Shown: positions 1 to 64,000 of the stretch, piece after piece
Numbering within the stretch: position 1 is the stretch's first letter
How the letters are laid out: each line of letters starts with the position of its first letter
Source: Carnobacterium inhibens subsp. inhibens DSM 13024
GTDB lineage: Bacteria > Bacillota > Bacilli > Lactobacillales > Carnobacteriaceae
Assembly (NCBI RefSeq): GCF_000746825.1
Contig: NZ_JQIV01000006.1
Coordinates: 806,001-870,000, forward strand
DNA length: 64,000 nt
Direction of reading: 5' to 3'
Translations under genes and position numbers: made by a program
The notes under the pieces: model-generated
The model's input: the letters and a program-made list of their open reading frames with translations, nothing else
What the model was told of the DNA's origin: nothing
The model's database searches: none

Positions 1-32
1 TTTATAAAAATTGATTGTACTCCAACAGCCAT
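1..32 (-). CDS. 5' end of an unidentified gene (cut by the window edge)
   Basis: Only the first ten codons are visible, reading MAVGVQSIFI. The start is convincing because a strong ribosome binding site (AAGGAGGTG, complement of 39-47) sits 6 bases before an ATG at 30-32. The reading frame stays open to the window edge. Nothing in ten residues identifies the product. The gene runs away from the glycosyltransferase gene, so 33-300 is a divergent promoter region. Confidence 0.6.
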   Translation of the reverse strand, partial: MAVGVQSIFI

Positions 33-300
33 TATCCACACCTCCTTTTTATGTAAAAAAACTTCTTTTTGTTATACGCTTTAATCATTTTCACCATCAG
101 TATACTAGCATTCAAACTCTTTTACCACACACTCGTTTTCAAAATAGCTTATTTATTTTTAATTATCCAAAATACGCCTTTAGGCTTTTTGTTTGATTCT
201 TTACTAGCAAAAGATTATGATTAAGTCACTTATTACACATCAACCAGTACAAAAAAAGACAGTTATTTAGTCATTTTGTATATAGAAGGAGAAAACCAAC

Positions 301-1140
301 ATGATTGATCCAGAAATTACAATTGTTTCAGCTACAGATGATGGCTTTGTTCCTCACTTAGCTACATTATTCTTATCTATTTTAAAAACTAAAAAAGACG
401 AAACAAAAGTTAACTTTTATGTTATTGATGACAATATTTCATTAACTTCTAAAGATAGTTTAAACCGTATGATAAATGAGTACAATGCTTCAATCAGTTA
501 TTTGCAGATTGATACAGTTAAATTTGAGGATATGGTAGAAAGTGATCGGATACCTACAACAGCTTACTTTAGAATTGCGATTCCTAATTATTTTAAACAC
601 ACAGATATCAAGCGAGTCATTTATTTAGATTGCGATATTATTGCTAAAGAAGATATCGAGGACATCTGGAATATCGATTTAGGCGATAACTTGTTAGCAG
701 CTGTTGAAGATGCTGGGTTCCATGCACGTTTAGATGCAATGGAAATTGATGCCGAATCAAATACTTACTTCAATTCTGGTATGATGATTATTGATATTGA
801 AAAATGGCGAGCAGAAAAAATATCGGAGCAAGTATTAAAATTTGCTACTGAAAATTCAGATGAGTTAAGATTCCATGACCAAGATGCATTGAATGCTATT
901 TTACATGACCGCTGGTTGGTGCTCCATCCTAGATGGAATGCTCAAGCCTATATCATTACGAAGGAAAAAAAACACCCAACAAAAATTGGTAATCTAGAAT
1001 ACACTGAAGCACGTAATGAACCAGCTTTGATTCACTATAGTGGACATGTCAAACCATGGCAAAGTGAGTCAGACCATCCTTTCCGTGATGAGTACTTAAA
1101 CGTACGAGCAGAAACACCGTTTCCAATGGAAGAAGACTAA
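301..1140 (+). CDS. Family 8 glycosyltransferase
   Basis: This 279-residue protein resembles GT8 (LPS galactosyltransferase/glycogenin-like) enzymes, which move a sugar from a nucleotide-sugar donor to a glycan or protein acceptor with retention of configuration. Seen in the sequence: an N-terminal nucleotide-binding strand (ITIVSATDDGF, 6-16), the metal-binding DCD at 110-112 in YLDCDII, YFNSGMMIID at 156-165, DQDALN at 193-198 and HYSGHVKPW at 245-253. All are usual GT8 landmarks. There is no signal peptide or membrane segment, so it is probably cytoplasmic. The start follows AGAAGGAG at 286-293. It is monocistronic, with a hairpin terminator after the stop. The acceptor cannot be told; a cell-wall glycan or glycoprotein is possible. 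Confidence 0.88.
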   Translation: MIDPEITIVSATDDGFVPHLATLFLSILKTKKDETKVNFYVIDDNISLTSKDSLNRMINEYNASISYLQIDTVKFEDMVESDRIPTTAYFRIAIPNYFKHTDIKRVIYLDCDIIAKEDIEDIWNIDLGDNLLAAVEDAGFHARLDAMEIDAESNTYFNSGMMIIDIEKWRAEKISEQVLKFATENSDELRFHDQDALNAILHDRWLVLHPRWNAQAYIITKEKKHPTKIGNLEYTEARNEPALIHYSGHVKPWQSESDHPFRDEYLNVRAETPFPMEED

Positions 1141-1142
1141 AT

Positions 1143-1187
1143 AAAAAATAAACCAGACAAGCTCTAATGGCTTCTCTGGTTTATTTT
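1143..1187. terminator. Bidirectional terminator between convergent genes
   Basis: Inverted repeat AAAAATAAACCAGA (1143-1156) and TCTGGTTTATTTTT (1174-1187) with T-runs on both strands. It lies between the convergent glycosyltransferase and DUF503 genes and can serve both. Confidence 0.85.
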
Positions 1188-1188
1188 T

Positions 1189-1470
1189 TTACAGTTCTTC
1201 TCGTTCAATGGAGTGAATCTCTACTTCACCATTGTCTTCGATTTCTTTCAAAACTAGGTCTAATGTCTGTTGGCACAGTTTGCGATTATTGCTCACAACG
1301 GCAATCCCTAGTACTCCTTGGTTTAACGTATCATGAGCACCAACTTCAGAGATACTCACGTTGAATTTGTTATGCGTTTTTTTTATGATACTTTTTATCA
1401 CACTGCGCTTATCTTTTAAAGAGTAGGAATTGTAAATGAGAAATGATACTTTCATGCCTAAGATAACCAT
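1189..1470 (-). CDS. DUF503 (YlxP-like) family protein
   Basis: A 93-residue protein matching the DUF503/YlxP family along its full length: an N-terminal strand (VILGMKVSF), the SLKDKRSVIKSI segment at about 17-28, FNVSISEVGAHD and the GVLGIAVVSNN segment. The fold is small alpha/beta. In Bacillus relatives it is encoded near nusA-infB-rbfA, which suggests a link to translation or ribosome assembly, but its activity is not established. Here it stands alone, downstream of an RsuA-type gene and convergent with the glycosyltransferase. Start chosen after AAAGGAG. Confidence 0.85.
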   Translation of the reverse strand: MVILGMKVSFLIYNSYSLKDKRSVIKSIIKKTHNKFNVSISEVGAHDTLNQGVLGIAVVSNNRKLCQQTLDLVLKEIEDNGEVEIHSIEREEL

Positions 1471-1535
1471 AATTCATCTCCTTTAAACCCGTTTTATTCT
1501 GAAAGTAAGTGATTTAGTTAAAATTATTCTAAAAG

Positions 1536-1575
1536 TGGACAAACTGGTGTTGAATCGAGCTTGTTTGTCCAAACT
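1536..1575 (-). terminator. Probable terminator of the pseudouridine synthase gene
   Basis: TGGACAAAC (1537-1545) pairs with GTTTGTCCA (1563-1571) across a loop of about 17 bases, followed on the minus strand by ACTTTTAG. The same stem sequence recurs at 46424-46456, suggesting a mobile or repeated terminator type. Confidence 0.6.
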
Positions 1576-1586
1576 AGACTAAAATC

Positions 1587-2306
1587 TCATTTGAAATACG
1601 GTCTTAATGCTGTTAGTTCTTCTAAATGCAAAGGTCGATAAGATCCTACAGGTAATGTTTCATCGAGTTCTAACGGCCCCATCGACAATCTCTTAAGATA
1701 AGTGACCTTTTTTCCTACCGATAAAAACATTTTCTTTACTTGATGAAATTTGCCTTCACTGATCTCTAACAACACTCTACTTTCATTATTGCTACTACTT
1801 AGTATGGTTAGTTTAGCTGGCTTGCATTTTATGCCTCCATCAAAAACAATTCCTTTTGCAAATGCTGCTTTGTCTTCACTTGTGACCCTTTCGTTTACAA
1901 TCGCTTCATAACTTTTTGTGACTTCTTTTTTAGGAATCAACAATTGATACCCTAGTTGACCATTATTTGTCAGCAACAATAATCCCTCTGTATCTTTATC
2001 TAAACGCCCTACTGGAAACAATCCCGCAACACGTTGAGAAGGATCAATCAAATCGATAACAGTTTGATTGTTATCATCTGTTACGGCACTTACTACACCA
2101 TTTGGCTTATGCAACATATAATAGACATGGGGTTGATAGTGGATTCGTTCTCCAGCTACTTTCACTTCTTGGAGTTCTGGGTCCACATTCAAATTATCAA
2201 CCAGTATGGTTTTTCCATTCACTTCAACTTGCTTGCTTTTAATCAATCGTTTTACTGTTCGACGTGAACCAAATCCTGTTTCAAACAATAATTTATCTAA
2301 CCGCAT
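1587..2306 (-). CDS. RsuA-family 16S rRNA pseudouridine synthase
   Basis: This 239-residue enzyme should isomerise one uridine of small-subunit rRNA (U516 in the E. coli RsuA family) to pseudouridine. An S4 RNA-binding domain covers about 1-60 (MRLDKLLFETGFGSRRTVK). The catalytic domain follows, with the family signature GRLDKDTEGLLLLTNNG; Asp103 in GRLD is the expected catalytic residue. The FHQVKKMFLSVGKKVTYLKR segment near 185-205 is also typical. Length is normal. The ATG follows AAGGAG with 7 bases spacing. It is the nearest upstream gene on this strand to DUF503, but a terminator-like hairpin separates them. Whether the target is U516 or another uridine cannot be decided from sequence alone. 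Confidence 0.9.
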   Translation of the reverse strand: MRLDKLLFETGFGSRRTVKRLIKSKQVEVNGKTILVDNLNVDPELQEVKVAGERIHYQPHVYYMLHKPNGVVSAVTDDNNQTVIDLIDPSQRVAGLFPVGRLDKDTEGLLLLTNNGQLGYQLLIPKKEVTKSYEAIVNERVTSEDKAAFAKGIVFDGGIKCKPAKLTILSSSNNESRVLLEISEGKFHQVKKMFLSVGKKVTYLKRLSMGPLELDETLPVGSYRPLHLEELTALRPYFK

Positions 2307-2415
2307 CCTCTAGCTCCTTCTTCGTAACGCTCCACTTTTTTATAGTTCTAGAATACGGTATAATTCTTTAATTTGTCAATCTTAGCTTCAATACTGTACT
2401 TTTTAGCCGTTTTGT

Positions 2416-3498
2416 TTATTCAACAGTTTGAAAAGGTGATTCATCTATAAAAATCATTTTTTCATCTAAATCAATTGTCGCTTTTGTCCCATAAGGCAAA
2501 GCACATCTAGGGTACGCGTGACCAAAATTAACATTATATAAAATTGGCAATTCCACATCATCAATCACTTCTGAGTAAATGGTTTTATATTCTTCGTAAT
2601 AAACTTCGTCTTGGGGTTTCCCAATGATCAGACCATTAACAACAGAAAAAATACCTGTTTCCTTTAATGTTTCCAACATTTTTTTTAATATATCAGGAGC
2701 TGGTTTTTCTTCACTTGTTTCTAAAAATACTATTTTCCCTTCCCATTCATTTAATGAAGGAAATAATTGATATTTTTTACAAATCTCTGCTTCATCTGGG
2801 TAACGCTCTCCAACCAATATATCATAAAGACTTTCTACGCAACCACCAAGTAATGTGCCTGAAACTATTCCTGTTCCTTGTAAAACTTCATAACCGTGCG
2901 TTTCATCATGCTGCATACGATCTTGTCCTAAGGCTTGCTTAGAAAAATCGGTGCGTTCTTCATACCATAACCTGCTAGAACGAATTTCTCGCTGTTCATA
3001 CCCTTCTAGATAACCTTGTAAAAACTCTTTTGTGTAAGGCAGCAACCCATTAGCTAATTCAGCGATATCCGTAATAAAACTAGGGCCATAAAAGGAAACC
3101 ATTCCTAATTTATAAAACATTAAATGGTTTATTGTCGTATCAGAAAATCCGGTAAATAATTTAGGGTTTTCTTGTACATTGGTTATAAAATTTTCATCCT
3201 CCAATAAATAAGGCAGCAAACGATAAGTATCATCGCCTCCAATTGCTGCTATTATTCCTTTAATCGTTGGATCTTGAAAAGCATCTTTTAAATCTTGTGC
3301 TCGTGCTTCAGGATGGTCACTAAGGTAGTCTAATCCTTTAAGCGCATTCGGCATAAAGACAGGTTTCAGTCCTAGTGATTCCAAACGTTTTTCACCCAAT
3401 TCTAGTTGGTGTGCACAAGTTTCTTCACCTAAAATCCCTCTTGATAGACTGACGATAGCTACTCTATCTCCATTTTTTAAAGCAAACGGTTTAATCAT
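2416..3498 (-). CDS. S66 family LD-carboxypeptidase / MccF-like peptidase
   Basis: A 360-residue serine peptidase of family S66. LdcA members trim the terminal D-Ala from muropeptide tetrapeptides during peptidoglycan recycling; MccF members cleave microcin C-type conjugates for self-immunity. The catalytic triad can be placed: Ser119 in GFSDTT, Glu260 in FLETSEE, His327 in NFGHAYPR. GGDD at 87-90 and GGCVESL at 218-224 also fit. No signal peptide, so cytoplasmic. The long LWYEERTDFSKQ region (177-188) and overall length are closer to the MccF-type branch than to short LdcA enzymes, so a detoxifying role is possible. It is monocistronic with SD GGGAG. Confidence 0.87.
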   Translation of the reverse strand: MIKPFALKNGDRVAIVSLSRGILGEETCAHQLELGEKRLESLGLKPVFMPNALKGLDYLSDHPEARAQDLKDAFQDPTIKGIIAAIGGDDTYRLLPYLLEDENFITNVQENPKLFTGFSDTTINHLMFYKLGMVSFYGPSFITDIAELANGLLPYTKEFLQGYLEGYEQREIRSSRLWYEERTDFSKQALGQDRMQHDETHGYEVLQGTGIVSGTLLGGCVESLYDILVGERYPDEAEICKKYQLFPSLNEWEGKIVFLETSEEKPAPDILKKMLETLKETGIFSVVNGLIIGKPQDEVYYEEYKTIYSEVIDDVELPILYNVNFGHAYPRCALPYGTKATIDLDEKMIFIDESPFQTVE

Positions 3499-3692
3499 AC
3501 TTTAGCTCCCTTTTTATTCATCTACATTATGTTTACTATCTACTTTAACAATATACCAAAATTTTTTACCATTAGCCTAATTATTCATTAGATAACTTTT
3601 TTAACTTCTTCGTATTGAATTAATCTAACCAACTAATTGGTCTACATTTCAACTCTATATGTATTTGTTTATTTTAGATACTATTTCCTGCT

Positions 3693-3733
3693 AAAAAAGG
3701 ACGTATACTAGGTCTGTAGTATACGCCTTTTTT
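3693..3733. terminator. Terminator hairpin downstream of the small membrane protein genes
   Basis: AAAAAAGGaCGTATACTA (3693-3710) pairs with TAGTATACGCCTTTTTT (3717-3733), with a six-base loop and A/T runs on both sides. It lies 45 bases past the stop of the 38-residue gene and could stop transcripts from either side. Confidence 0.85.
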
Positions 3734-3777
3734 AATTATACATTAAGTTCCTTATACGAATAATTTCAATAGCAAAT

Positions 3778-3894
3778 CTAAGCTGCAAACCACATCATAA
3801 TGCCAAGTAGCCCAAGCAATACCATCACTATAGCTCCAATTATCCCTACCCAAATTATCAACCTTAACATTGTCCGTTCAAATTTGTTATTCAT
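3778..3894 (-). CDS. 38-residue single-span membrane protein (DUF4044-like)
   Basis: A 38-codon frame: it starts MNNKFERTMLRLIIW, continues with one long hydrophobic stretch rich in Gly/Val/Leu (about residues 12-36) and ends WFAA then TAG. The RBS GCTAAAGGAGAAG lies just before the ATG. Its ATG overlaps the TGA of the 63-residue gene upstream (ATGA), so the two are probably translationally coupled. The short basic N-terminus followed by one helix resembles DUF4044 small membrane proteins of Lactobacillales, whose function is unknown. The family link rests on pattern, not on a search. Confidence 0.65.
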   Translation of the reverse strand: MNNKFERTMLRLIIWVGIIGAIVMVLLGLLGIMMWFAA

Positions 3895-4082
3895 AATTTC
3901 TTCTCCTTTAGCTCTTTCTTATTTATGTAATCTTTTGTAAACATAACTCCCATTAAAAAAATAGGAAAACCAAAGGGCCGTAGAGGATTTAAAAGCGAAT
4001 AATGATTGCTTAAACTATCAAATGCAAAAATTATTACCATCCATATAAAAAGTGCTAGGAATTTCTTTTTTCTTATTGTCAT
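3891..4082 (-). CDS. Small two-span membrane protein, unknown function
   Basis: A 63-residue protein with a basic start (MTIRKKKF), a hydrophobic helix at about 8-24, a turn containing NPLRPFGFP, a second helix at about 38-50 and a charged Lys/Glu-rich tail. I do not recognise a family. It has a good RBS (AGGAGAG, 7 bases before the ATG). Its stop overlaps the start of the 38-residue membrane gene. Both probably belong to a small operon of membrane proteins in this accessory patch. The coding call rests on the RBS and the coupling. Confidence 0.6.
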   Translation of the reverse strand: MTIRKKKFLALFIWMVIIFAFDSLSNHYSLLNPLRPFGFPIFLMGVMFTKDYINKKELKEKKL

Positions 4083-4178
4083 ACGTCTACTCTCCTAGAT
4101 AAATATGTTTATCCTGCTATCTTAAAAAACATTCCATCTTTATGTAAAAGTACCTTAACTCTATTTATTTCTAACTGT

Positions 4179-4565
4179 TTATTGTAATATAAGGCTATTT
4201 AACACAGCATCTTCGCCATTAACTAATACGATCAAATATTCATGCTGATATTCTGGATCAACTTCAACTTTATAATATAGCGGTGTAGACTTATCTTCTG
4301 TTTCTTCAAGTAGAGCTGTATCTGTAAATGAAATTGTTAATTTATCTCCATCTTCATATATTTCAGCTTTAGCTATTGAACTAACCGAATTAAAAATAGC
4401 ATAAGTTAGTTCCGAAACTTCACTCACCACAGTTACCTCTCCTGGCCGATCCGAAATTGGTTCGATGGATGACACAGGATCAATTTCTTGAATATTTGTG
4501 TCTTTTTTAATTCCACAGCCCATCAAAATAACTAAACAAAAAGGAATAATTAGCATTTTTTTCAT
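4179..4565 (-). CDS. Putative lipoprotein, unknown function
   Basis: A 128-residue protein beginning MKKMLIIPFCLVILMGC, a signal peptide with lipobox LMGC, so the mature chain should be lipid-linked at Cys17 outside the membrane. The frame extends further upstream, but I place the start at 4565 because AAGGAG lies 7 bases ahead of that ATG. The mature part is acidic, with a Pro/Ser/Val-rich linker followed by a domain of alternating strands (VTVVSEVSELTYAIF, KLTISFTD, YYKVEVD, YLIVLVNG). No known family was recognised. It lies 22 bases after the 51-residue membrane protein gene and probably shares its transcript. Confidence 0.72.
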   Translation of the reverse strand: MKKMLIIPFCLVILMGCGIKKDTNIQEIDPVSSIEPISDRPGEVTVVSEVSELTYAIFNSVSSIAKAEIYEDGDKLTISFTDTALLEETEDKSTPLYYKVEVDPEYQHEYLIVLVNGEDAVLNSLILQ

Positions 4566-4587
4566 TTTTTTCTCCTTAAGAAATCTT

Positions 4588-4743
4588 TTATTTTTCAAAA
4601 TCAGATTTTCGAAGCAAACAGTATCCAATAAAAATTAGTACATACCCTAAGGCAATTTTCTGATGTACTATTGCAAAAATCGCAATGCCAAAAACGACTG
4701 TAGATAATAATTGATAAGTAGTAGATTTCGTAATTTTCTTCAT
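4588..4743 (-). CDS. Small two-span membrane protein, unknown function
   Basis: A 51-residue protein starting MKKITKSTTYQLL with two hydrophobic helices (about 10-25 and 31-44) and the charged tail RKSDFEK. I chose the ATG at 4743 because GGGGGAG lies 6 bases before it; the frame is open for nine more codons upstream. It is the first gene of a two-gene unit with the lipoprotein. About 100 bases upstream is the palindrome GCAACTAGTAGTTGC, whose close relative precedes the gene at 6170 on the other strand. Function unknown. Confidence 0.6.
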   Translation of the reverse strand: MKKITKSTTYQLLSTVVFGIAIFAIVHQKIALGYVLIFIGYCLLRKSDFEK

Positions 4744-4812
4744 CTTAAACTCCCCCATAGAACATTCCATAAAAAGCTTATTACTCTTTAAATTATCTAT
4801 GAAAAGGCTCTT

Positions 4813-4858
4813 ATATGAAAGAACGTGCTAGTTTACATCGTAGCAACTAGTAGTTGCA
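4813..4858 (-). promoter_or_regulatory. Palindromic upstream element, copy 1
   Basis: Read on the minus strand this contains GCAACTACTAGTTGC (complement of 4843-4857, an odd palindrome), then GTTGCTA, TGTAAA and ACGTTCT. The plus-strand copy at 6029-6066 keeps the same words in the same order. Each copy points toward a small membrane protein gene 100-130 bases downstream. It looks like a shared operator with promoter. Confidence 0.5.
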
Positions 4859-5007
4859 TTACTATCATTATGGGGTTTATAGCTACTATTTTAAATTTGT
4901 TCTTCATAAAATCGAAAAACTATTCCTTTGAATGATAGGCCATTACTTTTTCCATTTCATGAACCTCTGCTCATTTAGTTTATTCAAAAATATGGGGCTA
5001 AGTTTAT

Positions 5008-5619
5008 TTATAGTTTTTTATTTAATTCACTTAATTTACTTTGGATTTTTGTCATAATAACTAAATTATACACCGCAAGTACTAAAATAATTAGGTGAAA
5101 TCCTAAACGCATACAAGCAAATGGTAATTCAAATAAAAACTTCTTCAAAAATAAGCTACCCGATGTTTCCCACAAACCTGGAGTATAAAAAGCATCACGC
5201 CAATTAACAATAGAGATATCTATACTGTGGTTCACAATAAAGTAGAGTACAGTAAATACTACTGTTAAAGATAGGTATTGATTAAGTGCCCTACGATAAA
5301 AATGCCTCTCAGATGAGTTATCAGAAAAAAGACTTTCGTTATCAGTCGCGTTACTTTGCCAATAATACTTACCGCTCGTCCATGATCCACCAATTAATTT
5401 CCAATTAAATTCTTCGTGAAATTTTACATAGTCTTCAAACTTACTCTTACGTGGAAACTCCTGAAAGTCAATTTGATAATGTTTCGTAATGCTATCCTTT
5501 TTGCTAAAAGAAAAAACACCTAAAGCATTGACGTTTGTACATTCCCATCCCTTTAAGTCCATTTCTTTCAACCAATCCAATTCTTTTTCAATATCCAAAA
5601 ATATACGTATTTTTTTCAT
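5008..5619 (-). CDS. DUF2812 membrane protein, partner of PadR
   Basis: A 203-residue protein with a soluble N-terminal DUF2812 domain (MKKIRIFLDIEKELDWLKEM at 1-20, then the conserved GW and Y/F-rich strands ending near KYYWQS at about 90) and two C-terminal membrane helices at about 115-133 and 168-190. DUF2812 genes commonly sit next to PadR regulators, and this one follows padR by 13 bases with a strong RBS (AGGGAGGATAG). It probably works as a membrane sensor or as an anti-repressor of the PadR protein. That role is inferred from gene pairing; the family's biochemistry is not established. Confidence 0.8.
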   Translation of the reverse strand: MKKIRIFLDIEKELDWLKEMDLKGWECTNVNALGVFSFSKKDSITKHYQIDFQEFPRKSKFEDYVKFHEEFNWKLIGGSWTSGKYYWQSNATDNESLFSDNSSERHFYRRALNQYLSLTVVFTVLYFIVNHSIDISIVNWRDAFYTPGLWETSGSLFLKKFLFELPFACMRLGFHLIILVLAVYNLVIMTKIQSKLSELNKKL

Positions 5620-5632
5620 TTTTCTATCCTCC

Positions 5633-5929
5633 CTAATATAAGCGAATCATTTCCTCTAGTCGTTTTTTTTCAATTTCAAGAATTCCTAAACCATGTGGCG
5701 TAATAAGATAAATTTTACGTCTAGGATCTTCAGATGGATAAGGTTCGATCCAATCTTGTTTCACCAAATTATCTAAAGCACCATACAATGTTCCAGCAGC
5801 TATCCTCACATTGCCAGAACTCATCTCTTCTATTTTTTGCATAATAGCATACCCGTGTAGCGGTTCTCTTAACGCGAGTAATATAAGATGCATAGTTTCA
5901 CTTAATGGTAATAGCTTATGTCTTTTCAT
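5633..5929 (-). CDS. PadR family transcriptional regulator
   Basis: A 98-residue winged-helix protein of the PadR type. The motif HLILLALREPLHGYAIMQKIEEMSSG (split here as helix 1-2 region, 14-39) and AAGTLYGALDNLVKQDWIE (about 45-63, recognition helix) are clear, followed by the wing with RRKIYLITPHG. The C-terminal helix is short, so it should dimerise with the minimal PadR-s2 arrangement. It heads an operon with DUF2812. Its promoter is visible: TTGATA (complement of 5992-5997), a 17-base spacer, TATACT (complement of 5969-5974). Palindromes overlap both boxes, so autorepression is likely. Confidence 0.9.
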   Translation of the reverse strand: MKRHKLLPLSETMHLILLALREPLHGYAIMQKIEEMSSGNVRIAAGTLYGALDNLVKQDWIEPYPSEDPRRKIYLITPHGLGILEIEKKRLEEMIRLY

Positions 5930-5950
5930 TTTTCTACTCCTTCATATACA

Positions 5951-6019
5951 GTTCAACTGAATATGAATAGTATATATCGTCCGACTGTACATATCAACTA
6001 TATAGTTGAACGATATATA
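5951..6019 (-). promoter_or_regulatory. padR promoter with overlapping palindromic operators
   Basis: On the minus strand there is a -35 TTGATA (5992-5997) and -10 TATACT (5969-5974) with a 17-base spacer. The perfect palindrome CAACTATATAGTTG spans 5995-6008 over the -35 box. An outer inverted repeat TATATATCG (5971-5979) / CGATATATA (6011-6019) brackets the promoter, and GTTCAACT at 5951-5958 repeats the inner half-site. This is the expected layout of an autoregulated PadR gene. Confidence 0.65.
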
Positions 6020-6028
6020 ATAATTACC

Positions 6029-6078
6029 TGCAACCACTAGTTGCTAATTGTAAATGAATACGTTCTATTATTTTAGGT
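6029..6078 (+). promoter_or_regulatory. Palindromic upstream element, copy 2
   Basis: Contains GCAACCACTAGTTGC, then TTGCTA, TGTAAA and ACGTTCT, matching the minus-strand element at 4813-4858 word by word. It precedes the plus-strand gene at 6170. The two copies point outward from the padR-DUF2812 unit, suggesting common control of the flanking membrane protein genes. Confidence 0.5.
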
Positions 6079-6169
6079 AAAAATAAGAGATAATTAGCTT
6101 ATTCAAAAAATTGAAAAACTACTAATGTTATTTACCCACACAGCCTCAGAAGGAGGGAAATTCAAAAAG

Positions 6170-6427
6170 GTGGAAAATTATAAACGAAGAACTTTTTTTC
6201 TTACTCTTATCAACATCTATATTACATACATCTATTTATCCGGTAATTACGAGAGTGACGTCAATCCACTTATTTTTATTTTTGCAGTTGCAACAGGTCT
6301 TTATGATTTGAAGCAAAATAAAGAAGACTATCCTGATTTTTACTTATTTGTTAGATATTTTTTGCTATTCTTATTTTCTGTGGGATTAATCATCGATTTA
6401 ATAACCTTCGCTAAGATTATTCTTTAA
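6170..6427 (+). CDS. Small membrane protein, unknown function
   Basis: An 85-residue protein beginning VENYKRRTFFLTLIN with three likely helices (about 8-24, 29-44, 58-82) and a charged loop KQNKEDYPDF. I place the start at the GTG because AGAAGGAGGG lies at 6149-6157, though the spacing of 12-13 bases is long; an upstream in-frame ATG at 6125 lacks any RBS. I do not recognise a family. It follows the palindromic element copy 2 and may be coregulated with the 51-residue membrane protein on the other side of padR. Confidence 0.5.
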   Translation: MENYKRRTFFLTLINIYITYIYLSGNYESDVNPLIFIFAVATGLYDLKQNKEDYPDFYLFVRYFLLFLFSVGLIIDLITFAKIIL

Positions 6428-6518
6428 AGTGTCTTTCTTTAAACTTATACATATGACAAATAAGGATTAACGAATTGATTCATTATATACTAACTTTTAA
6501 AAAAACGGAGGTACACCT

Positions 6519-6914
6519 ATGAAAAAAAGACAACTTCTAAATCCTTTACTTGTTCTGCTCTTTCCTGCATTCACGATTGTTTTCATTCCCATGTTCATCA
6601 ACTATGCTTTAACTTTTACTGCTCGAACCTATAATATACAAGCATTTTGGTTCATTAGTTTAAGCTGGGTTTTAGTTGGTTTTGCTATGGCGATGATTGC
6701 TTATCGTTTAACGGTATACTCGGATAAATCAGATACATTTACCAAATGGATCTCGATTATCTGGACAGTGATATTAATTGTACTTTTGGCAGGTTTTCAC
6801 ATCGGATATAGCTATTCAATTTATGCAACTTTACATCTCTATGGCACTTTTTTTGTAGAGTTAACAACTGGATTCTACTTAAGTTTGACTGCTATCGTTC
6901 ATATTAGAAAATAA
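6519..6914 (+). CDS. Four-span membrane protein, unknown function
   Basis: A 131-residue protein with four predicted helices: about 9-30, 41-62, 76-94 and 103-127. The loop YSDKSDTFTKW between helices 2 and 3 carries most of the charge. There is a strong RBS (CGGAGGT, 7 bases before the ATG). No family was recognised and no catalytic motif is visible. It is the last gene of the accessory patch before the housekeeping block and has about 90 bases of upstream DNA, so it may have its own promoter (TATACT at 6487-6492). Confidence 0.6.
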   Translation: MKKRQLLNPLLVLLFPAFTIVFIPMFINYALTFTARTYNIQAFWFISLSWVLVGFAMAMIAYRLTVYSDKSDTFTKWISIIWTVILIVLLAGFHIGYSYSIYATLHLYGTFFVELTTGFYLSLTAIVHIRK

Positions 6915-6947
6915 AATTAGCTGATTCTCGTCTAATTCTAAAACCTT

Positions 6948-7060
6948 ACGAAAGCGTGAGACCTTTTTATGTTCACTCTTTCGTGATTGCTCCTTTGACG
7001 TAAAAGTGACGACATTTTTGAAGCTCACTCTTTCGTATAACACTATTACACGAAAGAGTG
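6948..7060. repeat. Repeated CACTCTTTCGT hairpin motif
   Basis: The motif occurs as ACGAAAGCGTGA (about 6949-6960), CACTCTTTCGT (6974-6984), CACTCTTTCGT (7026-7036) and CGAAAGAGTG (7051-7060). The four copies form two successive stem-loops in a non-coding gap. A 62-codon frame on the minus strand covers them but has no RBS and reads repetitive, so I treat the DNA as a repeat. Confidence 0.5.
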
Positions 7061-7110
7061 GATCCATTCATGGATGCTCTAGATTAGAAAAGGAACCTTA
7101 TAGTGCAAAA

Positions 7111-7140
7111 AAACAACCCATCCGTTAGAATGGGTTGTTT
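7111..7140 (-). terminator. Terminator of rlmD
   Basis: AAACAACCCAT (7111-7121) pairs with ATGGGTTGTTT (7130-7140). On the minus strand the stem is followed by a run of T (complement of the A-run at 7106-7113). It lies 15 bases past the rlmD stop. Confidence 0.88.
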
Positions 7141-7155
7141 GGTTTCTAATAATGT

Positions 7156-8532
7156 TTAGTTGCGAACGAGTAAAGCAACACTTTCCACATGAGTGGTTTG
7201 AGGGAAAAGGTCAACGGGTTGAACTTTTTTAACTGTATAGCCACCTTCTGTAAGTAAAGCTAAGTCACGTGCTAATGTTGCAGGGTTACAACTAACGTAA
7301 ACCATTTTTGTTGGTTGCATTGCAATAACTGCCTCAGTAAATTCTTTTTCAAGACCTTTACGTGGAGGGTCAACAACTAGTAAGTCAGCTGTGCGTCCTT
7401 CTTCACTCCATTGAACCATAACTTCTTCAGCAGCTCCTGCTTCAAATGTTACATTTTCAATATTGTTTAGTTCCGCATTTGCTTTAGCATTTTCTACTGC
7501 TGGTTCAATTATTTCAATTCCATAAACATGTTTAGCATTTTTAGCTAATGTTAATGCAATCGTACCAATTCCACTATAAGCATCGATAACAGTTTCTTCA
7601 CCTGTTAATTCAGCAAAATCTAAAACTGTTTGATACAATTTCTCTGTTTGTTGTGGGTTCACTTGGTAGAATGAACGATGAGAAATCTCAAAAGTGTTGC
7701 CTAGCAATGTATCTCTATATTTGTCTTCGCCATATAAAACAATAGCATCGTCACCCATAATTACGTTTGTATGTTTAGGGTTAACATTTTGTACAATGCT
7801 GACAACTTCTGGAATAGCTTCAAGAATGTCTGGAATGATTTTGCTTGTTGGGAACAATTTAGCTGTTCTCGTTACTAACACAATCATAATTTCTCCAGTG
7901 TAATAGCCACGACGAACAATAATGTGACGCAAGTTCCCAGTGTTTTCATTTTCGTTGTATGGTTTAACGCCATATTCACGCATGATATCACGGACAGCGA
8001 TAATCGTTTCATCAATTTTAGGATCTTGGATGTAGAAGTTTTCCATTGGGATCACTTCATGGCTATTTTTACGGAAAAATCCAGTTGTCAATTTGTCATT
8101 GATTTTACGTACAGGTATTTGCGCTTTGTTACGGTAACCTGATGGATTAGCCATTCCAATCGTGTCATATACTGGTACTTCTGGTAATTTTGCGATGCGT
8201 TGCATACTGTTCATAACTTGTTGTTTTTTAAAGTTTAATTGTGCTGGGTATCTCATGTGTTGCAATGGCGTAATACCTACACGTGTATAATTTTCATCTT
8301 GGATGACTACACGGTCTTCACTTGAGTTCAAACGGTTTAATACTTTTGCATAACCAAAAGATTTCCCTGTTTTATGAATTTTAACTTCTACTTGTTCACC
8401 AGGTAAGGCATTTTCAATAAATAGTGAATAGCCTTGGATTCTTGCTACCCCCATACCCTCATGTGTTAAGTCTTCAATTTTAACGGTGTGTTTTTCATTC
8501 TTTTTAACTGGTACTACTTTATCTGCTTTCAT
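7156..8532 (-). CDS. rlmD: 23S rRNA (uracil-5-)-methyltransferase, RlmD/RlmCD type
   Basis: A 458-residue TrmA/RumA-family enzyme that uses S-adenosylmethionine to methylate C5 of uridine in 23S rRNA (U1939, and U747 as well in the RlmCD type of Gram-positives). A TRAM domain covers about 8-67. The SAM site lies near DAYSGIGTIALTLA (about 317-330), then VVDPPRKGLEKEF. Cys415 in SCNPATLARDL is the nucleophile and Glu450 in HVE the base. Family members such as E. coli RumA carry four cysteines for a 4Fe-4S cluster; here the whole protein has only Cys415, and the CGGCQLQH position reads VGITPLQH. It is the most downstream gene of the block, after dagK. Confidence 0.92.
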   Translation of the reverse strand: MKADKVVPVKKNEKHTVKIEDLTHEGMGVARIQGYSLFIENALPGEQVEVKIHKTGKSFGYAKVLNRLNSSEDRVVIQDENYTRVGITPLQHMRYPAQLNFKKQQVMNSMQRIAKLPEVPVYDTIGMANPSGYRNKAQIPVRKINDKLTTGFFRKNSHEVIPMENFYIQDPKIDETIIAVRDIMREYGVKPYNENENTGNLRHIIVRRGYYTGEIMIVLVTRTAKLFPTSKIIPDILEAIPEVVSIVQNVNPKHTNVIMGDDAIVLYGEDKYRDTLLGNTFEISHRSFYQVNPQQTEKLYQTVLDFAELTGEETVIDAYSGIGTIALTLAKNAKHVYGIEIIEPAVENAKANAELNNIENVTFEAGAAEEVMVQWSEEGRTADLLVVDPPRKGLEKEFTEAVIAMQPTKMVYVSCNPATLARDLALLTEGGYTVKKVQPVDLFPQTTHVESVALLVRN

Positions 8533-8898
8533 AAAAAAGCTCCCTTCGTTGACCTTGTTTCATGTCATTTGTTTATCAGTTAAACGTGTTTCAAAAAGCG
8601 CAACCGTCATTCTTTTTACAGAATATTCGGTTCTAATAACTTTTTGTCACACTCCTTGTCAGTTAGTACGCCAGATATTTGATACTTTCTATCATCCACT
8701 TAACTGGGAGTGTTCCTGACTCAACCGGCTAAACGGGATGGGATTAAAAAGACGTTATTATCTAATGATTCTAATCTACACTATTAGTATGAACCTTTTT
8801 CATTTCATTGAATTGGTTCCTTCCAAATCTTAAAACTAAAAGATTGGGTACTGACTCTTTATTATACAGAAAATCTTGCTCATTTCAAAGTTTTCTCA
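8533..8898. other. Structured gap between dagK and rlmD
   Basis: No gene is seen in these 366 bases. A nested inverted repeat lies at 8649-8713: ACACTCC pairs with GGAGTGT, AGTTA with TAACT, and TGATA with TATCA around a five-base loop. An alternative pairing GTCAG (8658-8662) with CTGAC (8716-8720) is possible. It could be a leader RNA for rlmD, a processing site or a repeat element. Confidence 0.45.
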
Positions 8899-9954
8899 TT
8901 ATTTCTCATGAGCTTCTTTTTTTGAAGAATGAATTTCACCGTCACCATTGATATCGGTGTTCGTCAATTCTTCCACTTCTTTAATAAAGGCATCTTCTAC
9001 ATTTTCGGCATTTTCATCTTTTTTATCAACAGCTTTTTGAATATCATCCGTTGACGCAATGATTTCGATGTGTTGATGCAAGTTTGTAAAAGTAACAGGT
9101 GCATCGCCACCATATTCCCCATCCAAATTAATCATCATTTTAGATGTATTGCCTGGACGTGCGAAAATTTTACTTGTTTTTTTGTATAAAATTTTTGAAT
9201 TCGTAATGTGTTTTCCACCATTCAAGACTTGGGCCACTAAATACATCATATCCGCCAAATTGGAGGTTTTTACGATGATCAACGTGAATTTGCCATCATC
9301 CAATAATGCGTCAGGTGCAATTTGCTCAAATCCGCCAATGGAATTGGTAAGAGCCACTAAAAACATCGTGGCTTCTCCTTCAAATATTCCATCATCGTAT
9401 TCAATGTGCATCGGGATTGGTTTCATACGCGGCAACACTTCTGCCCCTTTAACAAAATAAGCTAAGTAACCAAATACTGATTTTAATTGTGACGGTACGT
9501 CATAGGTTAACTCTGTTAACTGTCCGCCACCACCGATATTAATGAAATAAGACAAGTCTTCTCCCATTATAGCTTCTCCAACATCCATGAAAAAAGACTG
9601 CTCTTTTTGAATCACTTTTGCTGCTTCGACTAAATTATTTCTCGGGATGTGTAATGCTCTAGCATAATCATTCGTTGTTCCAGCAGGGATGATTGCCAGT
9701 TTGGGTCTTTTTTCCAAACCAGCAATTCCGTTTACGACTTCATTGATCGTTCCATCTCCACCAGCAGCTACGATCAATTCAAAACCAGCCTTTGCTGCTC
9801 TTTCTGCTTCATTTCGAGCAGAATTGGGTTCTGGAGTTGTCGCATAGGCACTCGTTTCATATCCTGCTTCTTCATAAATTTGAAAGATTTCTACTAGATG
9901 TTTTTTTACGATTTCACGACCCGAAGTGGGATTATAAATCACTCTTGCTCGCAT
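8899..9954 (-). CDS. dagK: Diacylglycerol/lipid kinase (DagK)
   Basis: A 351-residue soluble lipid kinase of the DAGK catalytic family. It phosphorylates diacylglycerol to phosphatidate with ATP, which recycles the diacylglycerol left over from lipoteichoic acid synthesis. Landmarks: MRARVIYNPTSG at 1-12, the nucleotide-binding GGDGTINEVVNG (65-76), IPAGTTNDYARAL, and INIGGGGQ with later YGGDAPV. The last ~50 residues are an acidic extension (ENAENVEDAFIKEVEELTN) beyond the usual ~300-residue core. It lies 30 bases after gatB, the standard position in Lactobacillales. Confidence 0.92.
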   Translation of the reverse strand: MRARVIYNPTSGREIVKKHLVEIFQIYEEAGYETSAYATTPEPNSARNEAERAAKAGFELIVAAGGDGTINEVVNGIAGLEKRPKLAIIPAGTTNDYARALHIPRNNLVEAAKVIQKEQSFFMDVGEAIMGEDLSYFINIGGGGQLTELTYDVPSQLKSVFGYLAYFVKGAEVLPRMKPIPMHIEYDDGIFEGEATMFLVALTNSIGGFEQIAPDALLDDGKFTLIIVKTSNLADMMYLVAQVLNGGKHITNSKILYKKTSKIFARPGNTSKMMINLDGEYGGDAPVTFTNLHQHIEIIASTDDIQKAVDKKDENAENVEDAFIKEVEELTNTDINGDGEIHSSKKEAHEK

Positions 9955-9984
9955 AAAACTACTCCTTTACTTTCACACCAACTC

Positions 9985-11415
9985 TTAGCGTTTACTCAAC
10001 TCATCATTTAATAGTTTATTTACGATTCCTGGATTAGCTTGTCCTTTTGTTGCTTTCATAATTTGTCCAACTAAGAAACCAACAGCACGGTCTTTTCCGT
10101 TTTTGAAATCTTCAATGGATTGTGCATTTTTATCTAAGATATCATTGATGATCGGTAATAATTTAGCTGGATCGCTTAATTGAACCCATCCGTTTGCTTC
10201 AACAACTCCTTGAGCGTCTCCACCATTTAGGATCAATTCGCGGAATACTTTTTTAGCCATTTTTGAACTGATTGTTCCATCTGCTATTAATTTGATCATA
10301 CCCGCAAGGTTTTCAGGAGTCAGTTTAGTCTCATGTAATTCTAGTTTTTCACTGTTCAAATAAGCTGAAACTTCACCCATCAACCAGTTAGACGCTTGTT
10401 TTGCATCTGCTCCATTGGCTAATGTGCCTTCAAAGAAATCAGACATTTCTTTTGTAGCAGTCAAGACCATTGCATCATATTCCGGCAATCCTAATTCGCT
10501 GATGTAACGGATACGGCGATCTTTAGGCATTTCTGGAATAGTAGCTTTCACACGTTCGATCCAGGCTTCATCAATTATGATATTTGGCAGATCCGGTTCA
10601 GGGAAATAACGGTAATCGCTCGAACCTTCTTTGACACGCATCAAAAGAGTGTCTCCAGTTGTTTCATCGTAACGTCTTGTTTCTTGTTGGATCACTCCGC
10701 CAGATAAAAGAACTTTTTCTTGGCGTTTTTCTTCAAATGCCAATCCGCGACGGACAAAGTTAAATGAATTTAAGTTTTTCAATTCTGTTTTTGTTCCAAA
10801 TTTTTCTTGTCCGATTGGACGGATAGAAATATTGGCATCACAACGCATTGAGCCTTCTTCCATTTTCACATCACTAACCCCTGTGTATTGGACGATTTGC
10901 TTAATAGCTTCTAAATAAGCATACGCTTCTTCAGGTGAACGCATATCTGCTTCTGATACGATTTCGATCAATGGCGTTCCTTGACGGTTCAAGTCAACGT
11001 AAGAATAGCCGTCTGTTCCATGCGTATTTTTCCCAGCATCTTCTTCTAAATGAACACGTTCGATGCGGATTTTCTTTTTCTTGCCATCCACTTCGATCTC
11101 GATCCAGCCATCATGTCCGATCGGTTGGTCATATTGTGAAATTTGGTAAGCTTTTGGATTATCCGGATAAAAATAGTTTTTACGGTCAAATTTAGTATCT
11201 TGTGAAATTTCACAATTCAAAGCCATAGCAGCTTTCATCCCAAATTCAATCGCGCCTTTATTGATAACGGGTAAAACGCCTGGGTAACCCCAGTCGATAA
11301 CGTTTGTATTTGTGTTTGGTTCTGCACCAAAGTGAGCTGGAGCAGGTGAGAACATTTTTGAGTCGGTTTTTAATTCTACGTGGACTTCTAGTCCGATTAC
11401 TGTTTCAAAGTTCAT
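9985..11415 (-). CDS. gatB: Asp-tRNA(Asn)/Glu-tRNA(Gln) amidotransferase subunit B
   Basis: The 476-residue GatB subunit. It binds mischarged Glu-tRNA(Gln) (and possibly Asp-tRNA(Asn)), phosphorylates the acyl group with ATP and amidates it with ammonia from GatA. Seen: [14 protein letters not shown] at 3-16, [45 protein letters not shown] and [13 protein letters not shown]. The C-terminal YqeY-like tail domain runs to [12 protein letters not shown]. Length is the family norm. It starts 15 bases after gatA with AGGAGGAGAG as RBS. Confidence 0.97.
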
Positions 11416-11430
11416 ATCGATTCTCTCCTC

Positions 11431-12885
11431 CTACAAATTTGGTTTTTCTTTATGAAAGTCAGTTGCTTGTTCAAAAGCGTAAGCCGCTTTATAAATCGTT
11501 TGCTCATCGAAATGTTTTCCGATCAATTGCAGACCAACTGGCAGATCATTTGAGAAACCGCAAGGAATAGAGATAGCCGGTACGCCTGCTAAATTAACGG
11601 GTACTGTTAAAATATCGCTTAGGTACATTGCAATTGGATCATCGATTTGCTCGCCAATTCCAAAGGCTGTAGTTGGTGTTGTTGGTCCTAAAATCAAATC
11701 GTACTCTTTAAACACGTTATCAAAGTCTTGTCTGATCAACGTTCTAGTTTGTCCAGCTTTTTTAAAGTGAGCATCATAAAATCCTGAACTTAATGAGAAC
11801 GTTCCAAGCATGATACGACGTTTGACTTCCATTCCAAAACCTTCTGTACGTGATTTCACGAAAACTTCTTCAAGTGTTTTAGCTTCTGGAGAACGGTAAC
11901 CATAGCGAACGCCGTCAAAACGTTGCAAGTTTGAAGAAGCTTCAGAAGACGCGATGATATAGTAAGCCGGTACACCATATTTTGAATGCGGCAAACTCAC
12001 TTCTTCAACAGTAGCCCCTAATGATTTAAAAGTTTCGATAGCTTTAAGAACAGCTTCTTTCACGCCTTCTTCCAAGCCTTTTTCATTCAAGTATTCTGTT
12101 GGAACACCGATTTTCATTCCTTTAACGCCAGCTTCGATATCAGAAGCAAAGTCTGGAACTTCTCCTTCATAACTCATAGAGTCATTCACATCATGTCCGC
12201 TGATAGCATTTAATACTAATGCATTATCTTTAACAGTGCGTGTAAATGGCCCAATTTGGTCCAAACTTGATCCAAAAGCAATCAAACCAAAACGTGACAC
12301 ACGGCCGTAAGTTGGTTTCATTCCAACGATTCCGTTAAATGCTGCTGGCTGACGAATTGATCCACCCGTATCTGTACCTAAAGAAACAGGGATTTGACCT
12401 GCTGCTACTGCTGCTGCAGAACCGCCTGAAGAACCACCTGGTACTTTATCAAGATTCCATGGGTTGTGAGTTAATTTGTAATAAGAAGTCTCTGTACTTC
12501 CTCCCATAGCGAATTCATCCATGTTTAGTTTCCCAACTGAGATCATGTTTGCTTCTTTTACTTTTTTCGTCACTGTTGCGTCATAAATTGGCACAAAGTC
12601 TTCCAAAATTTTACTAGCTGCTGTTGTGCGTGTACCTTCAGTTACGATATTATCTTTGATCCCGATTGGAATTCCTGAAAGAATATTTGCAGGATCAATA
12701 CCTTCTTCATCTACTTTACGCGCTTGTTCAAGAGCTTCTTCTTCGGTCAATGTAATGAAAGCTCCAATTTTTTCTTCTGTTTCATTGATGCGTTCAAATA
12801 CAGCTTTTATTACTTCTTGAGCGGTTACTTCTTTTTTTACAAGTAACTCATGCAATTCTTCTATTGAGTAATCTGCTATTTTCAT
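11431..12885 (-). CDS. gatA: Asp-tRNA(Asn)/Glu-tRNA(Gln) amidotransferase subunit A
   Basis: The glutaminase subunit (484 residues), an amidase-signature enzyme that releases ammonia from glutamine for GatB. The Ser-cisSer-Lys triad can be placed with this start: Lys78 in GIKDNI, Ser152 in PGGSSGGS and Ser176 in [10 protein letters not shown] use the ATG at 12885, which follows AGGAG by 6 bases. The frame has an upstream ATG at 12906, but that would overlap gatC and has a worse site. It follows the gatC stop by one base, consistent with translational coupling. Confidence 0.97.
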
Positions 12886-12886
12886 A

Positions 12887-13192
12887 TTATGCTCCTGCCT
12901 CCCCATTGTCCATTATTGCAGGAACTTTAATTAAGCCGTCTTTTTCTTCTTTAACGTTCTTAAACAACAAGTCACGATCTGTTCCTTGAACGGCTTTATC
13001 TTCACGCATCACATTGTAAGTACGCAAGCCATGAACCATTACTGGTACATTTTCAGTATCTAACTCATCTAAATGTTCAACCATATCTATGATTGCATCC
13101 ATTTGCTCTGTGAAATGGGCAATACCTTTATCACTAATTTCTAGTTTTGCTAATTTTGCGACGTGTTTTACGTCCTCTTCAGTAATAGCCAT
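12887..13192 (-). CDS. gatC: Asp-tRNA(Asn)/Glu-tRNA(Gln) amidotransferase subunit C
   Basis: The small subunit (101 residues from [19 protein letters not shown]) that wraps around GatA and ties it to GatB. The N-terminal [16 protein letters not shown], the central [18 protein letters not shown] and the C-terminal KVPAIMD segments match the family. The frame is open to 13264, but family members begin near this ATG. A GTG at 13202-13204 preceded by AAGAAAGCGA is an alternative start four codons earlier. It is the first gene of the gatCAB unit. Confidence 0.92.
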
Positions 13193-13346
13193 CGGTTTGT
13201 TCACTCGCTTTCTTTGAATAAATTCTCTTAGTTCAAACTCCCTTACTATAATACCATAAACCACTTATATGCTGTATCTTAAATCTCATTTAAATTCGCT
13301 TCACTTCGTAACAATAGTTTGATAGGATAGCTTTGAGGTGGATAAA

Positions 13347-14087
13347 GTGGAAATAACCATTCGAAAAAGAACATTAGGAACTATACCTTTACTGGAAGTC
13401 GTACCAAGGAAACAGCGAAACGATCTGTTGCCGTTGATCATTTATTACCATGGTTGGCAATCATCAAAAGAATTGAATTTGACTCAAGCACGCTATTTAG
13501 CACACCAAGGGTTTCGGGTACTGTTACCTGATGCCATGAACCATGGGGCGAGAAAGCAGCCAGTTTCAAAAATCCCTTCTTTAACTTTTTGGCAAAGTAT
13601 TCAAACGAATTTATTTGAATTCAGCTTTATCATTGATTACTTTCGTAAGATTGGTTTTGTGGATGACGCGATTGGGGTTGGTGGAACATCGATGGGCGGC
13701 ATAACGACATGTGCCTTATTGACCCATCATCCTGAAATTAAAGCAGCAGCTTGCTTGATGGGTTCGCCCAAATTACTAGCTTATCAAGAACGCATTGTAG
13801 AACATGCCGAAAGATTAAACCGATACTTGCCACAGGATTATTATGAATTATTGAACTGGATCCCAAATTATGATTTGTCGTTACACCCAGAAACTTTAAA
13901 AGGCCGACCATTATTTATCTGGCATGGGAAACAAGATCAAATTGTGCCGTATCAACACGCTGCTGATTTTGCAGAAGAACAAAAGGATTTGTCCAATATT
14001 CACTTTACGGACGAAGACGAAGTGCATTTGGTAAAAACAAACACGATGCGAGAAGTAACGTCATTTTTTGTTCATGAGTTAATGTAA
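13347..14087 (+). CDS. Alpha/beta hydrolase (prolyl-oligopeptidase-like esterase)
   Basis: A hydrolase of about 246 residues with the alpha/beta fold. The oxyanion segment YYHGWQSS, the nucleophile elbow GGTSMGG (Ser115), Asp197 in HGKQDQIVPY and His227 in EVHLVK form a full triad. It resembles YitV/YqiA-like esterases; the substrate is unknown. Two GTG starts are possible, 13338 and 13347. I choose 13347 because GAGGTG (13335-13340) is then well placed as RBS, whereas it overlaps the first GTG. It is the only plus-strand gene inside the pcrA-rlmD block, divergent from gatC, and ends with its own terminator. Confidence 0.85.
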   Translation: MEITIRKRTLGTIPLLEVVPRKQRNDLLPLIIYYHGWQSSKELNLTQARYLAHQGFRVLLPDAMNHGARKQPVSKIPSLTFWQSIQTNLFEFSFIIDYFRKIGFVDDAIGVGGTSMGGITTCALLTHHPEIKAAACLMGSPKLLAYQERIVEHAERLNRYLPQDYYELLNWIPNYDLSLHPETLKGRPLFIWHGKQDQIVPYQHAADFAEEQKDLSNIHFTDEDEVHLVKTNTMREVTSFFVHELM

Positions 14088-14126
14088 AAGAATGTGGCTA
14101 GGAAATATTGTCCTAGCCACATTCTT
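14088..14126 (+). terminator. Terminator of the alpha/beta hydrolase gene
   Basis: AAGAATGTGGCTAGGA (14088-14103) pairs perfectly with TCCTAGCCACATTCTT (14111-14126), loop of 7 bases, followed by ATTTTATT. Confidence 0.93.
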
Positions 14127-14260
14127 ATTTTATTGTATTAATTTATTAACCACACATGTAGTTTTTAATGGGTCAACCAAAGCTGTACTATTAGGCGTTA
14201 ATAACGAACGAACTTCTATCCCTCCACAAAATTCACCATTTTGCGTAAGCGCTTATATAA

Positions 14261-14285
14261 ACTTGTCATGACAGGTCTTTTTTTA
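14261..14285 (+). terminator. Terminator-like hairpin
   Basis: ACTTGTCATGACAGGT (14261-14276) is nearly self-complementary and is followed by CTTTTTTTATT. No plus-strand gene ends nearby, so it may be a leftover of a deleted gene. Confidence 0.45.
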
Positions 14286-14473
14286 TTTTTCTAATAGTAT
14301 TTTGTTTTTATACTGTTAATTTATAAGATATTCACACTAATAAAATTTTTGATTAATAATCAATACAAAAATGATTGAGGTAAATCTCTCCAAGAAAAAT
14401 AAAAGCCTCCCAAAAAAATGGAAGACTTCGACTTTTATTTTCTTAATAACGATCAACGAGTCACTTTACGTCC

Positions 14474-14556
14474 TGTTTTTTTTAGTTGAGCTGCGCACAC
14501 CAGACTTTCGGAAAAAACAAAGATTTCTGTCAATTCTAAACGGCGTGCTCCGCATC
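14474..14556. repeat. Intergenic repeat, degraded copy
   Basis: Starts with TTAGTTGAGCTGC and CCAGAC, as in the copies at 17761 and 56451, includes GGAAAAAAC and ends CCGCATCC next to the 3' end of camS. The middle part with the hairpin is lost. Confidence 0.55.
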
Positions 14557-15663
14557 CTAATCAAATACATGGGTGTAGAATTGGGTTTCTCCTGCTTCTC
14601 GAGCTAAGAAAGCTTCGGTTCCGTTAATCGATTTTATCGTGATCTCAATTGGAATATTTGGCATTAGATAAGAAGATGCTTTTTCAGAAACGTGCTGAGT
14701 AAAAGCAATAATTTCACTTTCTCCATAAAATTGTGTATTGATGGATACTTTCATATTCATAATTTGATCGTCTGTGTAAAGTGCTTCTGCCGTTACTCCG
14801 CTTAAATTAGGGAAGAAACTTTCAATCTCAGCTTTAAAGTTTTCAAAACTGGATAATTCGTTGCTTTCTCCGCTGGTTGGAAAAATAACTTTCTTTTGAT
14901 TGATGGTTTCCCAATCTGTTAAACTCGTCGATCCGTCATCACTTTGAGCTTGAGTAATGTAAACACCACCAGCTAAATTATCTTTTGTAGACTGTTCAAA
15001 GATTCCTACAACGATTGGAATATCGCCAACACCTTCTGTTTCGCGCAAATGTTGAACGATCTTATCAGCCATTTTTTTGCCTTCTTCTACTAACTTATCT
15101 TGAGAGATTTTTGTTTCAGATTCGGCACCAAATTGTACTTTTTTATAATAATCGACACTATTCATTGCTAGACCGATAGAGATACCGCCTAGTTTAAAAC
15201 CATCATCTGTTTGAACCATGTAATCCTGCTCTAACAATGAGTTTAAATAAATGGGGTTTCGTTCATCGGGTTCTACTTTTCCATTATCTTCAGGATTCAA
15301 CCCATCTGGATTATCTTCGCTTACACGATTCAACCAATTATTAGTTGTTTCAGTAGTAATATACTGTCCCTCTTGAAAGTAATAAGAATCTGGTGAAAAA
15401 TGCTCTTGCGACAATTCCATCAAGCCTGTTTCAAATGCTTTCAAGTTTACTGTTGAATTTAACCCTAATGTGACCCCTCTATTTAAACTAGTTTTATACG
15501 TTCCATCCGTAATAATCGCACTATAATAGTCACCTGATAATTGGCTTGTTGTTTCTGTTTCCTCACCAACTGATTCTGTTTCTTTTGTTTCAGGCTCATC
15601 TGATTGACAAGCACTCAACAAAAATGCACAAGCAGCCATTAAAGCAATTGCTTTTTTGTTCAT
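14557..15663 (-). CDS. camS: CamS family sex pheromone lipoprotein
   Basis: A 368-residue lipoprotein with signal MNKKAIALMAACAFLLSAC and lipobox LSAC, followed by an acidic Glu/Thr linker. The mature domain matches CamS proteins (GDYYSAIITDGTYKTSLNRG at the start of the domain, GISIGLAMN, and VGIFEQS). In enterococci the signal peptide of the CamS precursor is the source of the cAM373-type sex pheromone; the role of the mature lipoprotein is not firmly known. It lies four bases after ligA, and its RBS (AAGGAGAGG) is inside the last ligA codons. The C-terminal end runs into a degraded repeat. Confidence 0.9.
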   Translation of the reverse strand: MNKKAIALMAACAFLLSACQSDEPETKETESVGEETETTSQLSGDYYSAIITDGTYKTSLNRGVTLGLNSTVNLKAFETGLMELSQEHFSPDSYYFQEGQYITTETTNNWLNRVSEDNPDGLNPEDNGKVEPDERNPIYLNSLLEQDYMVQTDDGFKLGGISIGLAMNSVDYYKKVQFGAESETKISQDKLVEEGKKMADKIVQHLRETEGVGDIPIVVGIFEQSTKDNLAGGVYITQAQSDDGSTSLTDWETINQKKVIFPTSGESNELSSFENFKAEIESFFPNLSGVTAEALYTDDQIMNMKVSINTQFYGESEIIAFTQHVSEKASSYLMPNIPIEITIKSINGTEAFLAREAGETQFYTHVFD

Positions 15664-15667
15664 TTAG

Positions 15668-18034
<2,367 letters not shown>

Positions 18035-20281
18035 CTAAGCGTCGTTTTCCGCACCTTGTTTTTCTATTGGTGCAAATGCTGCTAGGAGGCGTTTTATGCC
18101 TTGTTCTTTAAATGCTATATCAAGTTGGAGGTCATTTGCTGTACCGGTAACTTTGACGACTGTACCAACACCCCATTTTTTATGAACGGCTTTATCTCCG
18201 ACATTCCATCCTAATTTGTCAGCGCCGCTTGACGTTTTACTTGTCACTGGAGCTTTGTACACTTGGCTAGTAGCTCTAGTTGCTTGATTGCGTTGCATAG
18301 AACTGGTTGTTGAACGGCTAAATGGCGTATTAATATTTTGTTGATTGCCTAGTTCTAAAACTTCATCCGTGATTTCATTGATAAATCGAGAGGCAGAGTT
18401 GCTTTGAGTACGGCCATATAAAACCCGTGAATAAGCATTTGTAATATACAATTTTTTCTCTGCACGTGTGATCCCGACATAGGCTAAACGGCGTTCTTCT
18501 TCTAATTGATCTTCTTCCATCATCGAACGAGACAATGGGAAAATACCTTCTTCCAGACCAATCAAGAAAACAATTGGAAATTCTAGTCCTTTTGCTGCGT
18601 GAAGAGTCATCAAGGTCACTTCACTTTGAGGTTCTTCTTCTAAATTATCCAAATCAGAAACCAATGCCAAGTCCGTTAAGAATGTCAATAAGGTTTTGTC
18701 TTCTGTATTTTCTTTTTCAAATTGTTGCGTTACGGTCAAGAATTCTTGAATGTTTTCTAGACGTGTTTCAGATTCGATTGTGCGTTCTAATTCTAATGCT
18801 TTTTGATATCCGCTGCGTTTTAATACTTCTTGAACTAGTTCGGTAACTGGCACAAATTCCTGCATTTGACGCAGATCTTTCATCATGAAAGCAAATCCTT
18901 CAAGTTCATTAGCTGCTTTACCAGAAATTGGTGTGATTGAAACGTTCAAAGCTGTTTCTAAAAGAGACCATTCGTATTGATTAGAAGAAGCTCTTAGTTT
19001 TTCAATTGTTCCTGGACCAATGCCTCGTTTGGGCACATTGACGATTCGTTCAAAACTCATATTGTCTTCAGGATTGGCAATTAAGCGAAGATACGCCAGT
19101 ACATCTCTAATTTCTTTACGATCATAGAACTTGTGTCCGCCAACCATTTTATAGGGAATGTTTGATTTTAGTAAACTATCTTCAATCACACGGGATTGAG
19201 CGTTAGTGCGGTAAAGAACTGCAAAATCACCATAATTGTAGTTACTTTCTTTCATTTCTTCTTGTATCTTAGAAATAACGTAACGTGATTCATCGCCTTC
19301 AGATTGCCCACGATAATAAGTGATTTTTTCACCGTCATGGTTATCTGTCCAAAGTTTTTTCACTTTACGGTTGGAGTTATTCCCAATCACATCATTAGCG
19401 GCTTGTAAAATCAGCTTAGTCGAACGATAATTTTGTTCCAATAAGACTGTATTCGCATCTGGGTAATCTTTTTCGAAGTTCAAGATATTCTCCATGTTTG
19501 CCCCACGCCATCCGTAAATACTTTGGTCAGCATCTCCGACAACGCATAGATTTTTAAAGCGTTCAGCTAATAGATTTACTAAAGTGTATTGCGCTTCATT
19601 TGTATCTTGGTATTCATCGACATGGATATAGTGGAATTTATTTTGGTAGTACTCTAATGTTTCAGGACTTTCTTTGAATAAGCGAATCGTCAACATGATC
19701 AAGTCATCAAAATCGACTGATTGGTTTCTTCGCAACTCTTTTTGGTAATCGTCGTAACAATCTGCCACGATTTTTTCAAAAAAGCTTGCAGCTTCTTTAC
19801 GGTAATCTTCTGGAGTCTGCAATTCATTTTTTGCATTGCTGATTTCTCCTAAGATAGCTCTTGGATTATATTTTTTAGGATCGATATTTCGTTCTTTTAA
19901 GATGCGTTTCATCAATGTTTGCTGTTCACTTGGATCACTGATCGTAAATGCTCGCGTATAACCGATGCGATCGATGTCACGACGTAAAATACGCACACAC
20001 ATTGAGTGAAAAGTTGAGACCCAAACATCGCTTCCGCCTTCTTTCATAAGACGGGTTACCCGTTCTTTCATTTCTTTAGCGGCTTTATTTGTAAATGTAA
20101 TGGCTAAAATATTCCAAGGATTCACATTTTTTTCTTCAATCAAATAGGCAATACGGTGTGTTAAGACACGAGTTTTTCCACTACCTGCTCCAGCCATGAT
20201 CAAAAGAGGGCCTTGTGTGCATACAACTGCATCTTTTTGTCTTGGATTCATTCCATTTAATAAGTCATCTCGTAATACCAA
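18035..20281 (-). CDS. pcrA: ATP-dependent DNA helicase PcrA (UvrD/Rep family)
   Basis: Superfamily 1A 3'-5' helicase of 748 residues with the start used here. It acts in repair, in clearing RecA and in rolling-circle replication. Q motif and Walker A ([13 protein letters not shown]), Walker [23 protein letters not shown], and [25 protein letters not shown] are all present; the C-terminal Tudor-like tail [15 protein letters not shown] binds RNA polymerase in relatives. The frame extends to an ATG at 20347, but family alignment and GAGAGGA favour a TTG at 20279-20281, just before [11 protein letters not shown]. First gene of the pcrA-ligA-camS unit. Confidence 0.96.
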
Positions 20282-20461
20282 TTTTTTTACATCCTCTCTT
20301 CTTGTAACATCCCATTTCATACGAAAAAAATAGGATTTGGACTCCACTAGTCTATCAAAACTTTTTAAAGTTTTGCATAATTTCTCAAGAATAATTCTAC
20401 CATAAAAAGTGGCTCCTCGAGTACTAAATGAACAGTTTCAAATGAAGAATCATAAAAACAA

Positions 20462-20491
20462 AAAAAGACTCTTAAAAAGGAATCTTTTTTG
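20462..20491 (-). terminator. Terminator of the GntR gene
   Basis: On the minus strand AAAAAGATTC pairs with GAGTCTTTTT around a short AT-rich loop, followed by a T-run into GTTTTTATG. It lies about 15 bases past the GntR stop and upstream of pcrA. Confidence 0.75.
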
Positions 20492-20505
20492 TCTGGTTAA
20501 TTCAC

Positions 20506-21156
20506 TTAAATCCCTTGGATAGCAATCAAACTAAGTTGATTGATCAGAATCCGTACTTCTTTTCTGGCTAGGGCATAATTATTACTTTTTAATAAACTTA
20601 GGATGTTGTTAAAATGTTTTACTTTTGTTGCTTGACTAATTTGTAAAAAGCCTTTTATTTCTTCATTGGTCTGACCGTTTATACTGCGTATCATTTCCAT
20701 AAATAAGGAAGTTGTGTAAGTGTTTTTGGCATACCGATAAAGACTTTTCCAATACTCAAATTCGATCGATGAAAATACTTCAAACTCTCTTACATAAGCT
20801 TGCTTTTTTAATCGATCTACTATCTCTTCTAAGGTAGTTGCATCAAATTGAATTTCTTTTATTTGTAAAAAATGTAGATAATCAATAAGTACTAACTCCA
20901 TAAACTCTAATCTTTCTTGAAATCCTTGCAAAGAAATTTGATTTTCACAAATTCTGATTCCTTTATTGGGCTCAATTGCTATGTATCCTTCTTCTTCTAA
21001 CCTTAAAAAAGCTTGTCGAATCGGCGTTCGACTAATCCCTAATTTTTTAGACAGTCCAATTTCTGTAATATGTGTTTGAGGTAGCCATTGTTTGGTTAGT
21101 ATCTGATCTTTACTGTACTGATAAACTGTCTCTACTAGCTTTTTAGGTTTAGACAA
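20506..21156 (-). CDS. GntR family regulator (FadR/FCD subgroup)
   Basis: A 216-residue regulator. The N-terminal winged helix (about 5-70) has the GntR signature ITEIGLSKKLGISRTPIRQAFLRL and EEEGYIAIEPNKGIRI. The C-terminal part (about 80-210) is all helical, as in FCD domains that bind small acids, but the usual metal-binding Asp/His pattern is hard to find. It begins with TTG at 21154-21156, preceded by AGGTAGGTGG. Two direct copies of TATACCAA lie just upstream at 21188-21195 and 21205-21212, spaced 17 bases, probable operators for autoregulation. The ligand is unknown. Confidence 0.85.
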   Translation of the reverse strand: MSKPKKLVETVYQYSKDQILTKQWLPQTHITEIGLSKKLGISRTPIRQAFLRLEEEGYIAIEPNKGIRICENQISLQGFQERLEFMELVLIDYLHFLQIKEIQFDATTLEEIVDRLKKQAYVREFEVFSSIEFEYWKSLYRYAKNTYTTSLFMEMIRSINGQTNEEIKGFLQISQATKVKHFNNILSLLKSNNYALARKEVRILINQLSLIAIQGI

Positions 21157-21187
21157 TTTTTTCCACCTACCTGTTTTAAATTTTCCC

Positions 21188-21366
21188 TATACCAACGTAA
21201 TACATATACCAATTATAGAATGGATCTTGTTTAACTTCAAGTTTGTTTCTCTTTCTATTCTACAACAAAGTTTTTATGAGTTCCTATCTATTAGAAAAAT
21301 TTACTCAACTTATATTAAACATTTACATAGAATTCATATAGGGTTGGTATACTAACGGTGTACCAA
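21188..21366. promoter_or_regulatory. Repeated TATACCAA/TTGGTATA sites, probable GntR operators
   Basis: TATACCAA occurs at 21188-21195 and 21205-21212 upstream of the GntR gene. The inverted pair TTGGTATAC (21344-21352) and GTACCAA (21360-21366) lies 150 bases further, over a plus-strand -10-like TATACT (21348-21353). The last site is not followed by any gene on the plus strand. Confidence 0.5.
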
Positions 21367-21414
21367 ACAGAAACTATTTTCTTTACGTTTTATACTGTAA
21401 AGATCCCCCATCCT

Positions 21415-21442
21415 AAGGTCCGCTTTATTTTAAGCGGACCTT
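21415..21442. other. Perfect 11-bp GC-rich hairpin
   Basis: AAGGTCCGCTT (21415-21425) pairs with AAGCGGACCTT (21432-21442), loop TATTTT. It lacks a clear T-run on either strand, so it is a weak terminator at best. It lies 34 bases past the DMT transporter stop and downstream of the orphan operator at 21344. Confidence 0.6.
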
Positions 21443-21475
21443 AAATAATTGAATAGATAAAAAAACACTGTCATT

Positions 21476-22369
21476 CTATTTTTCTTTTGTCACAGCTGTT
21501 TCTTTTTTAGGCCATTTTAGCCCACCAATAACAGTTGAGCCTAATATTAATACTCCTCCAATGATTTGTACTCCGTTCATTGCTTCTCCTAAGAAAAGCG
21601 CAGACAATATTACCGCTGAAACAGGATCAATATAGCTTAAAAGAGCAACTGTTTGACTCTTCAAAGTTTGCATTGCTGAAAAATACAACACATAAGCTAA
21701 TCCAGTATGAACGATTCCTAAAATGATGAGATAAGGGATAGTTTGAATCGCGATTGCTCCTAAGTTAAATCCTCTTGTAAAAAGGACATAAGGCGCTAAC
21801 GTGATAGATGCTACCATCAGTTGAATCATGGTACTTTCTAAACTACTTAAATTTTTCAAAAATTTGTTTATCAAGATCACGCTCGCATATAAGATAGCTG
21901 CTCCTAAGCCATATACGATTCCTACTGTGTGATTGTAAGTTTCAGTTGTTTGTGCACCAGTTCCTACGATCAAAAACATCCCAGACATAGCCACCAAAAT
22001 ACTAACAACTTTGCTTGGAAGTAACTTTTCCTTCAATAAAAACGGCGAAACGATCATTACGATAACTAGTGCAAAATAATAACTTAATGTAGCATTAGCA
22101 ATCGTCGTATAGTTATACGCTTCAAATAATAAAATCCAATTTAGTCCAATAGCAGCCCCCGAAACGAGCAGTGGTACCGCATTACTTTTTAATACTGCAA
22201 TTGAAATCTTTTTTTTCTTGAAGAGAGAGAATATCAACAGAAATAAACTCCCAAGAACTCCCCGATAAAGTGCAATTTCGCTTGAAGTCAACTCAATATT
22301 TTTTACCATCAATCCAATCGATCCAAATAACAACATGGCAATCACAACTTTCAATTTTCCAATTCCCAT
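21476..22369 (-). CDS. EamA/DMT family transporter
   Basis: A 297-residue drug/metabolite transporter with ten predicted helices in two EamA repeats. First repeat: GKLKVVIAMLLFGSIGLMVK to about 130. Second repeat: from VGIVYGLGAAILYASVILINK with conserved LSYIDPVSAVILSALFLGEAM. Such proteins export metabolites or amino acids; the substrate is unknown. I use the ATG at 22369 because AGGAGGGAG lies just before it; the upstream in-frame ATG at 22387 precedes that RBS. Gene neighbours are a GntR regulator downstream and purB upstream. Confidence 0.87.
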   Translation of the reverse strand: MGIGKLKVVIAMLLFGSIGLMVKNIELTSSEIALYRGVLGSLFLLIFSLFKKKKISIAVLKSNAVPLLVSGAAIGLNWILLFEAYNYTTIANATLSYYFALVIVMIVSPFLLKEKLLPSKVVSILVAMSGMFLIVGTGAQTTETYNHTVGIVYGLGAAILYASVILINKFLKNLSSLESTMIQLMVASITLAPYVLFTRGFNLGAIAIQTIPYLIILGIVHTGLAYVLYFSAMQTLKSQTVALLSYIDPVSAVILSALFLGEAMNGVQIIGGVLILGSTVIGGLKWPKKETAVTKEK

Positions 22370-22400
22370 TTTCTCCCTCCTGTTCATTTTTTAGAGTATA

Positions 22401-22440
22401 AAAATAGCATAGGATTCAAACAAAGCCTCCTATGCTGTTT
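22401..22440 (-). terminator. Terminator of purB
   Basis: AAAATAGCATAGGA (22401-22414) pairs with TCCTATGCTGTTT (22428-22440). On the minus strand the stem ends in ATTTTTATAC. It separates purB from the transporter gene. Confidence 0.85.
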
Positions 22441-22477
22441 CTACTTATTTATTTTATTTTCCAAAGTTATAAAAAGT

Positions 22478-23773
22478 CTAGTCTAATCCAACTCTTTGGA
22501 AAATTTCGTCTACGTTTTTCAAATGATAATGATAATCAAAAGCATCATCTAGGTCTTCTGTAGTTAATACAGACATGATTTCCGCATCTTCTTCAAGCAA
22601 CGGACGGAATAATACTTGTTCATCCCATGAAATAGCTGTTTTCGGTTGAATAAGATCATAAGCGGCTTCACGGCTCAGTCCTTTATCAATCAGTTTAAGC
22701 AATACACGTTGGCTGTAAATCAGACCAAAAGTAGCATCCATATTGCGTTTCATATTCTCTGGAAAAACGGTTAGATTTTTAACGATTGTTCCAAAACGGT
22801 TTAACATATAATTCAACAAAATAGTTGAATCAGGTAAAATAATGCGTTCTGCTGATGAATGAGAAATATCTCGTTCATGCCATAATGTAACGTTTTCGTA
22901 TGCTGTCATCATATGACCTCTAATCACACGAGCCAATCCTGTTACATTTTCAGACCCAATGGGATTGCGCTTATGCGGCATAGCAGAAGATCCTTTTTGA
23001 CCTTTTGCAAAGAATTCTTCAACTTCGCGTGTTTCAGATTTTTGCAGTCCACGAATTTCAGTAGCAAATTTTTCGATACTAGTTGCTATCAATGACATTG
23101 CAGCGACATATTCAGCATGCAAGTCCCGAGGAAGAACTTGAGTCGATATTTCTTGAGCTCTCGTTCCTAATTGTTCACAGACATACTTTTCAACAAAAGT
23201 TGGGACATTAGCGAATGTTCCTACTGCTCCGCTGATTTTTCCTGCTTCCACGCCTTTTGCTGCATGTTCAAAACGTTCAATATTGCGTTTCATTTCTGAA
23301 TACCAAAGAGCTAGCTTCAAACCAAATGTTGTTGGTTCAGCATGTACCCCATGTGTTCTACCCATCATGACAGTATTTTTATGTTCTTTAGCTTTTTCAC
23401 CAATGATTTCTAAAAAGTTTTGAAGATCTTGACGCAATACGTCATTAACCTGTTTCAATTGGTATCCATAAGCTGTATCTACAACATCTGTACTAGTCAA
23501 TCCATAATGAACCCACTTGCGTTCTTCTCCTAAAGATTCAGAAACAGCACGCGTAAAGGCTACGACGTCGTGGCGTGTTTCTTTTTCTATCTCTAAAATA
23601 CGATCTACTTCAAATGAAGCATGCTCACGAATTTTTTCAACATCTTTTTTAGGAATATCTCCTAGTTCAGCCCAAGCTTCAACTGCTAAGATTTCAACTT
23701 CCAACCATGTATTGTAGCGATTCTCATCTGACCAGATGGCCGCCATTTCGGGTCTTGTGTAACGTTCTATCAT
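22478..23773 (-). CDS. purB: Adenylosuccinate lyase
   Basis: A 431-residue enzyme of the fumarase/aspartase superfamily. It releases fumarate from SAICAR and from adenylosuccinate, two steps of purine synthesis. The signature [11 protein letters not shown] lies at 261-271 and contains the mobile loop serine; His141 in [14 protein letters not shown] and the [14 protein letters not shown] segment (88-101) form the rest of the active site. Length and ends are typical. It follows purK by 15 bases and is transcribed with it. No purC, purD or purE lies nearby. Confidence 0.97.
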
Positions 23774-23788
23774 AATTTTATAAACTCC

Positions 23789-24919
23789 TTATTTCCAAAT
23801 TCCTGTATCTGCTATAATGGCTAATGTTTTTTCAATATCTTTTGTTAATACTGTAAAATGGCCTATCTTTTGGCTTTCGCCCGGATTTTCTTTACCATAA
23901 TAATAAAAGTTCCAATTCGGTTTCAATTGGATTTGAACATTGGCTGCCTCCTGATGTTCCGTTAATACTGTTACCATAACTGCAGGAGAAATCAGTTCGG
24001 TTTTAGGCAAAGGCAAACCACAAATAGCACGGATATGAGCGTCATATTGTGACAATGTACAAGCTTCATTGCTGTAATTTCCTGAATGATTGGGTCTTGG
24101 GATCAATTCATTCACATAAAGTGTCCCACTTGAAGTGATGAACATCTCAATTCCTAAAGTCCCTACTAGTTCAAGTTTCTCAGCAACTGCACGAGCGATC
24201 CGTTCTACTTCTTCTTCTACATACTGATTGATGCGAGCTGGAACGATGCTTTCATGTAAAATAGTATTGCGATGGATATTTTCAGATATTGGAAAAACCA
24301 CGATATCATTCGCTTGGTTTCTAGCTACCATAACAGAAAGTTCACGTTCAAATGGTATCCATGCTTCCAATACGCAAGTACCCATTTTCAATAAGTAAGC
24401 AGCCTTTGGAATGTCTTCTTCACTTTGAAGAATATAGCGATCTTTACCATTGTGGCGTTCACTGATCGTCTTCAACACACAAGGAAACCCAATACCATCT
24501 AGCGCTCCTTTAATGTCCTCAATTGTAACGATCGTGGCATAAGGAGCCAAGTTAATATTGCTGGCTTCTAAGTAAGCTTTCTCTAACAATCGATCTTGTG
24601 TAATGGATAACAAATCAGCACCTTGTGGAACAGAAACTGTCTTTTTCATTTTTACTATTAAATCTGAATCAATATTGTCGTATTCATACGTTACTACATC
24701 ACATTTCATAGCAAAATCCATTAAAGCTTCTTGATTATTATATTGAGCAATTATTTGCCAATCTGAAACTTGAGCTGCTGGACAATCTTTTTCGGGATCC
24801 AGTATACCAATACGATAGCCCATTTTTTTAGCAGATAAAGCCATCATTCGAGCTATTTCTCCGCCACCAATGATTCCAATCATTTTTCCTGGACTAATTA
24901 GATCAGACAAAATTATCAC
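23789..24919 (-). CDS. purK: 5-(carboxyamino)imidazole ribonucleotide synthase
   Basis: An ATP-grasp enzyme of 376 residues that makes N5-CAIR from AIR, ATP and bicarbonate; PurE then rearranges the product. The N-terminal dinucleotide-like loop reads GIIGGGEIARMMALSAKKMGY (usual form GGGQLGRM), the ATP-grasp core is at about 105-275 with PCVLKT, EAWIPFERELSVMVAR and NELIPRPHNSG-type residues (NELIPRPNHSG here). The start is uncertain: GTG at 24919 as listed, TTG at 24910, or ATG at 24883 after CCAGGAAAA. It is paired with purB, not purE, which is unusual. Confidence 0.93.
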   Translation of the reverse strand: MIILSDLISPGKMIGIIGGGEIARMMALSAKKMGYRIGILDPEKDCPAAQVSDWQIIAQYNNQEALMDFAMKCDVVTYEYDNIDSDLIVKMKKTVSVPQGADLLSITQDRLLEKAYLEASNINLAPYATIVTIEDIKGALDGIGFPCVLKTISERHNGKDRYILQSEEDIPKAAYLLKMGTCVLEAWIPFERELSVMVARNQANDIVVFPISENIHRNTILHESIVPARINQYVEEEVERIARAVAEKLELVGTLGIEMFITSSGTLYVNELIPRPNHSGNYSNEACTLSQYDAHIRAICGLPLPKTELISPAVMVTVLTEHQEAANVQIQLKPNWNFYYYGKENPGESQKIGHFTVLTKDIEKTLAIIADTGIWK

Positions 24920-25060
24920 TACCTTCTAAAACAATTTGTATTCTTTTTTATTCATTCATTCTTAGTTTAGCAGTTATCTTGTCATCTGTCATTGAGAACA
25001 TCCTAAAATTCCTGCCTATTCTGATATTCAAAAATTCCTCTCAAACAACTCTGTTTCCAT

Positions 25061-25621
25061 TTAATTCATTTGTTCCTCGTCTCTAATTTCTTTGCGACGT
25101 TTTTTTACTTTTCTTGTCCAAAACCCACCATTGATGTACTTGGGTTCATAAGAAATAATAAATGTTTTAGGTTCAATTTCACTAATTTGTTTGTATAATT
25201 TGCGTTCTGTTTTTCTAGGTGTCAAAATTTCTAAGACCATACGATCTCCTTCTCGACCAAATGCTAGACTGGTTGTCACTCCATACCCCAAATCACGCAA
25301 TTCTTCAGGCATTTTAGTTTCTACATTTGGAACAATGGCCGTGACCATAATGTATCCAAGAGCTAAAAACTCTTCAATTTTTATCCCAAGAGCAATTCCG
25401 ACTCCATATCCTAAAGCATATACGGCAAGATTAATGTAATTATCTAAACTATCTAACACCAATCCTAAACCTACAACATAAATAGTTACTTCTACCATAG
25501 ATACGAGTGAAGCTGCAAGACGGTAACTTTTCATTGTCAGCATAAAACGAATGGTGTTTAGTGAAATATAAACGACATTAATAATAAAGATCAATAGTAA
25601 AAAAGGCAAATCAACTTCCAT
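25061..25621 (-). CDS. DUF2179 (UPF0316) membrane protein
   Basis: A 186-residue protein with three N-terminal helices (about 4-24, 34-53 and 60-83) that form the UPF0316/DUF5698 core, followed by a DUF2179 domain (about 95-175) with LGYGVTTSLAFGREGDRMVLEILTPRK split as two strands and PKTFIISYEPKYINGGFW. A basic tail (RKVKKRRKEIRDEEQ) ends the protein. Function is not established. I place the start at 25621 after AGGAGAGG; the frame runs 18 codons further upstream. It lies on the purK strand, 141 bases upstream of purK. Confidence 0.87.
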   Translation of the reverse strand: MEVDLPFLLLIFIINVVYISLNTIRFMLTMKSYRLAASLVSMVEVTIYVVGLGLVLDSLDNYINLAVYALGYGVGIALGIKIEEFLALGYIMVTAIVPNVETKMPEELRDLGYGVTTSLAFGREGDRMVLEILTPRKTERKLYKQISEIEPKTFIISYEPKYINGGFWTRKVKKRRKEIRDEEQMN

Positions 25622-25731
25622 TTTTTCCTCTCCTAACTCCTGTTCAAAAATTTTATTCTTCTCTAAGATTATCAAAATTCATTTAAATAGCAAGAAAAAC
25701 AACTAGGATCTTCACTCTTAAGGAGATAAAA

Positions 25732-25766
25732 CTGCTCTAAAAGCAGTCATCCTACTTTTAGAGCAG
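25732..25766 (-). terminator. Terminator of xpt
   Basis: CTGCTCTAAAAG (25732-25743) pairs with CTTTTAGAGCAG (25755-25766); TTTTATC follows on the minus strand. It ends 12 bases before the xpt stop. Confidence 0.88.
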
Positions 25767-25777
25767 CTTGTGTTTAT

Positions 25778-26362
<585 letters not shown>

Positions 26363-26394
26363 CTACCTTTCTTTCAATTGTTAGTTTGAGTACA

Positions 26395-26446
26395 AAATAA
26401 AAAAGTTCTTCAGTACTTATTGATTCGTAAGCACAGGAAAAGAACT
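26395..26446 (-). terminator. Attenuator-like terminator in the xpt leader
   Basis: On the minus strand AGTTCTT (26440-26446) pairs with AAGAACT (26404-26410). Inside, GTGCTTA pairs with TAAGTAC (26428-26434 and 26413-26419). A T-run (complement of 26395-26403) follows. It lies about 40 bases upstream of the xpt start codon, on the sense strand, so it could stop leader transcription. Confidence 0.65.
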
Positions 26447-26532
26447 AAAAATGAATGCCCAATAAAATTCAATATACGCTTTACCATATAAGAGGTCAAT
26501 CTATTTTAAATAAATTATTATAATTGTTATTT

Positions 26533-26546
26533 TATACGAACGATAC
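26533..26546 (-). promoter_or_regulatory. PurBox-like site upstream of xpt
   Basis: TATACGAACGATAC contains CGAAC, the core of the PurR box of Lactobacillales and Bacillus (CCGAAC in an AT context). It is followed on the minus strand by a TATAAT-like -10 at about 26519-26524. Only one site is seen, while many PurR targets have two. Confidence 0.35.
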
Positions 26547-26690
26547 TTATAAATCAAACTTTATATTTCGTTTTATTTTCAAATACCTTTTTATCTTATG
26601 CTATCAGAGTTTCAATCTTCATAATAAACTGGAATTCCTAAAAAGAATGTTATACTATTAAACTAAAGCGATTTCGGAGAGGAGTTTAAC

Positions 26691-27362
26691 ATGCGTAATA
26701 AAAGTTTTCTAGAACTTATTAAACACTATTGGTATCTAGGTATTTTATTCGGAATTTTTATTGTAGTGCTTGTTATTGGCACAAATCAAGAAAAACCATG
26801 GTCAGAAAGCCTTGCTATTACTGAATCTAAATCATCTATTGCAGAAGTTGATTCTTCTATTGTCGAATCAAAAGATAGTTCTGCTGAACTAGAAGATAAA
26901 AACAATGTCTCTCGAATTGATTCAGAATTATTTTTCTTAAGTGATCATCAAACAGAACTTGAAGAGGCCGAAGATGTGGCTGAATCTGAAGAATCAGTTG
27001 AAAGTAATCCTTCTACTGAAGAATTTGAGAGTAGTGAACCAACTGATTCCAGCAGCTACACTCCTACCTATTCTAATGAAAATAACACACCTAAAAGTTC
27101 AAGTTCATCATCCAATAGCAGTTCATCCAAACCAACTACTCCTAAACAACCTGCTAAAAAGTCAGTACCTGAGCCAGATAATTCAGAATCTGTTTCTGAA
27201 TCAAATCCAGAACCTGTAGAAACACCAGAACCTGAACCAACTCCTGACAAACAAGACCCGCCAGAACAACCGGAAGACTCTTCTTCTAATCCAGAAATCA
27301 TTGAGTCAGAAAACCCGGCTGAGGAAAATTCTTCAACTCATTCTTCCATTAGTAAAGAATAA
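26691..27362 (+). CDS. Membrane-anchored Ser/Pro/Glu-rich protein
   Basis: A 223-residue protein with one hydrophobic helix (about 13-31) after a basic N-terminus, so the rest should lie outside the membrane. The outer part is low-complexity: Ser/Glu-rich (40-125), a Ser run (about 135-148), and Pro/Glu repeats (PEPEPTPDKQDPPEQPE) to a Ser-rich end. No Cys, no LPXTG and no folded domain are seen. Such stalks often span the wall and keep charge outside. RBS GGAGAGGAG. It is monocistronic and strongly terminated. Function unknown. Confidence 0.75.
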   Translation: MRNKSFLELIKHYWYLGILFGIFIVVLVIGTNQEKPWSESLAITESKSSIAEVDSSIVESKDSSAELEDKNNVSRIDSELFFLSDHQTELEEAEDVAESEESVESNPSTEEFESSEPTDSSSYTPTYSNENNTPKSSSSSSNSSSSKPTTPKQPAKKSVPEPDNSESVSESNPEPVETPEPEPTPDKQDPPEQPEDSSSNPEIIESENPAEENSSTHSSISKE

Positions 27363-27380
27363 AAAATATTCTTTATAACA

Positions 27381-27419
27381 CAAAAAGGTACGTTGTCATT
27401 TAGACAATGTACCTTTTTG
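27381..27419 (+). terminator. Terminator of the Ser/Pro-rich protein gene
   Basis: CAAAAAGGTACGTTGTC (27381-27397) pairs with GACAATGTACCTTTTTG (27403-27419), loop ATTTA. Confidence 0.92.
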
Positions 27420-27647
27420 TGAATTTCAACTGAGATTACATGTCATGTAACGCTTTTGACTAGGAAAAGGTGCTTTAGCAGCTCCTATTCGACATTCTTT
27501 GCCTATTTCGCTTAGTGAGTATAAATTAAGCAGTTTTTCTGTAACAATATGTATTTAATATAGAGGATTTTTCGTTACCGAAAAATCTCCGATTGAAAAA
27601 CTACTGATCATTAGTCTATACAACTCAACTATGGCTGCACGAAAAAA
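27420..27647. other. Non-coding gap with one hairpin
   Basis: No gene or RBS seen between the two terminators. GATTTTTCG (27566-27574) and CGAAAAATC (27579-27587) form a 9-bp stem with a four-base loop. The rest is plain AT-rich DNA. Confidence 0.5.
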
Positions 27648-27674
27648 ACCTCCAGAAATTTACCTTCTGGAGGT
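27648..27674 (-). terminator. Terminator of the CNNM/CorC gene
   Basis: ACCTCCAGAA (27648-27657) pairs with TTCTGGAGGT (27665-27674); a T-run follows on the minus strand (complement of 27642-27648). Confidence 0.92.
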
Positions 27675-27679
27675 CAATC

Positions 27680-29026
27680 TTAATCTTCATTTAATTCGTC
27701 TTTTTCATTATCAGTAGCTGTGTTTAAGCGTTCTACATAAAGACTAACTAAACGTGAACCTTCTACTTTATCAGCTTTTAACAAGTAATTGCGATATTCA
27801 ACATTTGCATTGTCATCTGGCTGAGGAATATTCCCATATTGTGTAATGAAATAACCGGCAATTGAATCCACATCATTTGATTCAATCTCAGTTCCAAAGT
27901 ATTCATTGAATTTTGATAATTGAGTCGAACCATCTACTAAATAAATACTTTCAGATACTTTTTCAATCATATTGTACGTTTCGTCGTATTCATCATCAAT
28001 ATCACCGACTATTTCTTCTAATAAATCTTCTAAAGTAACAATTCCGACTACTCCACCATATTCATCATTTAAAACAGCTAATTGATTACGCGTCCGTTTT
28101 AATTCATATAATAAATCGTCAATGTTGATTGTTTCAGGGACAAATAAAGGTTTATTCAAAATATCTTTTAGATCGATTTCATCTAGATTATGTGTAAGAG
28201 AAGCTTTCAATAAGTTTTTAACATGGATGATTCCTATAATGCTATCTTTATCCTCAACGTAAACGGGTACACGTGAATAAGGGATATCCAACAATTGAGG
28301 GATGTTTACTGCACTTCCATCTTCATAATCGATCATGAATGTATCTGTACGAGGAACCATGATCTCTCTTGCCATTTTAGTATCCATTGATAAGATACCT
28401 TTTAACATAGTGAATTCATCTGGATCTATTGCACCAGCTATTTGGCTGTTTTCCAGATAAGCTCGAAATTCATCACGTGTCATTTTTTCTTTTTCTTCCG
28501 TAAAATCTATCGGAGTAAGTCTTTTTAAAATATTTGTTGAAAATGAAAGCAATTTTACAAATGGTTTAAAAATGATTTGAACGACTGAAATTGTACCAGA
28601 AGTAGCACGAGCAACTTCTTCGGCTTTTTGTAAGGCTACTTGTTTTGGATATAACTCCCCAAACACAAGGGTAATATAAGATAGAGCAATCGTCACAACA
28701 AATGTTGCTATTTGTGTCCCACCTGGAATACTTGCTAAATAAGGTTCGAGGCGAGTTGCAAAACTTGTTGCAGCTGATGCACTTGAAAAGAATCCTGCTA
28801 AAGTAATGGCTACTTGTATAGTCGCTAAGAAATTATCTGAATTACTCAACAGCTTCAAGATAGTTATCGATTTTTTATCACCTTTGGCTGCCTTTTCTCT
28901 TATTTTTCCTTGATCTATTGATACAAATGCCATTTCCGCTGATGCGAAAAATGCATTGATTGCGGTCAATATAACGATAATTAATATCTGTCCTATCATC
29001 GACTGACTATCGGGGTCTGAATTCAT
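27680..29026 (-). CDS. CNNM/CorC family protein (hemolysin-like, HlyC/TlyC)
   Basis: A 448-residue membrane protein. The DUF21/CNNM domain with four helices covers about 10-190 (MIGQILIIVILTAINAFFASAEMAFVSID in its first part), two CBS domains follow (about 208-335, with REIMVPRTDTFMID and LAVLNDEYGGVVGIVTLEDL), and the C-terminal CorC_HlyC domain ends at about 435. Relatives (YhdP, YrkA, MpfA) take part in magnesium export or tolerance, so ion transport is more likely than hemolysis. Strong RBS GAAGGAG. It is monocistronic between its terminator and the PBP gene. Confidence 0.9.
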   Translation of the reverse strand: MNSDPDSQSMIGQILIIVILTAINAFFASAEMAFVSIDQGKIREKAAKGDKKSITILKLLSNSDNFLATIQVAITLAGFFSSASAATSFATRLEPYLASIPGGTQIATFVVTIALSYITLVFGELYPKQVALQKAEEVARATSGTISVVQIIFKPFVKLLSFSTNILKRLTPIDFTEEKEKMTRDEFRAYLENSQIAGAIDPDEFTMLKGILSMDTKMAREIMVPRTDTFMIDYEDGSAVNIPQLLDIPYSRVPVYVEDKDSIIGIIHVKNLLKASLTHNLDEIDLKDILNKPLFVPETINIDDLLYELKRTRNQLAVLNDEYGGVVGIVTLEDLLEEIVGDIDDEYDETYNMIEKVSESIYLVDGSTQLSKFNEYFGTEIESNDVDSIAGYFITQYGNIPQPDDNANVEYRNYLLKADKVEGSRLVSLYVERLNTATDNEKDELNED

Positions 29027-29113
29027 TTATCATTGTCTCCTTCAAATTTTTCTGTTTTTTTACAAAGTAGAAATAATATACCATTTTTCAAAACAATTTT
29101 CAACTGTTGTTTT

Positions 29114-31165
29114 TTACTGGTATGCTTCCATTTTTTCCAGTACCGGTAACATCTTATCAATCACCGCACCGCTTGATTCTCCTTCAATCATAGCTACCAT
29201 CAAGTAACTGCTGTTTTCGGCATCAAAAGCCATTAAGAAACCATTTGTTTCAGCATCTTCGCCTTCTGTTTCTGATTCTCTTGTTTCAGCTGTACCTGTT
29301 TTGGCTGCTGTTTTTTGATCAATAACAGCTAGTTTATGTGAAGAACCGTATTCTTTTTGCACCGTTTGAACTAAGTCTTCTTTAACAATTGCAGCTGATT
29401 CCGGAGTGACCGGTTGTTTTATTTCTGCCGTTTCTTGATCAGCAGTCAATTTAGGGTATACGAGTTTGCCGTTATTAGCAAAAGGAGTATACGTTACTGC
29501 TTGTTGAATTGGGCTAAGCAACAATTCCCCTTGGCCAAATGCTGTATCTGCCAACATGCCTTCTGAATCTAATGTTCCGCTATTGGATATTTGTGCTGGA
29601 TTCATTGCAATCGGCAACTTCAAATCTTCACCAAATATATACTGCTTCAACCCTGCTTCATAGGTGTCTCTTCCCATATCTAATGCTTGTCGTGCAAAAT
29701 AAATATTATCTGAATACGCAAAAGCATCCGCTAAATTCACACTTGCAACATCTTTTACACGCGTAACTTTATAATCTCCCCATGATTCATCTTTTTGCCA
29801 AGATAATCCACTAATTTCTTGTGTTTCTTCTGGAATAATGGTCCCTGCATCTAAACCAATTCCTGCTGTAACAACTTTAAAAGTTGACCCTGGTGCATAT
29901 CCAGCAGCATAACGCGCTAAAAATGGACTCATCGGATCATCTACATAAGCTTGATACTGTTCTGAACTGATGCCGCTTGACATTAAGTTTGCATCATAAG
30001 ATGGAGTACTGACTAACGCTAATAAACTTCCGTCTATGGGATTCATAAACACAGCAGATCCACTTTGATCCGTTAATTGGTCATATGCAGCTTGTTGTAT
30101 TTCAGCATTGATCGTTAATGTGATGTCTTCCCCATTTTGTACTTCTGTTTCTTGTAGGACCATTTTCAGCTCACCATCATCTGTCAATATCTCAATGCGT
30201 CCGCCTTTTTGTCCTCTTAATCTTTCATCATAAGTCGCTTCTAGTCCAGATTTACCAATAACATCTCCAGTTCTTAAGGTTGGATCTTTTTCGATATCTT
30301 CAGCGGAAACTTCTCCAACATACCCAATCAAATGAGCTGCTGCTTCATTTAAAGGATAAGTACGTGCCGTTACTTCTTGATAAACCACACCAGTAACTTG
30401 CGGCAATTCAGCATCTTGAGGCATTCCTTTAAAAGGAACAAAGCTATCTGGCGTTACCCACCCTTGATCTAATAAACTTTCTAATTCTTCCACTGTAACA
30501 TCGTATGTTTCAGCAATTTTTTCTAAATTTGTTGTCTGTTGATCGCCTTCACCTAAAGCAGAAGGTTGCATTCCAGCTTGCCAAGAAGTGCCTTCTGTTG
30601 CAAGCGGTGAGCCGTTTTTATCTAAAATATCGCCTCTTTCACCTACAGTTGTTGTAAGGGAAACTTTATCTGTTGGTTCCATATCTGGAAATATAAGGTG
30701 TGTGTTCCAGTCTACTTTGTAGCCATCATCAGTTTTAGAAAGTGTCGTTTCGTATTTTTTTTCGTCTAAAGTTCCTAACGCTGTCTCCATATTCACCGTG
30801 TAAGAGAGGTCATAGTGATCAGCGCCCTCATCTTGTGTGACTGTTATATCATCTGATGCGTTTAATTCTGCAGCTCCTACGCCGCCATAAACTGTCTCAT
30901 AACGCTCTGCCATAGATTCTTTTGTGTAGTCAATAGCTGTAAGCGATTCTTCAGAAACCAATTGGCTCATAGCTGTATAGTCTTGTTCTTCTAAAGCTGT
31001 AATAAACGAATCAGCCACTTCCATAGCTGCTTTTTCATCTCTTGCTTCAGCCCAAATTGAATAGCCTATGATTCCTACACCGATTAGGGCAAGAACAGCA
31101 ACAATTATTGCAATTAAAAGCCACAATGGACGCTTTTTCTCACTCTTTTTCCTTGTATTTTTCAT
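29114..31165 (-). CDS. Class B penicillin-binding protein with MecA_N domain
   Basis: A 683-residue peptidoglycan transpeptidase. A membrane anchor (about 13-37) is followed by an NTF2-like MecA_N domain (45-160), the non-penicillin-binding dimerisation part and the transpeptidase domain. Active-site motifs are complete: Ser427 in STFK (427-430), SDN (485-487) and KTG (622-624). This layout is that of subclass B1 (PBP5 of Enterococcus faecium, PBP4 of E. faecalis, PbpC of Bacillus, PBP2a of staphylococci), often of low beta-lactam affinity. Affinity cannot be judged from sequence alone. It starts 22 bases after the TIM-barrel gene, so both may share a transcript. Confidence 0.93.
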   Translation of the reverse strand: MKNTRKKSEKKRPLWLLIAIIVAVLALIGVGIIGYSIWAEARDEKAAMEVADSFITALEEQDYTAMSQLVSEESLTAIDYTKESMAERYETVYGGVGAAELNASDDITVTQDEGADHYDLSYTVNMETALGTLDEKKYETTLSKTDDGYKVDWNTHLIFPDMEPTDKVSLTTTVGERGDILDKNGSPLATEGTSWQAGMQPSALGEGDQQTTNLEKIAETYDVTVEELESLLDQGWVTPDSFVPFKGMPQDAELPQVTGVVYQEVTARTYPLNEAAAHLIGYVGEVSAEDIEKDPTLRTGDVIGKSGLEATYDERLRGQKGGRIEILTDDGELKMVLQETEVQNGEDITLTINAEIQQAAYDQLTDQSGSAVFMNPIDGSLLALVSTPSYDANLMSSGISSEQYQAYVDDPMSPFLARYAAGYAPGSTFKVVTAGIGLDAGTIIPEETQEISGLSWQKDESWGDYKVTRVKDVASVNLADAFAYSDNIYFARQALDMGRDTYEAGLKQYIFGEDLKLPIAMNPAQISNSGTLDSEGMLADTAFGQGELLLSPIQQAVTYTPFANNGKLVYPKLTADQETAEIKQPVTPESAAIVKEDLVQTVQKEYGSSHKLAVIDQKTAAKTGTAETRESETEGEDAETNGFLMAFDAENSSYLMVAMIEGESSGAVIDKMLPVLEKMEAYQ

Positions 31166-31187
31166 TTTAGCACCTGCTTTTTAATTA

Positions 31188-31901
31188 TTATTTTTTCTCT
31201 TCTAAGTCTTGTCGTTCTTCATACTTGGTTTCTTCTTGACCGCGGTATTTTTTCATTAATTCACTGAATAATTTTCCGTTACTTGGTGGTGTATAAGTAA
31301 TCGCATTGGCACCAGCAGCGATTGTTTCCTTAATGCTTTCTTCTGTTGGCCCACCGGTTGCAATGATCGGAACTTTCGGAAATTCTTTGCGTATCTCACG
31401 CACAATATGAGCTGTTCGTGCAGCTCCACTGACATTCAAAATATCTGCTCCAGCATCCAGTTTTTCTTGAATATCTGTGTATTCTGAAACGATAGTTGAT
31501 ATGATTGGCACATCGACCATCGTATCAACCACACGAATTGTTTCTTTTGGTGTAGGTGAGTTTAATACAACTCCAATACAACCATGTGATTCAGCAAATA
31601 AAGCAATGTTAGCTGAACGATGTCCATTCGTAATACCTCCGCCAACTCCCGCAATAACTGGCATACTGGCTACAGTAGTGATCCCTTGAATGATCGCTGG
31701 ATGAGGTGAAAATGGATAGACAGCAATAACAGCATCCGCATCGTTATTCATAATAATCGCAATATCGGTTGTAAAAATAAGTGATCGAAATCGTTTGCCA
31801 TTTATAATAATACCGCTGGCCGTATCGATTATTTCCGGGACGGAGACATAATGCTTTCTTAAATCAGTCGTAATGCTTGGAGAACCTTTTTTCTCTTCCA
31901 T
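31188..31901 (-). CDS. TIM-barrel protein of unknown activity
   Basis: A 237-residue protein with a predicted beta/alpha barrel: repeated strand-helix units with DADAVIAVYPFSPHPAIIQG, VIAGVGGGITNG, CIGVVLNSPTPKETI, ADILNVSGAA and near the end IIATGGPTEESIKETIAAGA, which has the look of a phosphate-binding loop as in ThiE, NanE or IMPDH-type barrels. The exact family is often labelled just as hydrolase. The tail is a charged Glu/Lys helix. RBS GAAGAGGTG. It is upstream of the PBP gene by 22 bases; the link may be operonic only. Confidence 0.7.
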   Translation of the reverse strand: MEEKKGSPSITTDLRKHYVSVPEIIDTASGIIINGKRFRSLIFTTDIAIIMNNDADAVIAVYPFSPHPAIIQGITTVASMPVIAGVGGGITNGHRSANIALFAESHGCIGVVLNSPTPKETIRVVDTMVDVPIISTIVSEYTDIQEKLDAGADILNVSGAARTAHIVREIRKEFPKVPIIATGGPTEESIKETIAAGANAITYTPPSNGKLFSELMKKYRGQEETKYEERQDLEEKK

Positions 31902-32242
31902 ATTTTCACCTCTTCATTTAATTGTACATCATTCATTTTAACGAATGTTTCCTGCAAATGCTATCGTTCTGCAAAAAAATAAAGCGATTTCTTTTAATTA
32001 AAGTAAAAGGCTGGGACAAAAGTCCTAGCCTCCTCTTTTTATACGAATATTCATTCTAAAACGTGCTCCGAGAAGCAGATCCGACGTCCACTTCGCGAAC
32101 AATGCTCGATGGTCTATGACCATACTGCGCTTATTCGTTCCAGTGATTCGGGTCTAAACGCTTTTTGTCTCACTCTCTCATTTTGTCTATCGAATTGACG
32201 CATACTTTAGAAAGCTTTAAATTCGTTTTTATTCTTCACGGT
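31902..32242. other. Gap with hairpin and GC-richer conserved-looking element
   Basis: No gene is seen. GGCTGGGACAAAAGTCCTAGCC (22 bases, split GGCTGGGAC / GTCCTAGCC) lies at 32011-32032. From about 32061 to 32160 follows DNA with higher GC than its surroundings, with AGAAGCAGATCCGACGTCC and TCGATGGTCTATGACCATA (an inverted repeat TGGTC / GACCA). Both look like an interspersed element of Lactobacillales genomes. Confidence 0.5.
32011..32032 (-). terminator. Terminator-like hairpin after the glucosaminidase gene
   Basis: GGCTGGGAC pairs with GTCCTAGCC around AAAA. On the minus strand TTTTACTTT follows. It lies 210 bases past the glucosaminidase stop, so part of the downstream element would be transcribed. 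Confidence 0.55.
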
Positions 32243-32875
32243 TTAATCATATTGATCTAATTGGTATTGTTCGATCAATCGAATCAATTTCCCAGGATAA
32301 TCTGGATCTGTTGCATAGCCGCTTTCTTGTAAAGCATATGCAGCTTCTTTGTAATCATTGGCTGTTAAAACTTTAGCGTACTGGTTTTCATTCCAAGTCG
32401 TTCCTTTCGCAAACAATTCAGAATGGTCTTCCATAGATTCTTGCCAAGAGGCGTATTTTCTAAAGTCTGCTTTAACTTCGATCCATTCCCCATCAACAAA
32501 TTCTTTGGTCGTCATCGTAACAGTCGGCTCTGTTCCGCCGCCTTTGATGCCGTAATAGTTGTTGTTTTTTATTGACAGCTCACTAGTGCCCCAATCTGAT
32601 TCGAGTATTGCTTGAGCAATACTGATACTAGGTAAGATACCATATTTATCTTGCAGCACTTTTGCATAATCGGCAATTTGGACAATAAATTCTTGTTCTT
32701 CTAATGGTTCATATTGAGTCACTTGATCTTCCGTTATCTCTTGCGCTAAGAAATAAAGCGTTCCAAGAAAGATAAATACAAAACTAAATAGCACAATCAT
32801 GACATAACTAGGCGTTATTCTTCTGTTCAGCTTTTTCTTTTTGTATTTCTTTTTTGATTGATTCTTAAGTGGCAC
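32243..32875 (-). CDS. Membrane-anchored glucosaminidase (GH73)
   Basis: A 210-residue cell wall hydrolase. A basic N-terminus (SKKKYKKKKLNRR) precedes one membrane helix (about 23-44), and the GH73 domain fills about 65-205. Catalytic Glu92 lies in AQAILESDWGTS; NNNYYGIKG (104-112) and YASWQESMEDHSELF are family landmarks. It should cleave the N-acetylglucosaminyl bond in peptidoglycan at the outer membrane face. It has no wall-binding repeats, unlike secreted autolysins. The start is GTG at 32873-32875 after AGAGGAAG. The VanY-like gene upstream is 29 bases away and probably cotranscribed. Confidence 0.9.
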   Translation of the reverse strand: MPLKNQSKKKYKKKKLNRRITPSYVMIVLFSFVFIFLGTLYFLAQEITEDQVTQYEPLEEQEFIVQIADYAKVLQDKYGILPSISIAQAILESDWGTSELSIKNNNYYGIKGGGTEPTVTMTTKEFVDGEWIEVKADFRKYASWQESMEDHSELFAKGTTWNENQYAKVLTANDYKEAAYALQESGYATDPDYPGKLIRLIEQYQLDQYD

Positions 32876-32904
32876 ATTTTTCTTCCTCTCATAAAAAAAC
32901 CAAA

Positions 32905-33717
32905 TTATTTTCCTGCTTCTTTCAGCAAAGCAATATACTCTTCTAAAGCTAAATCATATTTTTTCATATAGGCTGCATTTTCTTTTCCAACATACCGAAA
33001 ATGCCATGACTCATATTCAATACCCGTCTCCGCTTCTTTTCCTTTAGGGAATCGAAGAACAAATCCGTAATCTGCAGCATGCTCAACTAACCAGTGCTGA
33101 GATTCTTGTACATCAAATTCGGCTATTAGTCCTTTTCCGGAATTTAACCATTCAGTGTCCATGACATCAATCGCAAGACCAGTGTGGTGTTCGCTTCCGC
33201 CTGGAATAGCAATATAATCTTCTGTCAATTTTACGGCCTCTTCTTGAGAGTGTCCTTCATCAATATACTTTTGAATACTATTGTTGTAATTTGTTGTTTG
33301 CAATTCAACAGAACGATATGTGGATACCGCAATAATTTCGTGACCATCTTTTTTCCCAGCTTCAGTCAACGCAGTATAATCCTCAATAATTCGTTCGTCA
33401 ACTAGTAAAGGTGAAGCATTGGGTAAGACACTTAAAGGTCTTTCAATAGACTCATCTATTTTTGTCCAGTTATTGACCAATTCCAGGTTCCAATCATTTG
33501 TTGAAACATTTGGCAATTCATCTAACATTGCTTGATGTTCTGCTTCTTCTGCTAATTTTTCCTCTTCTTCTGGAGTTAAGGACTCTACTGAAGAACTAGA
33601 ACTTGTGTCAGAAGCTTTGCTGGATGTACTAGACTGGAAAATTGATTCGGGATTGAATTGTTCACACCCTCCTAATATACCAGATGCTATCAGTAGTAGT
33701 GCTATTTTTTTTTTCAT
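32905..33717 (-). CDS. D-Ala-D-Ala carboxypeptidase lipoprotein (VanY/M15B family)
   Basis: A 270-residue lipoprotein: signal MKKKIALLLIASGILGGC with Cys18 as lipid site, then a Ser-rich linker and an M15B zinc peptidase domain (about 85-265). Zinc ligands are His177 and Asp184 in SEHHTGLAIDV and His239 in ESWHFRYVG, with Glu236 as the catalytic base. It should remove the terminal D-Ala from peptidoglycan stem peptides. VanY homologues of this kind are housekeeping enzymes in many Lactobacillales and do not by themselves imply vancomycin resistance; no vanH, vanA or vanX lies here. The GH73 gene follows, so this is a peptidoglycan-processing pair. Confidence 0.92.
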   Translation of the reverse strand: MKKKIALLLIASGILGGCEQFNPESIFQSSTSSKASDTSSSSSVESLTPEEEEKLAEEAEHQAMLDELPNVSTNDWNLELVNNWTKIDESIERPLSVLPNASPLLVDERIIEDYTALTEAGKKDGHEIIAVSTYRSVELQTTNYNNSIQKYIDEGHSQEEAVKLTEDYIAIPGGSEHHTGLAIDVMDTEWLNSGKGLIAEFDVQESQHWLVEHAADYGFVLRFPKGKEAETGIEYESWHFRYVGKENAAYMKKYDLALEEYIALLKEAGK

Positions 33718-33857
33718 TTTTTAAAGACTCCATTCTTAATTTGCATTGCATGTAAAGGTAGCTGTCCTTTAAGATAGTGTACTTTTACTTTTACTCCTTT
33801 ATAATAACATTAATACACTATAATTTTAATAGGAAATCGACTTTTGGAGGTTTAGAA

Positions 33858-34871
33858 ATGAAAAAGGAAACACTAACCGATCAACTTTACAAAGTGTCTC
33901 AAGGGATCGCTGCAGCAGTTGTCGTAACACTTGGTATTGGTTTATTGATCCAGAGTATTGGCGATCTAGTAGGGTTTACAGTTCTAAGTGTTATTGGTGC
34001 AGTTACAAAAACACTGTTGATTCCAGGTTTAGGAATTGGAATCAGTTATTACTTAAAGACAGACATTTTAACTATGCTGAGTGCGACTGCAGCGGGCGTC
34101 ATTGGTGGTCGTGCTTATACTTTTTCAGAAGGTGTACTTTCTTTAAAAAGTGGTGAGCCCGTGGGAGCTTTAGTTGCTATTGGAATCGCAATTTTTGTTG
34201 GCAAATTTTTATTTAATAAAACACGATTCAATATGGTCCTTGTTCCATTTGCCAGTATATTGATCAGTGGATTAGCAGGTTATGCCTTATCTGCTCCTAT
34301 TGCCTTTATCTTAAATGAGGTTTCTTTGTTGATCACTTCCTCTGTTGCTGGCTTCCCACTTCTATCTTCAATGATTTTAGGATTAGGATTTGGCATGCTG
34401 ATTTTATCGCCAGCTTCATCAGCTGCTATTGCTCTTGCTTTACAATTAGATGGATCTGCTGGAGCTGCTGCGTTGATCGGATGCAGTGTCCAATTCACAG
34501 TATTTGCATTCCTTAGTCTTAAAGACAATGATGCTGGAACTTTTTTAGGCCAATTGATCATTACGCCTAAACTTCAAACAGGAAACATTATTCGACAACC
34601 TAAGCTTGCGTTATTTCCACTCTTATTAGGAGCTCTTTTAGCTCCTATAGGGGTCTTAGTTTTCAACTTAGAGGCTTCAGCTGAAATCGCAGGCATGGGA
34701 TTGTGTGCCTTTGTTTCAATTTTCGGATTGGCATCTTCTCAAGGAATGACTGCTACTTTAGCTTATCTGTTTATCGTCATTGTGTTGCCAGCTCTGTTAA
34801 GTCTTTTATTCAAGCCTTTTTTGATCAAATTAAAGCTTCTCAAACCCGGTGATTTAAAAATCACCATATAA
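33858..34871 (+). CDS. PTS IIC-like membrane protein (PfoR family)
   Basis: A 337-residue membrane protein of the PTS_EIIC_2/PfoR type with about nine helices. Typical pieces are LTDQLYKVSQGIAAAVVVTLGIG near the start, the long Gly/Ala-rich core (AATAAGVIGGRAYTF), and LSPASSAAIALALQL near the middle. PfoR was named for its effect on perfringolysin expression in Clostridium; the transport substrate of the family is not known. The frame opens earlier, but I place the start at 33858, after TTTTGGAGG. It stands alone, divergent from the VanY gene, with its own terminator. Confidence 0.83.
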   Translation: MKKETLTDQLYKVSQGIAAAVVVTLGIGLLIQSIGDLVGFTVLSVIGAVTKTLLIPGLGIGISYYLKTDILTMLSATAAGVIGGRAYTFSEGVLSLKSGEPVGALVAIGIAIFVGKFLFNKTRFNMVLVPFASILISGLAGYALSAPIAFILNEVSLLITSSVAGFPLLSSMILGLGFGMLILSPASSAAIALALQLDGSAGAAALIGCSVQFTVFAFLSLKDNDAGTFLGQLIITPKLQTGNIIRQPKLALFPLLLGALLAPIGVLVFNLEASAEIAGMGLCAFVSIFGLASSQGMTATLAYLFIVIVLPALLSLLFKPFLIKLKLLKPGDLKITI

Positions 34872-34913
34872 ACTAAGAACAGAAAAATTAGCCTAGATCA
34901 GAATTTCAGCAAC

Positions 34914-34950
34914 AAAAAAACGTTCATTTGCGAAAAATGAACGTTTTTTT
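34914..34950 (+). terminator. Terminator of the PfoR-like gene
   Basis: AAAAAACGTTCATTT (34915-34929) pairs with AAATGAACGTTTTTTT (34935-34950) around a short loop. Confidence 0.92.
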
Positions 34951-35121
34951 GGTTGTATAGTAGATTTCCTGGCTAAACTGTCTTTATTTTTTTACTTGAG
35001 GTTAAAATAGCACCCATCATGACGAAAAAGTGAAGCAAGAAAAAGTATTCACTCTTACATGAACGATCGAAAAAAAATGAAAGACTAAACTAACCGTTTT
35101 TTTACGGAGCTAAACGGAACA

Positions 35122-35649
35122 TTACGTATCCTGTATATTTTGATTAAACCATTCTAACAAGTTTAGCTTGTCTGTTTTAATTTGTTGCTGGATGACTCCT
35201 GGCAAGCGCAATTCAATAATATCTTTGTAGCTCCAAAAGTCATAACCAATTTCAATTCTAAGAATCGTCGTATTTTGTTTTCGATGATGCTCAGTTAATT
35301 GATCTTCATTTTCTCTTTTGAATTCTAGTTTAGCCATACCACTGTTTACCCAAGTTTGTGCAACATGAAATTTAATGGCTAGATATTCATTAACGGGATT
35401 AGCTTTAACTTCTGGAAAAAATGTAGCATTTCGACAAACTTTTTGGACTAACATCCATTCATACTCGGTAAATAAACGCGAAATCTTATTCATATTTTCA
35501 GGTTTTAACCCTTGATTGCCTTTCTTCCAGCGATCCCAACTTTGTGGTGAAATCCCTAATTGGGAGGTGTAAAAAGCTTTTTCGCTGACAAACTGTTCTT
35601 TGATGGCTCTTAAAACAATTTCTACTAATGATTCGTGCATATCCATCAT
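35122..35649 (-). CDS. Putative helix-turn-helix protein, unknown function
   Basis: A 175-residue protein. The N-terminal part reads like a HTH: LVEIVLRAIKEQFVSEKAF, then GISPQSWDRWKKGNQGLK (about 32-49), with ISRLFTEYEW after it. The rest (about 75-170) has no match I recognise, and contains an acidic-basic mix and IELRLPGVIQQQI. There is no membrane helix. It may be a regulator of the neighbouring genes, but no target is visible. The exact start is unclear: AAGGAG is followed by ATG ATG GAT ATG. About 25 bases past its stop lies another repeat-like CGTATCCTG end. Confidence 0.55.
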   Translation of the reverse strand: MMDMHESLVEIVLRAIKEQFVSEKAFYTSQLGISPQSWDRWKKGNQGLKPENMNKISRLFTEYEWMLVQKVCRNATFFPEVKANPVNEYLAIKFHVAQTWVNSGMAKLEFKRENEDQLTEHHRKQNTTILRIEIGYDFWSYKDIIELRLPGVIQQQIKTDKLNLLEWFNQNIQDT

Positions 35650-35834
35650 TCTCCTTTCAATAATAAATAAATTCGAATAAGTGCTACTTTCATTTTACAC
35701 CTACTACGTTAACTTTCAAATTTAACGCTTTCATTTCCTGAAAAAAGAACATTCATCCATTCTTCTTTCACTAATTTGTTTTTCAATGGTAAAATACAAT
35801 TGACAGCGTTTAAATATCAATTAGGAGGTTTTTT

Positions 35835-36803
35835 ATGAAAAAATTAAATTGGGGTATTTTAGGTTTAGGCCAAATTGCGAATGAATTTGCAGAGGTATTT
35901 GATGTGGAGAATGCCGTTCTTTATGCGGCTGGTTCACGGAATGACGAAAAAGCAGCTGAATTTGCTGGGAAATATGGAATTGAAAAATCGTATGGTTCTT
36001 ACGATGCACTATTAGCTGATCCAGCTATCGATGTGGTATACATTGCTACACCACATAGCCACCATGCTGATTTGATCATACAAAGTTTAGAACAAGGAAA
36101 GCATGTTTTATCAGAAAAAGCGATCACTATGAATAATGATCAGTTAACTCAAGCAATGACATTAGCAAAAGAAAAAAAGCTAGTCTTAGCTGAAGCTATG
36201 GTTATTTACCATATGCCGCTTTATCGCAAGCTAAAAGAAATTTCTCAAAATGGTTCTCTTGGCAAATTAAAAATGATTCAAGTCTCTTTTGGAAGCTTAA
36301 AAGAAGAAGATCCAACCAACCGCTTTTTCAATAAAGATTTAGCTGGAGGAGCCTTATTGGATATAGGAATTTATGCTTTATCCTTTGCTCGCTTTTTCTT
36401 AACAAGTCAACCACATGAAGTTTTAACAACTATGAATTTTTACGAAACAGGTGTTGATGAACAATCAGGAATTTTATTAAAAAATGATCAAAATGAAATT
36501 GCATCAATTTCGCTTACCTTTAGAGCTAAGATGCCAAAATTGGGCATTGTGGCATTCGAAAATGGTTTTATTACGGTTAATGATTTCCCACGAGCAGATA
36601 AAGCAATCCTAACCAAACCTGACGGATCTGTAGAAACCATTGAAGCAGGCGATATTAACCAAGCTATGAATTATGAAATAGCGGATATAACCAATATGAT
36701 CTTATCCGATAGTTCTGATGCTTCACTTGCTCTTACTCATGATGTCATGGAGATCATGGATACTTTAAGAAAAGATTGGGGTCTGCATTACGACTTTGAA
36801 TAA
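35835..36803 (+). CDS. Gfo/Idh/MocA family oxidoreductase
   Basis: A 322-residue NAD(P)-dependent sugar- or inositol-type dehydrogenase. The Rossmann loop is GILGLGQIANEFAE (7-20); YIATPHSHHADLI (68-80) and SEKAITMNNDQ follow. The usual catalytic EKP triplet here reads EKA, one substitution away. The C-terminal beta-sheet domain (about 125-320) is complete. RBS AGGAGG. It stands alone, convergent with the DUF1002 gene. A cre-like sequence (TGAAAGCGTTAAAT on the minus strand, about 35717-35731) lies 110 bases upstream; catabolite control is possible but not shown. Confidence 0.9.
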   Translation: MKKLNWGILGLGQIANEFAEVFDVENAVLYAAGSRNDEKAAEFAGKYGIEKSYGSYDALLADPAIDVVYIATPHSHHADLIIQSLEQGKHVLSEKAITMNNDQLTQAMTLAKEKKLVLAEAMVIYHMPLYRKLKEISQNGSLGKLKMIQVSFGSLKEEDPTNRFFNKDLAGGALLDIGIYALSFARFFLTSQPHEVLTTMNFYETGVDEQSGILLKNDQNEIASISLTFRAKMPKLGIVAFENGFITVNDFPRADKAILTKPDGSVETIEAGDINQAMNYEIADITNMILSDSSDASLALTHDVMEIMDTLRKDWGLHYDFE

Positions 36804-36824
36804 TCCTTATTTTAACCTTTACAC

Positions 36825-36872
36825 AAAAAAAGCTAATGATCTGTCCTGTTTGGACAGTGCCATTAGCTTTTT
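36825..36872. terminator. Bidirectional terminator between Gfo/Idh and DUF1002 genes
   Basis: AAAAAAGCTAATG pairs with CATTAGCTTTTT (36861-36872), and inner TGTCC pairs with GGACA. A/T runs flank both sides between convergent genes. Confidence 0.9.
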
Positions 36873-36885
36873 ACTCTTCTCTTTA

Positions 36886-37863
36886 TTAGTTAAACAGCCC
36901 TACGATAGCATTCCATATTTGACTAAAGAAATTGCCGACTTTGTCTACCAATCCACTATCTTCAGCTTGTTGCAAAGCGTCGCCAAACTTATCTTGAACT
37001 GTATTGGACAAGTTCTTCAACTGTTCTTTTACTTCAGCAGAATCAATTGCACTTGTTTGTTGGTATTTTTCAAATAAAGCCATCAATTGATCAATCTGAT
37101 CTTGAGTAACTGCATTTTGTAAGTTGTTTTTTTCTAACGCTTCATTAATAATGCGTTCAACATCTTCTTTTGTAGCCAATTCACCTTGTTGCTCTTTTAA
37201 ATCAGCTAAGCTTTGTTTGATTTCAATGATTGCTTGATCAAATTTTGCTGTATCAAATTCTTCGTTCCCAGCATTTTCTTGAGCAATCTCATTAGTTGTT
37301 TCTAATTCATCTTGCGCTACTTCCATACGCTCTTGATCTAATTCTTCGCCGTTCACGTCAAATGCTTTATAGATACCTGACAAAGCACTTTCGCCCGTTA
37401 CTTTACTGATACTGGCTACTACGATTTTCACATCTTTGACCCCAGCGGTAATTGCTGCATTTGCGTACTGATCTTGCGTAATTTGACTAATATTTTCTGG
37501 AGTAACGATTTCAACATCTACTCCTTCTCCAGAATCTTGTTTTTGCACTAAAACAGAAGAAATCATACTAGAAGTATTGCCTGATCCATCACCCAAATAG
37601 TTGATCAAATCTTGTCCGGTTACACTTCCTGCAGCCACATTTTCAGGATTTTCAATTCCTAATAATTTTTCCGTTTCTGTTATTTGGCTTTCAGATAGTC
37701 CTCCACCATAGATAACAGTAGGTTTGCCCCATTTTTCATCCACTACCGTTGTGTCGATCCCATTTGTGGTTGCACTAGCAGATTGCGGCAAGACTGCTAA
37801 AGATGCTCCTATCAAACTCATTGCTGTTAAAGTAGTTATGCTTATTTTTTTGAATTGATTCAT
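36886..37863 (-). CDS. Secreted DUF1002 protein
   Basis: A 325-residue exported protein with signal MNQFKKISITTLTAMSLIGA and probable cleavage near ASAT (about residue 31). DUF1002 fills about 35-190 (GKPTVIYGGGLSESQI at the beginning), followed by an acidic helical tail (195-300) with heptad-like Leu/Ile spacing and ending in a hydrophobic VGNFFSQIWNAIVGLFN. Family function is unknown. The start at 37863 follows GGAGG; the frame extends five codons upstream. It is monocistronic. Confidence 0.85.
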   Translation of the reverse strand: MNQFKKISITTLTAMSLIGASLAVLPQSASATTNGIDTTVVDEKWGKPTVIYGGGLSESQITETEKLLGIENPENVAAGSVTGQDLINYLGDGSGNTSSMISSVLVQKQDSGEGVDVEIVTPENISQITQDQYANAAITAGVKDVKIVVASISKVTGESALSGIYKAFDVNGEELDQERMEVAQDELETTNEIAQENAGNEEFDTAKFDQAIIEIKQSLADLKEQQGELATKEDVERIINEALEKNNLQNAVTQDQIDQLMALFEKYQQTSAIDSAEVKEQLKNLSNTVQDKFGDALQQAEDSGLVDKVGNFFSQIWNAIVGLFN

Positions 37864-38461
37864 TTCCAAATCCTCCATTACAAGTTTTTTCTGACTTGTC
37901 TGTTTTATTTTTATTCTTTCTTAACTCCAGTATAGTATACCTGATTGTTTTTAAGAAATAACTAAGCCTTTAGACCTAAATAATGAAATAAAAAAAATGA
38001 TTCAGGAGATTACCCTAAATCATTTCACAACCAACAAACTATGTGCAAGCATTACCCCTCCAAAGCAATTTTATGAAAGAATGTGAATAATTGCTGATCA
38101 AAAAATTGTAGGTTTATTTGCTCTGTGTAATTACTATGTACCTTTAGAATAGCAAACTCTTTTAAAGTTGTCCAAACAAACTTTAATACTTTCTTAATTT
38201 TTCCGAAAAAAGCTGTCTAATTGGTTTTTGTAAACGATCTTTTCCAAAATTGAATTTGTTGAAAAATAGCTTAACACTAGTCTTTTCATATCTATTCCAA
38301 TTTGAAATCTAATTAGACAAATTTCTGTCACTTTTAAAAAATCGTTCAAAATAAACCGTATTCATTTTACCTGCAAACAATAATCAGTAACTATAAATTA
38401 GCAGACACTTATGTAAAAATATTGTTTCTTTACTGGAGAATAAATCACCACTTAGAAAGAT
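37864..38461. other. Long AT-rich gap without a recognised gene
   Basis: About 600 bases with no RBS-supported frame. A hairpin at 37998-38028 (AAATGATT / AAATCATTT with CAGG / CCT) lies in the DUF1002 upstream region. An inverted pair TGTCTAATT (38214-38222) and AATTAGACA (38311-38319) is spaced 88 bases. The DUF1002 promoter should lie near 37900-37960. Confidence 0.5.
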
Positions 38462-38504
38462 AAACTACACCCAAAAAATTAGATCTGATTTTTGGGTGTA
38501 GTTT
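38462..38504 (-). terminator. Terminator of the liv operon
   Basis: AAACTACACCCAAAAA (38462-38477) pairs with TTTTTGGGTGTAGTTT (38489-38504) with a short loop; it lies 35 bases past the CBS-ACT gene. Confidence 0.9.
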
Positions 38505-38539
38505 ATTATTTATGAATGAGTTAAATCACTTTCTCACGA

Positions 38540-39199
38540 TTAATCTGGCTTTTTTCCTTCTTTAAAAATAGCTGAACTTACAGTATAGCCACTTGTGGTC
38601 AGAATCTCTTTTACCGCTTTTAAATCTGGGCTATCCATTTGGATAATGATTTGAGTGAAATGGTTTTTTCTATATACAGCAATTTGATCGATACTCACTT
38701 GGGCTTCGGCTAAAATATTCGTGATATCTTCTAAAATCCCTGGGTGATCTTCTGGAATATCGATTACGATTCGACTACCTCTGTTGTTGTACCCCATAAC
38801 ATCAATAAAAGCACTAAAAATATCTTTATCAGTGATAATACCGACAATATTATTTTCTTCTTCCACTACAGGCAATACGCTAACTTCTTGATCACGCATG
38901 CGAGCTGCTGCTTCTTCCAACAAATCATCGGCATGAATAGTAACAACTTTTTTATGCATGATATCTCCAACTGTTGTCTTTGTGAGTAAGTAATTCATTT
39001 CATGAATGCTTAAACTGGTCGCTGTAGATGGAGAATTTTCTTGAATGATCTCTTGTGTGACTAACCCAACCATCCGTCCATCTCTCACTACTGGCAAACG
39101 GTGGAAGTCGTTTTCTTTCATGATATCCAATGCTTCTAACACTTTTGTTTTTTCTGTAACGGTCACTACATGTGATGTCATATAACTTTTTACATCCAT
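38540..39199 (-). CDS. CBS-ACT domain protein (AcuB-like)
   Basis: A 219-residue protein with two CBS domains (about 5-60 and 75-132: MTSHVVTVTEKTKVLEALDIMKEN and MHKKVVTIHADDLLEEAAARM) and an ACT-like domain (about 140-213, RIVIDIPEDHPGILEDI). CBS pairs bind adenosyl ligands and ACT domains bind amino acids, so the protein may sense energy or branched-chain amino acid state. The same gene closes the liv operon in streptococci, supporting a role in BCAA homeostasis. Start 4 bases after livF with RBS GGGAGGTTAGGA. AcuB as such is an acetoin-use name that may not reflect function here. Confidence 0.87.
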   Translation of the reverse strand: MDVKSYMTSHVVTVTEKTKVLEALDIMKENDFHRLPVVRDGRMVGLVTQEIIQENSPSTATSLSIHEMNYLLTKTTVGDIMHKKVVTIHADDLLEEAAARMRDQEVSVLPVVEEENNIVGIITDKDIFSAFIDVMGYNNRGSRIVIDIPEDHPGILEDITNILAEAQVSIDQIAVYRKNHFTQIIIQMDSPDLKAVKEILTTSGYTVSSAIFKEGKKPD

Positions 39200-39202
39200 T
39201 TC

Positions 39203-39907
39203 CTAACCTCCCAAATAAGCTTTCTGTACTTCATCACTTGCTAGTAATTCTTTTCCTGTACCTGTTTGAACAACTTTACCTGTTTCCAATACGTACCCGC
39301 GATTAGCAATTTCTAGAGCTACTTTTGCATTTTGTTCAATCAATAATACAGTCGTTCCTTGTGTGTTGATCATTTTAATGATGTTGAAAATTTCTTTGAT
39401 AAATATAGGTGCTAATCCCATTGAAGGTTCATCCAATAGCAACAGCTTCGGTCTAGACATTAAGGCTCTTCCCATGGCGACCATTTGTTGTTCTCCACCA
39501 GATAACGTTGCTGTATCTTGCTTTTTTCGTTCTTCTAATATAGGAAAACGATCAAATACCATTTTCAAGTCTTTTTGGATCTCATTTTTATCTTTTCTTA
39601 GAAAAGCGCCCATTTCTAAATTCTCTATTACAGTCATCCCTTTGAAGACATGTCTGCCTTCAGGGACTTGAGAGATACCCAATTGGACGATTTTCCGCGT
39701 AGTATCTTTATGGATTGGACGATCTTTAAAGAGTATTTCACCCGATTTTGGACGATGCAAACCTGATATTGCTTTCAATACTGTTGATTTACCAGCACCA
39801 TTAGCTCCAATAAGAGAAACGATCTCACCTTCGTTAACTTCAAAATTAATTTCCTTAGTCGCTTGAATAACACCATAATAAACGGATAAATCTTTTACTT
39901 TTAACAT
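39203..39907 (-). CDS. livF: Branched-chain amino acid ABC transporter ATPase LivF
   Basis: A 234-residue ATPase of the LivF type. Walker A is [14 protein letters not shown] (33-46), the signature TLSGGEQQM lies before Walker B LLLLDEPSMGLAP, and the H-loop is at LLIEQNAKVAL. The SMGLAP sequence after Walker B is characteristic of the LivF subgroup. It drives import together with LivG and the LivH/LivM permease pair. It starts two bases after livG and ends three bases before the CBS-ACT gene. Confidence 0.95.
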   Translation of the reverse strand: MLKVKDLSVYYGVIQATKEINFEVNEGEIVSLIGANGAGKSTVLKAISGLHRPKSGEILFKDRPIHKDTTRKIVQLGISQVPEGRHVFKGMTVIENLEMGAFLRKDKNEIQKDLKMVFDRFPILEERKKQDTATLSGGEQQMVAMGRALMSRPKLLLLDEPSMGLAPIFIKEIFNIIKMINTQGTTVLLIEQNAKVALEIANRGYVLETGKVVQTGTGKELLASDEVQKAYLGG

Positions 39908-39909
39908 GT

Positions 39910-40683
39910 CTACTCACCACCTAAATAAGCTTTGATAACTGCTTCGTTATTTTTGATTTCCTCAGGTGATCCATGAGCAATCATTCTACCGTATTCTAAT
40001 ACATAAATACGTTCGCACACATCCATAACTAAAGACATGTCATGTTCAATCAATAAAATCGTAAGTTTAAAATCTTTATGGACTTGTCGAATTAACGAGG
40101 TCAAATTAGCTGTCTCTTGAGGATTCATCCCTGCTGCTGGTTCATCTAAAAACAAGATTTTTGGTTTAGTTGCCAATGCACGAACGATCTCTAGACGCCT
40201 TTGTTCCCCATAAGGCAAGTTTTTTGCTAATTCTTCTACTTTAGTTTCTAAATTAAACAGTTTTAAAAGTTCAATAGCTTCTTTGCGCATGCTTTCTTCT
40301 GCTGCATAATATTGTGGTGTTCTGAAGATACTCGCTATTGTGCCAACTTTATTTTTTTCATGCATCCCGATCAAGACATTTTCTAAAACCGTCAAATCTT
40401 TAAATAAGCGGATATTTTGAAATGTTCTTCCTAACCCCATGGCTGTGATGTTATACGTTTTTTGTTTAATTAAAGAAGTTTTTTCCCCGTCCACTTCCAG
40501 ATCAATAACCCCTTCAGTCGGCTCATAGACTCCTGTCAGTAAGTTAAAAAGGGTTGTTTTGCCTGCTCCATTTGGTCCAATCAGTCCGACTAGTTCATTG
40601 TCTCCTAATTCCATATTGACCATTGATACAGCAGAAAGACCGCCGAAATTTTTAGTCAGCTGTTTTACTTCTAATAAACTCAT
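39910..40683 (-). CDS. livG: Branched-chain amino acid ABC transporter ATPase LivG
   Basis: A 257-residue ATPase of the LivG type. Walker A GPNGAGKTTLFNLLTG, then the NIRLFKDLTVLENVLIG segment typical of LivG, signature LPYGEQRRLEIVRAL (a Y instead of S-G-G, as usual for LivG), Walker B ILFLDEPAAGMNPQE and H-loop LLIEHD. Its ATG overlaps the livM stop (ATGA), suggesting coupling. Confidence 0.96.
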   Translation of the reverse strand: MSLLEVKQLTKNFGGLSAVSMVNMELGDNELVGLIGPNGAGKTTLFNLLTGVYEPTEGVIDLEVDGEKTSLIKQKTYNITAMGLGRTFQNIRLFKDLTVLENVLIGMHEKNKVGTIASIFRTPQYYAAEESMRKEAIELLKLFNLETKVEELAKNLPYGEQRRLEIVRALATKPKILFLDEPAAGMNPQETANLTSLIRQVHKDFKLTILLIEHDMSLVMDVCERIYVLEYGRMIAHGSPEEIKNNEAVIKAYLGGE

Positions 40684-41654
40684 TCTGCTTCCCCCTCTTT
40701 CACAGAACTTTTTTTGTTTTTGCGGTCTAATAATCCAGAGATGGTAAATTCTTTTGTTCCCAATAATCCGGAAGGTTTAAATACCATAATCGCAACTAGG
40801 GCAACTGAATAGATGATCATTCTCAACTGTCCAAAAGGCTGCAAATAAATATTTAAAATACCAAGTACGATAGCAGCCACTACACTCCCTGTCATACTTC
40901 CTAATCCGCCAAACACAACAATGATTAAAATATCAACAGATTTCATAAAGGTAAAATCGGATGGTCGGATAACGCTGAAATAAGAAGCGTGCAATCCGCC
41001 AGCTATTGCTGCAGATGCTGCCCCTAGAACAAAAGCGATGATTTTATATTTCGTCGTATTGATTCCCATAGATTCCGCTGCGATCTCATCTTCACGAATA
41101 GAAATCGTGGCTCTTCCTGGACTGCTTTTAATATAATTCATAATAACGATTAAAGAAATCACGATAAAAGCAAAGGTGATCTGCCAATTCGCTATAAAAG
41201 GAATCCCACTTAATCCAGCAGCTCCGTTTGTCAGGTCATTCATATTCAAAATGACAATACGAATAATTTCTGCAACACCTAAAGTGGCAATCGCTAGATA
41301 ATCTCCTTTTAAACGCAGCGTAGGAATGCCCACTAATAAAGCAACCAAGCTGGCTATAATGATCCCTAATAAGATTCCACCAATAAGACCTAATACAGTC
41401 GGGTATTTGATACTGACAATACCAGTACAATAAGCCCCAATAGCCATAAAACCAGCATGCCCTAGTGAAAATTGTCCTGAAAAACCAATAATTAAATTTA
41501 AACCTGTAGCTAAAATCACATTGATCAAAATCGTCATCAAAGTGATTTCATAAAAAGCATTAATAATGCCTAAGCTTGTACCTAGTTGAATGAGAATATA
41601 AATGGCTGCAATAAAAATGAGCCAACCAAGATTTTTCTTATTAAATTGTTTCAT
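40680..41654 (-). CDS. livM: Branched-chain amino acid ABC transporter permease LivM
   Basis: A 324-residue permease with about eight to nine helices. The GFSGQFSLGHAGFMAIGAYCTGI motif near 55-77 and GIPTLRLKGDYLAIATLG near 100-120 are characteristic of LivM, as is REDEIAAESMGIN (the EAA-like coupling loop). I choose the ATG at 41654 because TAGGTGAT is then well placed as RBS; the GTG at 41663 overlaps that site. It starts 9 bases after livH. Confidence 0.95.
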   Translation of the reverse strand: MKQFNKKNLGWLIFIAAIYILIQLGTSLGIINAFYEITLMTILINVILATGLNLIIGFSGQFSLGHAGFMAIGAYCTGIVSIKYPTVLGLIGGILLGIIIASLVALLVGIPTLRLKGDYLAIATLGVAEIIRIVILNMNDLTNGAAGLSGIPFIANWQITFAFIVISLIVIMNYIKSSPGRATISIREDEIAAESMGINTTKYKIIAFVLGAASAAIAGGLHASYFSVIRPSDFTFMKSVDILIIVVFGGLGSMTGSVVAAIVLGILNIYLQPFGQLRMIIYSVALVAIMVFKPSGLLGTKEFTISGLLDRKNKKSSVKEGEAE

Positions 41655-41663
41655 TTTTATCAC

Positions 41664-42542
41664 CTACACTTTCTCTTTTACATTTTTACCAAGCAATCCT
41701 GATGGTTTAAAGATAAGAATAACAATCAAAATCAAGTAAACTACGGCATCTTTTATCAGCGAACCGCCATATCCACTTACGAGTGTTTCAATGATACCAA
41801 TTGTAAATCCTCCAAACATCGCTCCAGGTATAATACCTATTCCACCTAATACGGCAGCTATAAAGGCTTTCAACCCTGGAGCATATCCCATCATCGGTTC
41901 GATCGAGTTGTAATACAACCCGACTAAAACTCCTGCTGCGCCTGCTAATGAAGAACCCAATGCAAACGTAAATGAAATCACGTTATCGACATTGATACCC
42001 ATCAAACGAGCTGCATCTGCATCCGTACTGACAGCTCGCATTGCTTTGCCCATTTTTGTTTTTTGAACAATAAGCTGTAAAGCTAACATGAGGATAATTG
42101 TTGTAGCAAAAATCAGAATCTGTGTTTGACTAACTTGTAATCCCATAAATTCATATATTTTATTTTTAATCACTTGCGGGAAAGCTCTTGTTTCTGAACC
42201 AACTAAATAAATCATGCCATTTTGCAATAAATAAGACATTCCAATAGCTGTAATCAAAGCAGCCACACGAGTAGCATTACGTAAAGGTTTGTAGGCAATT
42301 CTCTCAATTGCTACTCCCAAAACGGCACAAAAAACCATGGAGAGGATCAGTGCCGGTAAAAAACTGAGATGTAAAGAATTGATCGCTGTATACCCAACAA
42401 ATGCTCCTACCATATAAATATCTCCATGAGCAAAGTTTATTAATTTAATAATGCCATATACCATGGTGTATCCTAATGCTATTAAGGCGTAAATACTTCC
42501 TAAAGAAAGTCCGTTAATCAATTGTTGTAAAAATGCTTCCAT
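41664..42542 (-). CDS. livH: Branched-chain amino acid ABC transporter permease LivH
   Basis: A 292-residue permease. LINGLSLGSIYALIALGYTMVYGIIKLINFAHGDIYMVGA (split here by family landmarks at 8-48) and the AVSTDADAARLMGIN loop (about 170-184) identify LivH. About eight helices are expected. It forms the channel with LivM. It begins 82 bases after the substrate-binding gene, the gap holding a hairpin, so its expression may be lower than that of livJ. Confidence 0.95.
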   Translation of the reverse strand: MEAFLQQLINGLSLGSIYALIALGYTMVYGIIKLINFAHGDIYMVGAFVGYTAINSLHLSFLPALILSMVFCAVLGVAIERIAYKPLRNATRVAALITAIGMSYLLQNGMIYLVGSETRAFPQVIKNKIYEFMGLQVSQTQILIFATTIILMLALQLIVQKTKMGKAMRAVSTDADAARLMGINVDNVISFTFALGSSLAGAAGVLVGLYYNSIEPMMGYAPGLKAFIAAVLGGIGIIPGAMFGGFTIGIIETLVSGYGGSLIKDAVVYLILIVILIFKPSGLLGKNVKEKV

Positions 42543-42573
42543 AATATGGCACCTCTTTTCATTTTTAAATACT

Positions 42574-42610
42574 AAAAGGTGCTAAGCAAAAACTCGCTTT
42601 GCACCTTTTA
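42574..42610 (-). terminator. Intercistronic hairpin between livJ and livH
   Basis: AAAAGGTGCTAAGC (42574-42587) pairs with GCTTTGCACCTTTT (42597-42610). It lies right after livJ and has a modest T-run, as expected of a partial terminator or an RNA stabiliser that favours the binding protein. Confidence 0.7.
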
Positions 42611-42623
42611 GTTTGATTCTTCA

Positions 42624-43772
42624 TTAAGGAGTAACTTCTGTATTTCCTACTTCGACTCCATCTTGTAATTCAATCACTAAAGTTGATTTTACAGGATTGT
42701 GATCTTCATCAAATGAAAATGTACCTGTCACACCATCAAATTCAGCAATATCTTCCAATGCTTTAGTGATTGCTTCTGTAGATGCTTCTCCAGATTCTTC
42801 AATCGCTTGAGCTACTAGATAAACAGTATCATAGGCAAGAGCTGCAAACATGTCTGGTTCAACATCGTACTCTTCTTTATAAGCTGCAATAAAATCTGTT
42901 ACTTGAGAGTCATCACTATTTGGTGAATAATGTGCTGAGTAATAAACGTTATCGACATTATCTACTCCAGCTAATTCAAGCAATGCTTGGTTCCCAAAAC
43001 CATCTGCACCTAAGATAGGTTGCGTAATTCCCATTTCACGAGCTTGCTTGATGATCAACCCTGCTTGGTTGTAGTAACCCGGCAAGTAAATGAATTCAAA
43101 ATCAAGATCCTTGATACGCGTTAAGATTGCATTGAAATCTGTATCATCAGCAGTGAAGTTTTCTTCCGCAACGATTTCCCCTTCAAAAGCTCCTTTAAAG
43201 GCTTTAGTTAGTCCTAATGCATAATCACTTGAGCTATCTCCAATGATTACCGCTTTTTCAGCATCTAATTCGTTTGTTGCAAATTCTGCTAAGGCAATTC
43301 CTTGGAAAGAATCTTGGAATGATGTACGGAAAATATTTGGTTGTACGTTACCATTTTCATCAAGAGTTAAGCTGTCATCTGTCCCAGAAGGAGTAACCAG
43401 ACTTACACCAGCTCTTGTTACTGCAGGAGTCGAAGCCTTAACAGCACCAGTCGTTGCTGGTCCCACAATTACAGCTACTTCGTCTTGAGTTGCTAATTTC
43501 GTTGCTACACTAGCCGCCTCAGTAGTATCTGATTTTGTATCGTATTCAATTAGATCAATTTCTTTATCTAAGATCCCGCCATTTTCATTAATCTCTTTAA
43601 CTGCTAAATTCACTGCATTTGCTTCAGCAGTTCCATAGGCTGAAACCTCACCTGTTTTTTCAAACATTGATCCAATTTTGATTTTATCTGTATCACTTCC
43701 GCTTCCAGTAGCGCTACACGCCGTAGCCAATAATGAAAGAGCTGCAATCCCCATTACTAATCTTTTTTTCAT
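42624..43772 (-). CDS. livJ: Branched-chain amino acid ABC transporter substrate-binding lipoprotein
   Basis: A 382-residue lipoprotein (signal MKKRLVMGIAALSLLATAC, lipid Cys19) of the type I periplasmic-binding fold. KIKIGSMFEKTGEVSAYGTAEANAVNLAV and VAVIVGPATTGAVKASTPAVTRAGV are LivJ-type segments, and the C-terminal half closes over the ligand. It should bind Leu/Ile/Val. The start is placed at 43772 after GGGGGAAAAG. First gene of the liv operon and next to a promoter with an embedded CodY box. Confidence 0.95.
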   Translation of the reverse strand: MKKRLVMGIAALSLLATACSATGSGSDTDKIKIGSMFEKTGEVSAYGTAEANAVNLAVKEINENGGILDKEIDLIEYDTKSDTTEAASVATKLATQDEVAVIVGPATTGAVKASTPAVTRAGVSLVTPSGTDDSLTLDENGNVQPNIFRTSFQDSFQGIALAEFATNELDAEKAVIIGDSSSDYALGLTKAFKGAFEGEIVAEENFTADDTDFNAILTRIKDLDFEFIYLPGYYNQAGLIIKQAREMGITQPILGADGFGNQALLELAGVDNVDNVYYSAHYSPNSDDSQVTDFIAAYKEEYDVEPDMFAALAYDTVYLVAQAIEESGEASTEAITKALEDIAEFDGVTGTFSFDEDHNPVKSTLVIELQDGVEVGNTEVTP

Positions 43773-43871
43773 TTTCTTTTCCCCCAATTTACGCCCTTGC
43801 GTTAGTTTTATTAAGTTCATGATGTTTATCTGTTTATTAAAATACGATAACAAAACAATTTGTTAGTAATT

Positions 43872-43900
43872 AGTATAGAATATTCTGAATATTTAATCAA
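43872..43900 (-). promoter_or_regulatory. liv operon promoter with CodY box in its spacer
   Basis: On the minus strand a -35 TTGATT (43895-43900) and -10 TATACT (43872-43877) are spaced 17 bases. The spacer holds AATATTCAGAATATT (43879-43893), a perfect palindrome around its centre that matches the CodY consensus AATTTTCWGAAAATT at 13 of 15 positions. CodY bound there would block RNA polymerase when isoleucine/leucine/valine are high. Confidence 0.8.
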
Positions 43901-44001
43901 TAAAAACTTTACTAATTTTAAAGATGACATTTCTTATTGCATTCTGACGTTACAAACTATGAGCTATTCTTTGTTATTGCCTCTACCTGTATATGAAAAA
44001 A

Positions 44002-44031
44002 GGACACCAAAAGATTTCTCTTTTAGCGTCC
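44002..44031 (-). terminator. Terminator of the minus-strand FUSC gene
   Basis: GGACACCAAAAGA (44002-44014) pairs with TCTTTTAGCGTCC (44019-44031). A T-run follows on the minus strand. Confidence 0.88.
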
Positions 44032-44105
44032 CTACTTGTATTTTGAATTATATATATCTAGTGAACATCGATGAGTTTAGAAAAATATTGATGAATTCAA
44101 TCATT

Positions 44106-45059
44106 CTATTGTTGTTCAAAAAAATCTTTTTTGATTTGGATAAATCGAGTAAAATCATTTAAGAGTACAAATAAAGCAGCTCTATTTTCAAATTCTTCTC
44201 GAGTCTTTGGCAATGCACTGTCTCTAAAATCTGATAACAATGAAGTAATATCTTTCGTTAAGTCTATCACTGGATTACTTTCATGCAATTGTTCTGCAGT
44301 CTGTTGAAATAATCTCGCTAAAATTTGGTTTTGTTTGGTTGGTAAAGAACAGACACTTAAATCGACAGACATTTCTGCCAATACTTTTACTTGTTGTTGC
44401 CGCATATCAAAATAGTGAATCATATAGTCACTTGTTTGGCTGAGCAATTGATTATTCGCTTCCATATAAGCCATTTTTTCTGCTTTTATTAACTCCTTAG
44501 AAAGTTCTTTGAGTAAAAGTTCTACTTTTTCATTTGACTGTCCTTTGCTCAATACTAAAGAAAAATTCAATAGAACAAGTTTCATTTTTTCTTCAATTTC
44601 ATCTTTCAGATGTATGAGTTGAGATTCTTTTGAAGGCATATATAAATTAAAAATAATTGCAATTCCTGCTCCTATCACCATTAATAAAAATTCATTTGTA
44701 ATCCAACTAATAGAGGTACTTTGCTCTAATAATAAATGAGAAACCAATACCGAACACGGTGCGATGCCTACTTCTACTTTTAATTTATACGCCAAAGGAA
44801 TGTAGGTGAGAAGGTACACGCCAAATACGATCGTATTAAATCCAATTAATTGAAAAAGTATGGTTGCCACACCTAAAGCTAAAATCGTAGAACCCACTCT
44901 TTGCAAAGCTGTTGTCACTGAAGATTTTTTTGTATCCAACACACTTAAAATGGCAATAACCCCAGCAGAAACACTATATTCCAAATTCAAGGCTTGAGCT
45001 AACAAGATAGCAATAGTTGTTGCGAAAGCAATTTTTACTGCTCTTAAAGAAATTGACAT
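44106..45059 (-). CDS. Aromatic acid exporter family protein (FUSC-like)
   Basis: A 317-residue protein. The first half (about 1-145) has five to six helices of the FUSC/ArAE_1 type (ISLRAVKIAFATTIAILLAQAL at the start, IFNLYMPSKE at the end). The second half is a cytoplasmic helical domain with a Glu/Leu-rich coiled part (about 150-300), as in the ArAE_1_C extension. Family members export aromatic or small organic acids; the substrate here is unknown. Divergent from the second FUSC gene 157 bases away. Confidence 0.87.
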   Translation of the reverse strand: MSISLRAVKIAFATTIAILLAQALNLEYSVSAGVIAILSVLDTKKSSVTTALQRVGSTILALGVATILFQLIGFNTIVFGVYLLTYIPLAYKLKVEVGIAPCSVLVSHLLLEQSTSISWITNEFLLMVIGAGIAIIFNLYMPSKESQLIHLKDEIEEKMKLVLLNFSLVLSKGQSNEKVELLLKELSKELIKAEKMAYMEANNQLLSQTSDYMIHYFDMRQQQVKVLAEMSVDLSVCSLPTKQNQILARLFQQTAEQLHESNPVIDLTKDITSLLSDFRDSALPKTREEFENRAALFVLLNDFTRFIQIKKDFFEQQ

Positions 45060-45215
45060 GCGTACACTCCTTTATTGTGAAATTCACTTTAATCTTACTC
45101 TACTTCTATAGAAACTAAAAATTTTTCTTTGCTTTCTCTTTGCTAACCCCTATTATTGATAGTATATCATGTACGTCAGAAACCACATGCTACTTATAGA
45201 AAGTGATGAATACAA

Positions 45216-45719
45216 ATGAAAATTGGAAATTACCGAATCGGCATGCGAACATTAAAAACAGGAATAGCCGTTGGACTATGCATTCTTTTATTTCATATTC
45301 TTGATAGAGAACTGCCAATGATTGCCGCATTGGCAGCTGTTTTTGGTTTACGAGAAGATTGGCAGACAAGCTTGAAGTTTGGAAAAACTAGAATTCTTGG
45401 AAATTCAATTGGTGCTATTTTCGCTGCTATGTTAGTAGTGATTCAACAATTCGCCGGTTGGCCTTTTTGGATAGAGTTAATTGGCGTCCCACTTGGGGTC
45501 ATTCTTATTATTATTTTTTGTGATCTCACAAATTACAATGCAGGAATTATAGGAGCAAACGCTGCTTTTCTAATTATTTACTTCACCATACCAATGGATG
45601 AAACTGTCATTTATGCATTGGCGCGAGTTCTTGATACTTTTATTGGAACGTTTATTGCTATCTTAGTCAATCGACTGATACCTGGCGGGCCAAAACCAAC
45701 CGATAAGCTGCAGCCCTAG
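45216..45719 (+). CDS. FUSC/ArAE_1 family membrane protein
   Basis: A 167-residue protein with only the membrane half of the family: about six helices (RTLKTGIAVGLCILLFHIL, AALAAVFGLREDWQTSLKFGKTRILGNSIGA, and so on to VNRLIPGG). It lacks the cytoplasmic C-terminal domain of its divergent neighbour. It could act as a stand-alone subunit or as a partner of that protein. The RBS (GAAAGTGATGA) is weak. Ends before a long hairpin. Confidence 0.82.
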   Translation: MKIGNYRIGMRTLKTGIAVGLCILLFHILDRELPMIAALAAVFGLREDWQTSLKFGKTRILGNSIGAIFAAMLVVIQQFAGWPFWIELIGVPLGVILIIIFCDLTNYNAGIIGANAAFLIIYFTIPMDETVIYALARVLDTFIGTFIAILVNRLIPGGPKPTDKLQP

Positions 45720-45740
45720 TGCTTAGAGCTAATAGAAAGA

Positions 45741-45775
45741 AAATAGGATTGAGACAGTTTGTCTCGATCCTATTT
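45741..45775 (+). terminator. Terminator of the plus-strand FUSC gene
   Basis: AAATAGGATTGAGACA (45741-45756) pairs with TGTCTCGATCCTATTT (45760-45775), with a three-base loop. Very similar stems occur in many Lactobacillales genomes. Confidence 0.88.
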
Positions 45776-45844
45776 CCCTTTTAATCTCTGCTAAAGATCA
45801 ATGTTTTACTCACATATTTATGATTAGAATAACATTTTTTAAGT

Positions 45845-46366
45845 TTATCTTTCTAAGTCAATCCAATAACGTTGATCAATAGTGCCATCTTCATTCATTA
45901 ATTCATTTTCAAGAATACCCCCATTATTAATTATACTTTTTGCTGATCCTACATTATCTTTATAACAGACCATAAGAACTCTTTTAATAGACATTTTTTT
46001 GCATTCTTCTAATGCTAAACTGATTATTTTTGTAGCATAACCTTTTCTTCTCTCCGATGGTCTAATTCCATCGCCTATATGTCCACCATTTTTAAGCAGT
46101 TCTTCATTCAGCCAATGTCTGATATTTACAGCTCCTACAATAATTTCACGTTCATCATCATATGCCCATAATGTAGTTGCTGGTACACCACCGTATAAGC
46201 AACCTTTTTTTTCTTCCTCAAATTCCTTCAAATAATCATCAAAATTTCTATAATCTAATCTTCGTATACTGTAAGGTACAATTTTTTCGTTCACACTATA
46301 CCATTCATTCATCATTTCTTTATATGGCTTCTCATATTTTTTATCTGGTTTAATTAACCTTAACAT
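45845..46366 (-). CDS. GNAT family N-acetyltransferase
   Basis: A 173-residue acetyltransferase with an N-terminal strand-helix part (MLRLIKPDKKYEKPYKEM) and a core at about 60-160. The acetyl-CoA loop is RPSERRKGYATKI (111-123), followed by the ALEECKKMSIKRVLMVC helix and NVGSAKSIINNGG, the standard GNAT order. The acceptor is unknown. It is monocistronic with RBS GAAAGGTGG. Confidence 0.9.
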   Translation of the reverse strand: MLRLIKPDKKYEKPYKEMMNEWYSVNEKIVPYSIRRLDYRNFDDYLKEFEEEKKGCLYGGVPATTLWAYDDEREIIVGAVNIRHWLNEELLKNGGHIGDGIRPSERRKGYATKIISLALEECKKMSIKRVLMVCYKDNVGSAKSIINNGGILENELMNEDGTIDQRYWIDLER

Positions 46367-46423
46367 ACTACTACCACCTTTCGGAAAAAGAAATAAAACG
46401 TGTACAAAATCTATCTAAAATGG

Positions 46424-46456
46424 ACAAACTATCCTTTAAAAGCAATAATTTGTCCA
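46424..46456 (-). terminator. Terminator-like hairpin downstream of the FtsX-type gene
   Basis: TGGACAAA (46424-46431) pairs with TTTGTCCA (46449-46456). It resembles the stem at 1537-1571. It lies about 40 bases past the FtsX gene stop, inside the degraded repeat region. Confidence 0.55.
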
Positions 46457-46492
46457 TTTGTGTGTCTACCGGGGTCGCTCCGCATCCTGTTT
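46457..46492. repeat. Intergenic repeat, short 3' remnant
   Basis: GTGTGTCTACCGGGGTCGCTCCGCATCCTG keeps the CGCATCCTG end and a GGGTCG-like tail of the repeat at 17761 and 56451, again placed directly at the 3' end of a minus-strand gene. Confidence 0.45.
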
Positions 46493-49400
46493 TTAATCTA
46501 CTGATTTTAGGGCTTCGATCATGTCGACTTCCTTGAGTTTGTAATGCATGGCGATCATGACGATTCCTGAAAACACGAGAGTAATGATCCCTGAGTAAAG
46601 GTAGCTTAACGGTTGGATAGTTGGGCTGAACATTAATTGATCCATTTCTGCTGTACCTAGTACAAAACTATGAAGCAGAACGCCTAATAATGAACCTACT
46701 ACGATTCCCATTAAAGTAAGGATAATATTTTCGCGATAAATGTACATGGTTACTTCTTTATCGAAAAAGCCTAGTACCTTGATAGTGGATAATTCTCTTA
46801 TACGTTCAGAGACGTTGATATTGGTCAAGTTGTACAATACCACAAAGGCTAATAGACCAGCTGAAACAATCAGCACCAAGGTAACAATGCCTAAGCTTCC
46901 CATTGTCTCTTCAAATGACTCACTAACATCACTGACAAAGTTGACGGATAAGACACTTGGCTGTTCTGTTAAAGTAGTTCCTAAAGTTTCTTCATCTACT
47001 TTTTCACTGCCATAGTTCACCAGTTCTGTTGTATACTCTGGTGCCTTGCCAAATGTTGTTTCATAATACTCTTTCGTCATATAGACATAATGACCGGTAT
47101 AATTTTCAACAACTTCGTTTATTTTTACTTCTGCTTGTTTATTGTCTGAATCGGTTAAAGTCAAGGTATCACCTTTTTCTACACCGAGCAGCTCTGCAAG
47201 TTTTTCATTAATAATCGTTCCTTCTTCAGGAAGTGAATAAGTTTCTCCAGAGGTACGATCATTTAATAAAACATAATCCTCAAAGTTTTCGGTTGTTTCA
47301 GGAGCAAATACTGTCACATCTTGTGTATTGACGTCTTCTGCATCAATAGTGAAATTTTCTTGATTGACTTTTAATGACTCACTAATGCCTGTTTGTTTGG
47401 CTAATTCTTCATCGTAATCAGCTTTTTCAGAATCACTTGCATCTGTATTTAATGCAACGATAGCGTCATATTTCATGACTTTGCCATACTGAAGACTGGA
47501 TACATCTGAAATAGAATCCGATATTCCAAATCCAGTTAAAATCAATGCCGTACAACCTGCGACACCAAGAACCGTCATTAGCATACGCTGTTTATAACGG
47601 AAAAGATTTCGTGCAGTTACTTTTTGAATAAATCCAAAGCGATTCCAAATAAACGGCATACGTTCTAATAAAATACGTTTCCCTATTTTAGGAGACTTTG
47701 GACGCATCAATGTAGCTGGTGTACTTTGTAAAGCTACTCGGACTGCAAGATAAGCTGACATTACCGTACAAAGCAACGCAACGATAAAGGAGATCGCTCC
47801 ATAACTGAAGTAATGCGTTATCCGAACGGATGGTAAATTATACATTGACCCATAAGCATTAAATATGACTTGTGGAAACAATTGATACCCGATAATCAAT
47901 CCTATAATCGTTCCTAAAATACTGGCTACTGAAGCATAGACTAAAAACTTCTTAGAGATATCCCAATTTGAATACCCTAAAGCTTTTAACGTCCCAATTT
48001 GCAATCGTTCTTCTTCTACCATACGAGTCATTGTTGTTAAACTGACTAAAGCTGCAATAAGGAAAAAGAATACGGGAAACACTTGTGCAATAGCCGAAAT
48101 ACGTTCTGCATTATCGCTGAACTCGCCATATCCTGGATTCGTTGAACGGTCGAGCACGTAATATTCGGGCATTTCCAAGCCTTCAAGTTCTTGTTTAGCA
48201 TCAGCAAGATCTGCTTCGCCATCTGCTATTTTTTTCTCAGCATTAGCAGATTCTGTTTCAAATTCAGCCAAACCTTCTTCATAATCAGCTTGACCTGTTT
48301 CTAGTTCTTCAAGAGCTGCAGCTAATTCTGCTTCTCCATTGGCTTTTTCTTGATTCAATTCTTCTTGGCCTTCAACTAGTTGCGCTTCACCATTTGCAAG
48401 AGTAGTTTTTGCAGCTTCAATATCAGCTAGACCTTGATTGACTCTTTCTTCATTAGCTGCTATCTCAGCTTCTGCCGCACTCATTTGTGCTCTTGTTTCT
48501 TCAAAAGTTGCAGTTATACCATCTAAAGCAGCTGAAACCGTACTGCTTGGAACCACTCCAGCAAAGTAACCTGTAAAAGCTTCTCCAAGTGAAGAATCAA
48601 TAGCTGTTGCTGCCTGAGTGATACTTGTTTGAGTTTCAACAGGAACACTTTCAACTGGAACAGCTAAGATGACTCTGGCATTTTCAACAAATGTTTCTCC
48701 ATTAGCTAAATTTTGGTCAGCAGTTGCTTTTTGTGCTTCAAAATTATTTCGAGCATCAATGAGCTGAGTTTGAGCTGTTTGTAGATCTGCTTCATTTGCA
48801 GCTACTTCAGCTTTTCCATTTTCTAGTTCTTGACGTTTTTGATCGATTGTAGCTTGAGCGTCGGTTGTTTTGGACTCTAAAGTGGCCATTCCTTCATTGT
48901 AATCTGCCCATCCTTGATCCAAGGTAGTTTTAGCATCCTCTAACTCTTTTTGACCGTCTGCCAATTGTTGCTTGGCATCATCAATTTCAGCTTGTCCGTC
49001 GTCGATCTCAGTTTGAGCTTCTGAACGAATTTCAGCTAATCGTTCTTCTGGTCTTTGTTCAACTACTTTTTCGATTTGATCCATTTGCTTCTCAACGGCA
49101 TCTTCATACTCTGAAGAATAGGAAACAAGTGAATCGTTCTTTTCAAAAGATAAATAGGCTTCTGTATAAAATTCTGAGTTGAAATCTTCTTGAGGAATCA
49201 CTGCAAAACCGTCTAAAGTTCCTTTGCCCACCGTGCTCGTTCCTCTTGCAGAGTTTTCAATGAATTGCGGACTGTTCACAAAACCAACGACTTCATAGGT
49301 TGTCGTAGCAAAGGAATCGTTCAAATCGGTTTCTTCATCTTCTGAAGAAAGAGTAATTGTATCACCAATTTTGTAAGCTTCGGTCATACTACTGTTATTG

Positions 49401-49804
49401 TCTAAAGCAATTTCGCCAGACTTTTCCGGTAACCGTCCTGATGCCACAACATAGTTGTTTTGTTTAGCAGCTTCATCTGAAGAATAAGCCATTAATTTTG
49501 TGACCAAACTACTATCCTCAAAAATAACATCTTGGCTGTAACTCATGGTTACATCAGCGCCTTCAATGCTCTCCAATAATTTTTTATCATCATCATTAAG
49601 CCCATAGGTAGATATTACTTTTGTATCCATTAGTTTTGTTTCCTTGTAATAGTGGTCTGCGGTATCAATCATATCCGGCCCAGTTGCTTTAATTCCGGCA
49701 AAAAAAGCTACTCCTAATGTAATTATGGCAAAGATAGACAAAAAACGTGCTTTTGATTGCCCTATCTCTTTGAAAATGTCTTTCCATAGTGCTTTCTTTT
49801 TCAC
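46493..49804 (-). CDS. ABC transporter permease, FtsX/MacB-type with long coiled coil
   Basis: An 1103-residue permease. TM1 is at about 20-38. An extracytoplasmic domain follows (about 40-245, first beta-rich part), then a long Ala/Glu/Gln-rich coiled-coil (about 250-555: many repeats of AEIDDAKQQLADGQKEL-like heptads), then four more groups of helices with two FtsX domains (ERLQIGTLKALGYSNWDISKKF and IRELSTIKVLGFFDKEV mark their cytoplasmic coupling loops). It resembles YhgE- or Vex-type exporters that act on the cell envelope or export antimicrobials. Start is GTG at 49802-49804 after AGAGGTG. The ATPase gene lies 13 bases upstream. Confidence 0.85.
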   Translation of the reverse strand: MKKKALWKDIFKEIGQSKARFLSIFAIITLGVAFFAGIKATGPDMIDTADHYYKETKLMDTKVISTYGLNDDDKKLLESIEGADVTMSYSQDVIFEDSSLVTKLMAYSSDEAAKQNNYVVASGRLPEKSGEIALDNNSSMTEAYKIGDTITLSSEDEETDLNDSFATTTYEVVGFVNSPQFIENSARGTSTVGKGTLDGFAVIPQEDFNSEFYTEAYLSFEKNDSLVSYSSEYEDAVEKQMDQIEKVVEQRPEERLAEIRSEAQTEIDDGQAEIDDAKQQLADGQKELEDAKTTLDQGWADYNEGMATLESKTTDAQATIDQKRQELENGKAEVAANEADLQTAQTQLIDARNNFEAQKATADQNLANGETFVENARVILAVPVESVPVETQTSITQAATAIDSSLGEAFTGYFAGVVPSSTVSAALDGITATFEETRAQMSAAEAEIAANEERVNQGLADIEAAKTTLANGEAQLVEGQEELNQEKANGEAELAAALEELETGQADYEEGLAEFETESANAEKKIADGEADLADAKQELEGLEMPEYYVLDRSTNPGYGEFSDNAERISAIAQVFPVFFFLIAALVSLTTMTRMVEEERLQIGTLKALGYSNWDISKKFLVYASVASILGTIIGLIIGYQLFPQVIFNAYGSMYNLPSVRITHYFSYGAISFIVALLCTVMSAYLAVRVALQSTPATLMRPKSPKIGKRILLERMPFIWNRFGFIQKVTARNLFRYKQRMLMTVLGVAGCTALILTGFGISDSISDVSSLQYGKVMKYDAIVALNTDASDSEKADYDEELAKQTGISESLKVNQENFTIDAEDVNTQDVTVFAPETTENFEDYVLLNDRTSGETYSLPEEGTIINEKLAELLGVEKGDTLTLTDSDNKQAEVKINEVVENYTGHYVYMTKEYYETTFGKAPEYTTELVNYGSEKVDEETLGTTLTEQPSVLSVNFVSDVSESFEETMGSLGIVTLVLIVSAGLLAFVVLYNLTNINVSERIRELSTIKVLGFFDKEVTMYIYRENIILTLMGIVVGSLLGVLLHSFVLGTAEMDQLMFSPTIQPLSYLYSGIITLVFSGIVMIAMHYKLKEVDMIEALKSVD

Positions 49805-49817
49805 CTTTTTTCACCTC

Positions 49818-50519
49818 TTACCATTCGATATCTGCTACAGACATAGGTTTGTCATTCATTGTCACCTTGCGTACTTTTGCATTGTTTATTTCAATCATTC
49901 GATCAGCCATCGGTGCAATTGCTTTGTTATGTGTAATGACAATAACGGTTGTGCCCGTATTTTTACATGTATCTTGCAATAATTTTAATACTTGTTTCCC
50001 AGTCTCATAGTCTAAAGCTCCAGTGGGCTCATCACATAAAAGAAGTTTGGGCTGTTTGGCTAAAGCTCTAGCAATTGCTACCCGTTGTTGTTCTCCTCCA
50101 GATAGTTGTGCTGGAAAATTATCTAACCGATCACCTAATCCAACATCTTTTAAAACTTGTTGAGCATCTAAAGCTTTGCTGGAAATTTCAGCTGCTAATT
50201 CTACATTTTCTGTAGCCGTTAAATTGGGTACTAAATTATAGAATTGAAAAACAAAACCAACATCATCGCGGCGGTACTGCGTGAGTTGTTTTGTATTAAA
50301 CTTAGCAATATCTGTTCCATCAACCAGTATCTGACCTTCATCTGCTGAATCCATTCCACCTAAAATATTTAGAACTGTGGATTTTCCTGCACCACTTGGT
50401 CCAACGATCACTGCAAATTCACCTTGTTCAATCTCAAAAGAGATGCCGTCATTTGCGGCAATCATGGTTTCACCCATTTTGTATCGTTTGAATTCATTTT
50501 TTATCTCTACAAAAGACAT
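49818..50519 (-). CDS. ABC transporter ATPase partner of the FtsX-type permease
   Basis: A 233-residue ATPase of the LolD/MacB type. Walker [18 protein letters not shown]-loop in [21 protein letters not shown], signature [16 protein letters not shown], Walker [14 protein letters not shown]-loop VIVITHN. It energises the large permease encoded right after it. The pair could export lipids, peptides or antimicrobials; no sensor genes lie beside it. Confidence 0.92.
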
Positions 50520-50640
50520 GTTTGCACCTTCATTCCCTTAAAATAGTTCTTTACAAGTGTAACATAAAGTAAGTAAAAAGCATTTATAGTGAATACTCAA
50601 TTCATATGATTTTACAGCAATTAAGTAAAAATTACTAGAA

Positions 50641-50671
50641 TAAAAGCTAGGAGGTTGCTCCTAGCTTTTAA
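50641..50671 (-). terminator. Terminator of the APC permease gene
   Basis: AAAAGCTAGGAG pairs with CTCCTAGCTTTT around TTG (about 50643-50671), just past the permease stop. Confidence 0.88.
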
Positions 50672-50672
50672 C

Positions 50673-52049
50673 TTACTTATTCAATTCACTGTTCTTATAT
50701 CCATAAGAAAGATAAACAAGTATCCCTAAAACTAACCAGATAACGAATGCTATCCATACGGATAATGAAAGTTGTATCATAAGGTACAAACAAACGACAA
50801 TCGAAACTATCGGGAAAATAGGTACAAAAGGTACCTTAAATTCGCCTTCTGTTGGTTCACCAAAATCTTTGCGCAATTTAATGATCCCTAAAGCAATAAT
50901 TACAAATATCATTAGGGTTACGATATTCGTTAATTCTGCTAACTTATTGAGCGGCACTATTCCTGCTAAAACAGCTGAAACCACACCAACTATTTGAGTT
51001 GCAAATTTAGGACCTTTTGTCTTTGTATCAACTTGACTCAATTTCTTTGGCAGTAAACCGTCTCTTCCAATTGCATAAATTAAACGTCCTAATCCATATG
51101 TCATTGAAATCAATACGGTTAATAAAGTTACTATTGCTCCTACAGAGATGATACCGGCAATGAAATCTTGCCCAATAAAACGGATGGCAAAAGCAACAGG
51201 ATCTTTCACATTCAGCTGTGCATATGGGACTATACCTGTCAGTACTAAAGTCACTGCGATATACAAAACTGTTGCAATACCAAGCGAACCGATGATCCCT
51301 CTTGGAACATCTCTACGTGGGTTCTTCGTTTCTTCTGCAGCTGTACTGACTGCGTCAAATCCTAAGAAAGCGAAAAATACAACAGCCGCTCCCGAAGCTA
51401 CTCCTTTTAAGCCAAATGGTGCAAAAGGTGTCCAGTTTTCTGGTTTCACATAGAAAACACCAACCACCATAAATAAAGCAATCAAAGCAAATTTCACGAT
51501 GACCATAATGTTATTTAAGCGTAAAGCTTTTTTCGCTCCTTGTATCACGATGTACGTCACCACGAATGTAATCAATATGGCAATTAAATCAATATACGTA
51601 CCAGCCTCTGCATTATATGAAGAACGTAACGCAATGGGCAATCCAAGACCAATACCATCTAAAAAGCCATTCATATACCCCGACCAGCCTGAAGCTACTG
51701 AAGCATTTGCCAGTAGGTATTCACAAATCATCAGCCACCCGACTAGCCAGCCAAGTAATTCGCCAAAAACAGTATAGGCGTAAGAGTAAGCTCCGCCTGA
51801 AACGGGAATGCGAGAAGCAAATTCTGCATAACATAAAGCGGATAAAATACATGAAAAAGCCGCAATAACAAAAGATAAAATCAAAGCCGGCCCAGCAGTT
51901 ACTGCAGCAGCTGTTCCTGTGATCACAAAAATCCCTGTCCCGACGATTGCACCTAGACCTAATAAAATTAGATCCATGGTTTTTAACTCTCTTTTTAAAT
52001 TAGATGGTTTTTCACTTGTTTCTAAAGGCTTCTTTCTAAAATAATTCAT
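50673..52049 (-). CDS. APC family amino acid permease (YfnA/CAT type)
   Basis: A 458-residue permease with twelve predicted helices. The first helix begins LILLGLGAIVGTGIFVITGTAA (30-51), typical of the CAT branch of the APC superfamily, and the FAFLGFDAVSTAAEETKNPRRD loop (about 225-247) is well conserved. The substrate is probably a cationic or branched amino acid, but this is not settled from sequence. RBS AGGATGG. It is monocistronic. Confidence 0.9.
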   Translation of the reverse strand: MNYFRKKPLETSEKPSNLKRELKTMDLILLGLGAIVGTGIFVITGTAAAVTAGPALILSFVIAAFSCILSALCYAEFASRIPVSGGAYSYAYTVFGELLGWLVGWLMICEYLLANASVASGWSGYMNGFLDGIGLGLPIALRSSYNAEAGTYIDLIAILITFVVTYIVIQGAKKALRLNNIMVIVKFALIALFMVVGVFYVKPENWTPFAPFGLKGVASGAAVVFFAFLGFDAVSTAAEETKNPRRDVPRGIIGSLGIATVLYIAVTLVLTGIVPYAQLNVKDPVAFAIRFIGQDFIAGIISVGAIVTLLTVLISMTYGLGRLIYAIGRDGLLPKKLSQVDTKTKGPKFATQIVGVVSAVLAGIVPLNKLAELTNIVTLMIFVIIALGIIKLRKDFGEPTEGEFKVPFVPIFPIVSIVVCLYLMIQLSLSVWIAFVIWLVLGILVYLSYGYKNSELNK

Positions 52050-52081
52050 TTACTACCATCCTATTCATTCATCGAATTTAC

Positions 52082-52939
52082 TTATGATTTAACATAGCCT
52101 AATAAAACACCACCAACGATAACTAAAATACATCCTAGTAAGATATAACGGAATTCTCGTTTTGTTTTAGTTTCTCCTAAGAACCAGATGCTACCTAAAG
52201 TAGAAATAATGATTCCTGTTTGAGAAAGAGAGAAACTGATTGCTAATCCGATTTTTTCCATTGAAATCAGCATAAAGATATTTCCCAGTGCCCATAACAA
52301 CCCAGTTAATAAATTACGGAGTGTGTATTTGCTCTTTATGTCTTGTTTTACTGAGAATAAAAGTGAACCGATCAGCATACCTACTGCTTGAGGTAAAATA
52401 ACCGCTATGGCATCTACTCCAGCCGCATTTATCGTAATTGTATACAATCCATATCCTAGAGTAGAAAAAAGCAAAGCTCTTGCTCCAGATTTTTTTTGGC
52501 CATTGGAGTCGTCTGTTTTTTCTTTAGTATCCGATACGGTCGTAAAGGTTACACCAAAAATCAAAACAATAATAGCAATAATTCCTAAAATAATGTCTCT
52601 TGTACTTGTCCATTCTCTAAACAAAAGTACGCCGGCAAGTGTATTTACAATTAATTGTAATCCTGTTGAGATAGGGAGCGTATTTGATACCCCTATAAAC
52701 TTCATGCTTTGGAACTGTTGCATTTGACCTAGCGACCACAAAGCTCCTGATAACAATCCAACTAAAACAATTTTCATATCAATTGTTGGCTGATAAACAA
52801 AATAAGCACCTATTGCAAAAAGAACTGCCCCAGCTGACATTCCTACTGTTTGTTGGTACGAGTTTCCACCTAATTTATTGCTCACTAATCCAATGCTGCC
52901 CCAAGCTATGGCAGGTATTAGTGCAATTAAAATTTCCAT
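52082..52939 (-). CDS. GRP family sugar transporter (GlcU/RhaT-like)
   Basis: A 285-residue protein with ten predicted helices, MEILIALIPAIAWGSIGLVSNKLGGN at the start and a middle loop with TVSDTKEKTDDSNGQKKS. The GlcU group of Gram-positives takes up glucose or ribose by proton symport and does not use the PTS. The start is uncertain by three codons: the ATG at 52939 used here, or 52948, which is close to the RBS (AGAGGAAG). It is monocistronic; a sugar kinase or dehydrogenase is not adjacent. Confidence 0.87.
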   Translation of the reverse strand: MEILIALIPAIAWGSIGLVSNKLGGNSYQQTVGMSAGAVLFAIGAYFVYQPTIDMKIVLVGLLSGALWSLGQMQQFQSMKFIGVSNTLPISTGLQLIVNTLAGVLLFREWTSTRDIILGIIAIIVLIFGVTFTTVSDTKEKTDDSNGQKKSGARALLFSTLGYGLYTITINAAGVDAIAVILPQAVGMLIGSLLFSVKQDIKSKYTLRNLLTGLLWALGNIFMLISMEKIGLAISFSLSQTGIIISTLGSIWFLGETKTKREFRYILLGCILVIVGGVLLGYVKS

Positions 52940-53122
52940 ATTTTCCATCTTCCTCTTCAGTTTATTTCACCACATTCTACATCATAACAGCTACGACACT
53001 ATCTTAACAAGAAAAGTTCTTACAACTTTAAAACAGTTTACAGGTTTATGGAAGAAACTGCTAGAATATGATAAAGTAAGGAAAGAAAATTTGAACGTTT
53101 ACGATCAATAGAAATGAGGAAA

Positions 53123-54403
53123 ATGAAAGAAATGGCAAAATATGATGTACTAGTAGTCGGCGGAGGAACCAGCGGCATGATGGCTGCGATCTCCGCTGCA
53201 GAACATGGCGCAACTGTAGCTGTAGTTGAAAAAAATAAAACACTTGGGCGCAAACTACTTGTAACTGGTGGTGGTCGATGCAATGTGACCAATAATCGTG
53301 ACAAAGAAGAAATTATCGCACATATCCCTGGAAATGGACGCTTTTTATATAGTGCTTTCCACCAATACGATAATTACGATATTATGGACTTCTTCAGATC
53401 GAATGGTGTGGCGTTAAAAGAAGAAGATCATGGAAGAATGTTCCCTACAACTGATAAATCCAGAACTATTTTAGAAGCTTTAATCGCGATCATGGATCGT
53501 TTAGAAATCGCCATTTATACAGAAGCTCCTGTCGAAACCTTACTATTTGATGAAGGAAAAGTTACAGGAGTTGAATTAGAAGATGGACGTACTTTAACAG
53601 CAACTTGCGTCATTGTTTCAACGGGCGGTCGCGCTATGCCAAGAACGGGTTCAACTGGCGATGGCTACAAATGGGCTAAAAAAGCTGGGCATACCATCAA
53701 GCCTCTTTACCCTACCGAAGCTCCTGTTCTTTCTGATGAAGCCTTTATAAAAGACACAACTTTACAAGGTCTTTCATTGAGAGATGTTGCTCTAAGTGTT
53801 TTGAATAAAAAAAATAAAAAAGTGATTACCCACCAAATGGATATGATTTTTACTCACTTTGGCATCTCTGGTCCAGCTGTACTACGTTGTTCGATGTTTG
53901 TTCATCAAACGATGAAACGCGATAAAACAGATGAAGTCACTATGAGTTTAGATGCCCTTCCAAATGTATCAAAAGGTGAGTTGACCCAACAACTCCAAAA
54001 ATTGATCAAAGATGATGGAGATAAAAGTACCAAAAATGCTTTAAAAGGTCTCGTTCCAGAACGGTATTTATTATTTGCACTGTCTAGAGCTGGTTTAGAT
54101 GAAAATGCTCCATTAAAACAAGCTGCACCTGAAAAAGTAACTCAATTTATTGAATTCATCAAAGATTTTCGCTTTACTGCCAACGGTACTTTACCAATTG
54201 AAAAAGCTTTTGTTACTGGTGGTGGAATCAATACTAAAGAAGTGAATCCGAAAACAATGGAAAGTAAATTTACCAGCGGACTATTTTTTACAGGCGAAAT
54301 ATTGGACTACAATGGCTATACGGGCGGCTACAATATTACCGGTGCTTTTATAACTGGGCGTATTGCTGGAATGCATGCTGCTGAGATAGCTTTAACAAAG
54401 TAA
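53123..54403 (+). CDS. BaiN/HI0933-type FAD-dependent oxidoreductase
   Basis: A flavoprotein of 426 residues. The dinucleotide loop VLVVGGGTSGMMAAISAAEHGA lies near the start, followed by LLVTGGGRCNVTNN, the signature of HI0933-like (YhiN/BaiN) proteins, and near the end FTSGLFFTGEILDYNGYTGGYN (split). They bind FAD and some act on bile-acid or other ene groups; the housekeeping substrate is unknown. I start at the ATG at 53123 after GAGGAAA; ATGs at 53114 and 53132 are alternatives. The nucleotidase gene follows by 30 bases. Confidence 0.9.
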   Translation: MKEMAKYDVLVVGGGTSGMMAAISAAEHGATVAVVEKNKTLGRKLLVTGGGRCNVTNNRDKEEIIAHIPGNGRFLYSAFHQYDNYDIMDFFRSNGVALKEEDHGRMFPTTDKSRTILEALIAIMDRLEIAIYTEAPVETLLFDEGKVTGVELEDGRTLTATCVIVSTGGRAMPRTGSTGDGYKWAKKAGHTIKPLYPTEAPVLSDEAFIKDTTLQGLSLRDVALSVLNKKNKKVITHQMDMIFTHFGISGPAVLRCSMFVHQTMKRDKTDEVTMSLDALPNVSKGELTQQLQKLIKDDGDKSTKNALKGLVPERYLLFALSRAGLDENAPLKQAAPEKVTQFIEFIKDFRFTANGTLPIEKAFVTGGGINTKEVNPKTMESKFTSGLFFTGEILDYNGYTGGYNITGAFITGRIAGMHAAEIALTK

Positions 54404-54433
54404 TGAGTTCTAACATGTGAAAGGATGTTTTTT

Positions 54434-54973
54434 GTGAAAAAGAAAATTGCGATTGATATGGATCAAGTTATTGTGGATATAGAAATTAGTTTTATCGAAT
54501 TATTCAAAAAGGAATACAATCTCTCTTTTGATAGTGTTGAAGACTATTTAAAAGAGAATCCAAATTTTGATCTGGTTACGACCATTAAAGAACTTTATCC
54601 TTTAATTAATACGTATGCTTTTTTCAGAAATCCTCCAGTAATGAAAGACAGTCAGGCTGTCTTACGTGAATTAGCAGAAGATTATGATTTATATATTGCA
54701 ACTGCTGCTATGGATGTGCCTAAAACGTTTACTGCAAAGTACGAATGGCTGCAAGAACATTTTGATTTTATAGATCCTCAGCATTTTATTTTTTGTGGCG
54801 ATAAGAGCATCGTTCATACAGATTATTTGATTGATGATTCTATTCGTCAATTAGAACGTTTTTCTGGAACGGGCATTTTGTTTGTCAATTCATTAAACGA
54901 AACAGAGGATCGTTACATTCGTGCGAATAACTGGAAAGACATCCGCGATTACTTTTTATCGATTAAAGATTAA
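54434..54973 (+). CDS. 5'(3')-deoxyribonucleotidase
   Basis: A 179-residue HAD-superfamily phosphatase of the NT5C type. The catalytic Asp pair is in IAIDMDQVIVD (Asp8 nucleophile, Asp10), a second motif lies in YLIDDSIRQL near 134-143. It should dephosphorylate deoxynucleoside monophosphates and limit dNTP pools. The start is GTG at 54434, after AAAGGA; an ATG nine bases upstream overlaps the RBS. It may share a transcript with the BaiN gene, 30 bases away. Confidence 0.85.
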   Translation: MKKKIAIDMDQVIVDIEISFIELFKKEYNLSFDSVEDYLKENPNFDLVTTIKELYPLINTYAFFRNPPVMKDSQAVLRELAEDYDLYIATAAMDVPKTFTAKYEWLQEHFDFIDPQHFIFCGDKSIVHTDYLIDDSIRQLERFSGTGILFVNSLNETEDRYIRANNWKDIRDYFLSIKD

Positions 54974-55000
54974 CGGTACTTCAGTTTAGGATTCTTATCT

Positions 55001-55040
55001 AAAAACCAAGTATTTTCAATCGAAAAATACCTGGTTTTTT
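55001..55040 (+). terminator. Terminator after the nucleotidase gene
   Basis: AAAAACCAAGTATTTT (55001-55016) pairs with AAAATACCTGGTTTTT (55024-55039). T-run follows. Confidence 0.9.
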
Positions 55041-55200
55041 TGAATCATTTTACTTTCTCATTTTTAAATTAGAGAAATAGTCCTTGTCCTTTCTTACTGA
55101 TGGATAGGTCTTAGTGTAAACTACTGCTATAGCCTGATTTTATTAGCCAAAAAGCATAGTATAATTTAACTAACTTAAATATGAAAGAAGGTTTTTTATC

Positions 55201-55728
55201 ATGCAATTAACCATATCAGGTCTTTTTCTCCTCCCATTAGTTCTTTTAACGCTATTTTTCGTTATGAGGTCTGCTAAAGTGAAATCATTTACCGTGTATC
55301 AAAAAATCACAGTCCTTTCTTTTATTGCCTACATATTTTCCGTCATTTACTTAACTTTTTTTCCTTTTCAGATTCAAACAGGAATGTATGCAAATCAAAC
55401 TCCCTGGTTGAGCCGAATCAATTTTGACCCCGTTCTTGATTTATCTGCTTTGCCCAACCTCTTGATGTTGGCTCCTTTATCCGTTTATTATTATTTATTT
55501 AAAAAAGAGTCAACTCTTTTTAAAGCCGTTGGTCTAGGATTCTGTATTAGTTTTGGTATTGAATTCTTCCAATTTTTAACTAATTACTTTTTAGGCGGCT
55601 GGCGTGGTGCTGATATCGCTGATATAGTAGTGAATACAATGGGAGCTGCTTTAGGATATCTACTGGTTAAAACACTATTTACTAATGAAACTTCTTCTTT
55701 ATTTCAGAAGTTTAAACTCTATTCTTAA
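55201..55728 (+). CDS. VanZ family membrane protein
   Basis: A 175-residue protein with five predicted helices. The core YLTFFPFQIQ, INFDPVLDLSALPNLLMLAPLSVYYY and SFGIEFFQFLTNYFLGGWRGADIADIVVNTMGAALGY (recognised in pieces) is typical of VanZ. VanZ-like proteins lower teicoplanin sensitivity or act on the cell envelope in unclear ways; without a van cluster a resistance role is not implied. RBS GAAGG. Convergent with the FMN reductase gene. Confidence 0.87.
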   Translation: MQLTISGLFLLPLVLLTLFFVMRSAKVKSFTVYQKITVLSFIAYIFSVIYLTFFPFQIQTGMYANQTPWLSRINFDPVLDLSALPNLLMLAPLSVYYYLFKKESTLFKAVGLGFCISFGIEFFQFLTNYFLGGWRGADIADIVVNTMGAALGYLLVKTLFTNETSSLFQKFKLYS

Positions 55729-55734
55729 AAATAT

Positions 55735-55778
55735 AACCCCCCTTACCGTCCCAAGAATATTGGAAGGTAAGGGGGGTT
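55735..55778. terminator. Bidirectional terminator between VanZ and FMN reductase genes
   Basis: AACCCCCCTTACC (55735-55747) pairs with GGTAAGGGGGGTT (55766-55778). A/T runs lie on both sides. Confidence 0.92.
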
Positions 55779-55828
55779 ATTTTCTTAAGGGAATTCAACC
55801 ATTAAAAAATCTTCTTAACGCTGGTATC

Positions 55829-56395
55829 TTAAAACCCGTATTCTTCATCTTTCTTTTTACGTATTTCCTCAAACGCGTCATTGATCGTAATTGTATCTTC
55901 AACCAACCGTTCAATTCGGAAAAGAATGTCTTCATTGATGATTTTATTTCTATAGAAATCTTTTTCTTCAATAAATACATACGTTGGAACGATCGTTGCT
56001 TTCATGTAAGCTAAAATAGGTTTTAGCTGTTGCTCCAGCATTAGAAAATGTTTGGGTGTTCCAGCAGTACCGATCATACTTACTACTTTGTCGCGAAACG
56101 CATTAACCGGCAATAGATCAAATAGATTTTTTAAAGAGGCTGGAATAGAAGCTTGGAAGGTCGGTGTCCCAATAATAAGCGCATCTGCAGCCATAATCTT
56201 TTCAGAAACGTATTTGGTATCCCCTTCATACTCCCAATAATTTCTTCCATCACTAAAAACCATTTCATACTCCGCTAAATCGATTAATTCAAACTCTACT
56301 TCTGAGTATTTTTCTTTTAAGATGGCTTTTACATAATTCATTGCTGTTTTTGTTTTCGTTCCAACATTCGAACCTGAAATTCCTACTATTTTCAT
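55829..56395 (-). CDS. NADPH-dependent FMN reductase family protein
   Basis: A 188-residue flavodoxin-fold protein: FMN-binding loop GISGSNVGTKTKT (4-16), ADALIIGTPTFQASIPASLKNLFD in the middle, and MIGTAGTPKHFLMLEQQLKPIL, which is typical of the NAD(P)H-dependent FMN reductases that serve quinone or azo reduction. A charged C-terminal helix (RIERLVEDTITINDAFEEI) follows. The luciferase-like monooxygenase gene lies 173 bases upstream on the same strand, so it may supply reduced flavin, though a repeat element lies between. Confidence 0.88.
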   Translation of the reverse strand: MKIVGISGSNVGTKTKTAMNYVKAILKEKYSEVEFELIDLAEYEMVFSDGRNYWEYEGDTKYVSEKIMAADALIIGTPTFQASIPASLKNLFDLLPVNAFRDKVVSMIGTAGTPKHFLMLEQQLKPILAYMKATIVPTYVFIEEKDFYRNKIINEDILFRIERLVEDTITINDAFEEIRKKKDEEYGF

Positions 56396-56568
56396 TTATA
56401 CTCACCTCTTACTTAGTTTTCTAACGTGCCTAGACGAAATTTGCAACCTTTAGTTGAGCTTCACTCCCCAGACACTTTGTAAAAAAAGATAAATCCCGCC
56501 GAAGATGGACCATCTTCTCTGTGATTTTCTGTTTTTACTGCATTTCTTTCAGGGTCGTTCAGCATCCT
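56396..56568. other. Gap between LLM and FMN reductase genes
   Basis: Holds the near-intact repeat copy C (56451-56568). No gene is seen. Confidence 0.7.
56451..56568. repeat. Intergenic repeat, near-intact copy C
   Basis: Begins TAGTTGAGCT, has CCCCAGACACTTTGTAAAA, AAATCCCGCCGAAGATG, the palindrome GAAGATG-GAC-CATCTTC, TCTGTGATTTTCTG and TTTCAGGGTCG, and ends CAGCATCCT at the 3' end of the LLM gene. It is nearly identical to copy A 38.7 kb away in the same orientation. Confidence 0.85.
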
Positions 56569-57624
56569 TTATTTAGTTGTATATTTTTTTATGGCTGGGA
56601 GGATTTGGGTGGCGATGAGTTCGATATTTTTTTGGATTTTATCATATGGGACTCCGCCGAAATCGATTTGGGCCATGAAGCGTTGTTGGCCGTATAGTTC
56701 GTATTGGTAAATCATCTTTTCAATGATTTGTTGCGGGCTGCCTACCATTAAAGCATCTCTGTAATCGGTAGATTGAGCAAATTGTTGTTTTGGATAGCCA
56801 GCACCATTGATCGCTTGCATACCATAATTTATGTGCGGATAATATTCTCGAAGGGCATCTTGAGAATTTTCAGCTGTATAAAAAAGACTTGTTGTACCAA
56901 TTGGCAAGGTACTCGGATCAAATCCGCTTCTTTGAGCAGCTTCACGGTAAACATCAACCGAAACTTTAAAACTTGATGCTGGTCCTCCTAGGGTTGTCAA
57001 CATCATTGGTACACCTGCGTATCCAGCTTTTATTGCACTAGCTGGCGGGCCACCTACAGCACGCCAAATTGGTAATTTTCCATTTTTTGGTTGCGGAAGA
57101 ATCTGTGCATTTTTTAATGGTGCACGATATTGCCCTTCCCATGTTACGCTTTCTTCATTATTGATCTGCATTAATAACTCTAATTTTTCTTCAAATAATT
57201 CTTCGTAATCTCGAACATCATAACCTAATAAGCTATATGCACCTAAACGTGATCCTCTACCGGCAACGATCTCTGCTCTTCCATGAGAAATTAAGTCTAA
57301 TGTAGCAAAATCTTCGTACACACGCACAGGATCAGAAACGCTTAAGACTGTTGCAGAACTAGCTATTTTGATTTTGCTGGTAGCTTGAGCTATTGCACCT
57401 AAAATAACTGTATGAGCTTGCGAGGTAAAATGTTCTTGATGGCTTTCACCAAGTGCAAAAACATCTAGCCCAGCTTGCTCGGATAATTTAGCGGCTTCAA
57501 TAAAATTTTCTATGCGTTGCTCAGCAGATATCATTTTTCCAGTATGGGGATTTCCCATGTGATCTCCAAGAGAGTACAATCCAAATTCCATTCCTTTGGT
57601 TTCATCGATACGATATTCTTTCAT
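56569..57624 (-). CDS. LLM class flavin-dependent oxidoreductase
   Basis: A 351-residue bacterial luciferase-like monooxygenase with a TIM barrel. MEFGLYSLGDHMGNPHTGK near the start, EAAKLSEQAGLDVFALGESHQEHF and RGSRLGAYSLLGYD mark the fold; VGSPQQIIEKMIYQYELYGQQRFMAQIDFGGVPYDK closes it. It is the type adjacent to MarR regulators in many Lactobacillales. The FMN reductase gene lies downstream and may feed it. The MarR-like operator lies directly before its RBS (AAAGGAG). Confidence 0.88.
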   Translation of the reverse strand: MKEYRIDETKGMEFGLYSLGDHMGNPHTGKMISAEQRIENFIEAAKLSEQAGLDVFALGESHQEHFTSQAHTVILGAIAQATSKIKIASSATVLSVSDPVRVYEDFATLDLISHGRAEIVAGRGSRLGAYSLLGYDVRDYEELFEEKLELLMQINNEESVTWEGQYRAPLKNAQILPQPKNGKLPIWRAVGGPPASAIKAGYAGVPMMLTTLGGPASSFKVSVDVYREAAQRSGFDPSTLPIGTTSLFYTAENSQDALREYYPHINYGMQAINGAGYPKQQFAQSTDYRDALMVGSPQQIIEKMIYQYELYGQQRFMAQIDFGGVPYDKIQKNIELIATQILPAIKKYTTK

Positions 57625-57644
57625 TTCTCATTTCTCCTTTTTAG

Positions 57645-57665
57645 TTGACTAGTCAATTGATTAGT
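57645..57665 (-). promoter_or_regulatory. Palindromic operator before the LLM gene
   Basis: TTGACTAGTCAA (57645-57656) is a perfect palindrome; extending it, ACTAGTCAATTGATTAGT (57648-57665) is an overlapping near-palindrome. It lies between the MarR stop and the LLM RBS, consistent with a MarR operator. Confidence 0.6.
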
Positions 57666-57671
57666 AAAAAA

Positions 57672-58115
57672 TTATTTTGGCGGCAATTCTTTTGTTTCAC
57701 TACTTTTATGCAATCGTGTCAACATGGCATAAAGACTTTTTAATTCTTCTTTAGTTAGAGTATCCTCAAATAAAGAAGTTTGAAACGCCAACTGCTCGGG
57801 CATTGCTTTTTCCAATACTTGTGTTCCTTTTGACGAAAGACTGATGGTTTTTTGTTTCCATTCCTGCGTTCTCGTAACGTATCCTTCTTTTTCCAACCGA
57901 GATAACATTCTGGAGATCCCTCCTTGAGTAACGGTAACTCTTTTGGCTAATTCCATTTGTGTTAAGGGTTGATAAGTCTGGATTTGTACAAGTACATCAA
58001 ACTGAGCACTTGTCAGACCAAATCGGTTTAAAAATTCATTAGATAATTGATTGCTTTGATTAGCGAAACGAATGAGTCTTAACCAAGTTAATGAAGCGAG
58101 TGTGTTATTTCTCAT
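57672..58115 (-). CDS. MarR family transcriptional regulator
   Basis: A 147-residue winged-helix regulator. Core: [53 protein letters not shown] (34-86, helix-turn-helix at 56-79), with wing residues then an all-helical dimerisation end. It lies upstream of the LLM gene on the same strand, with an operator between them, so it likely represses that gene and perhaps itself. No visible Cys sensor except none at all, so an oxidant switch via Cys is unlikely. Confidence 0.93.
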
Positions 58116-58194
58116 AGTGTTTCCCCTTCCTACTTTATATACTCACTTTACACCTCAAGTGATCATAAGTCAACTTACTTTCTAAAAGTAAGCT

Positions 58195-58240
58195 AAAAAA
58201 GCTCTAACAAAAGATTAAACATCTTTGTTAGAGCTTTTTT
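58195..58240. terminator. Bidirectional terminator between ybaK and MarR
   Basis: AAAAAAGCTCTAACAAAGAT-like arm (58195-58214) and ATCTTTGTTAGAGCTTTTTT (58221-58240) form a long stem with T-run on both sides. It ends the deacylase transcript on the minus strand. Confidence 0.9.
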
Positions 58241-58255
58241 CTATTTATTCAATTT

Positions 58256-58744
58256 TTATTTTGCTTCAATAAGTACAAATTCAGCTTTGACCAACTTCTG
58301 CAAATCAATTGGATCTACTTCGATTTGCATACCTCTTTTTCCTGCTGAAACAATGATTTTTTCCATCGTTTCAGCTTGGACAGAGATAAAGGTTGGAAAA
58401 TCTTTTTTCATTCCAATTGGTGAACAGCCCCCACGAACGTAACCAGTTGTTTTTTCTAGTTTCGTTAATGGCAGCAATTCAACTTTTTTATTGCCGCTAA
58501 CTTTAGCTAATGCTTTTAAATCAAGTTCGCTGGTACCCGGTATACAAGCTACTATTACACCTGTTTTGTCACCTGTGATAACCAAAGTTTTGTATATTCG
58601 TTCTTTAGCCACATCTAAGTGTTCAGAGACTGCTTCAGCCCCTAAATGATCATCACTCCATGGAAATTCATAAAGTTTATAAAAAATATTTTTTTTTTCT
58701 AACTGTCTGACCGCATTTGTTTTTTGCACTTTATTTTTTTTCAT
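58256..58744 (-). CDS. ybaK: Cys-tRNA(Pro) deacylase (YbaK/EbsC family)
   Basis: A 162-residue trans-editing factor that frees tRNA(Pro) from mischarged cysteine. TNAVRQLEKKNIFYKLYEF near the start, KERIYKTLVI (with the Lys/Tyr-Lys pair), CIPGTSELDLKALAKVSGNK and GGCSPIGMKKDFPTFI are family marks. Lys50-Thr region KTLV contributes to the catalytic pocket. RBS is weak (CTGAGAAA). It is monocistronic. Confidence 0.92.
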   Translation of the reverse strand: MKKNKVQKTNAVRQLEKKNIFYKLYEFPWSDDHLGAEAVSEHLDVAKERIYKTLVITGDKTGVIVACIPGTSELDLKALAKVSGNKKVELLPLTKLEKTTGYVRGGCSPIGMKKDFPTFISVQAETMEKIIVSAGKRGMQIEVDPIDLQKLVKAEFVLIEAK

Positions 58745-58783
58745 TTTTTCTCAGGCTTTCTTTTTTTAAATAAGTTGATTAAA

Positions 58784-59965
58784 TTAATACCCTTTTCTTA
58801 TCACATAGACTTTTAAATAGTCACTTTGTGGATAATGAGGATTGATTTTAAAATCTTCAGGAAGTGTATGTTTTTCTAAGATTTGATATGTCATACCTTT
58901 ATTGTTAAATGCATTTTCGATGAATTGCTCAAACTTCTCAGTTGAAATATTCGCTGCATTCGTTGAAGCTATGATTACACCATCTTCATTTGTAATATCA
59001 ATGATATCTTCAAGTAAAGCTGTGTAATCTTTAGCTACACTAAACGTTCTCTTTTTCGAACGAGCAAAACTTGGTGGATCTACGACGATCGTATCAAAAG
59101 TTAATTGTTTACGGATCGCATATCTGAAGTAATCAAAGACATCCATTACTCGGATAGTTTGTAATTCGGGGTCTAAACCATTTACTTCAAATTGTTCTTT
59201 TGTTTTTTCTAGACTTCTGTTAGCTAAATCTACACTAGTAGTGTGACTAGCCCCACCCATTGCTGCAGCAACTGAAAAAGCTCCAGTATAGCTAAATGTA
59301 TTTAAGACTGTTTTATCCATAGAATACTGTTCAAGAATACTGTGACGGACATTGCGTTGATCTAAGAAAATCCCAGTCATCAATCCATCATTTAAATAAG
59401 TAGCAAATGTTAGGCCATTTTCTTTGATTAAAAGTGGTTCTGGTGCTTCTTCGCCGTAAATATGGTCCGTTTCCGGTTTTCTTTTCGTTTGGTATCTTAT
59501 TTTCTCATATACTCCTTTAACATCTGGAACAGCTGAAAGAAATGCTTTTAAGATTGTTTGTTGGTGTTTATAAATACCAGCACTGTACCATGAGAATACA
59601 TAGTAATCCGCATAAACATCAATCGTTAAACCACCAAGTCCATCTCCTTCACCATTGAAGAAACGGTAAGCAGTTGTTTGTTCATTTGCTTTTAGACTAG
59701 CTCGTTCTGCTAAGGCTTCTTTGAATAAGCGTTCAAAGAAAGTTTGATCGATTTTTTCGTTTTCATTTAACGTTAAGATCCATCCATCACCTTTATTTTG
59801 TTTCGCAAGATATGCCCGTGCAACAAATTTTTTATTATCATCTAGTAATTCAACGATCGTTCCTTCAGACTCAATCGGTTCTTTGACGAAATCTTCTTTT
59901 AAGAGTACAGGATAACCATCCCGCACCATTTGAGTTGCTCGTCTTTTTAATTTGTATTTTTCCAC
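58784..59965 (-). CDS. Class I SAM-dependent rRNA methyltransferase (RlmI/YwbD-like, PUA)
   Basis: A 393-residue enzyme that places a methyl group on C5 of a cytosine in large-subunit RNA (RlmI at C1962 in E. coli). The N-terminal PUA domain covers about 1-75. The catalytic domain has the SAM loop TFSYTGAFSVAAAMGGA and the VVDPPSFARSK motif (about 290-300). A Cys catalytic residue is not seen in this motif, as usual for this subgroup. Start is GTG at 59963-59965 after AAAAGGGG. It is close to the YbaK gene (39 bases). Confidence 0.9.
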   Translation of the reverse strand: MEKYKLKRRATQMVRDGYPVLLKEDFVKEPIESEGTIVELLDDNKKFVARAYLAKQNKGDGWILTLNENEKIDQTFFERLFKEALAERASLKANEQTTAYRFFNGEGDGLGGLTIDVYADYYVFSWYSAGIYKHQQTILKAFLSAVPDVKGVYEKIRYQTKRKPETDHIYGEEAPEPLLIKENGLTFATYLNDGLMTGIFLDQRNVRHSILEQYSMDKTVLNTFSYTGAFSVAAAMGGASHTTSVDLANRSLEKTKEQFEVNGLDPELQTIRVMDVFDYFRYAIRKQLTFDTIVVDPPSFARSKKRTFSVAKDYTALLEDIIDITNEDGVIIASTNAANISTEKFEQFIENAFNNKGMTYQILEKHTLPEDFKINPHYPQSDYLKVYVIRKGY

Positions 59966-60242
59966 TATTTTATATACCCCTTTTTTGTTTTTATTTTATT
60001 TAGTATACCATAAGTATGGTTCAAATAAGCTGTGAGACCAATAAGAAAACCACTTGATTCACTTCTTTTCAAGCATTTTCCGGTTCCATTTTGTCCATTT
60101 ATTCAGATTCGTTATGGCTGCGGATGTTTCGTTATTGACTTTCGCTTGTTTTGGTTAGTATGAATGAACCACTAAGCAAGCTGTCAACATTACTCCACTA
60201 CATATAGCAGCCTTCTATTTGTTTAGTATAGGTTCAAATTAT

Positions 60243-60809
60243 TTATCTTTTACCTTCTTCATTGTCATTATCTACTGATTGCTTTGGATAAATGAGTGTG
60301 GATCCTTCTATAACCGGTTTTGCACCATACATACCAATTTCATGTAAAGTAGTTTTTTTCTCTGTCATAATATGGTGAACATGTAGTCCTTTTAGTGCCA
60401 AAGTATTCGAAATAATCAAGCGGTGGCATCTCCAAGGAACACTTTCAGAGCACATGTAACAAACTCGTTTCTTACTTTGAAGGTCTAATAAATCACTGAT
60501 TGCTTTTTCATATTCATCCGTTAGACTGTACGCTGCGTAGTTCTGGAAAGACGTATTTCTCCATCCATTCACTAATGATTCATCAATTTCATGATTTTTC
60601 TTTCTTCTACCGCCTAATGAAGGCATATGAAGATAACTAATCCCACTTTCTGGTAACCATTTTTCTATATTTTCTTTATTAAATTGAGGCATATGATTAC
60701 TACCAGGGTAAGAACGTACATCAACTAGCGCTTCTATACCATATGATTTCAGCAAAGAACTAAACTCATCACTACTATGAGTAGAATGACCTATTGTGTA
60801 AATATTCAT
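60243..60809 (-). CDS. DUF488 family protein
   Basis: A 188-residue protein. The N-terminal YTIGHSTHSSDEFSSLLKSYG and DVRSYPGSNHMPQFN (32-46), and later CYMCSESVPWRCHR with Cys residues at about 118, 121 and 128, define DUF488. Function is unknown, though relatives occur with DNA repair or phage-defence genes. RBS AAAGGAGGTAGG. It stands alone, downstream of the DMT transporter on the same strand by 72 bases. Confidence 0.87.
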   Translation of the reverse strand: MNIYTIGHSTHSSDEFSSLLKSYGIEALVDVRSYPGSNHMPQFNKENIEKWLPESGISYLHMPSLGGRRKKNHEIDESLVNGWRNTSFQNYAAYSLTDEYEKAISDLLDLQSKKRVCYMCSESVPWRCHRLIISNTLALKGLHVHHIMTEKKTTLHEIGMYGAKPVIEGSTLIYPKQSVDNDNEEGKR

Positions 60810-60881
60810 TTAAAATCCTACCTCCTTTAATTTAACAAACTATCGCATAAAGATTTACTACGTAGTTACGGGTTTTTTTAT

Positions 60882-61793
60882 TTATACATTAATAAGCACA
60901 AGAGCTACTACAGTCAAAACGATTGCAACTTGATTCTTTTTAGTGATTTTTTCTTTAAAGATTAAAAATCCACCTATGTTGATCAGCACAATACTCCCCG
61001 CACTATAAATTGGAAATACTACAGAAGTTTTCAAAGTAGCTAATGACAGGATTAAAAAATAGGAAGAGAATAAGTTGGGTATCCCTACTGCAAAGCCAGT
61101 TAAAATATCCTTCTTCGTTATTATTCCTTTTTCTCTAAACGTATAGAAAATGCTCAATAAGAATGCCACGAAAAATAATGCAAAGAGGAATACATCTTTA
61201 TACTCATTTAATGCGTATTTTTGATAGATCTTACTTGAAAACTCTGCCATACCTCCAAAGAAAAACAAAAATATAAGGGTAGGTTTAATATCAAATTTTT
61301 CGAGAGACTTCTGTGATAGATTAACAATTAATATAGAGACTAGGGATAGTCCAATTCCCACCCATTGAATAGAAGAAGGAAATTCTTTCCATATAACGAT
61401 TGAAAAAATCATTGGAATCAATATCCCGAGTTTAGCAAACGTGCCTGAAATTCCTACACCATTTTCCTTTATGCTTTTTTGGTAGTATACAAATGAAAGG
61501 AAAAAGAAACAACCAAATATGCCTCCAATGATTAATCCCCAAAGGATACTGGAATACGGAGATAACATATGGTCATTATTACTGGATAGTAGTGAAAAAT
61601 CTTTAGCAAAAGATAACTCACGAGTAATACCAGTTAATAACCTTCTAGAAAAAATCATAAACAGACTGATAACAACTGCGATAAAGTAGTTGGCACTTGT
61701 TATGACATATCTGTTTGCATTTGAATTTTCTGTATACTTAAAAATTAGAGCAATAGATGCACTACATATAATAGCTAACGTTAAATAAAACAT
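60882..61793 (-). CDS. EamA/DMT family transporter
   Basis: A 303-residue protein with ten helices. N-terminal MFYLTLAIICSASIALIFKYTENSNANRYVITSANYFIAVVISL begins the first repeat and the second starts near GKFDIKPTLIFLFFFGGM; the loop between helices 2 and 3 (about 47-70) is longer than in the first DMT gene. The substrate is unknown. It shares only family with the DMT gene at 21476. RBS AGAGGAGT. Nearest neighbour on the same strand is the ABC gene, 313 bases upstream. Confidence 0.85.
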   Translation of the reverse strand: MFYLTLAIICSASIALIFKYTENSNANRYVITSANYFIAVVISLFMIFSRRLLTGITRELSFAKDFSLLSSNNDHMLSPYSSILWGLIIGGIFGCFFFLSFVYYQKSIKENGVGISGTFAKLGILIPMIFSIVIWKEFPSSIQWVGIGLSLVSILIVNLSQKSLEKFDIKPTLIFLFFFGGMAEFSSKIYQKYALNEYKDVFLFALFFVAFLLSIFYTFREKGIITKKDILTGFAVGIPNLFSSYFLILSLATLKTSVVFPIYSAGSIVLINIGGFLIFKEKITKKNQVAIVLTVVALVLINV

Positions 61794-62106
61794 TCTGACT
61801 CCTCTTCAAATTGTGGCATATTTTAATACATAACTGGGATTCCTTTTAATCTATATCTTTCATTATTTTGTTGGGTTTAAATCTCTATATGCCACTGGTT
61901 CATATGAATGAAGTGAGGTTCTTTAAAGATAGTGTCATGGGCAATTAAAGTCCACTTTTTCAATCAACCTTTAATTAGTCTTCCTTGTAGTTTGCTTAAT
62001 CAAAATTATACAGTTATTTATTATAGTAGCATAACTATTTAAAAAAGATTATTGATATTAGATACATGTTTATATCTAGCCTATTTAGTTACTAGGTTAA
62101 ATAGGT
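61794..62106. other. Gap with one inverted repeat
   Basis: No gene is seen. CCTATTTA (62080-62087) and TAAATAGG (62098-62105) form a stem right after the ABC gene stop, without a T-run. Upstream DNA of the DMT gene shows no clear promoter. Confidence 0.5.
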
Positions 62107-63699
62107 TTATGAAAGCAATATGACTTGATTTAATTGTTTCTGAATCGATTCACGTAGTTGATGAGTAATCATCAGTACAGTTAGTTCCTCATTTTCTATC
62201 AATTGTTTTTCGATTTCTAACGCACTCTTTTCATCTAAGCTAGAGGTTCCCTCGTCTAGTAGGATAATTTTTTTGCCACGAACCAAACCACGAGCGAGTG
62301 CTACGCGTTGTCGTTGTCCACCAGAAAGTAGACGACCAGCATCGCCAATATCTGTATCAATTCCTTGAGGTAGATTTCTTACCACTTCATCTAAATTGCT
62401 AGCCTTTAATGCCTGTTGGATTTGTTCATTGGAAAAATCTTCATCTAAAGTGATATTTTCTCGGACTGTTCCTTCAAATAGATACGGGATTTGATCCATG
62501 TATAAAATATGTTCACGCAATTCTCTTCCAGATAATACACTCAATTCTTTTCCTGCAAATTGGACTGAACCATCGTAATCCATTAATTTACCATTTAGAA
62601 TATTTAATAGTGTTGTCTTTCCGCTACCACTTGCACCAACGATGGCATATTTTCCACCTAACTGAAATGAAAAGTCTAAATTATTCAGAACCAATTTGTC
62701 ATCATATGCATAACTTAAATTATCTAAAACAATTCCTGAGTCAATTATTTTAATTTTTTCAGTGGATTTCTCAACAGAAGGTTCAATTGTTTCTAACTTT
62801 TTAAAAACAGGTTCAACTGAGCGGATGGCAGCAATTTGTTGACTGATATTTCCTACAGTATTAAAGATAGTGCCTGCTAACTCTCCCGTTGCCAAGATTG
62901 AACCTACGGACACTATCGATTGAGAGACTAAGTACCCGGTTAGCCCCATAATCGACAGTTGACCCACAATATTTCCAAAAGTACCTAACAAGGCTACTTT
63001 TGCAATTACTTTAGCTTGTTTATTTTTAACGTCAGCTAGTTTGAGGGATGCTTCTTCCATATCTTTTGTTATTTTTTCTAGTAAATTAAAGGAAAAAAAC
63101 GTATCAAAACCATTGAGAGTGTCTGTGACTTTGCTTAAGAACCGTTCGCTTTCTTCAGTTACTAATAAAGAGACCAAGCTAAGCATTTTCTGGTACAACA
63201 TTGGTAATAGAATGGTTACAATAGTAACAGCTAGGGTCAATAAAACAATGGACCAATGAAATATAAACATAGCAATAATTGAACTAACAGCACTAATTAT
63301 TCCTCCTAAGACGGTATAAAATTGATCAAAAGCAACCGTTTCAATCGTATTTAAGTCATTGCTGAGCCAGGAAGCATATGTTCCAACTGGTTTTGTATGA
63401 AAATTTGAGTAGCTCGTCTGTTCCATTCGCTTTGTAACGTCCGTTCGAATAGCAGTAGCCATTTTTTGTTTTGTTTGGCTTTTTTTATTGATTAGAATAT
63501 ACGAAAAGAATAAATATATCATAAAAATTACCGCATTAGCTAAAAGTGTCTCAAAAAATAATGTAAAATTAAGATCAACTAATGCATTTAAAGATGATGC
63601 CATGATTACACTCACTAAAGTTAGACAAACATTCGTGATGACTAATATGCCAAAAATCAACAAGTTAGGCTTCCAAAAACGTAATATATATTTTTTCAT
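62107..63699 (-). CDS. ABC exporter with fused permease and ATPase
   Basis: A 530-residue half-transporter. Six helices cover about 15-310 (permease domain), then an ATPase domain at about 320-530 with Walker A GASGSGKTTLLNIL, signature LLSGGQRQRVALARGL, Walker B IILLDEGTSSLD and His-loop in MITHQ. It should act as a homodimer or heterodimer to export a peptide, lipid or drug. The divergent Rgg-like gene suggests quorum or peptide control. It is monocistronic. Confidence 0.9.
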   Translation of the reverse strand: MKKYILRFWKPNLLIFGILVITNVCLTLVSVIMASSLNALVDLNFTLFFETLLANAVIFMIYLFFSYILINKKSQTKQKMATAIRTDVTKRMEQTSYSNFHTKPVGTYASWLSNDLNTIETVAFDQFYTVLGGIISAVSSIIAMFIFHWSIVLLTLAVTIVTILLPMLYQKMLSLVSLLVTEESERFLSKVTDTLNGFDTFFSFNLLEKITKDMEEASLKLADVKNKQAKVIAKVALLGTFGNIVGQLSIMGLTGYLVSQSIVSVGSILATGELAGTIFNTVGNISQQIAAIRSVEPVFKKLETIEPSVEKSTEKIKIIDSGIVLDNLSYAYDDKLVLNNLDFSFQLGGKYAIVGASGSGKTTLLNILNGKLMDYDGSVQFAGKELSVLSGRELREHILYMDQIPYLFEGTVRENITLDEDFSNEQIQQALKASNLDEVVRNLPQGIDTDIGDAGRLLSGGQRQRVALARGLVRGKKIILLDEGTSSLDEKSALEIEKQLIENEELTVLMITHQLRESIQKQLNQVILLS

Positions 63700-63884
63700 T
63701 TGTTTTCCCCCTATTTATTCTTTCTCTTAAAACAAATTATTTGGCCATAATGATGCATAAATCTAGTTTTAAATGAAAGGATATTGTGTTGAATGTACAA
63801 TTATTTTGTTTGTATCTAAAGTATAAACGAACTATACTTAATCAAAATAAAAAATTGCATATATGCAATAAGTTAGGAGAAAGT
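63700..63884. promoter_or_regulatory. Divergent promoter region of the ABC exporter and Rgg-like genes
   Basis: Contains a palindrome AAGTATA-N7-TATACTT (63819-63839) and TTGCATATATGCAA (63855-63868, 14-bp perfect palindrome). A 17-codon frame MKGYCVECTIILFVSKV at 63773-63826 is open on the plus strand but has no RBS. Sites of this kind fit an Rgg-type regulator. Confidence 0.45.
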
Positions 63885-64000
63885 ATGAATTATAGCAAAA
63901 CATTTAAGAAAATACGGATAGCAAAAGGCATGAAGCTAAAAGAAGCTGCTGGAAATACATTATCAATTTCCCAATTATCACGTTTTGAAAATGAACAATC
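63885..64000 (+). CDS. Rgg-like / XRE-type regulator (5' part)
   Basis: Starts ATG at 63885 after TTAGGAGAAAG. The 38 visible codons read MNYSKTFKKIRIAKGMKLKE, then AAGNTLSISQLSRFENEQS. This is the N-terminal HTH of Rgg/MutR/GadR regulators: conserved AKGMKLKE and ISQLSRFE helix. The rest is outside the window. It is divergent from the ABC exporter. Confidence 0.85.
   Translation, partial: MNYSKTFKKIRIAKGMKLKEAAGNTLSISQLSRFENEQ

Follow-up and report, generated by a model that had tools for sequence, protein, structure and literature searches.

Two outward-facing elements and the genes behind them

The 64-kb window of the Carnobacterium inhibens genome analyzed here carries two copies of one element, pointing outward from a gene pair that encodes a PadR regulator (5633..5929, minus strand; PF03551) and a DUF2812 membrane protein (5008..5619, minus; PF11193), neighbors that we do not count as part of the regulon. 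Element A (4792..4857, minus) and element B (6030..6094, plus) each open with an exact GCAAC-N5-GTTGC palindrome (GCAACTACTAGTTGC at 4857-4843, minus, in A; GCAACCACTAGTTGC at 6030-6044, plus, in B), followed downstream by a half-site (TGTAAAC and GTTCT in A; TGTAAA and ACGTTCT in B), and both run on to AGATAAT, a -10-like box. Its GATAAT lies 60 bases from the palindrome start in element A (complement of 4792-4797) and 59 bases from it in element B (6089-6094), and by their sequence both elements look like complete promoters. The earlier note had described the palindrome followed by GTTGCTA, TGTAAA and ACGTTCT in identical order at both sites; this description is confirmed, although the run-on to GATAAT had been missed.

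A search for GCAACYACTAGTTGC in the 2.75-Mb genome returned no exact match beyond elements A and B. A leave-out model, built from 19 of 25 aligned elements once both copies in the window and four further rows, from the matching G004 and G005 loci, had been excluded, recovered element A (E 3.2e-12) and element B (E 6e-11) in the 64-kb window, the next-best match (E 0.44) being the opposite strand of the same palindrome. The repeated element is real, the full element being significant by this model, and it also links the two outward units. The loose palindrome alone, with 3 mismatches, gave five window matches, as many as were reached by 8 of 100 shuffles, and a 16-base half-element pattern with two mismatches gave eight, reached by 3 of 100 shuffles. 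Neither is significant in the window, and the result for the half-element pattern makes short words alone unsuitable for finding elements.

Each element precedes a small membrane protein gene, as had been claimed: a 51-aa protein starting at 4743 on the minus strand (4588..4743) behind element A and an 85-aa protein with a GTG start at 6170 on the plus strand (6170..6427) behind element B. The second genes encode a 128-aa lipoprotein (4179..4565, minus) and a 131-aa membrane protein (6519..6914, plus), respectively. The 51-aa family has five members in the C. inhibens genome. Homologues of the 85-aa protein, with the start at the corresponding residue, stand behind element B in G004 and G005, both of which also hold 54% identical homologues of the 131-aa protein, and a 62% identical homologue of the lipoprotein lies behind element A of G005. 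The lipoprotein has nothing above cut-off in Pfam or NCBIfam, and the same is true of the small proteins of the window generally, immunity families included. The open reading frames of the overlapping pair also noted earlier are present (63 aa, 3891..4082, and 38 aa, 3778..3894, both minus and predicted membrane proteins, sharing 3891-3894). The 63-aa frame is weakly supported, with a single match in 17 other family genomes (28% identity, one stop, adjoining the G004 51-aa gene), and among the compared loci the 38-aa frame has no homologue outside the C. inhibens genome.

A widespread promoter-like element of fixed geometry

By profile scoring of candidates, the element occurs at at least 18 places in the C. 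inhibens genome, in at least 15 of 18 family genomes, and in at least 18 of a sample of 295 Lactobacillales genomes; up to 150 candidates were scored per genome in the family and up to 16 in the order sample, and the counts are lower bounds. The genome-wide search and the comparison across Carnobacteriaceae suggested earlier reveal a recurrent element. Occurrence at many unrelated genes had been named as evidence against a PadR-DUF2812 system, and in number the places are indeed many, though many of the genes are similar in kind.

With a model of the first 40 element columns only, GATAAT (up to one mismatch) was found at offset 59 or 60 in 51 of 67 clustered matches, and at any other offset from 40 to 99 in at most 5. 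Conservation is concentrated in the operator and in the -10 box at fixed distance, while the spacer varies. Some element palindromes are about 60 bp long.

Genes for tiny membrane proteins, lipoproteins or secreted proteins often stand first behind the element. Of the first genes behind elements, 36 of 66 encode proteins that do not exceed 170 aa and contain a hydrophobic segment, versus 7 of 59 window genes, a background that is this window only and includes the genes of this cluster. These first genes come from a simple gene caller, which left 20 of 86 unique elements without one, the 86 including reverse palindrome arms; for the 51-aa family, presence of an element was the reason for including many of its 31 loci. 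The element has the look of a shared on-switch for numerous small proteins, membrane-bound or exported. Since the genes behind it are often of this kind, a membrane-related response, as the earlier note had proposed, is plausible.

A membrane-anchored XRE regulator as the likely reader

Comparison of genomes and promoters suggests that the element is likely read by an XRE regulator that is about 170 residues long and anchored in the membrane. The C-terminal domain of this protein scores at least 130 bits, a cut-off set after the scores were seen, in 13 of 18 element genomes and in none of the 277 others, counts that are uncorrected for kinship, 12 of the 13 genomes coming from one family. The five element genomes without a strong XRE comprise G008, G010 and G017, with no match, and G056 and G113, with weak ones only; three Trichococcus genomes carry a near XRE relative (~128 bits) and no element at E<=1e-5. 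A divergent XRE gene adjoins the element at seven loci (L088, L092, L100, L106, L107, L109 and L110), in five of which a DUF5626 gene lies next to it. Element, XRE gene and 51-aa family also occur together on a 16.5-kb plasmid of Vagococcus intermedius, which we count as an independent transfer in favor of the link.

The promoters of the XRE genes themselves point the same way. Among the best 80 loci of 570 confirmed relatives, which were retrieved with search patterns covering the recognition helix as well, the 200 bp upstream contain the exact palindrome in 27 (shuffle mean 0.01) and the palindrome with up to one mismatch in 40 (shuffle mean 0.26), so that half of these 80 lack it even then. 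A TATAAT-like box stands at offset 59 or 60 in 21 of 33 distinct palindrome-bearing XRE upstream regions, and at any single other offset in at most two; this -10-like offset is common to the window elements and the wider family promoters. Of 13 XRE loci from Carnobacteriaceae and Vagococcus, four are without the palindrome pattern, and the -10 box stands at the expected offset in only five. The palindrome is absent from all 11 other XRE-type genes in the compared loci.

The open reading frame list and Pfam contain no XRE gene in the window cluster, and the regulator would act in trans, from candidate genes such as those at C6:1570278, 1841492 and 1843466. The nearest solved relatives of its HTH domain include ImmR of ICEBs1 (PDB 7t8i), P22 c2, DdrO and SinR; when the XRE model was compared with the PDB by Foldseek, no match reached E<=0.001, and HTH domains ranked highest. 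The DUF5626 model is all-beta (mean pLDDT 80, residues 1-30 below 50), and at E<=0.001 Foldseek matched it only to three chains of Listeria lmo2686 (PDB 4k15; E 2e-4, TM 0.44), a protein annotated as hypothetical that it also matches in sequence (E 0.005). A literature search for DUF5626 gave no match.

Proposed mechanism and alternatives

That the elements form a family, that their geometry is fixed, what sort of gene follows them and that they are tied to an XRE subfamily are computed results; binding and activation by the XRE protein, a signal and a protective role of the regulon are inferred. We consider it probable that the elements are the operator-promoters of a regulon controlled in trans by this membrane-anchored protein, with envelope defense as its most likely role. 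Dimers of the Cro/C1-type regulator, encoded away from the window cluster, would bind the GCAAC-N5-GTTGC palindrome, centered near -65, and a second, degenerate site centered near -43, and bound XRE would assist RNA polymerase at the fixed GATAAT box, akin to lambda cI at PRM. Element A would drive the 51-aa/lipoprotein operon and element B the 85/131-aa operon, both co-controlled with at least 16 other places in the genome. The regulon would most likely serve in cell-envelope defense, bacteriocin immunity being a leading candidate.

The same element and regulator could also work by repression, with the genes released once the regulator no longer binds, as might follow a disturbance of the membrane or of DUF5626. 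Cro/C1-type regulators are often repressors, and the nearest solved HTH relatives include the repressors P22 c2, DdrO and SinR. However, the two sites are located upstream of the -35 region, their distance to the -10 box is fixed, and there is no good -35 box, an arrangement that would suit an activator better; we regard repression as unlikely, though it deserves more weight than any reading that dispenses with the XRE protein. There are copies on three smaller contigs, frequently close to the gene for a tyrosine recombinase, and these, together with the roughly 60-bp palindromes, might suggest remnants of a mobile repeat spread between intergenic regions and devoid of regulatory function. Such a repeat would hardly account for a conserved operator and -10 box at fixed distance across a variable spacer, or for identical geometry at XRE promoters of distant families, and we give this origin almost no credence.

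It is similarly improbable in the extreme that PadR binds the element and that both outward units belong to a membrane-stress system with PadR-DUF2812, a kind of system that the earlier note had raised as a possibility. The pair does sit between both elements in C. inhibens and G004, and a second padR-DUF2812 pair of C. inhibens lies in an element-bearing region. However, element A and the 51-aa gene are found at all four comparable loci and the pair at only two, being missing from G005, which has both elements, and from G002, which has element A; among the 18 family genomes, a DUF2812 homologue occurs in 7, against at least 15 for the element. The padR promoter also has palindromes of its own, the candidate PadR operators CAGTTCAACTG (5949-5959, minus) and AACTATATAGTT (5996-6007, minus), the latter touching the TTGATA-17-TATACT promoter; matching palindromes recur upstream of padR in G004 and differ from the element palindrome. 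By synteny and palindrome comparison, the element neither travels with padR nor resembles PadR's own operator, and on these grounds we reject PadR as the element-binding protein. Because the pair is present at two of four loci, the element at 18 or more places, and PadR's palindromes are different, a system built around PadR is unsupported.

The element half-sites repeat with a period of about 22 bp, which brought to mind a LytTR-type response regulator (AgrA, CbnR or HdrR-like) binding direct repeats, as in bacteriocin quorum sensing. The CbnR promoters of Carnobacterium maltaromaticum carry a pair of 10-bp repeats separated by a 12-bp spacer (PMC1634752), and in LytTR systems the repeats measure 9 bp, lie upstream of -35 and are mostly 12 bp apart (PMC6193735). 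The strongest conserved unit here is, however, the palindrome, common to XRE promoters of distant families, and the distribution of LytTR genes does not track the element: they number 5, 3 and 6 in the three family genomes without the element, 1 or 2 in most of those that carry it and 6 in G008, and none was found in G013 despite 11 element matches at E<=0.1. The gene distribution speaks against a LytTR/AgrA box, and a regulator of this type appears very improbable. An ECF sigma promoter, prompted by a CGT motif, was set aside by reasoning only.

Relation to known systems

At PRM, lambda cI acts as an HTH_3 dimer on a pair of operators separated by roughly two helical turns, of which the nearer lies close to -42, and regulators of the lambda cI/P22 c2 type have an autoregulated divergent promoter region. 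The proposed XRE system would share with this type an HTH_3 dimer regulator, the paired-operator spacing, a nearer site close to -42 and an autoregulated divergent promoter region; it differs in the hydrophobic C-terminal domain of the regulator and would serve many unlinked operons. ImmR (ICEBs1, PDB 7t8i), DdrO and SinR are alike in the HTH, but none among the matches listed spans the hydrophobic C-terminal part, and the targets differ.

CbnK-CbnR of C. maltaromaticum is likewise a Carnobacterium system with repeated boxes, there at bacteriocin-related promoters (PMC1634752), and a bacteriocin link is a candidate for the present system. It differs in its two-component make-up, its peptide signal, its direct repeats and the absence of an XRE protein. 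Streptococcus LytTR systems couple a regulator with a membrane protein, autoactivate via repeats just upstream of -35 and control bacteriocin genes (PMC6193735), features that the present system may share; they use a LytTR domain and a separate membrane inhibitor, whereas HTH and hydrophobic part are here joined in one protein. ToxR, TcpP and CadC also unite a DNA-binding domain and a membrane segment, often with a partner (PMC10269533), yet their HTH class is another, and the words XRE and HTH_3 do not appear in the main text of that paper. Among the literature matches listed, from a coverage outside which most subscription journals fall, none describes the element.

Bacteriocin immunity and significance

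A few element-led proteins resemble bacteriocin immunity proteins. EntA_Immun genes lie behind elements on contigs C2, C3 and C5. Elements in G003, G004 and G056 precede immunity-like ABC genes that score below the cut-offs of NCBIfam; the one in G056 adjoins an aureocin-like peptide gene. In the sequenced stretches compared, the immunity-like genes L089:366-662 and L093:4859-5823 have no element directly upstream. A role of the regulon in bacteriocin defense may be envisaged from these neighbors. We further put forward, tentatively and as the less probable outcome, that a membrane-embedded XRE activator and exported DUF5626 sense antimicrobial peptides at the surface and control small membrane proteins that confer immunity to many bacteriocins and are encoded throughout the genome, in part on plasmids. 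The 51-, 85- and 131-aa proteins would then represent immunity families not described before, and a large XRE subfamily would use GCAAC-N5-GTTGC as its common operator code throughout Bacillota.

In sum, our analysis proposes a regulator-operator pairing for a widespread (SRQSISKWE-type) XRE subfamily and places dozens of orphan tiny-membrane-protein genes of lactic acid bacteria in one testable regulon. If a function in bacteriocin defense is true, the regulon would show how these food and gut bacteria activate cross-immunity and could lead to the discovery of further immunity proteins, with relevance to the use of bacteriocins in food.

A homologous promoter-like element at both outward units

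Sequence comparison reveals homologous, promoter-like elements at both units pointing outward from padR-DUF2812, element A (4857-4792, minus strand) and element B (6030-6094, plus strand). From the palindrome start, the order is GCAACYACTAGTTGCTA, TGTAAA, a second half-site ending in GTTCT, a variable spacer and GATAAT. A leave-out model trained on 19 of the 25 aligned elements, excluding the window copies and four rows of the matching loci in genomes G004 and G005, recovered both copies (E-values of 3.2e-12 and 6e-11; next window match, 0.44). The earlier note's observation of the same element at both units is thus borne out, and we consider it a real regulon element. Single element words, in loose versions, showed no significance within the window. 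No description of the element was found among the papers listed in the literature searches.

To guard against circularity, the search for promoter geometry used only the first 40 alignment columns, which yielded 67 matches after clustering at 85% identity. GATAAT (with at most one mismatch) occurs at offset 59 or 60 from the palindrome start in 51 of these, and at most five times at any other offset from 40 to 99. With GATAAT as the −10 box, the center of the palindrome falls at about −65 and that of the second site at about −43, and a good −35 box is absent from the element. This arrangement would suit an activator that contacts polymerase, as lambda cI does at PRM.

Distribution of the element and the genes behind it

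The genome-wide search proposed in the earlier note returned at least 23 matches to sequence model R1 (E ≤ 1e-5) in the window's own genome, corresponding to at least 18 places when palindrome arms are merged. Of the places counted, the large contig C6 carries 12, and the other 6 are spread over the smaller contigs C2, C3 and C5, which are probably plasmids. In a genome from another family, the element lies on a contig that agrees with a 16,537-bp Vagococcus intermedius plasmid in length and in the location of the 51-aa gene, whose window member encodes a membrane protein behind element A. At the same threshold, R1 matches are present in 6/6 genomes of the genus and 15/18 of the family; across the order, R1 found the element in at least 18 of 295 sampled genomes. 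Two flavors occur, GCGTTCTTTT with GATAAT mostly at offset 60, and GTGCGTTACTTT with GATAAT mostly at offset 59. By eye, several of the small-gene clusters have a tyrosine-recombinase-like gene nearby (~183 aa at L088:7724-8275, L100:13282-13833 and L101:6403-6954, and a shorter version at L084:5556-5978), which may help them move.

Among 86 unique elements, reverse arms included, a first gene could be called behind 66. In 36 of these, the encoded protein is no longer than 170 aa and has a hydrophobic segment, versus 7 of 59 window genes called likewise (Fisher p 5e-7). The 51-aa protein family occurs in 12/295 genomes, every one element-positive. In the loci read, many of them chosen for their element, 31 family genes remain after removal of four duplicate rows; the element is upstream at E < 1e-5 in 27, at 2.4e-5 in one and absent in three. 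Of these three genes, one lies at the edge of its contig and the other two have a weak upstream R1 match. Further element-led genes encode lipoproteins and secreted proteins, and Enterocin-A-immunity-type proteins are encoded behind elements on C2, C3 and C5. For an element-led ABC transporter, the best NCBIfam models describe a lantibiotic-protection ATPase and a permease of the MutG type, and neither match reaches the cut-off. In G056, such a lantibiotic-protection-like operon adjoins a gene for a 43-aa aureocin-like leaderless bacteriocin (L102:5970-6101, minus strand; PF11758), behind which lies another ABC operon. In the stretches read, no element directly precedes the immunity-type gene L089:366-662 or the DUF975/EntA pair of L093. 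Between the 131-aa and RNA methyltransferase genes (window 6940-7075), ACGAAAG/CTTTCGT words occur several times and in both orientations.

PadR-DUF2812 as a neighbor

The earlier note had centered the system on PadR-DUF2812, a view that did not hold. Four loci are comparable: the window, G005 and G002 (Carnobacterium jeotgali), which have flanking genes in common with it, and G004, in a different setting. All four carry element A together with the 51-aa gene (the G002 frame ends two residues early), and three have element B followed by the 80/85-aa and 131-aa genes. The lipoprotein homologue and PadR-DUF2812 each occur in two, the latter in the window and G004. We therefore reject PadR-DUF2812 as the common factor. 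The padR promoter has palindromes of its own, CAGTTCAACTG and AACTATATAGTT (window 5949-6007), with matching ones at matching places in G004; to judge from the sequence, these are likely PadR's own operator, unlike the shared element. A second padR-DUF2812 pair (DUF2812 33% identical) lies at C6:877471-878043 (L091:5930-6870), and elements occur in that region as well.

A candidate membrane-anchored XRE regulator

Seven element copies (L088, L092, L100, L106, L107, L109 and L110) have a divergent ~170-aa XRE gene on one side and a gene for a small membrane protein or lipoprotein on the other. In L109, a second XRE gene, of 67 aa, precedes the ~170-aa one. A DUF5626 gene adjoins the XRE gene in five of the seven. 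The predicted XRE model (mean pLDDT 77, pTM 0.41) comprises an HTH, a helix at 58-110 and helices 114-125 and 133-159 in the hydrophobic part. Among solved structures, its HTH is closest to those of ImmR of ICEBs1, DdrO, P22 c2 and SinR. Conservation is high in the C-terminal tail (mostly WGTTTVEYLG), which may lie outside the cell and meet DUF5626. Shorter XRE genes (66 aa, same HTH, no hydrophobic part) stand divergent to 51-aa genes in L084 (2268-2468), with similar ones in L088, L180, L181 and L195, and possibly encode soluble competitors or degenerate copies.

The XRE C-terminal domain scores at least 130 bits, a cut-off picked once scores were known, in 13/295 genomes, all within the 18 element-positive ones, a count uncorrected for kinship. 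A more independent test is provided by 80 SRQSISKWE-type XRE loci from named genomes (L219-L298), the best 80 of 570 relatives. Exact GCAAC-N5-GTTGC lies within 200 bp upstream in 27 of the 80, and in 40 with one mismatch allowed, against 0.01 and 0.26 expected from dinucleotide shuffles (mean of 200 rounds). The palindrome is carried by, among others, Staphylococcus, Priestia, Lysinibacillus and gut Clostridia. Under a slightly looser pattern, 33 distinct upstreams that place it 80-125 bases ahead of the start codon were kept; in these, 21 TATAAT-like boxes fall at offset 59/60, as in the window, and at most two at any other offset. The palindrome is absent from 11/11 other XRE-type genes in the loci read. 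Palindrome and promoter geometry are thus traits of this XRE subfamily, and the elements in the window consequently look like copies of its promoter that would work in trans. GCAAC-N5-GTTGC with a −10-like box at fixed distance is possibly a general autoregulation code of such genes in Bacillota.

The association is incomplete. Half of the 80 loci lack the palindrome even with one mismatch, and a strong XRE is missing from 5/18 element genomes (none in G008, G010 and G017, weak in G056 and G113). Three Trichococcus genomes carry an XRE relative of ~128 bits and no element at E ≤ 1e-5; in the Trichococcus loci read, GCAACCAGTGGTTTACAT lies upstream of the XRE gene. In Carnobacteriaceae and Vagococcus, 9 of 13 XRE loci show the palindrome pattern, five of these with a −10 box at the expected offset; of the remaining four, a TGGTTTACAT-like word is seen in three, and the last shows neither motif. 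The main rival holds that LytTR genes encode the element's regulator, but their counts do not track the element: one or two were found in most genomes with the element, six in G008 and none in G013, while the three element-negative family genomes carry 5, 3 and 6.

In sum, the sequence data argue that the element is most likely an XRE-controlled promoter for envelope-defense genes, with putative activation and a putative link to bacteriocins.
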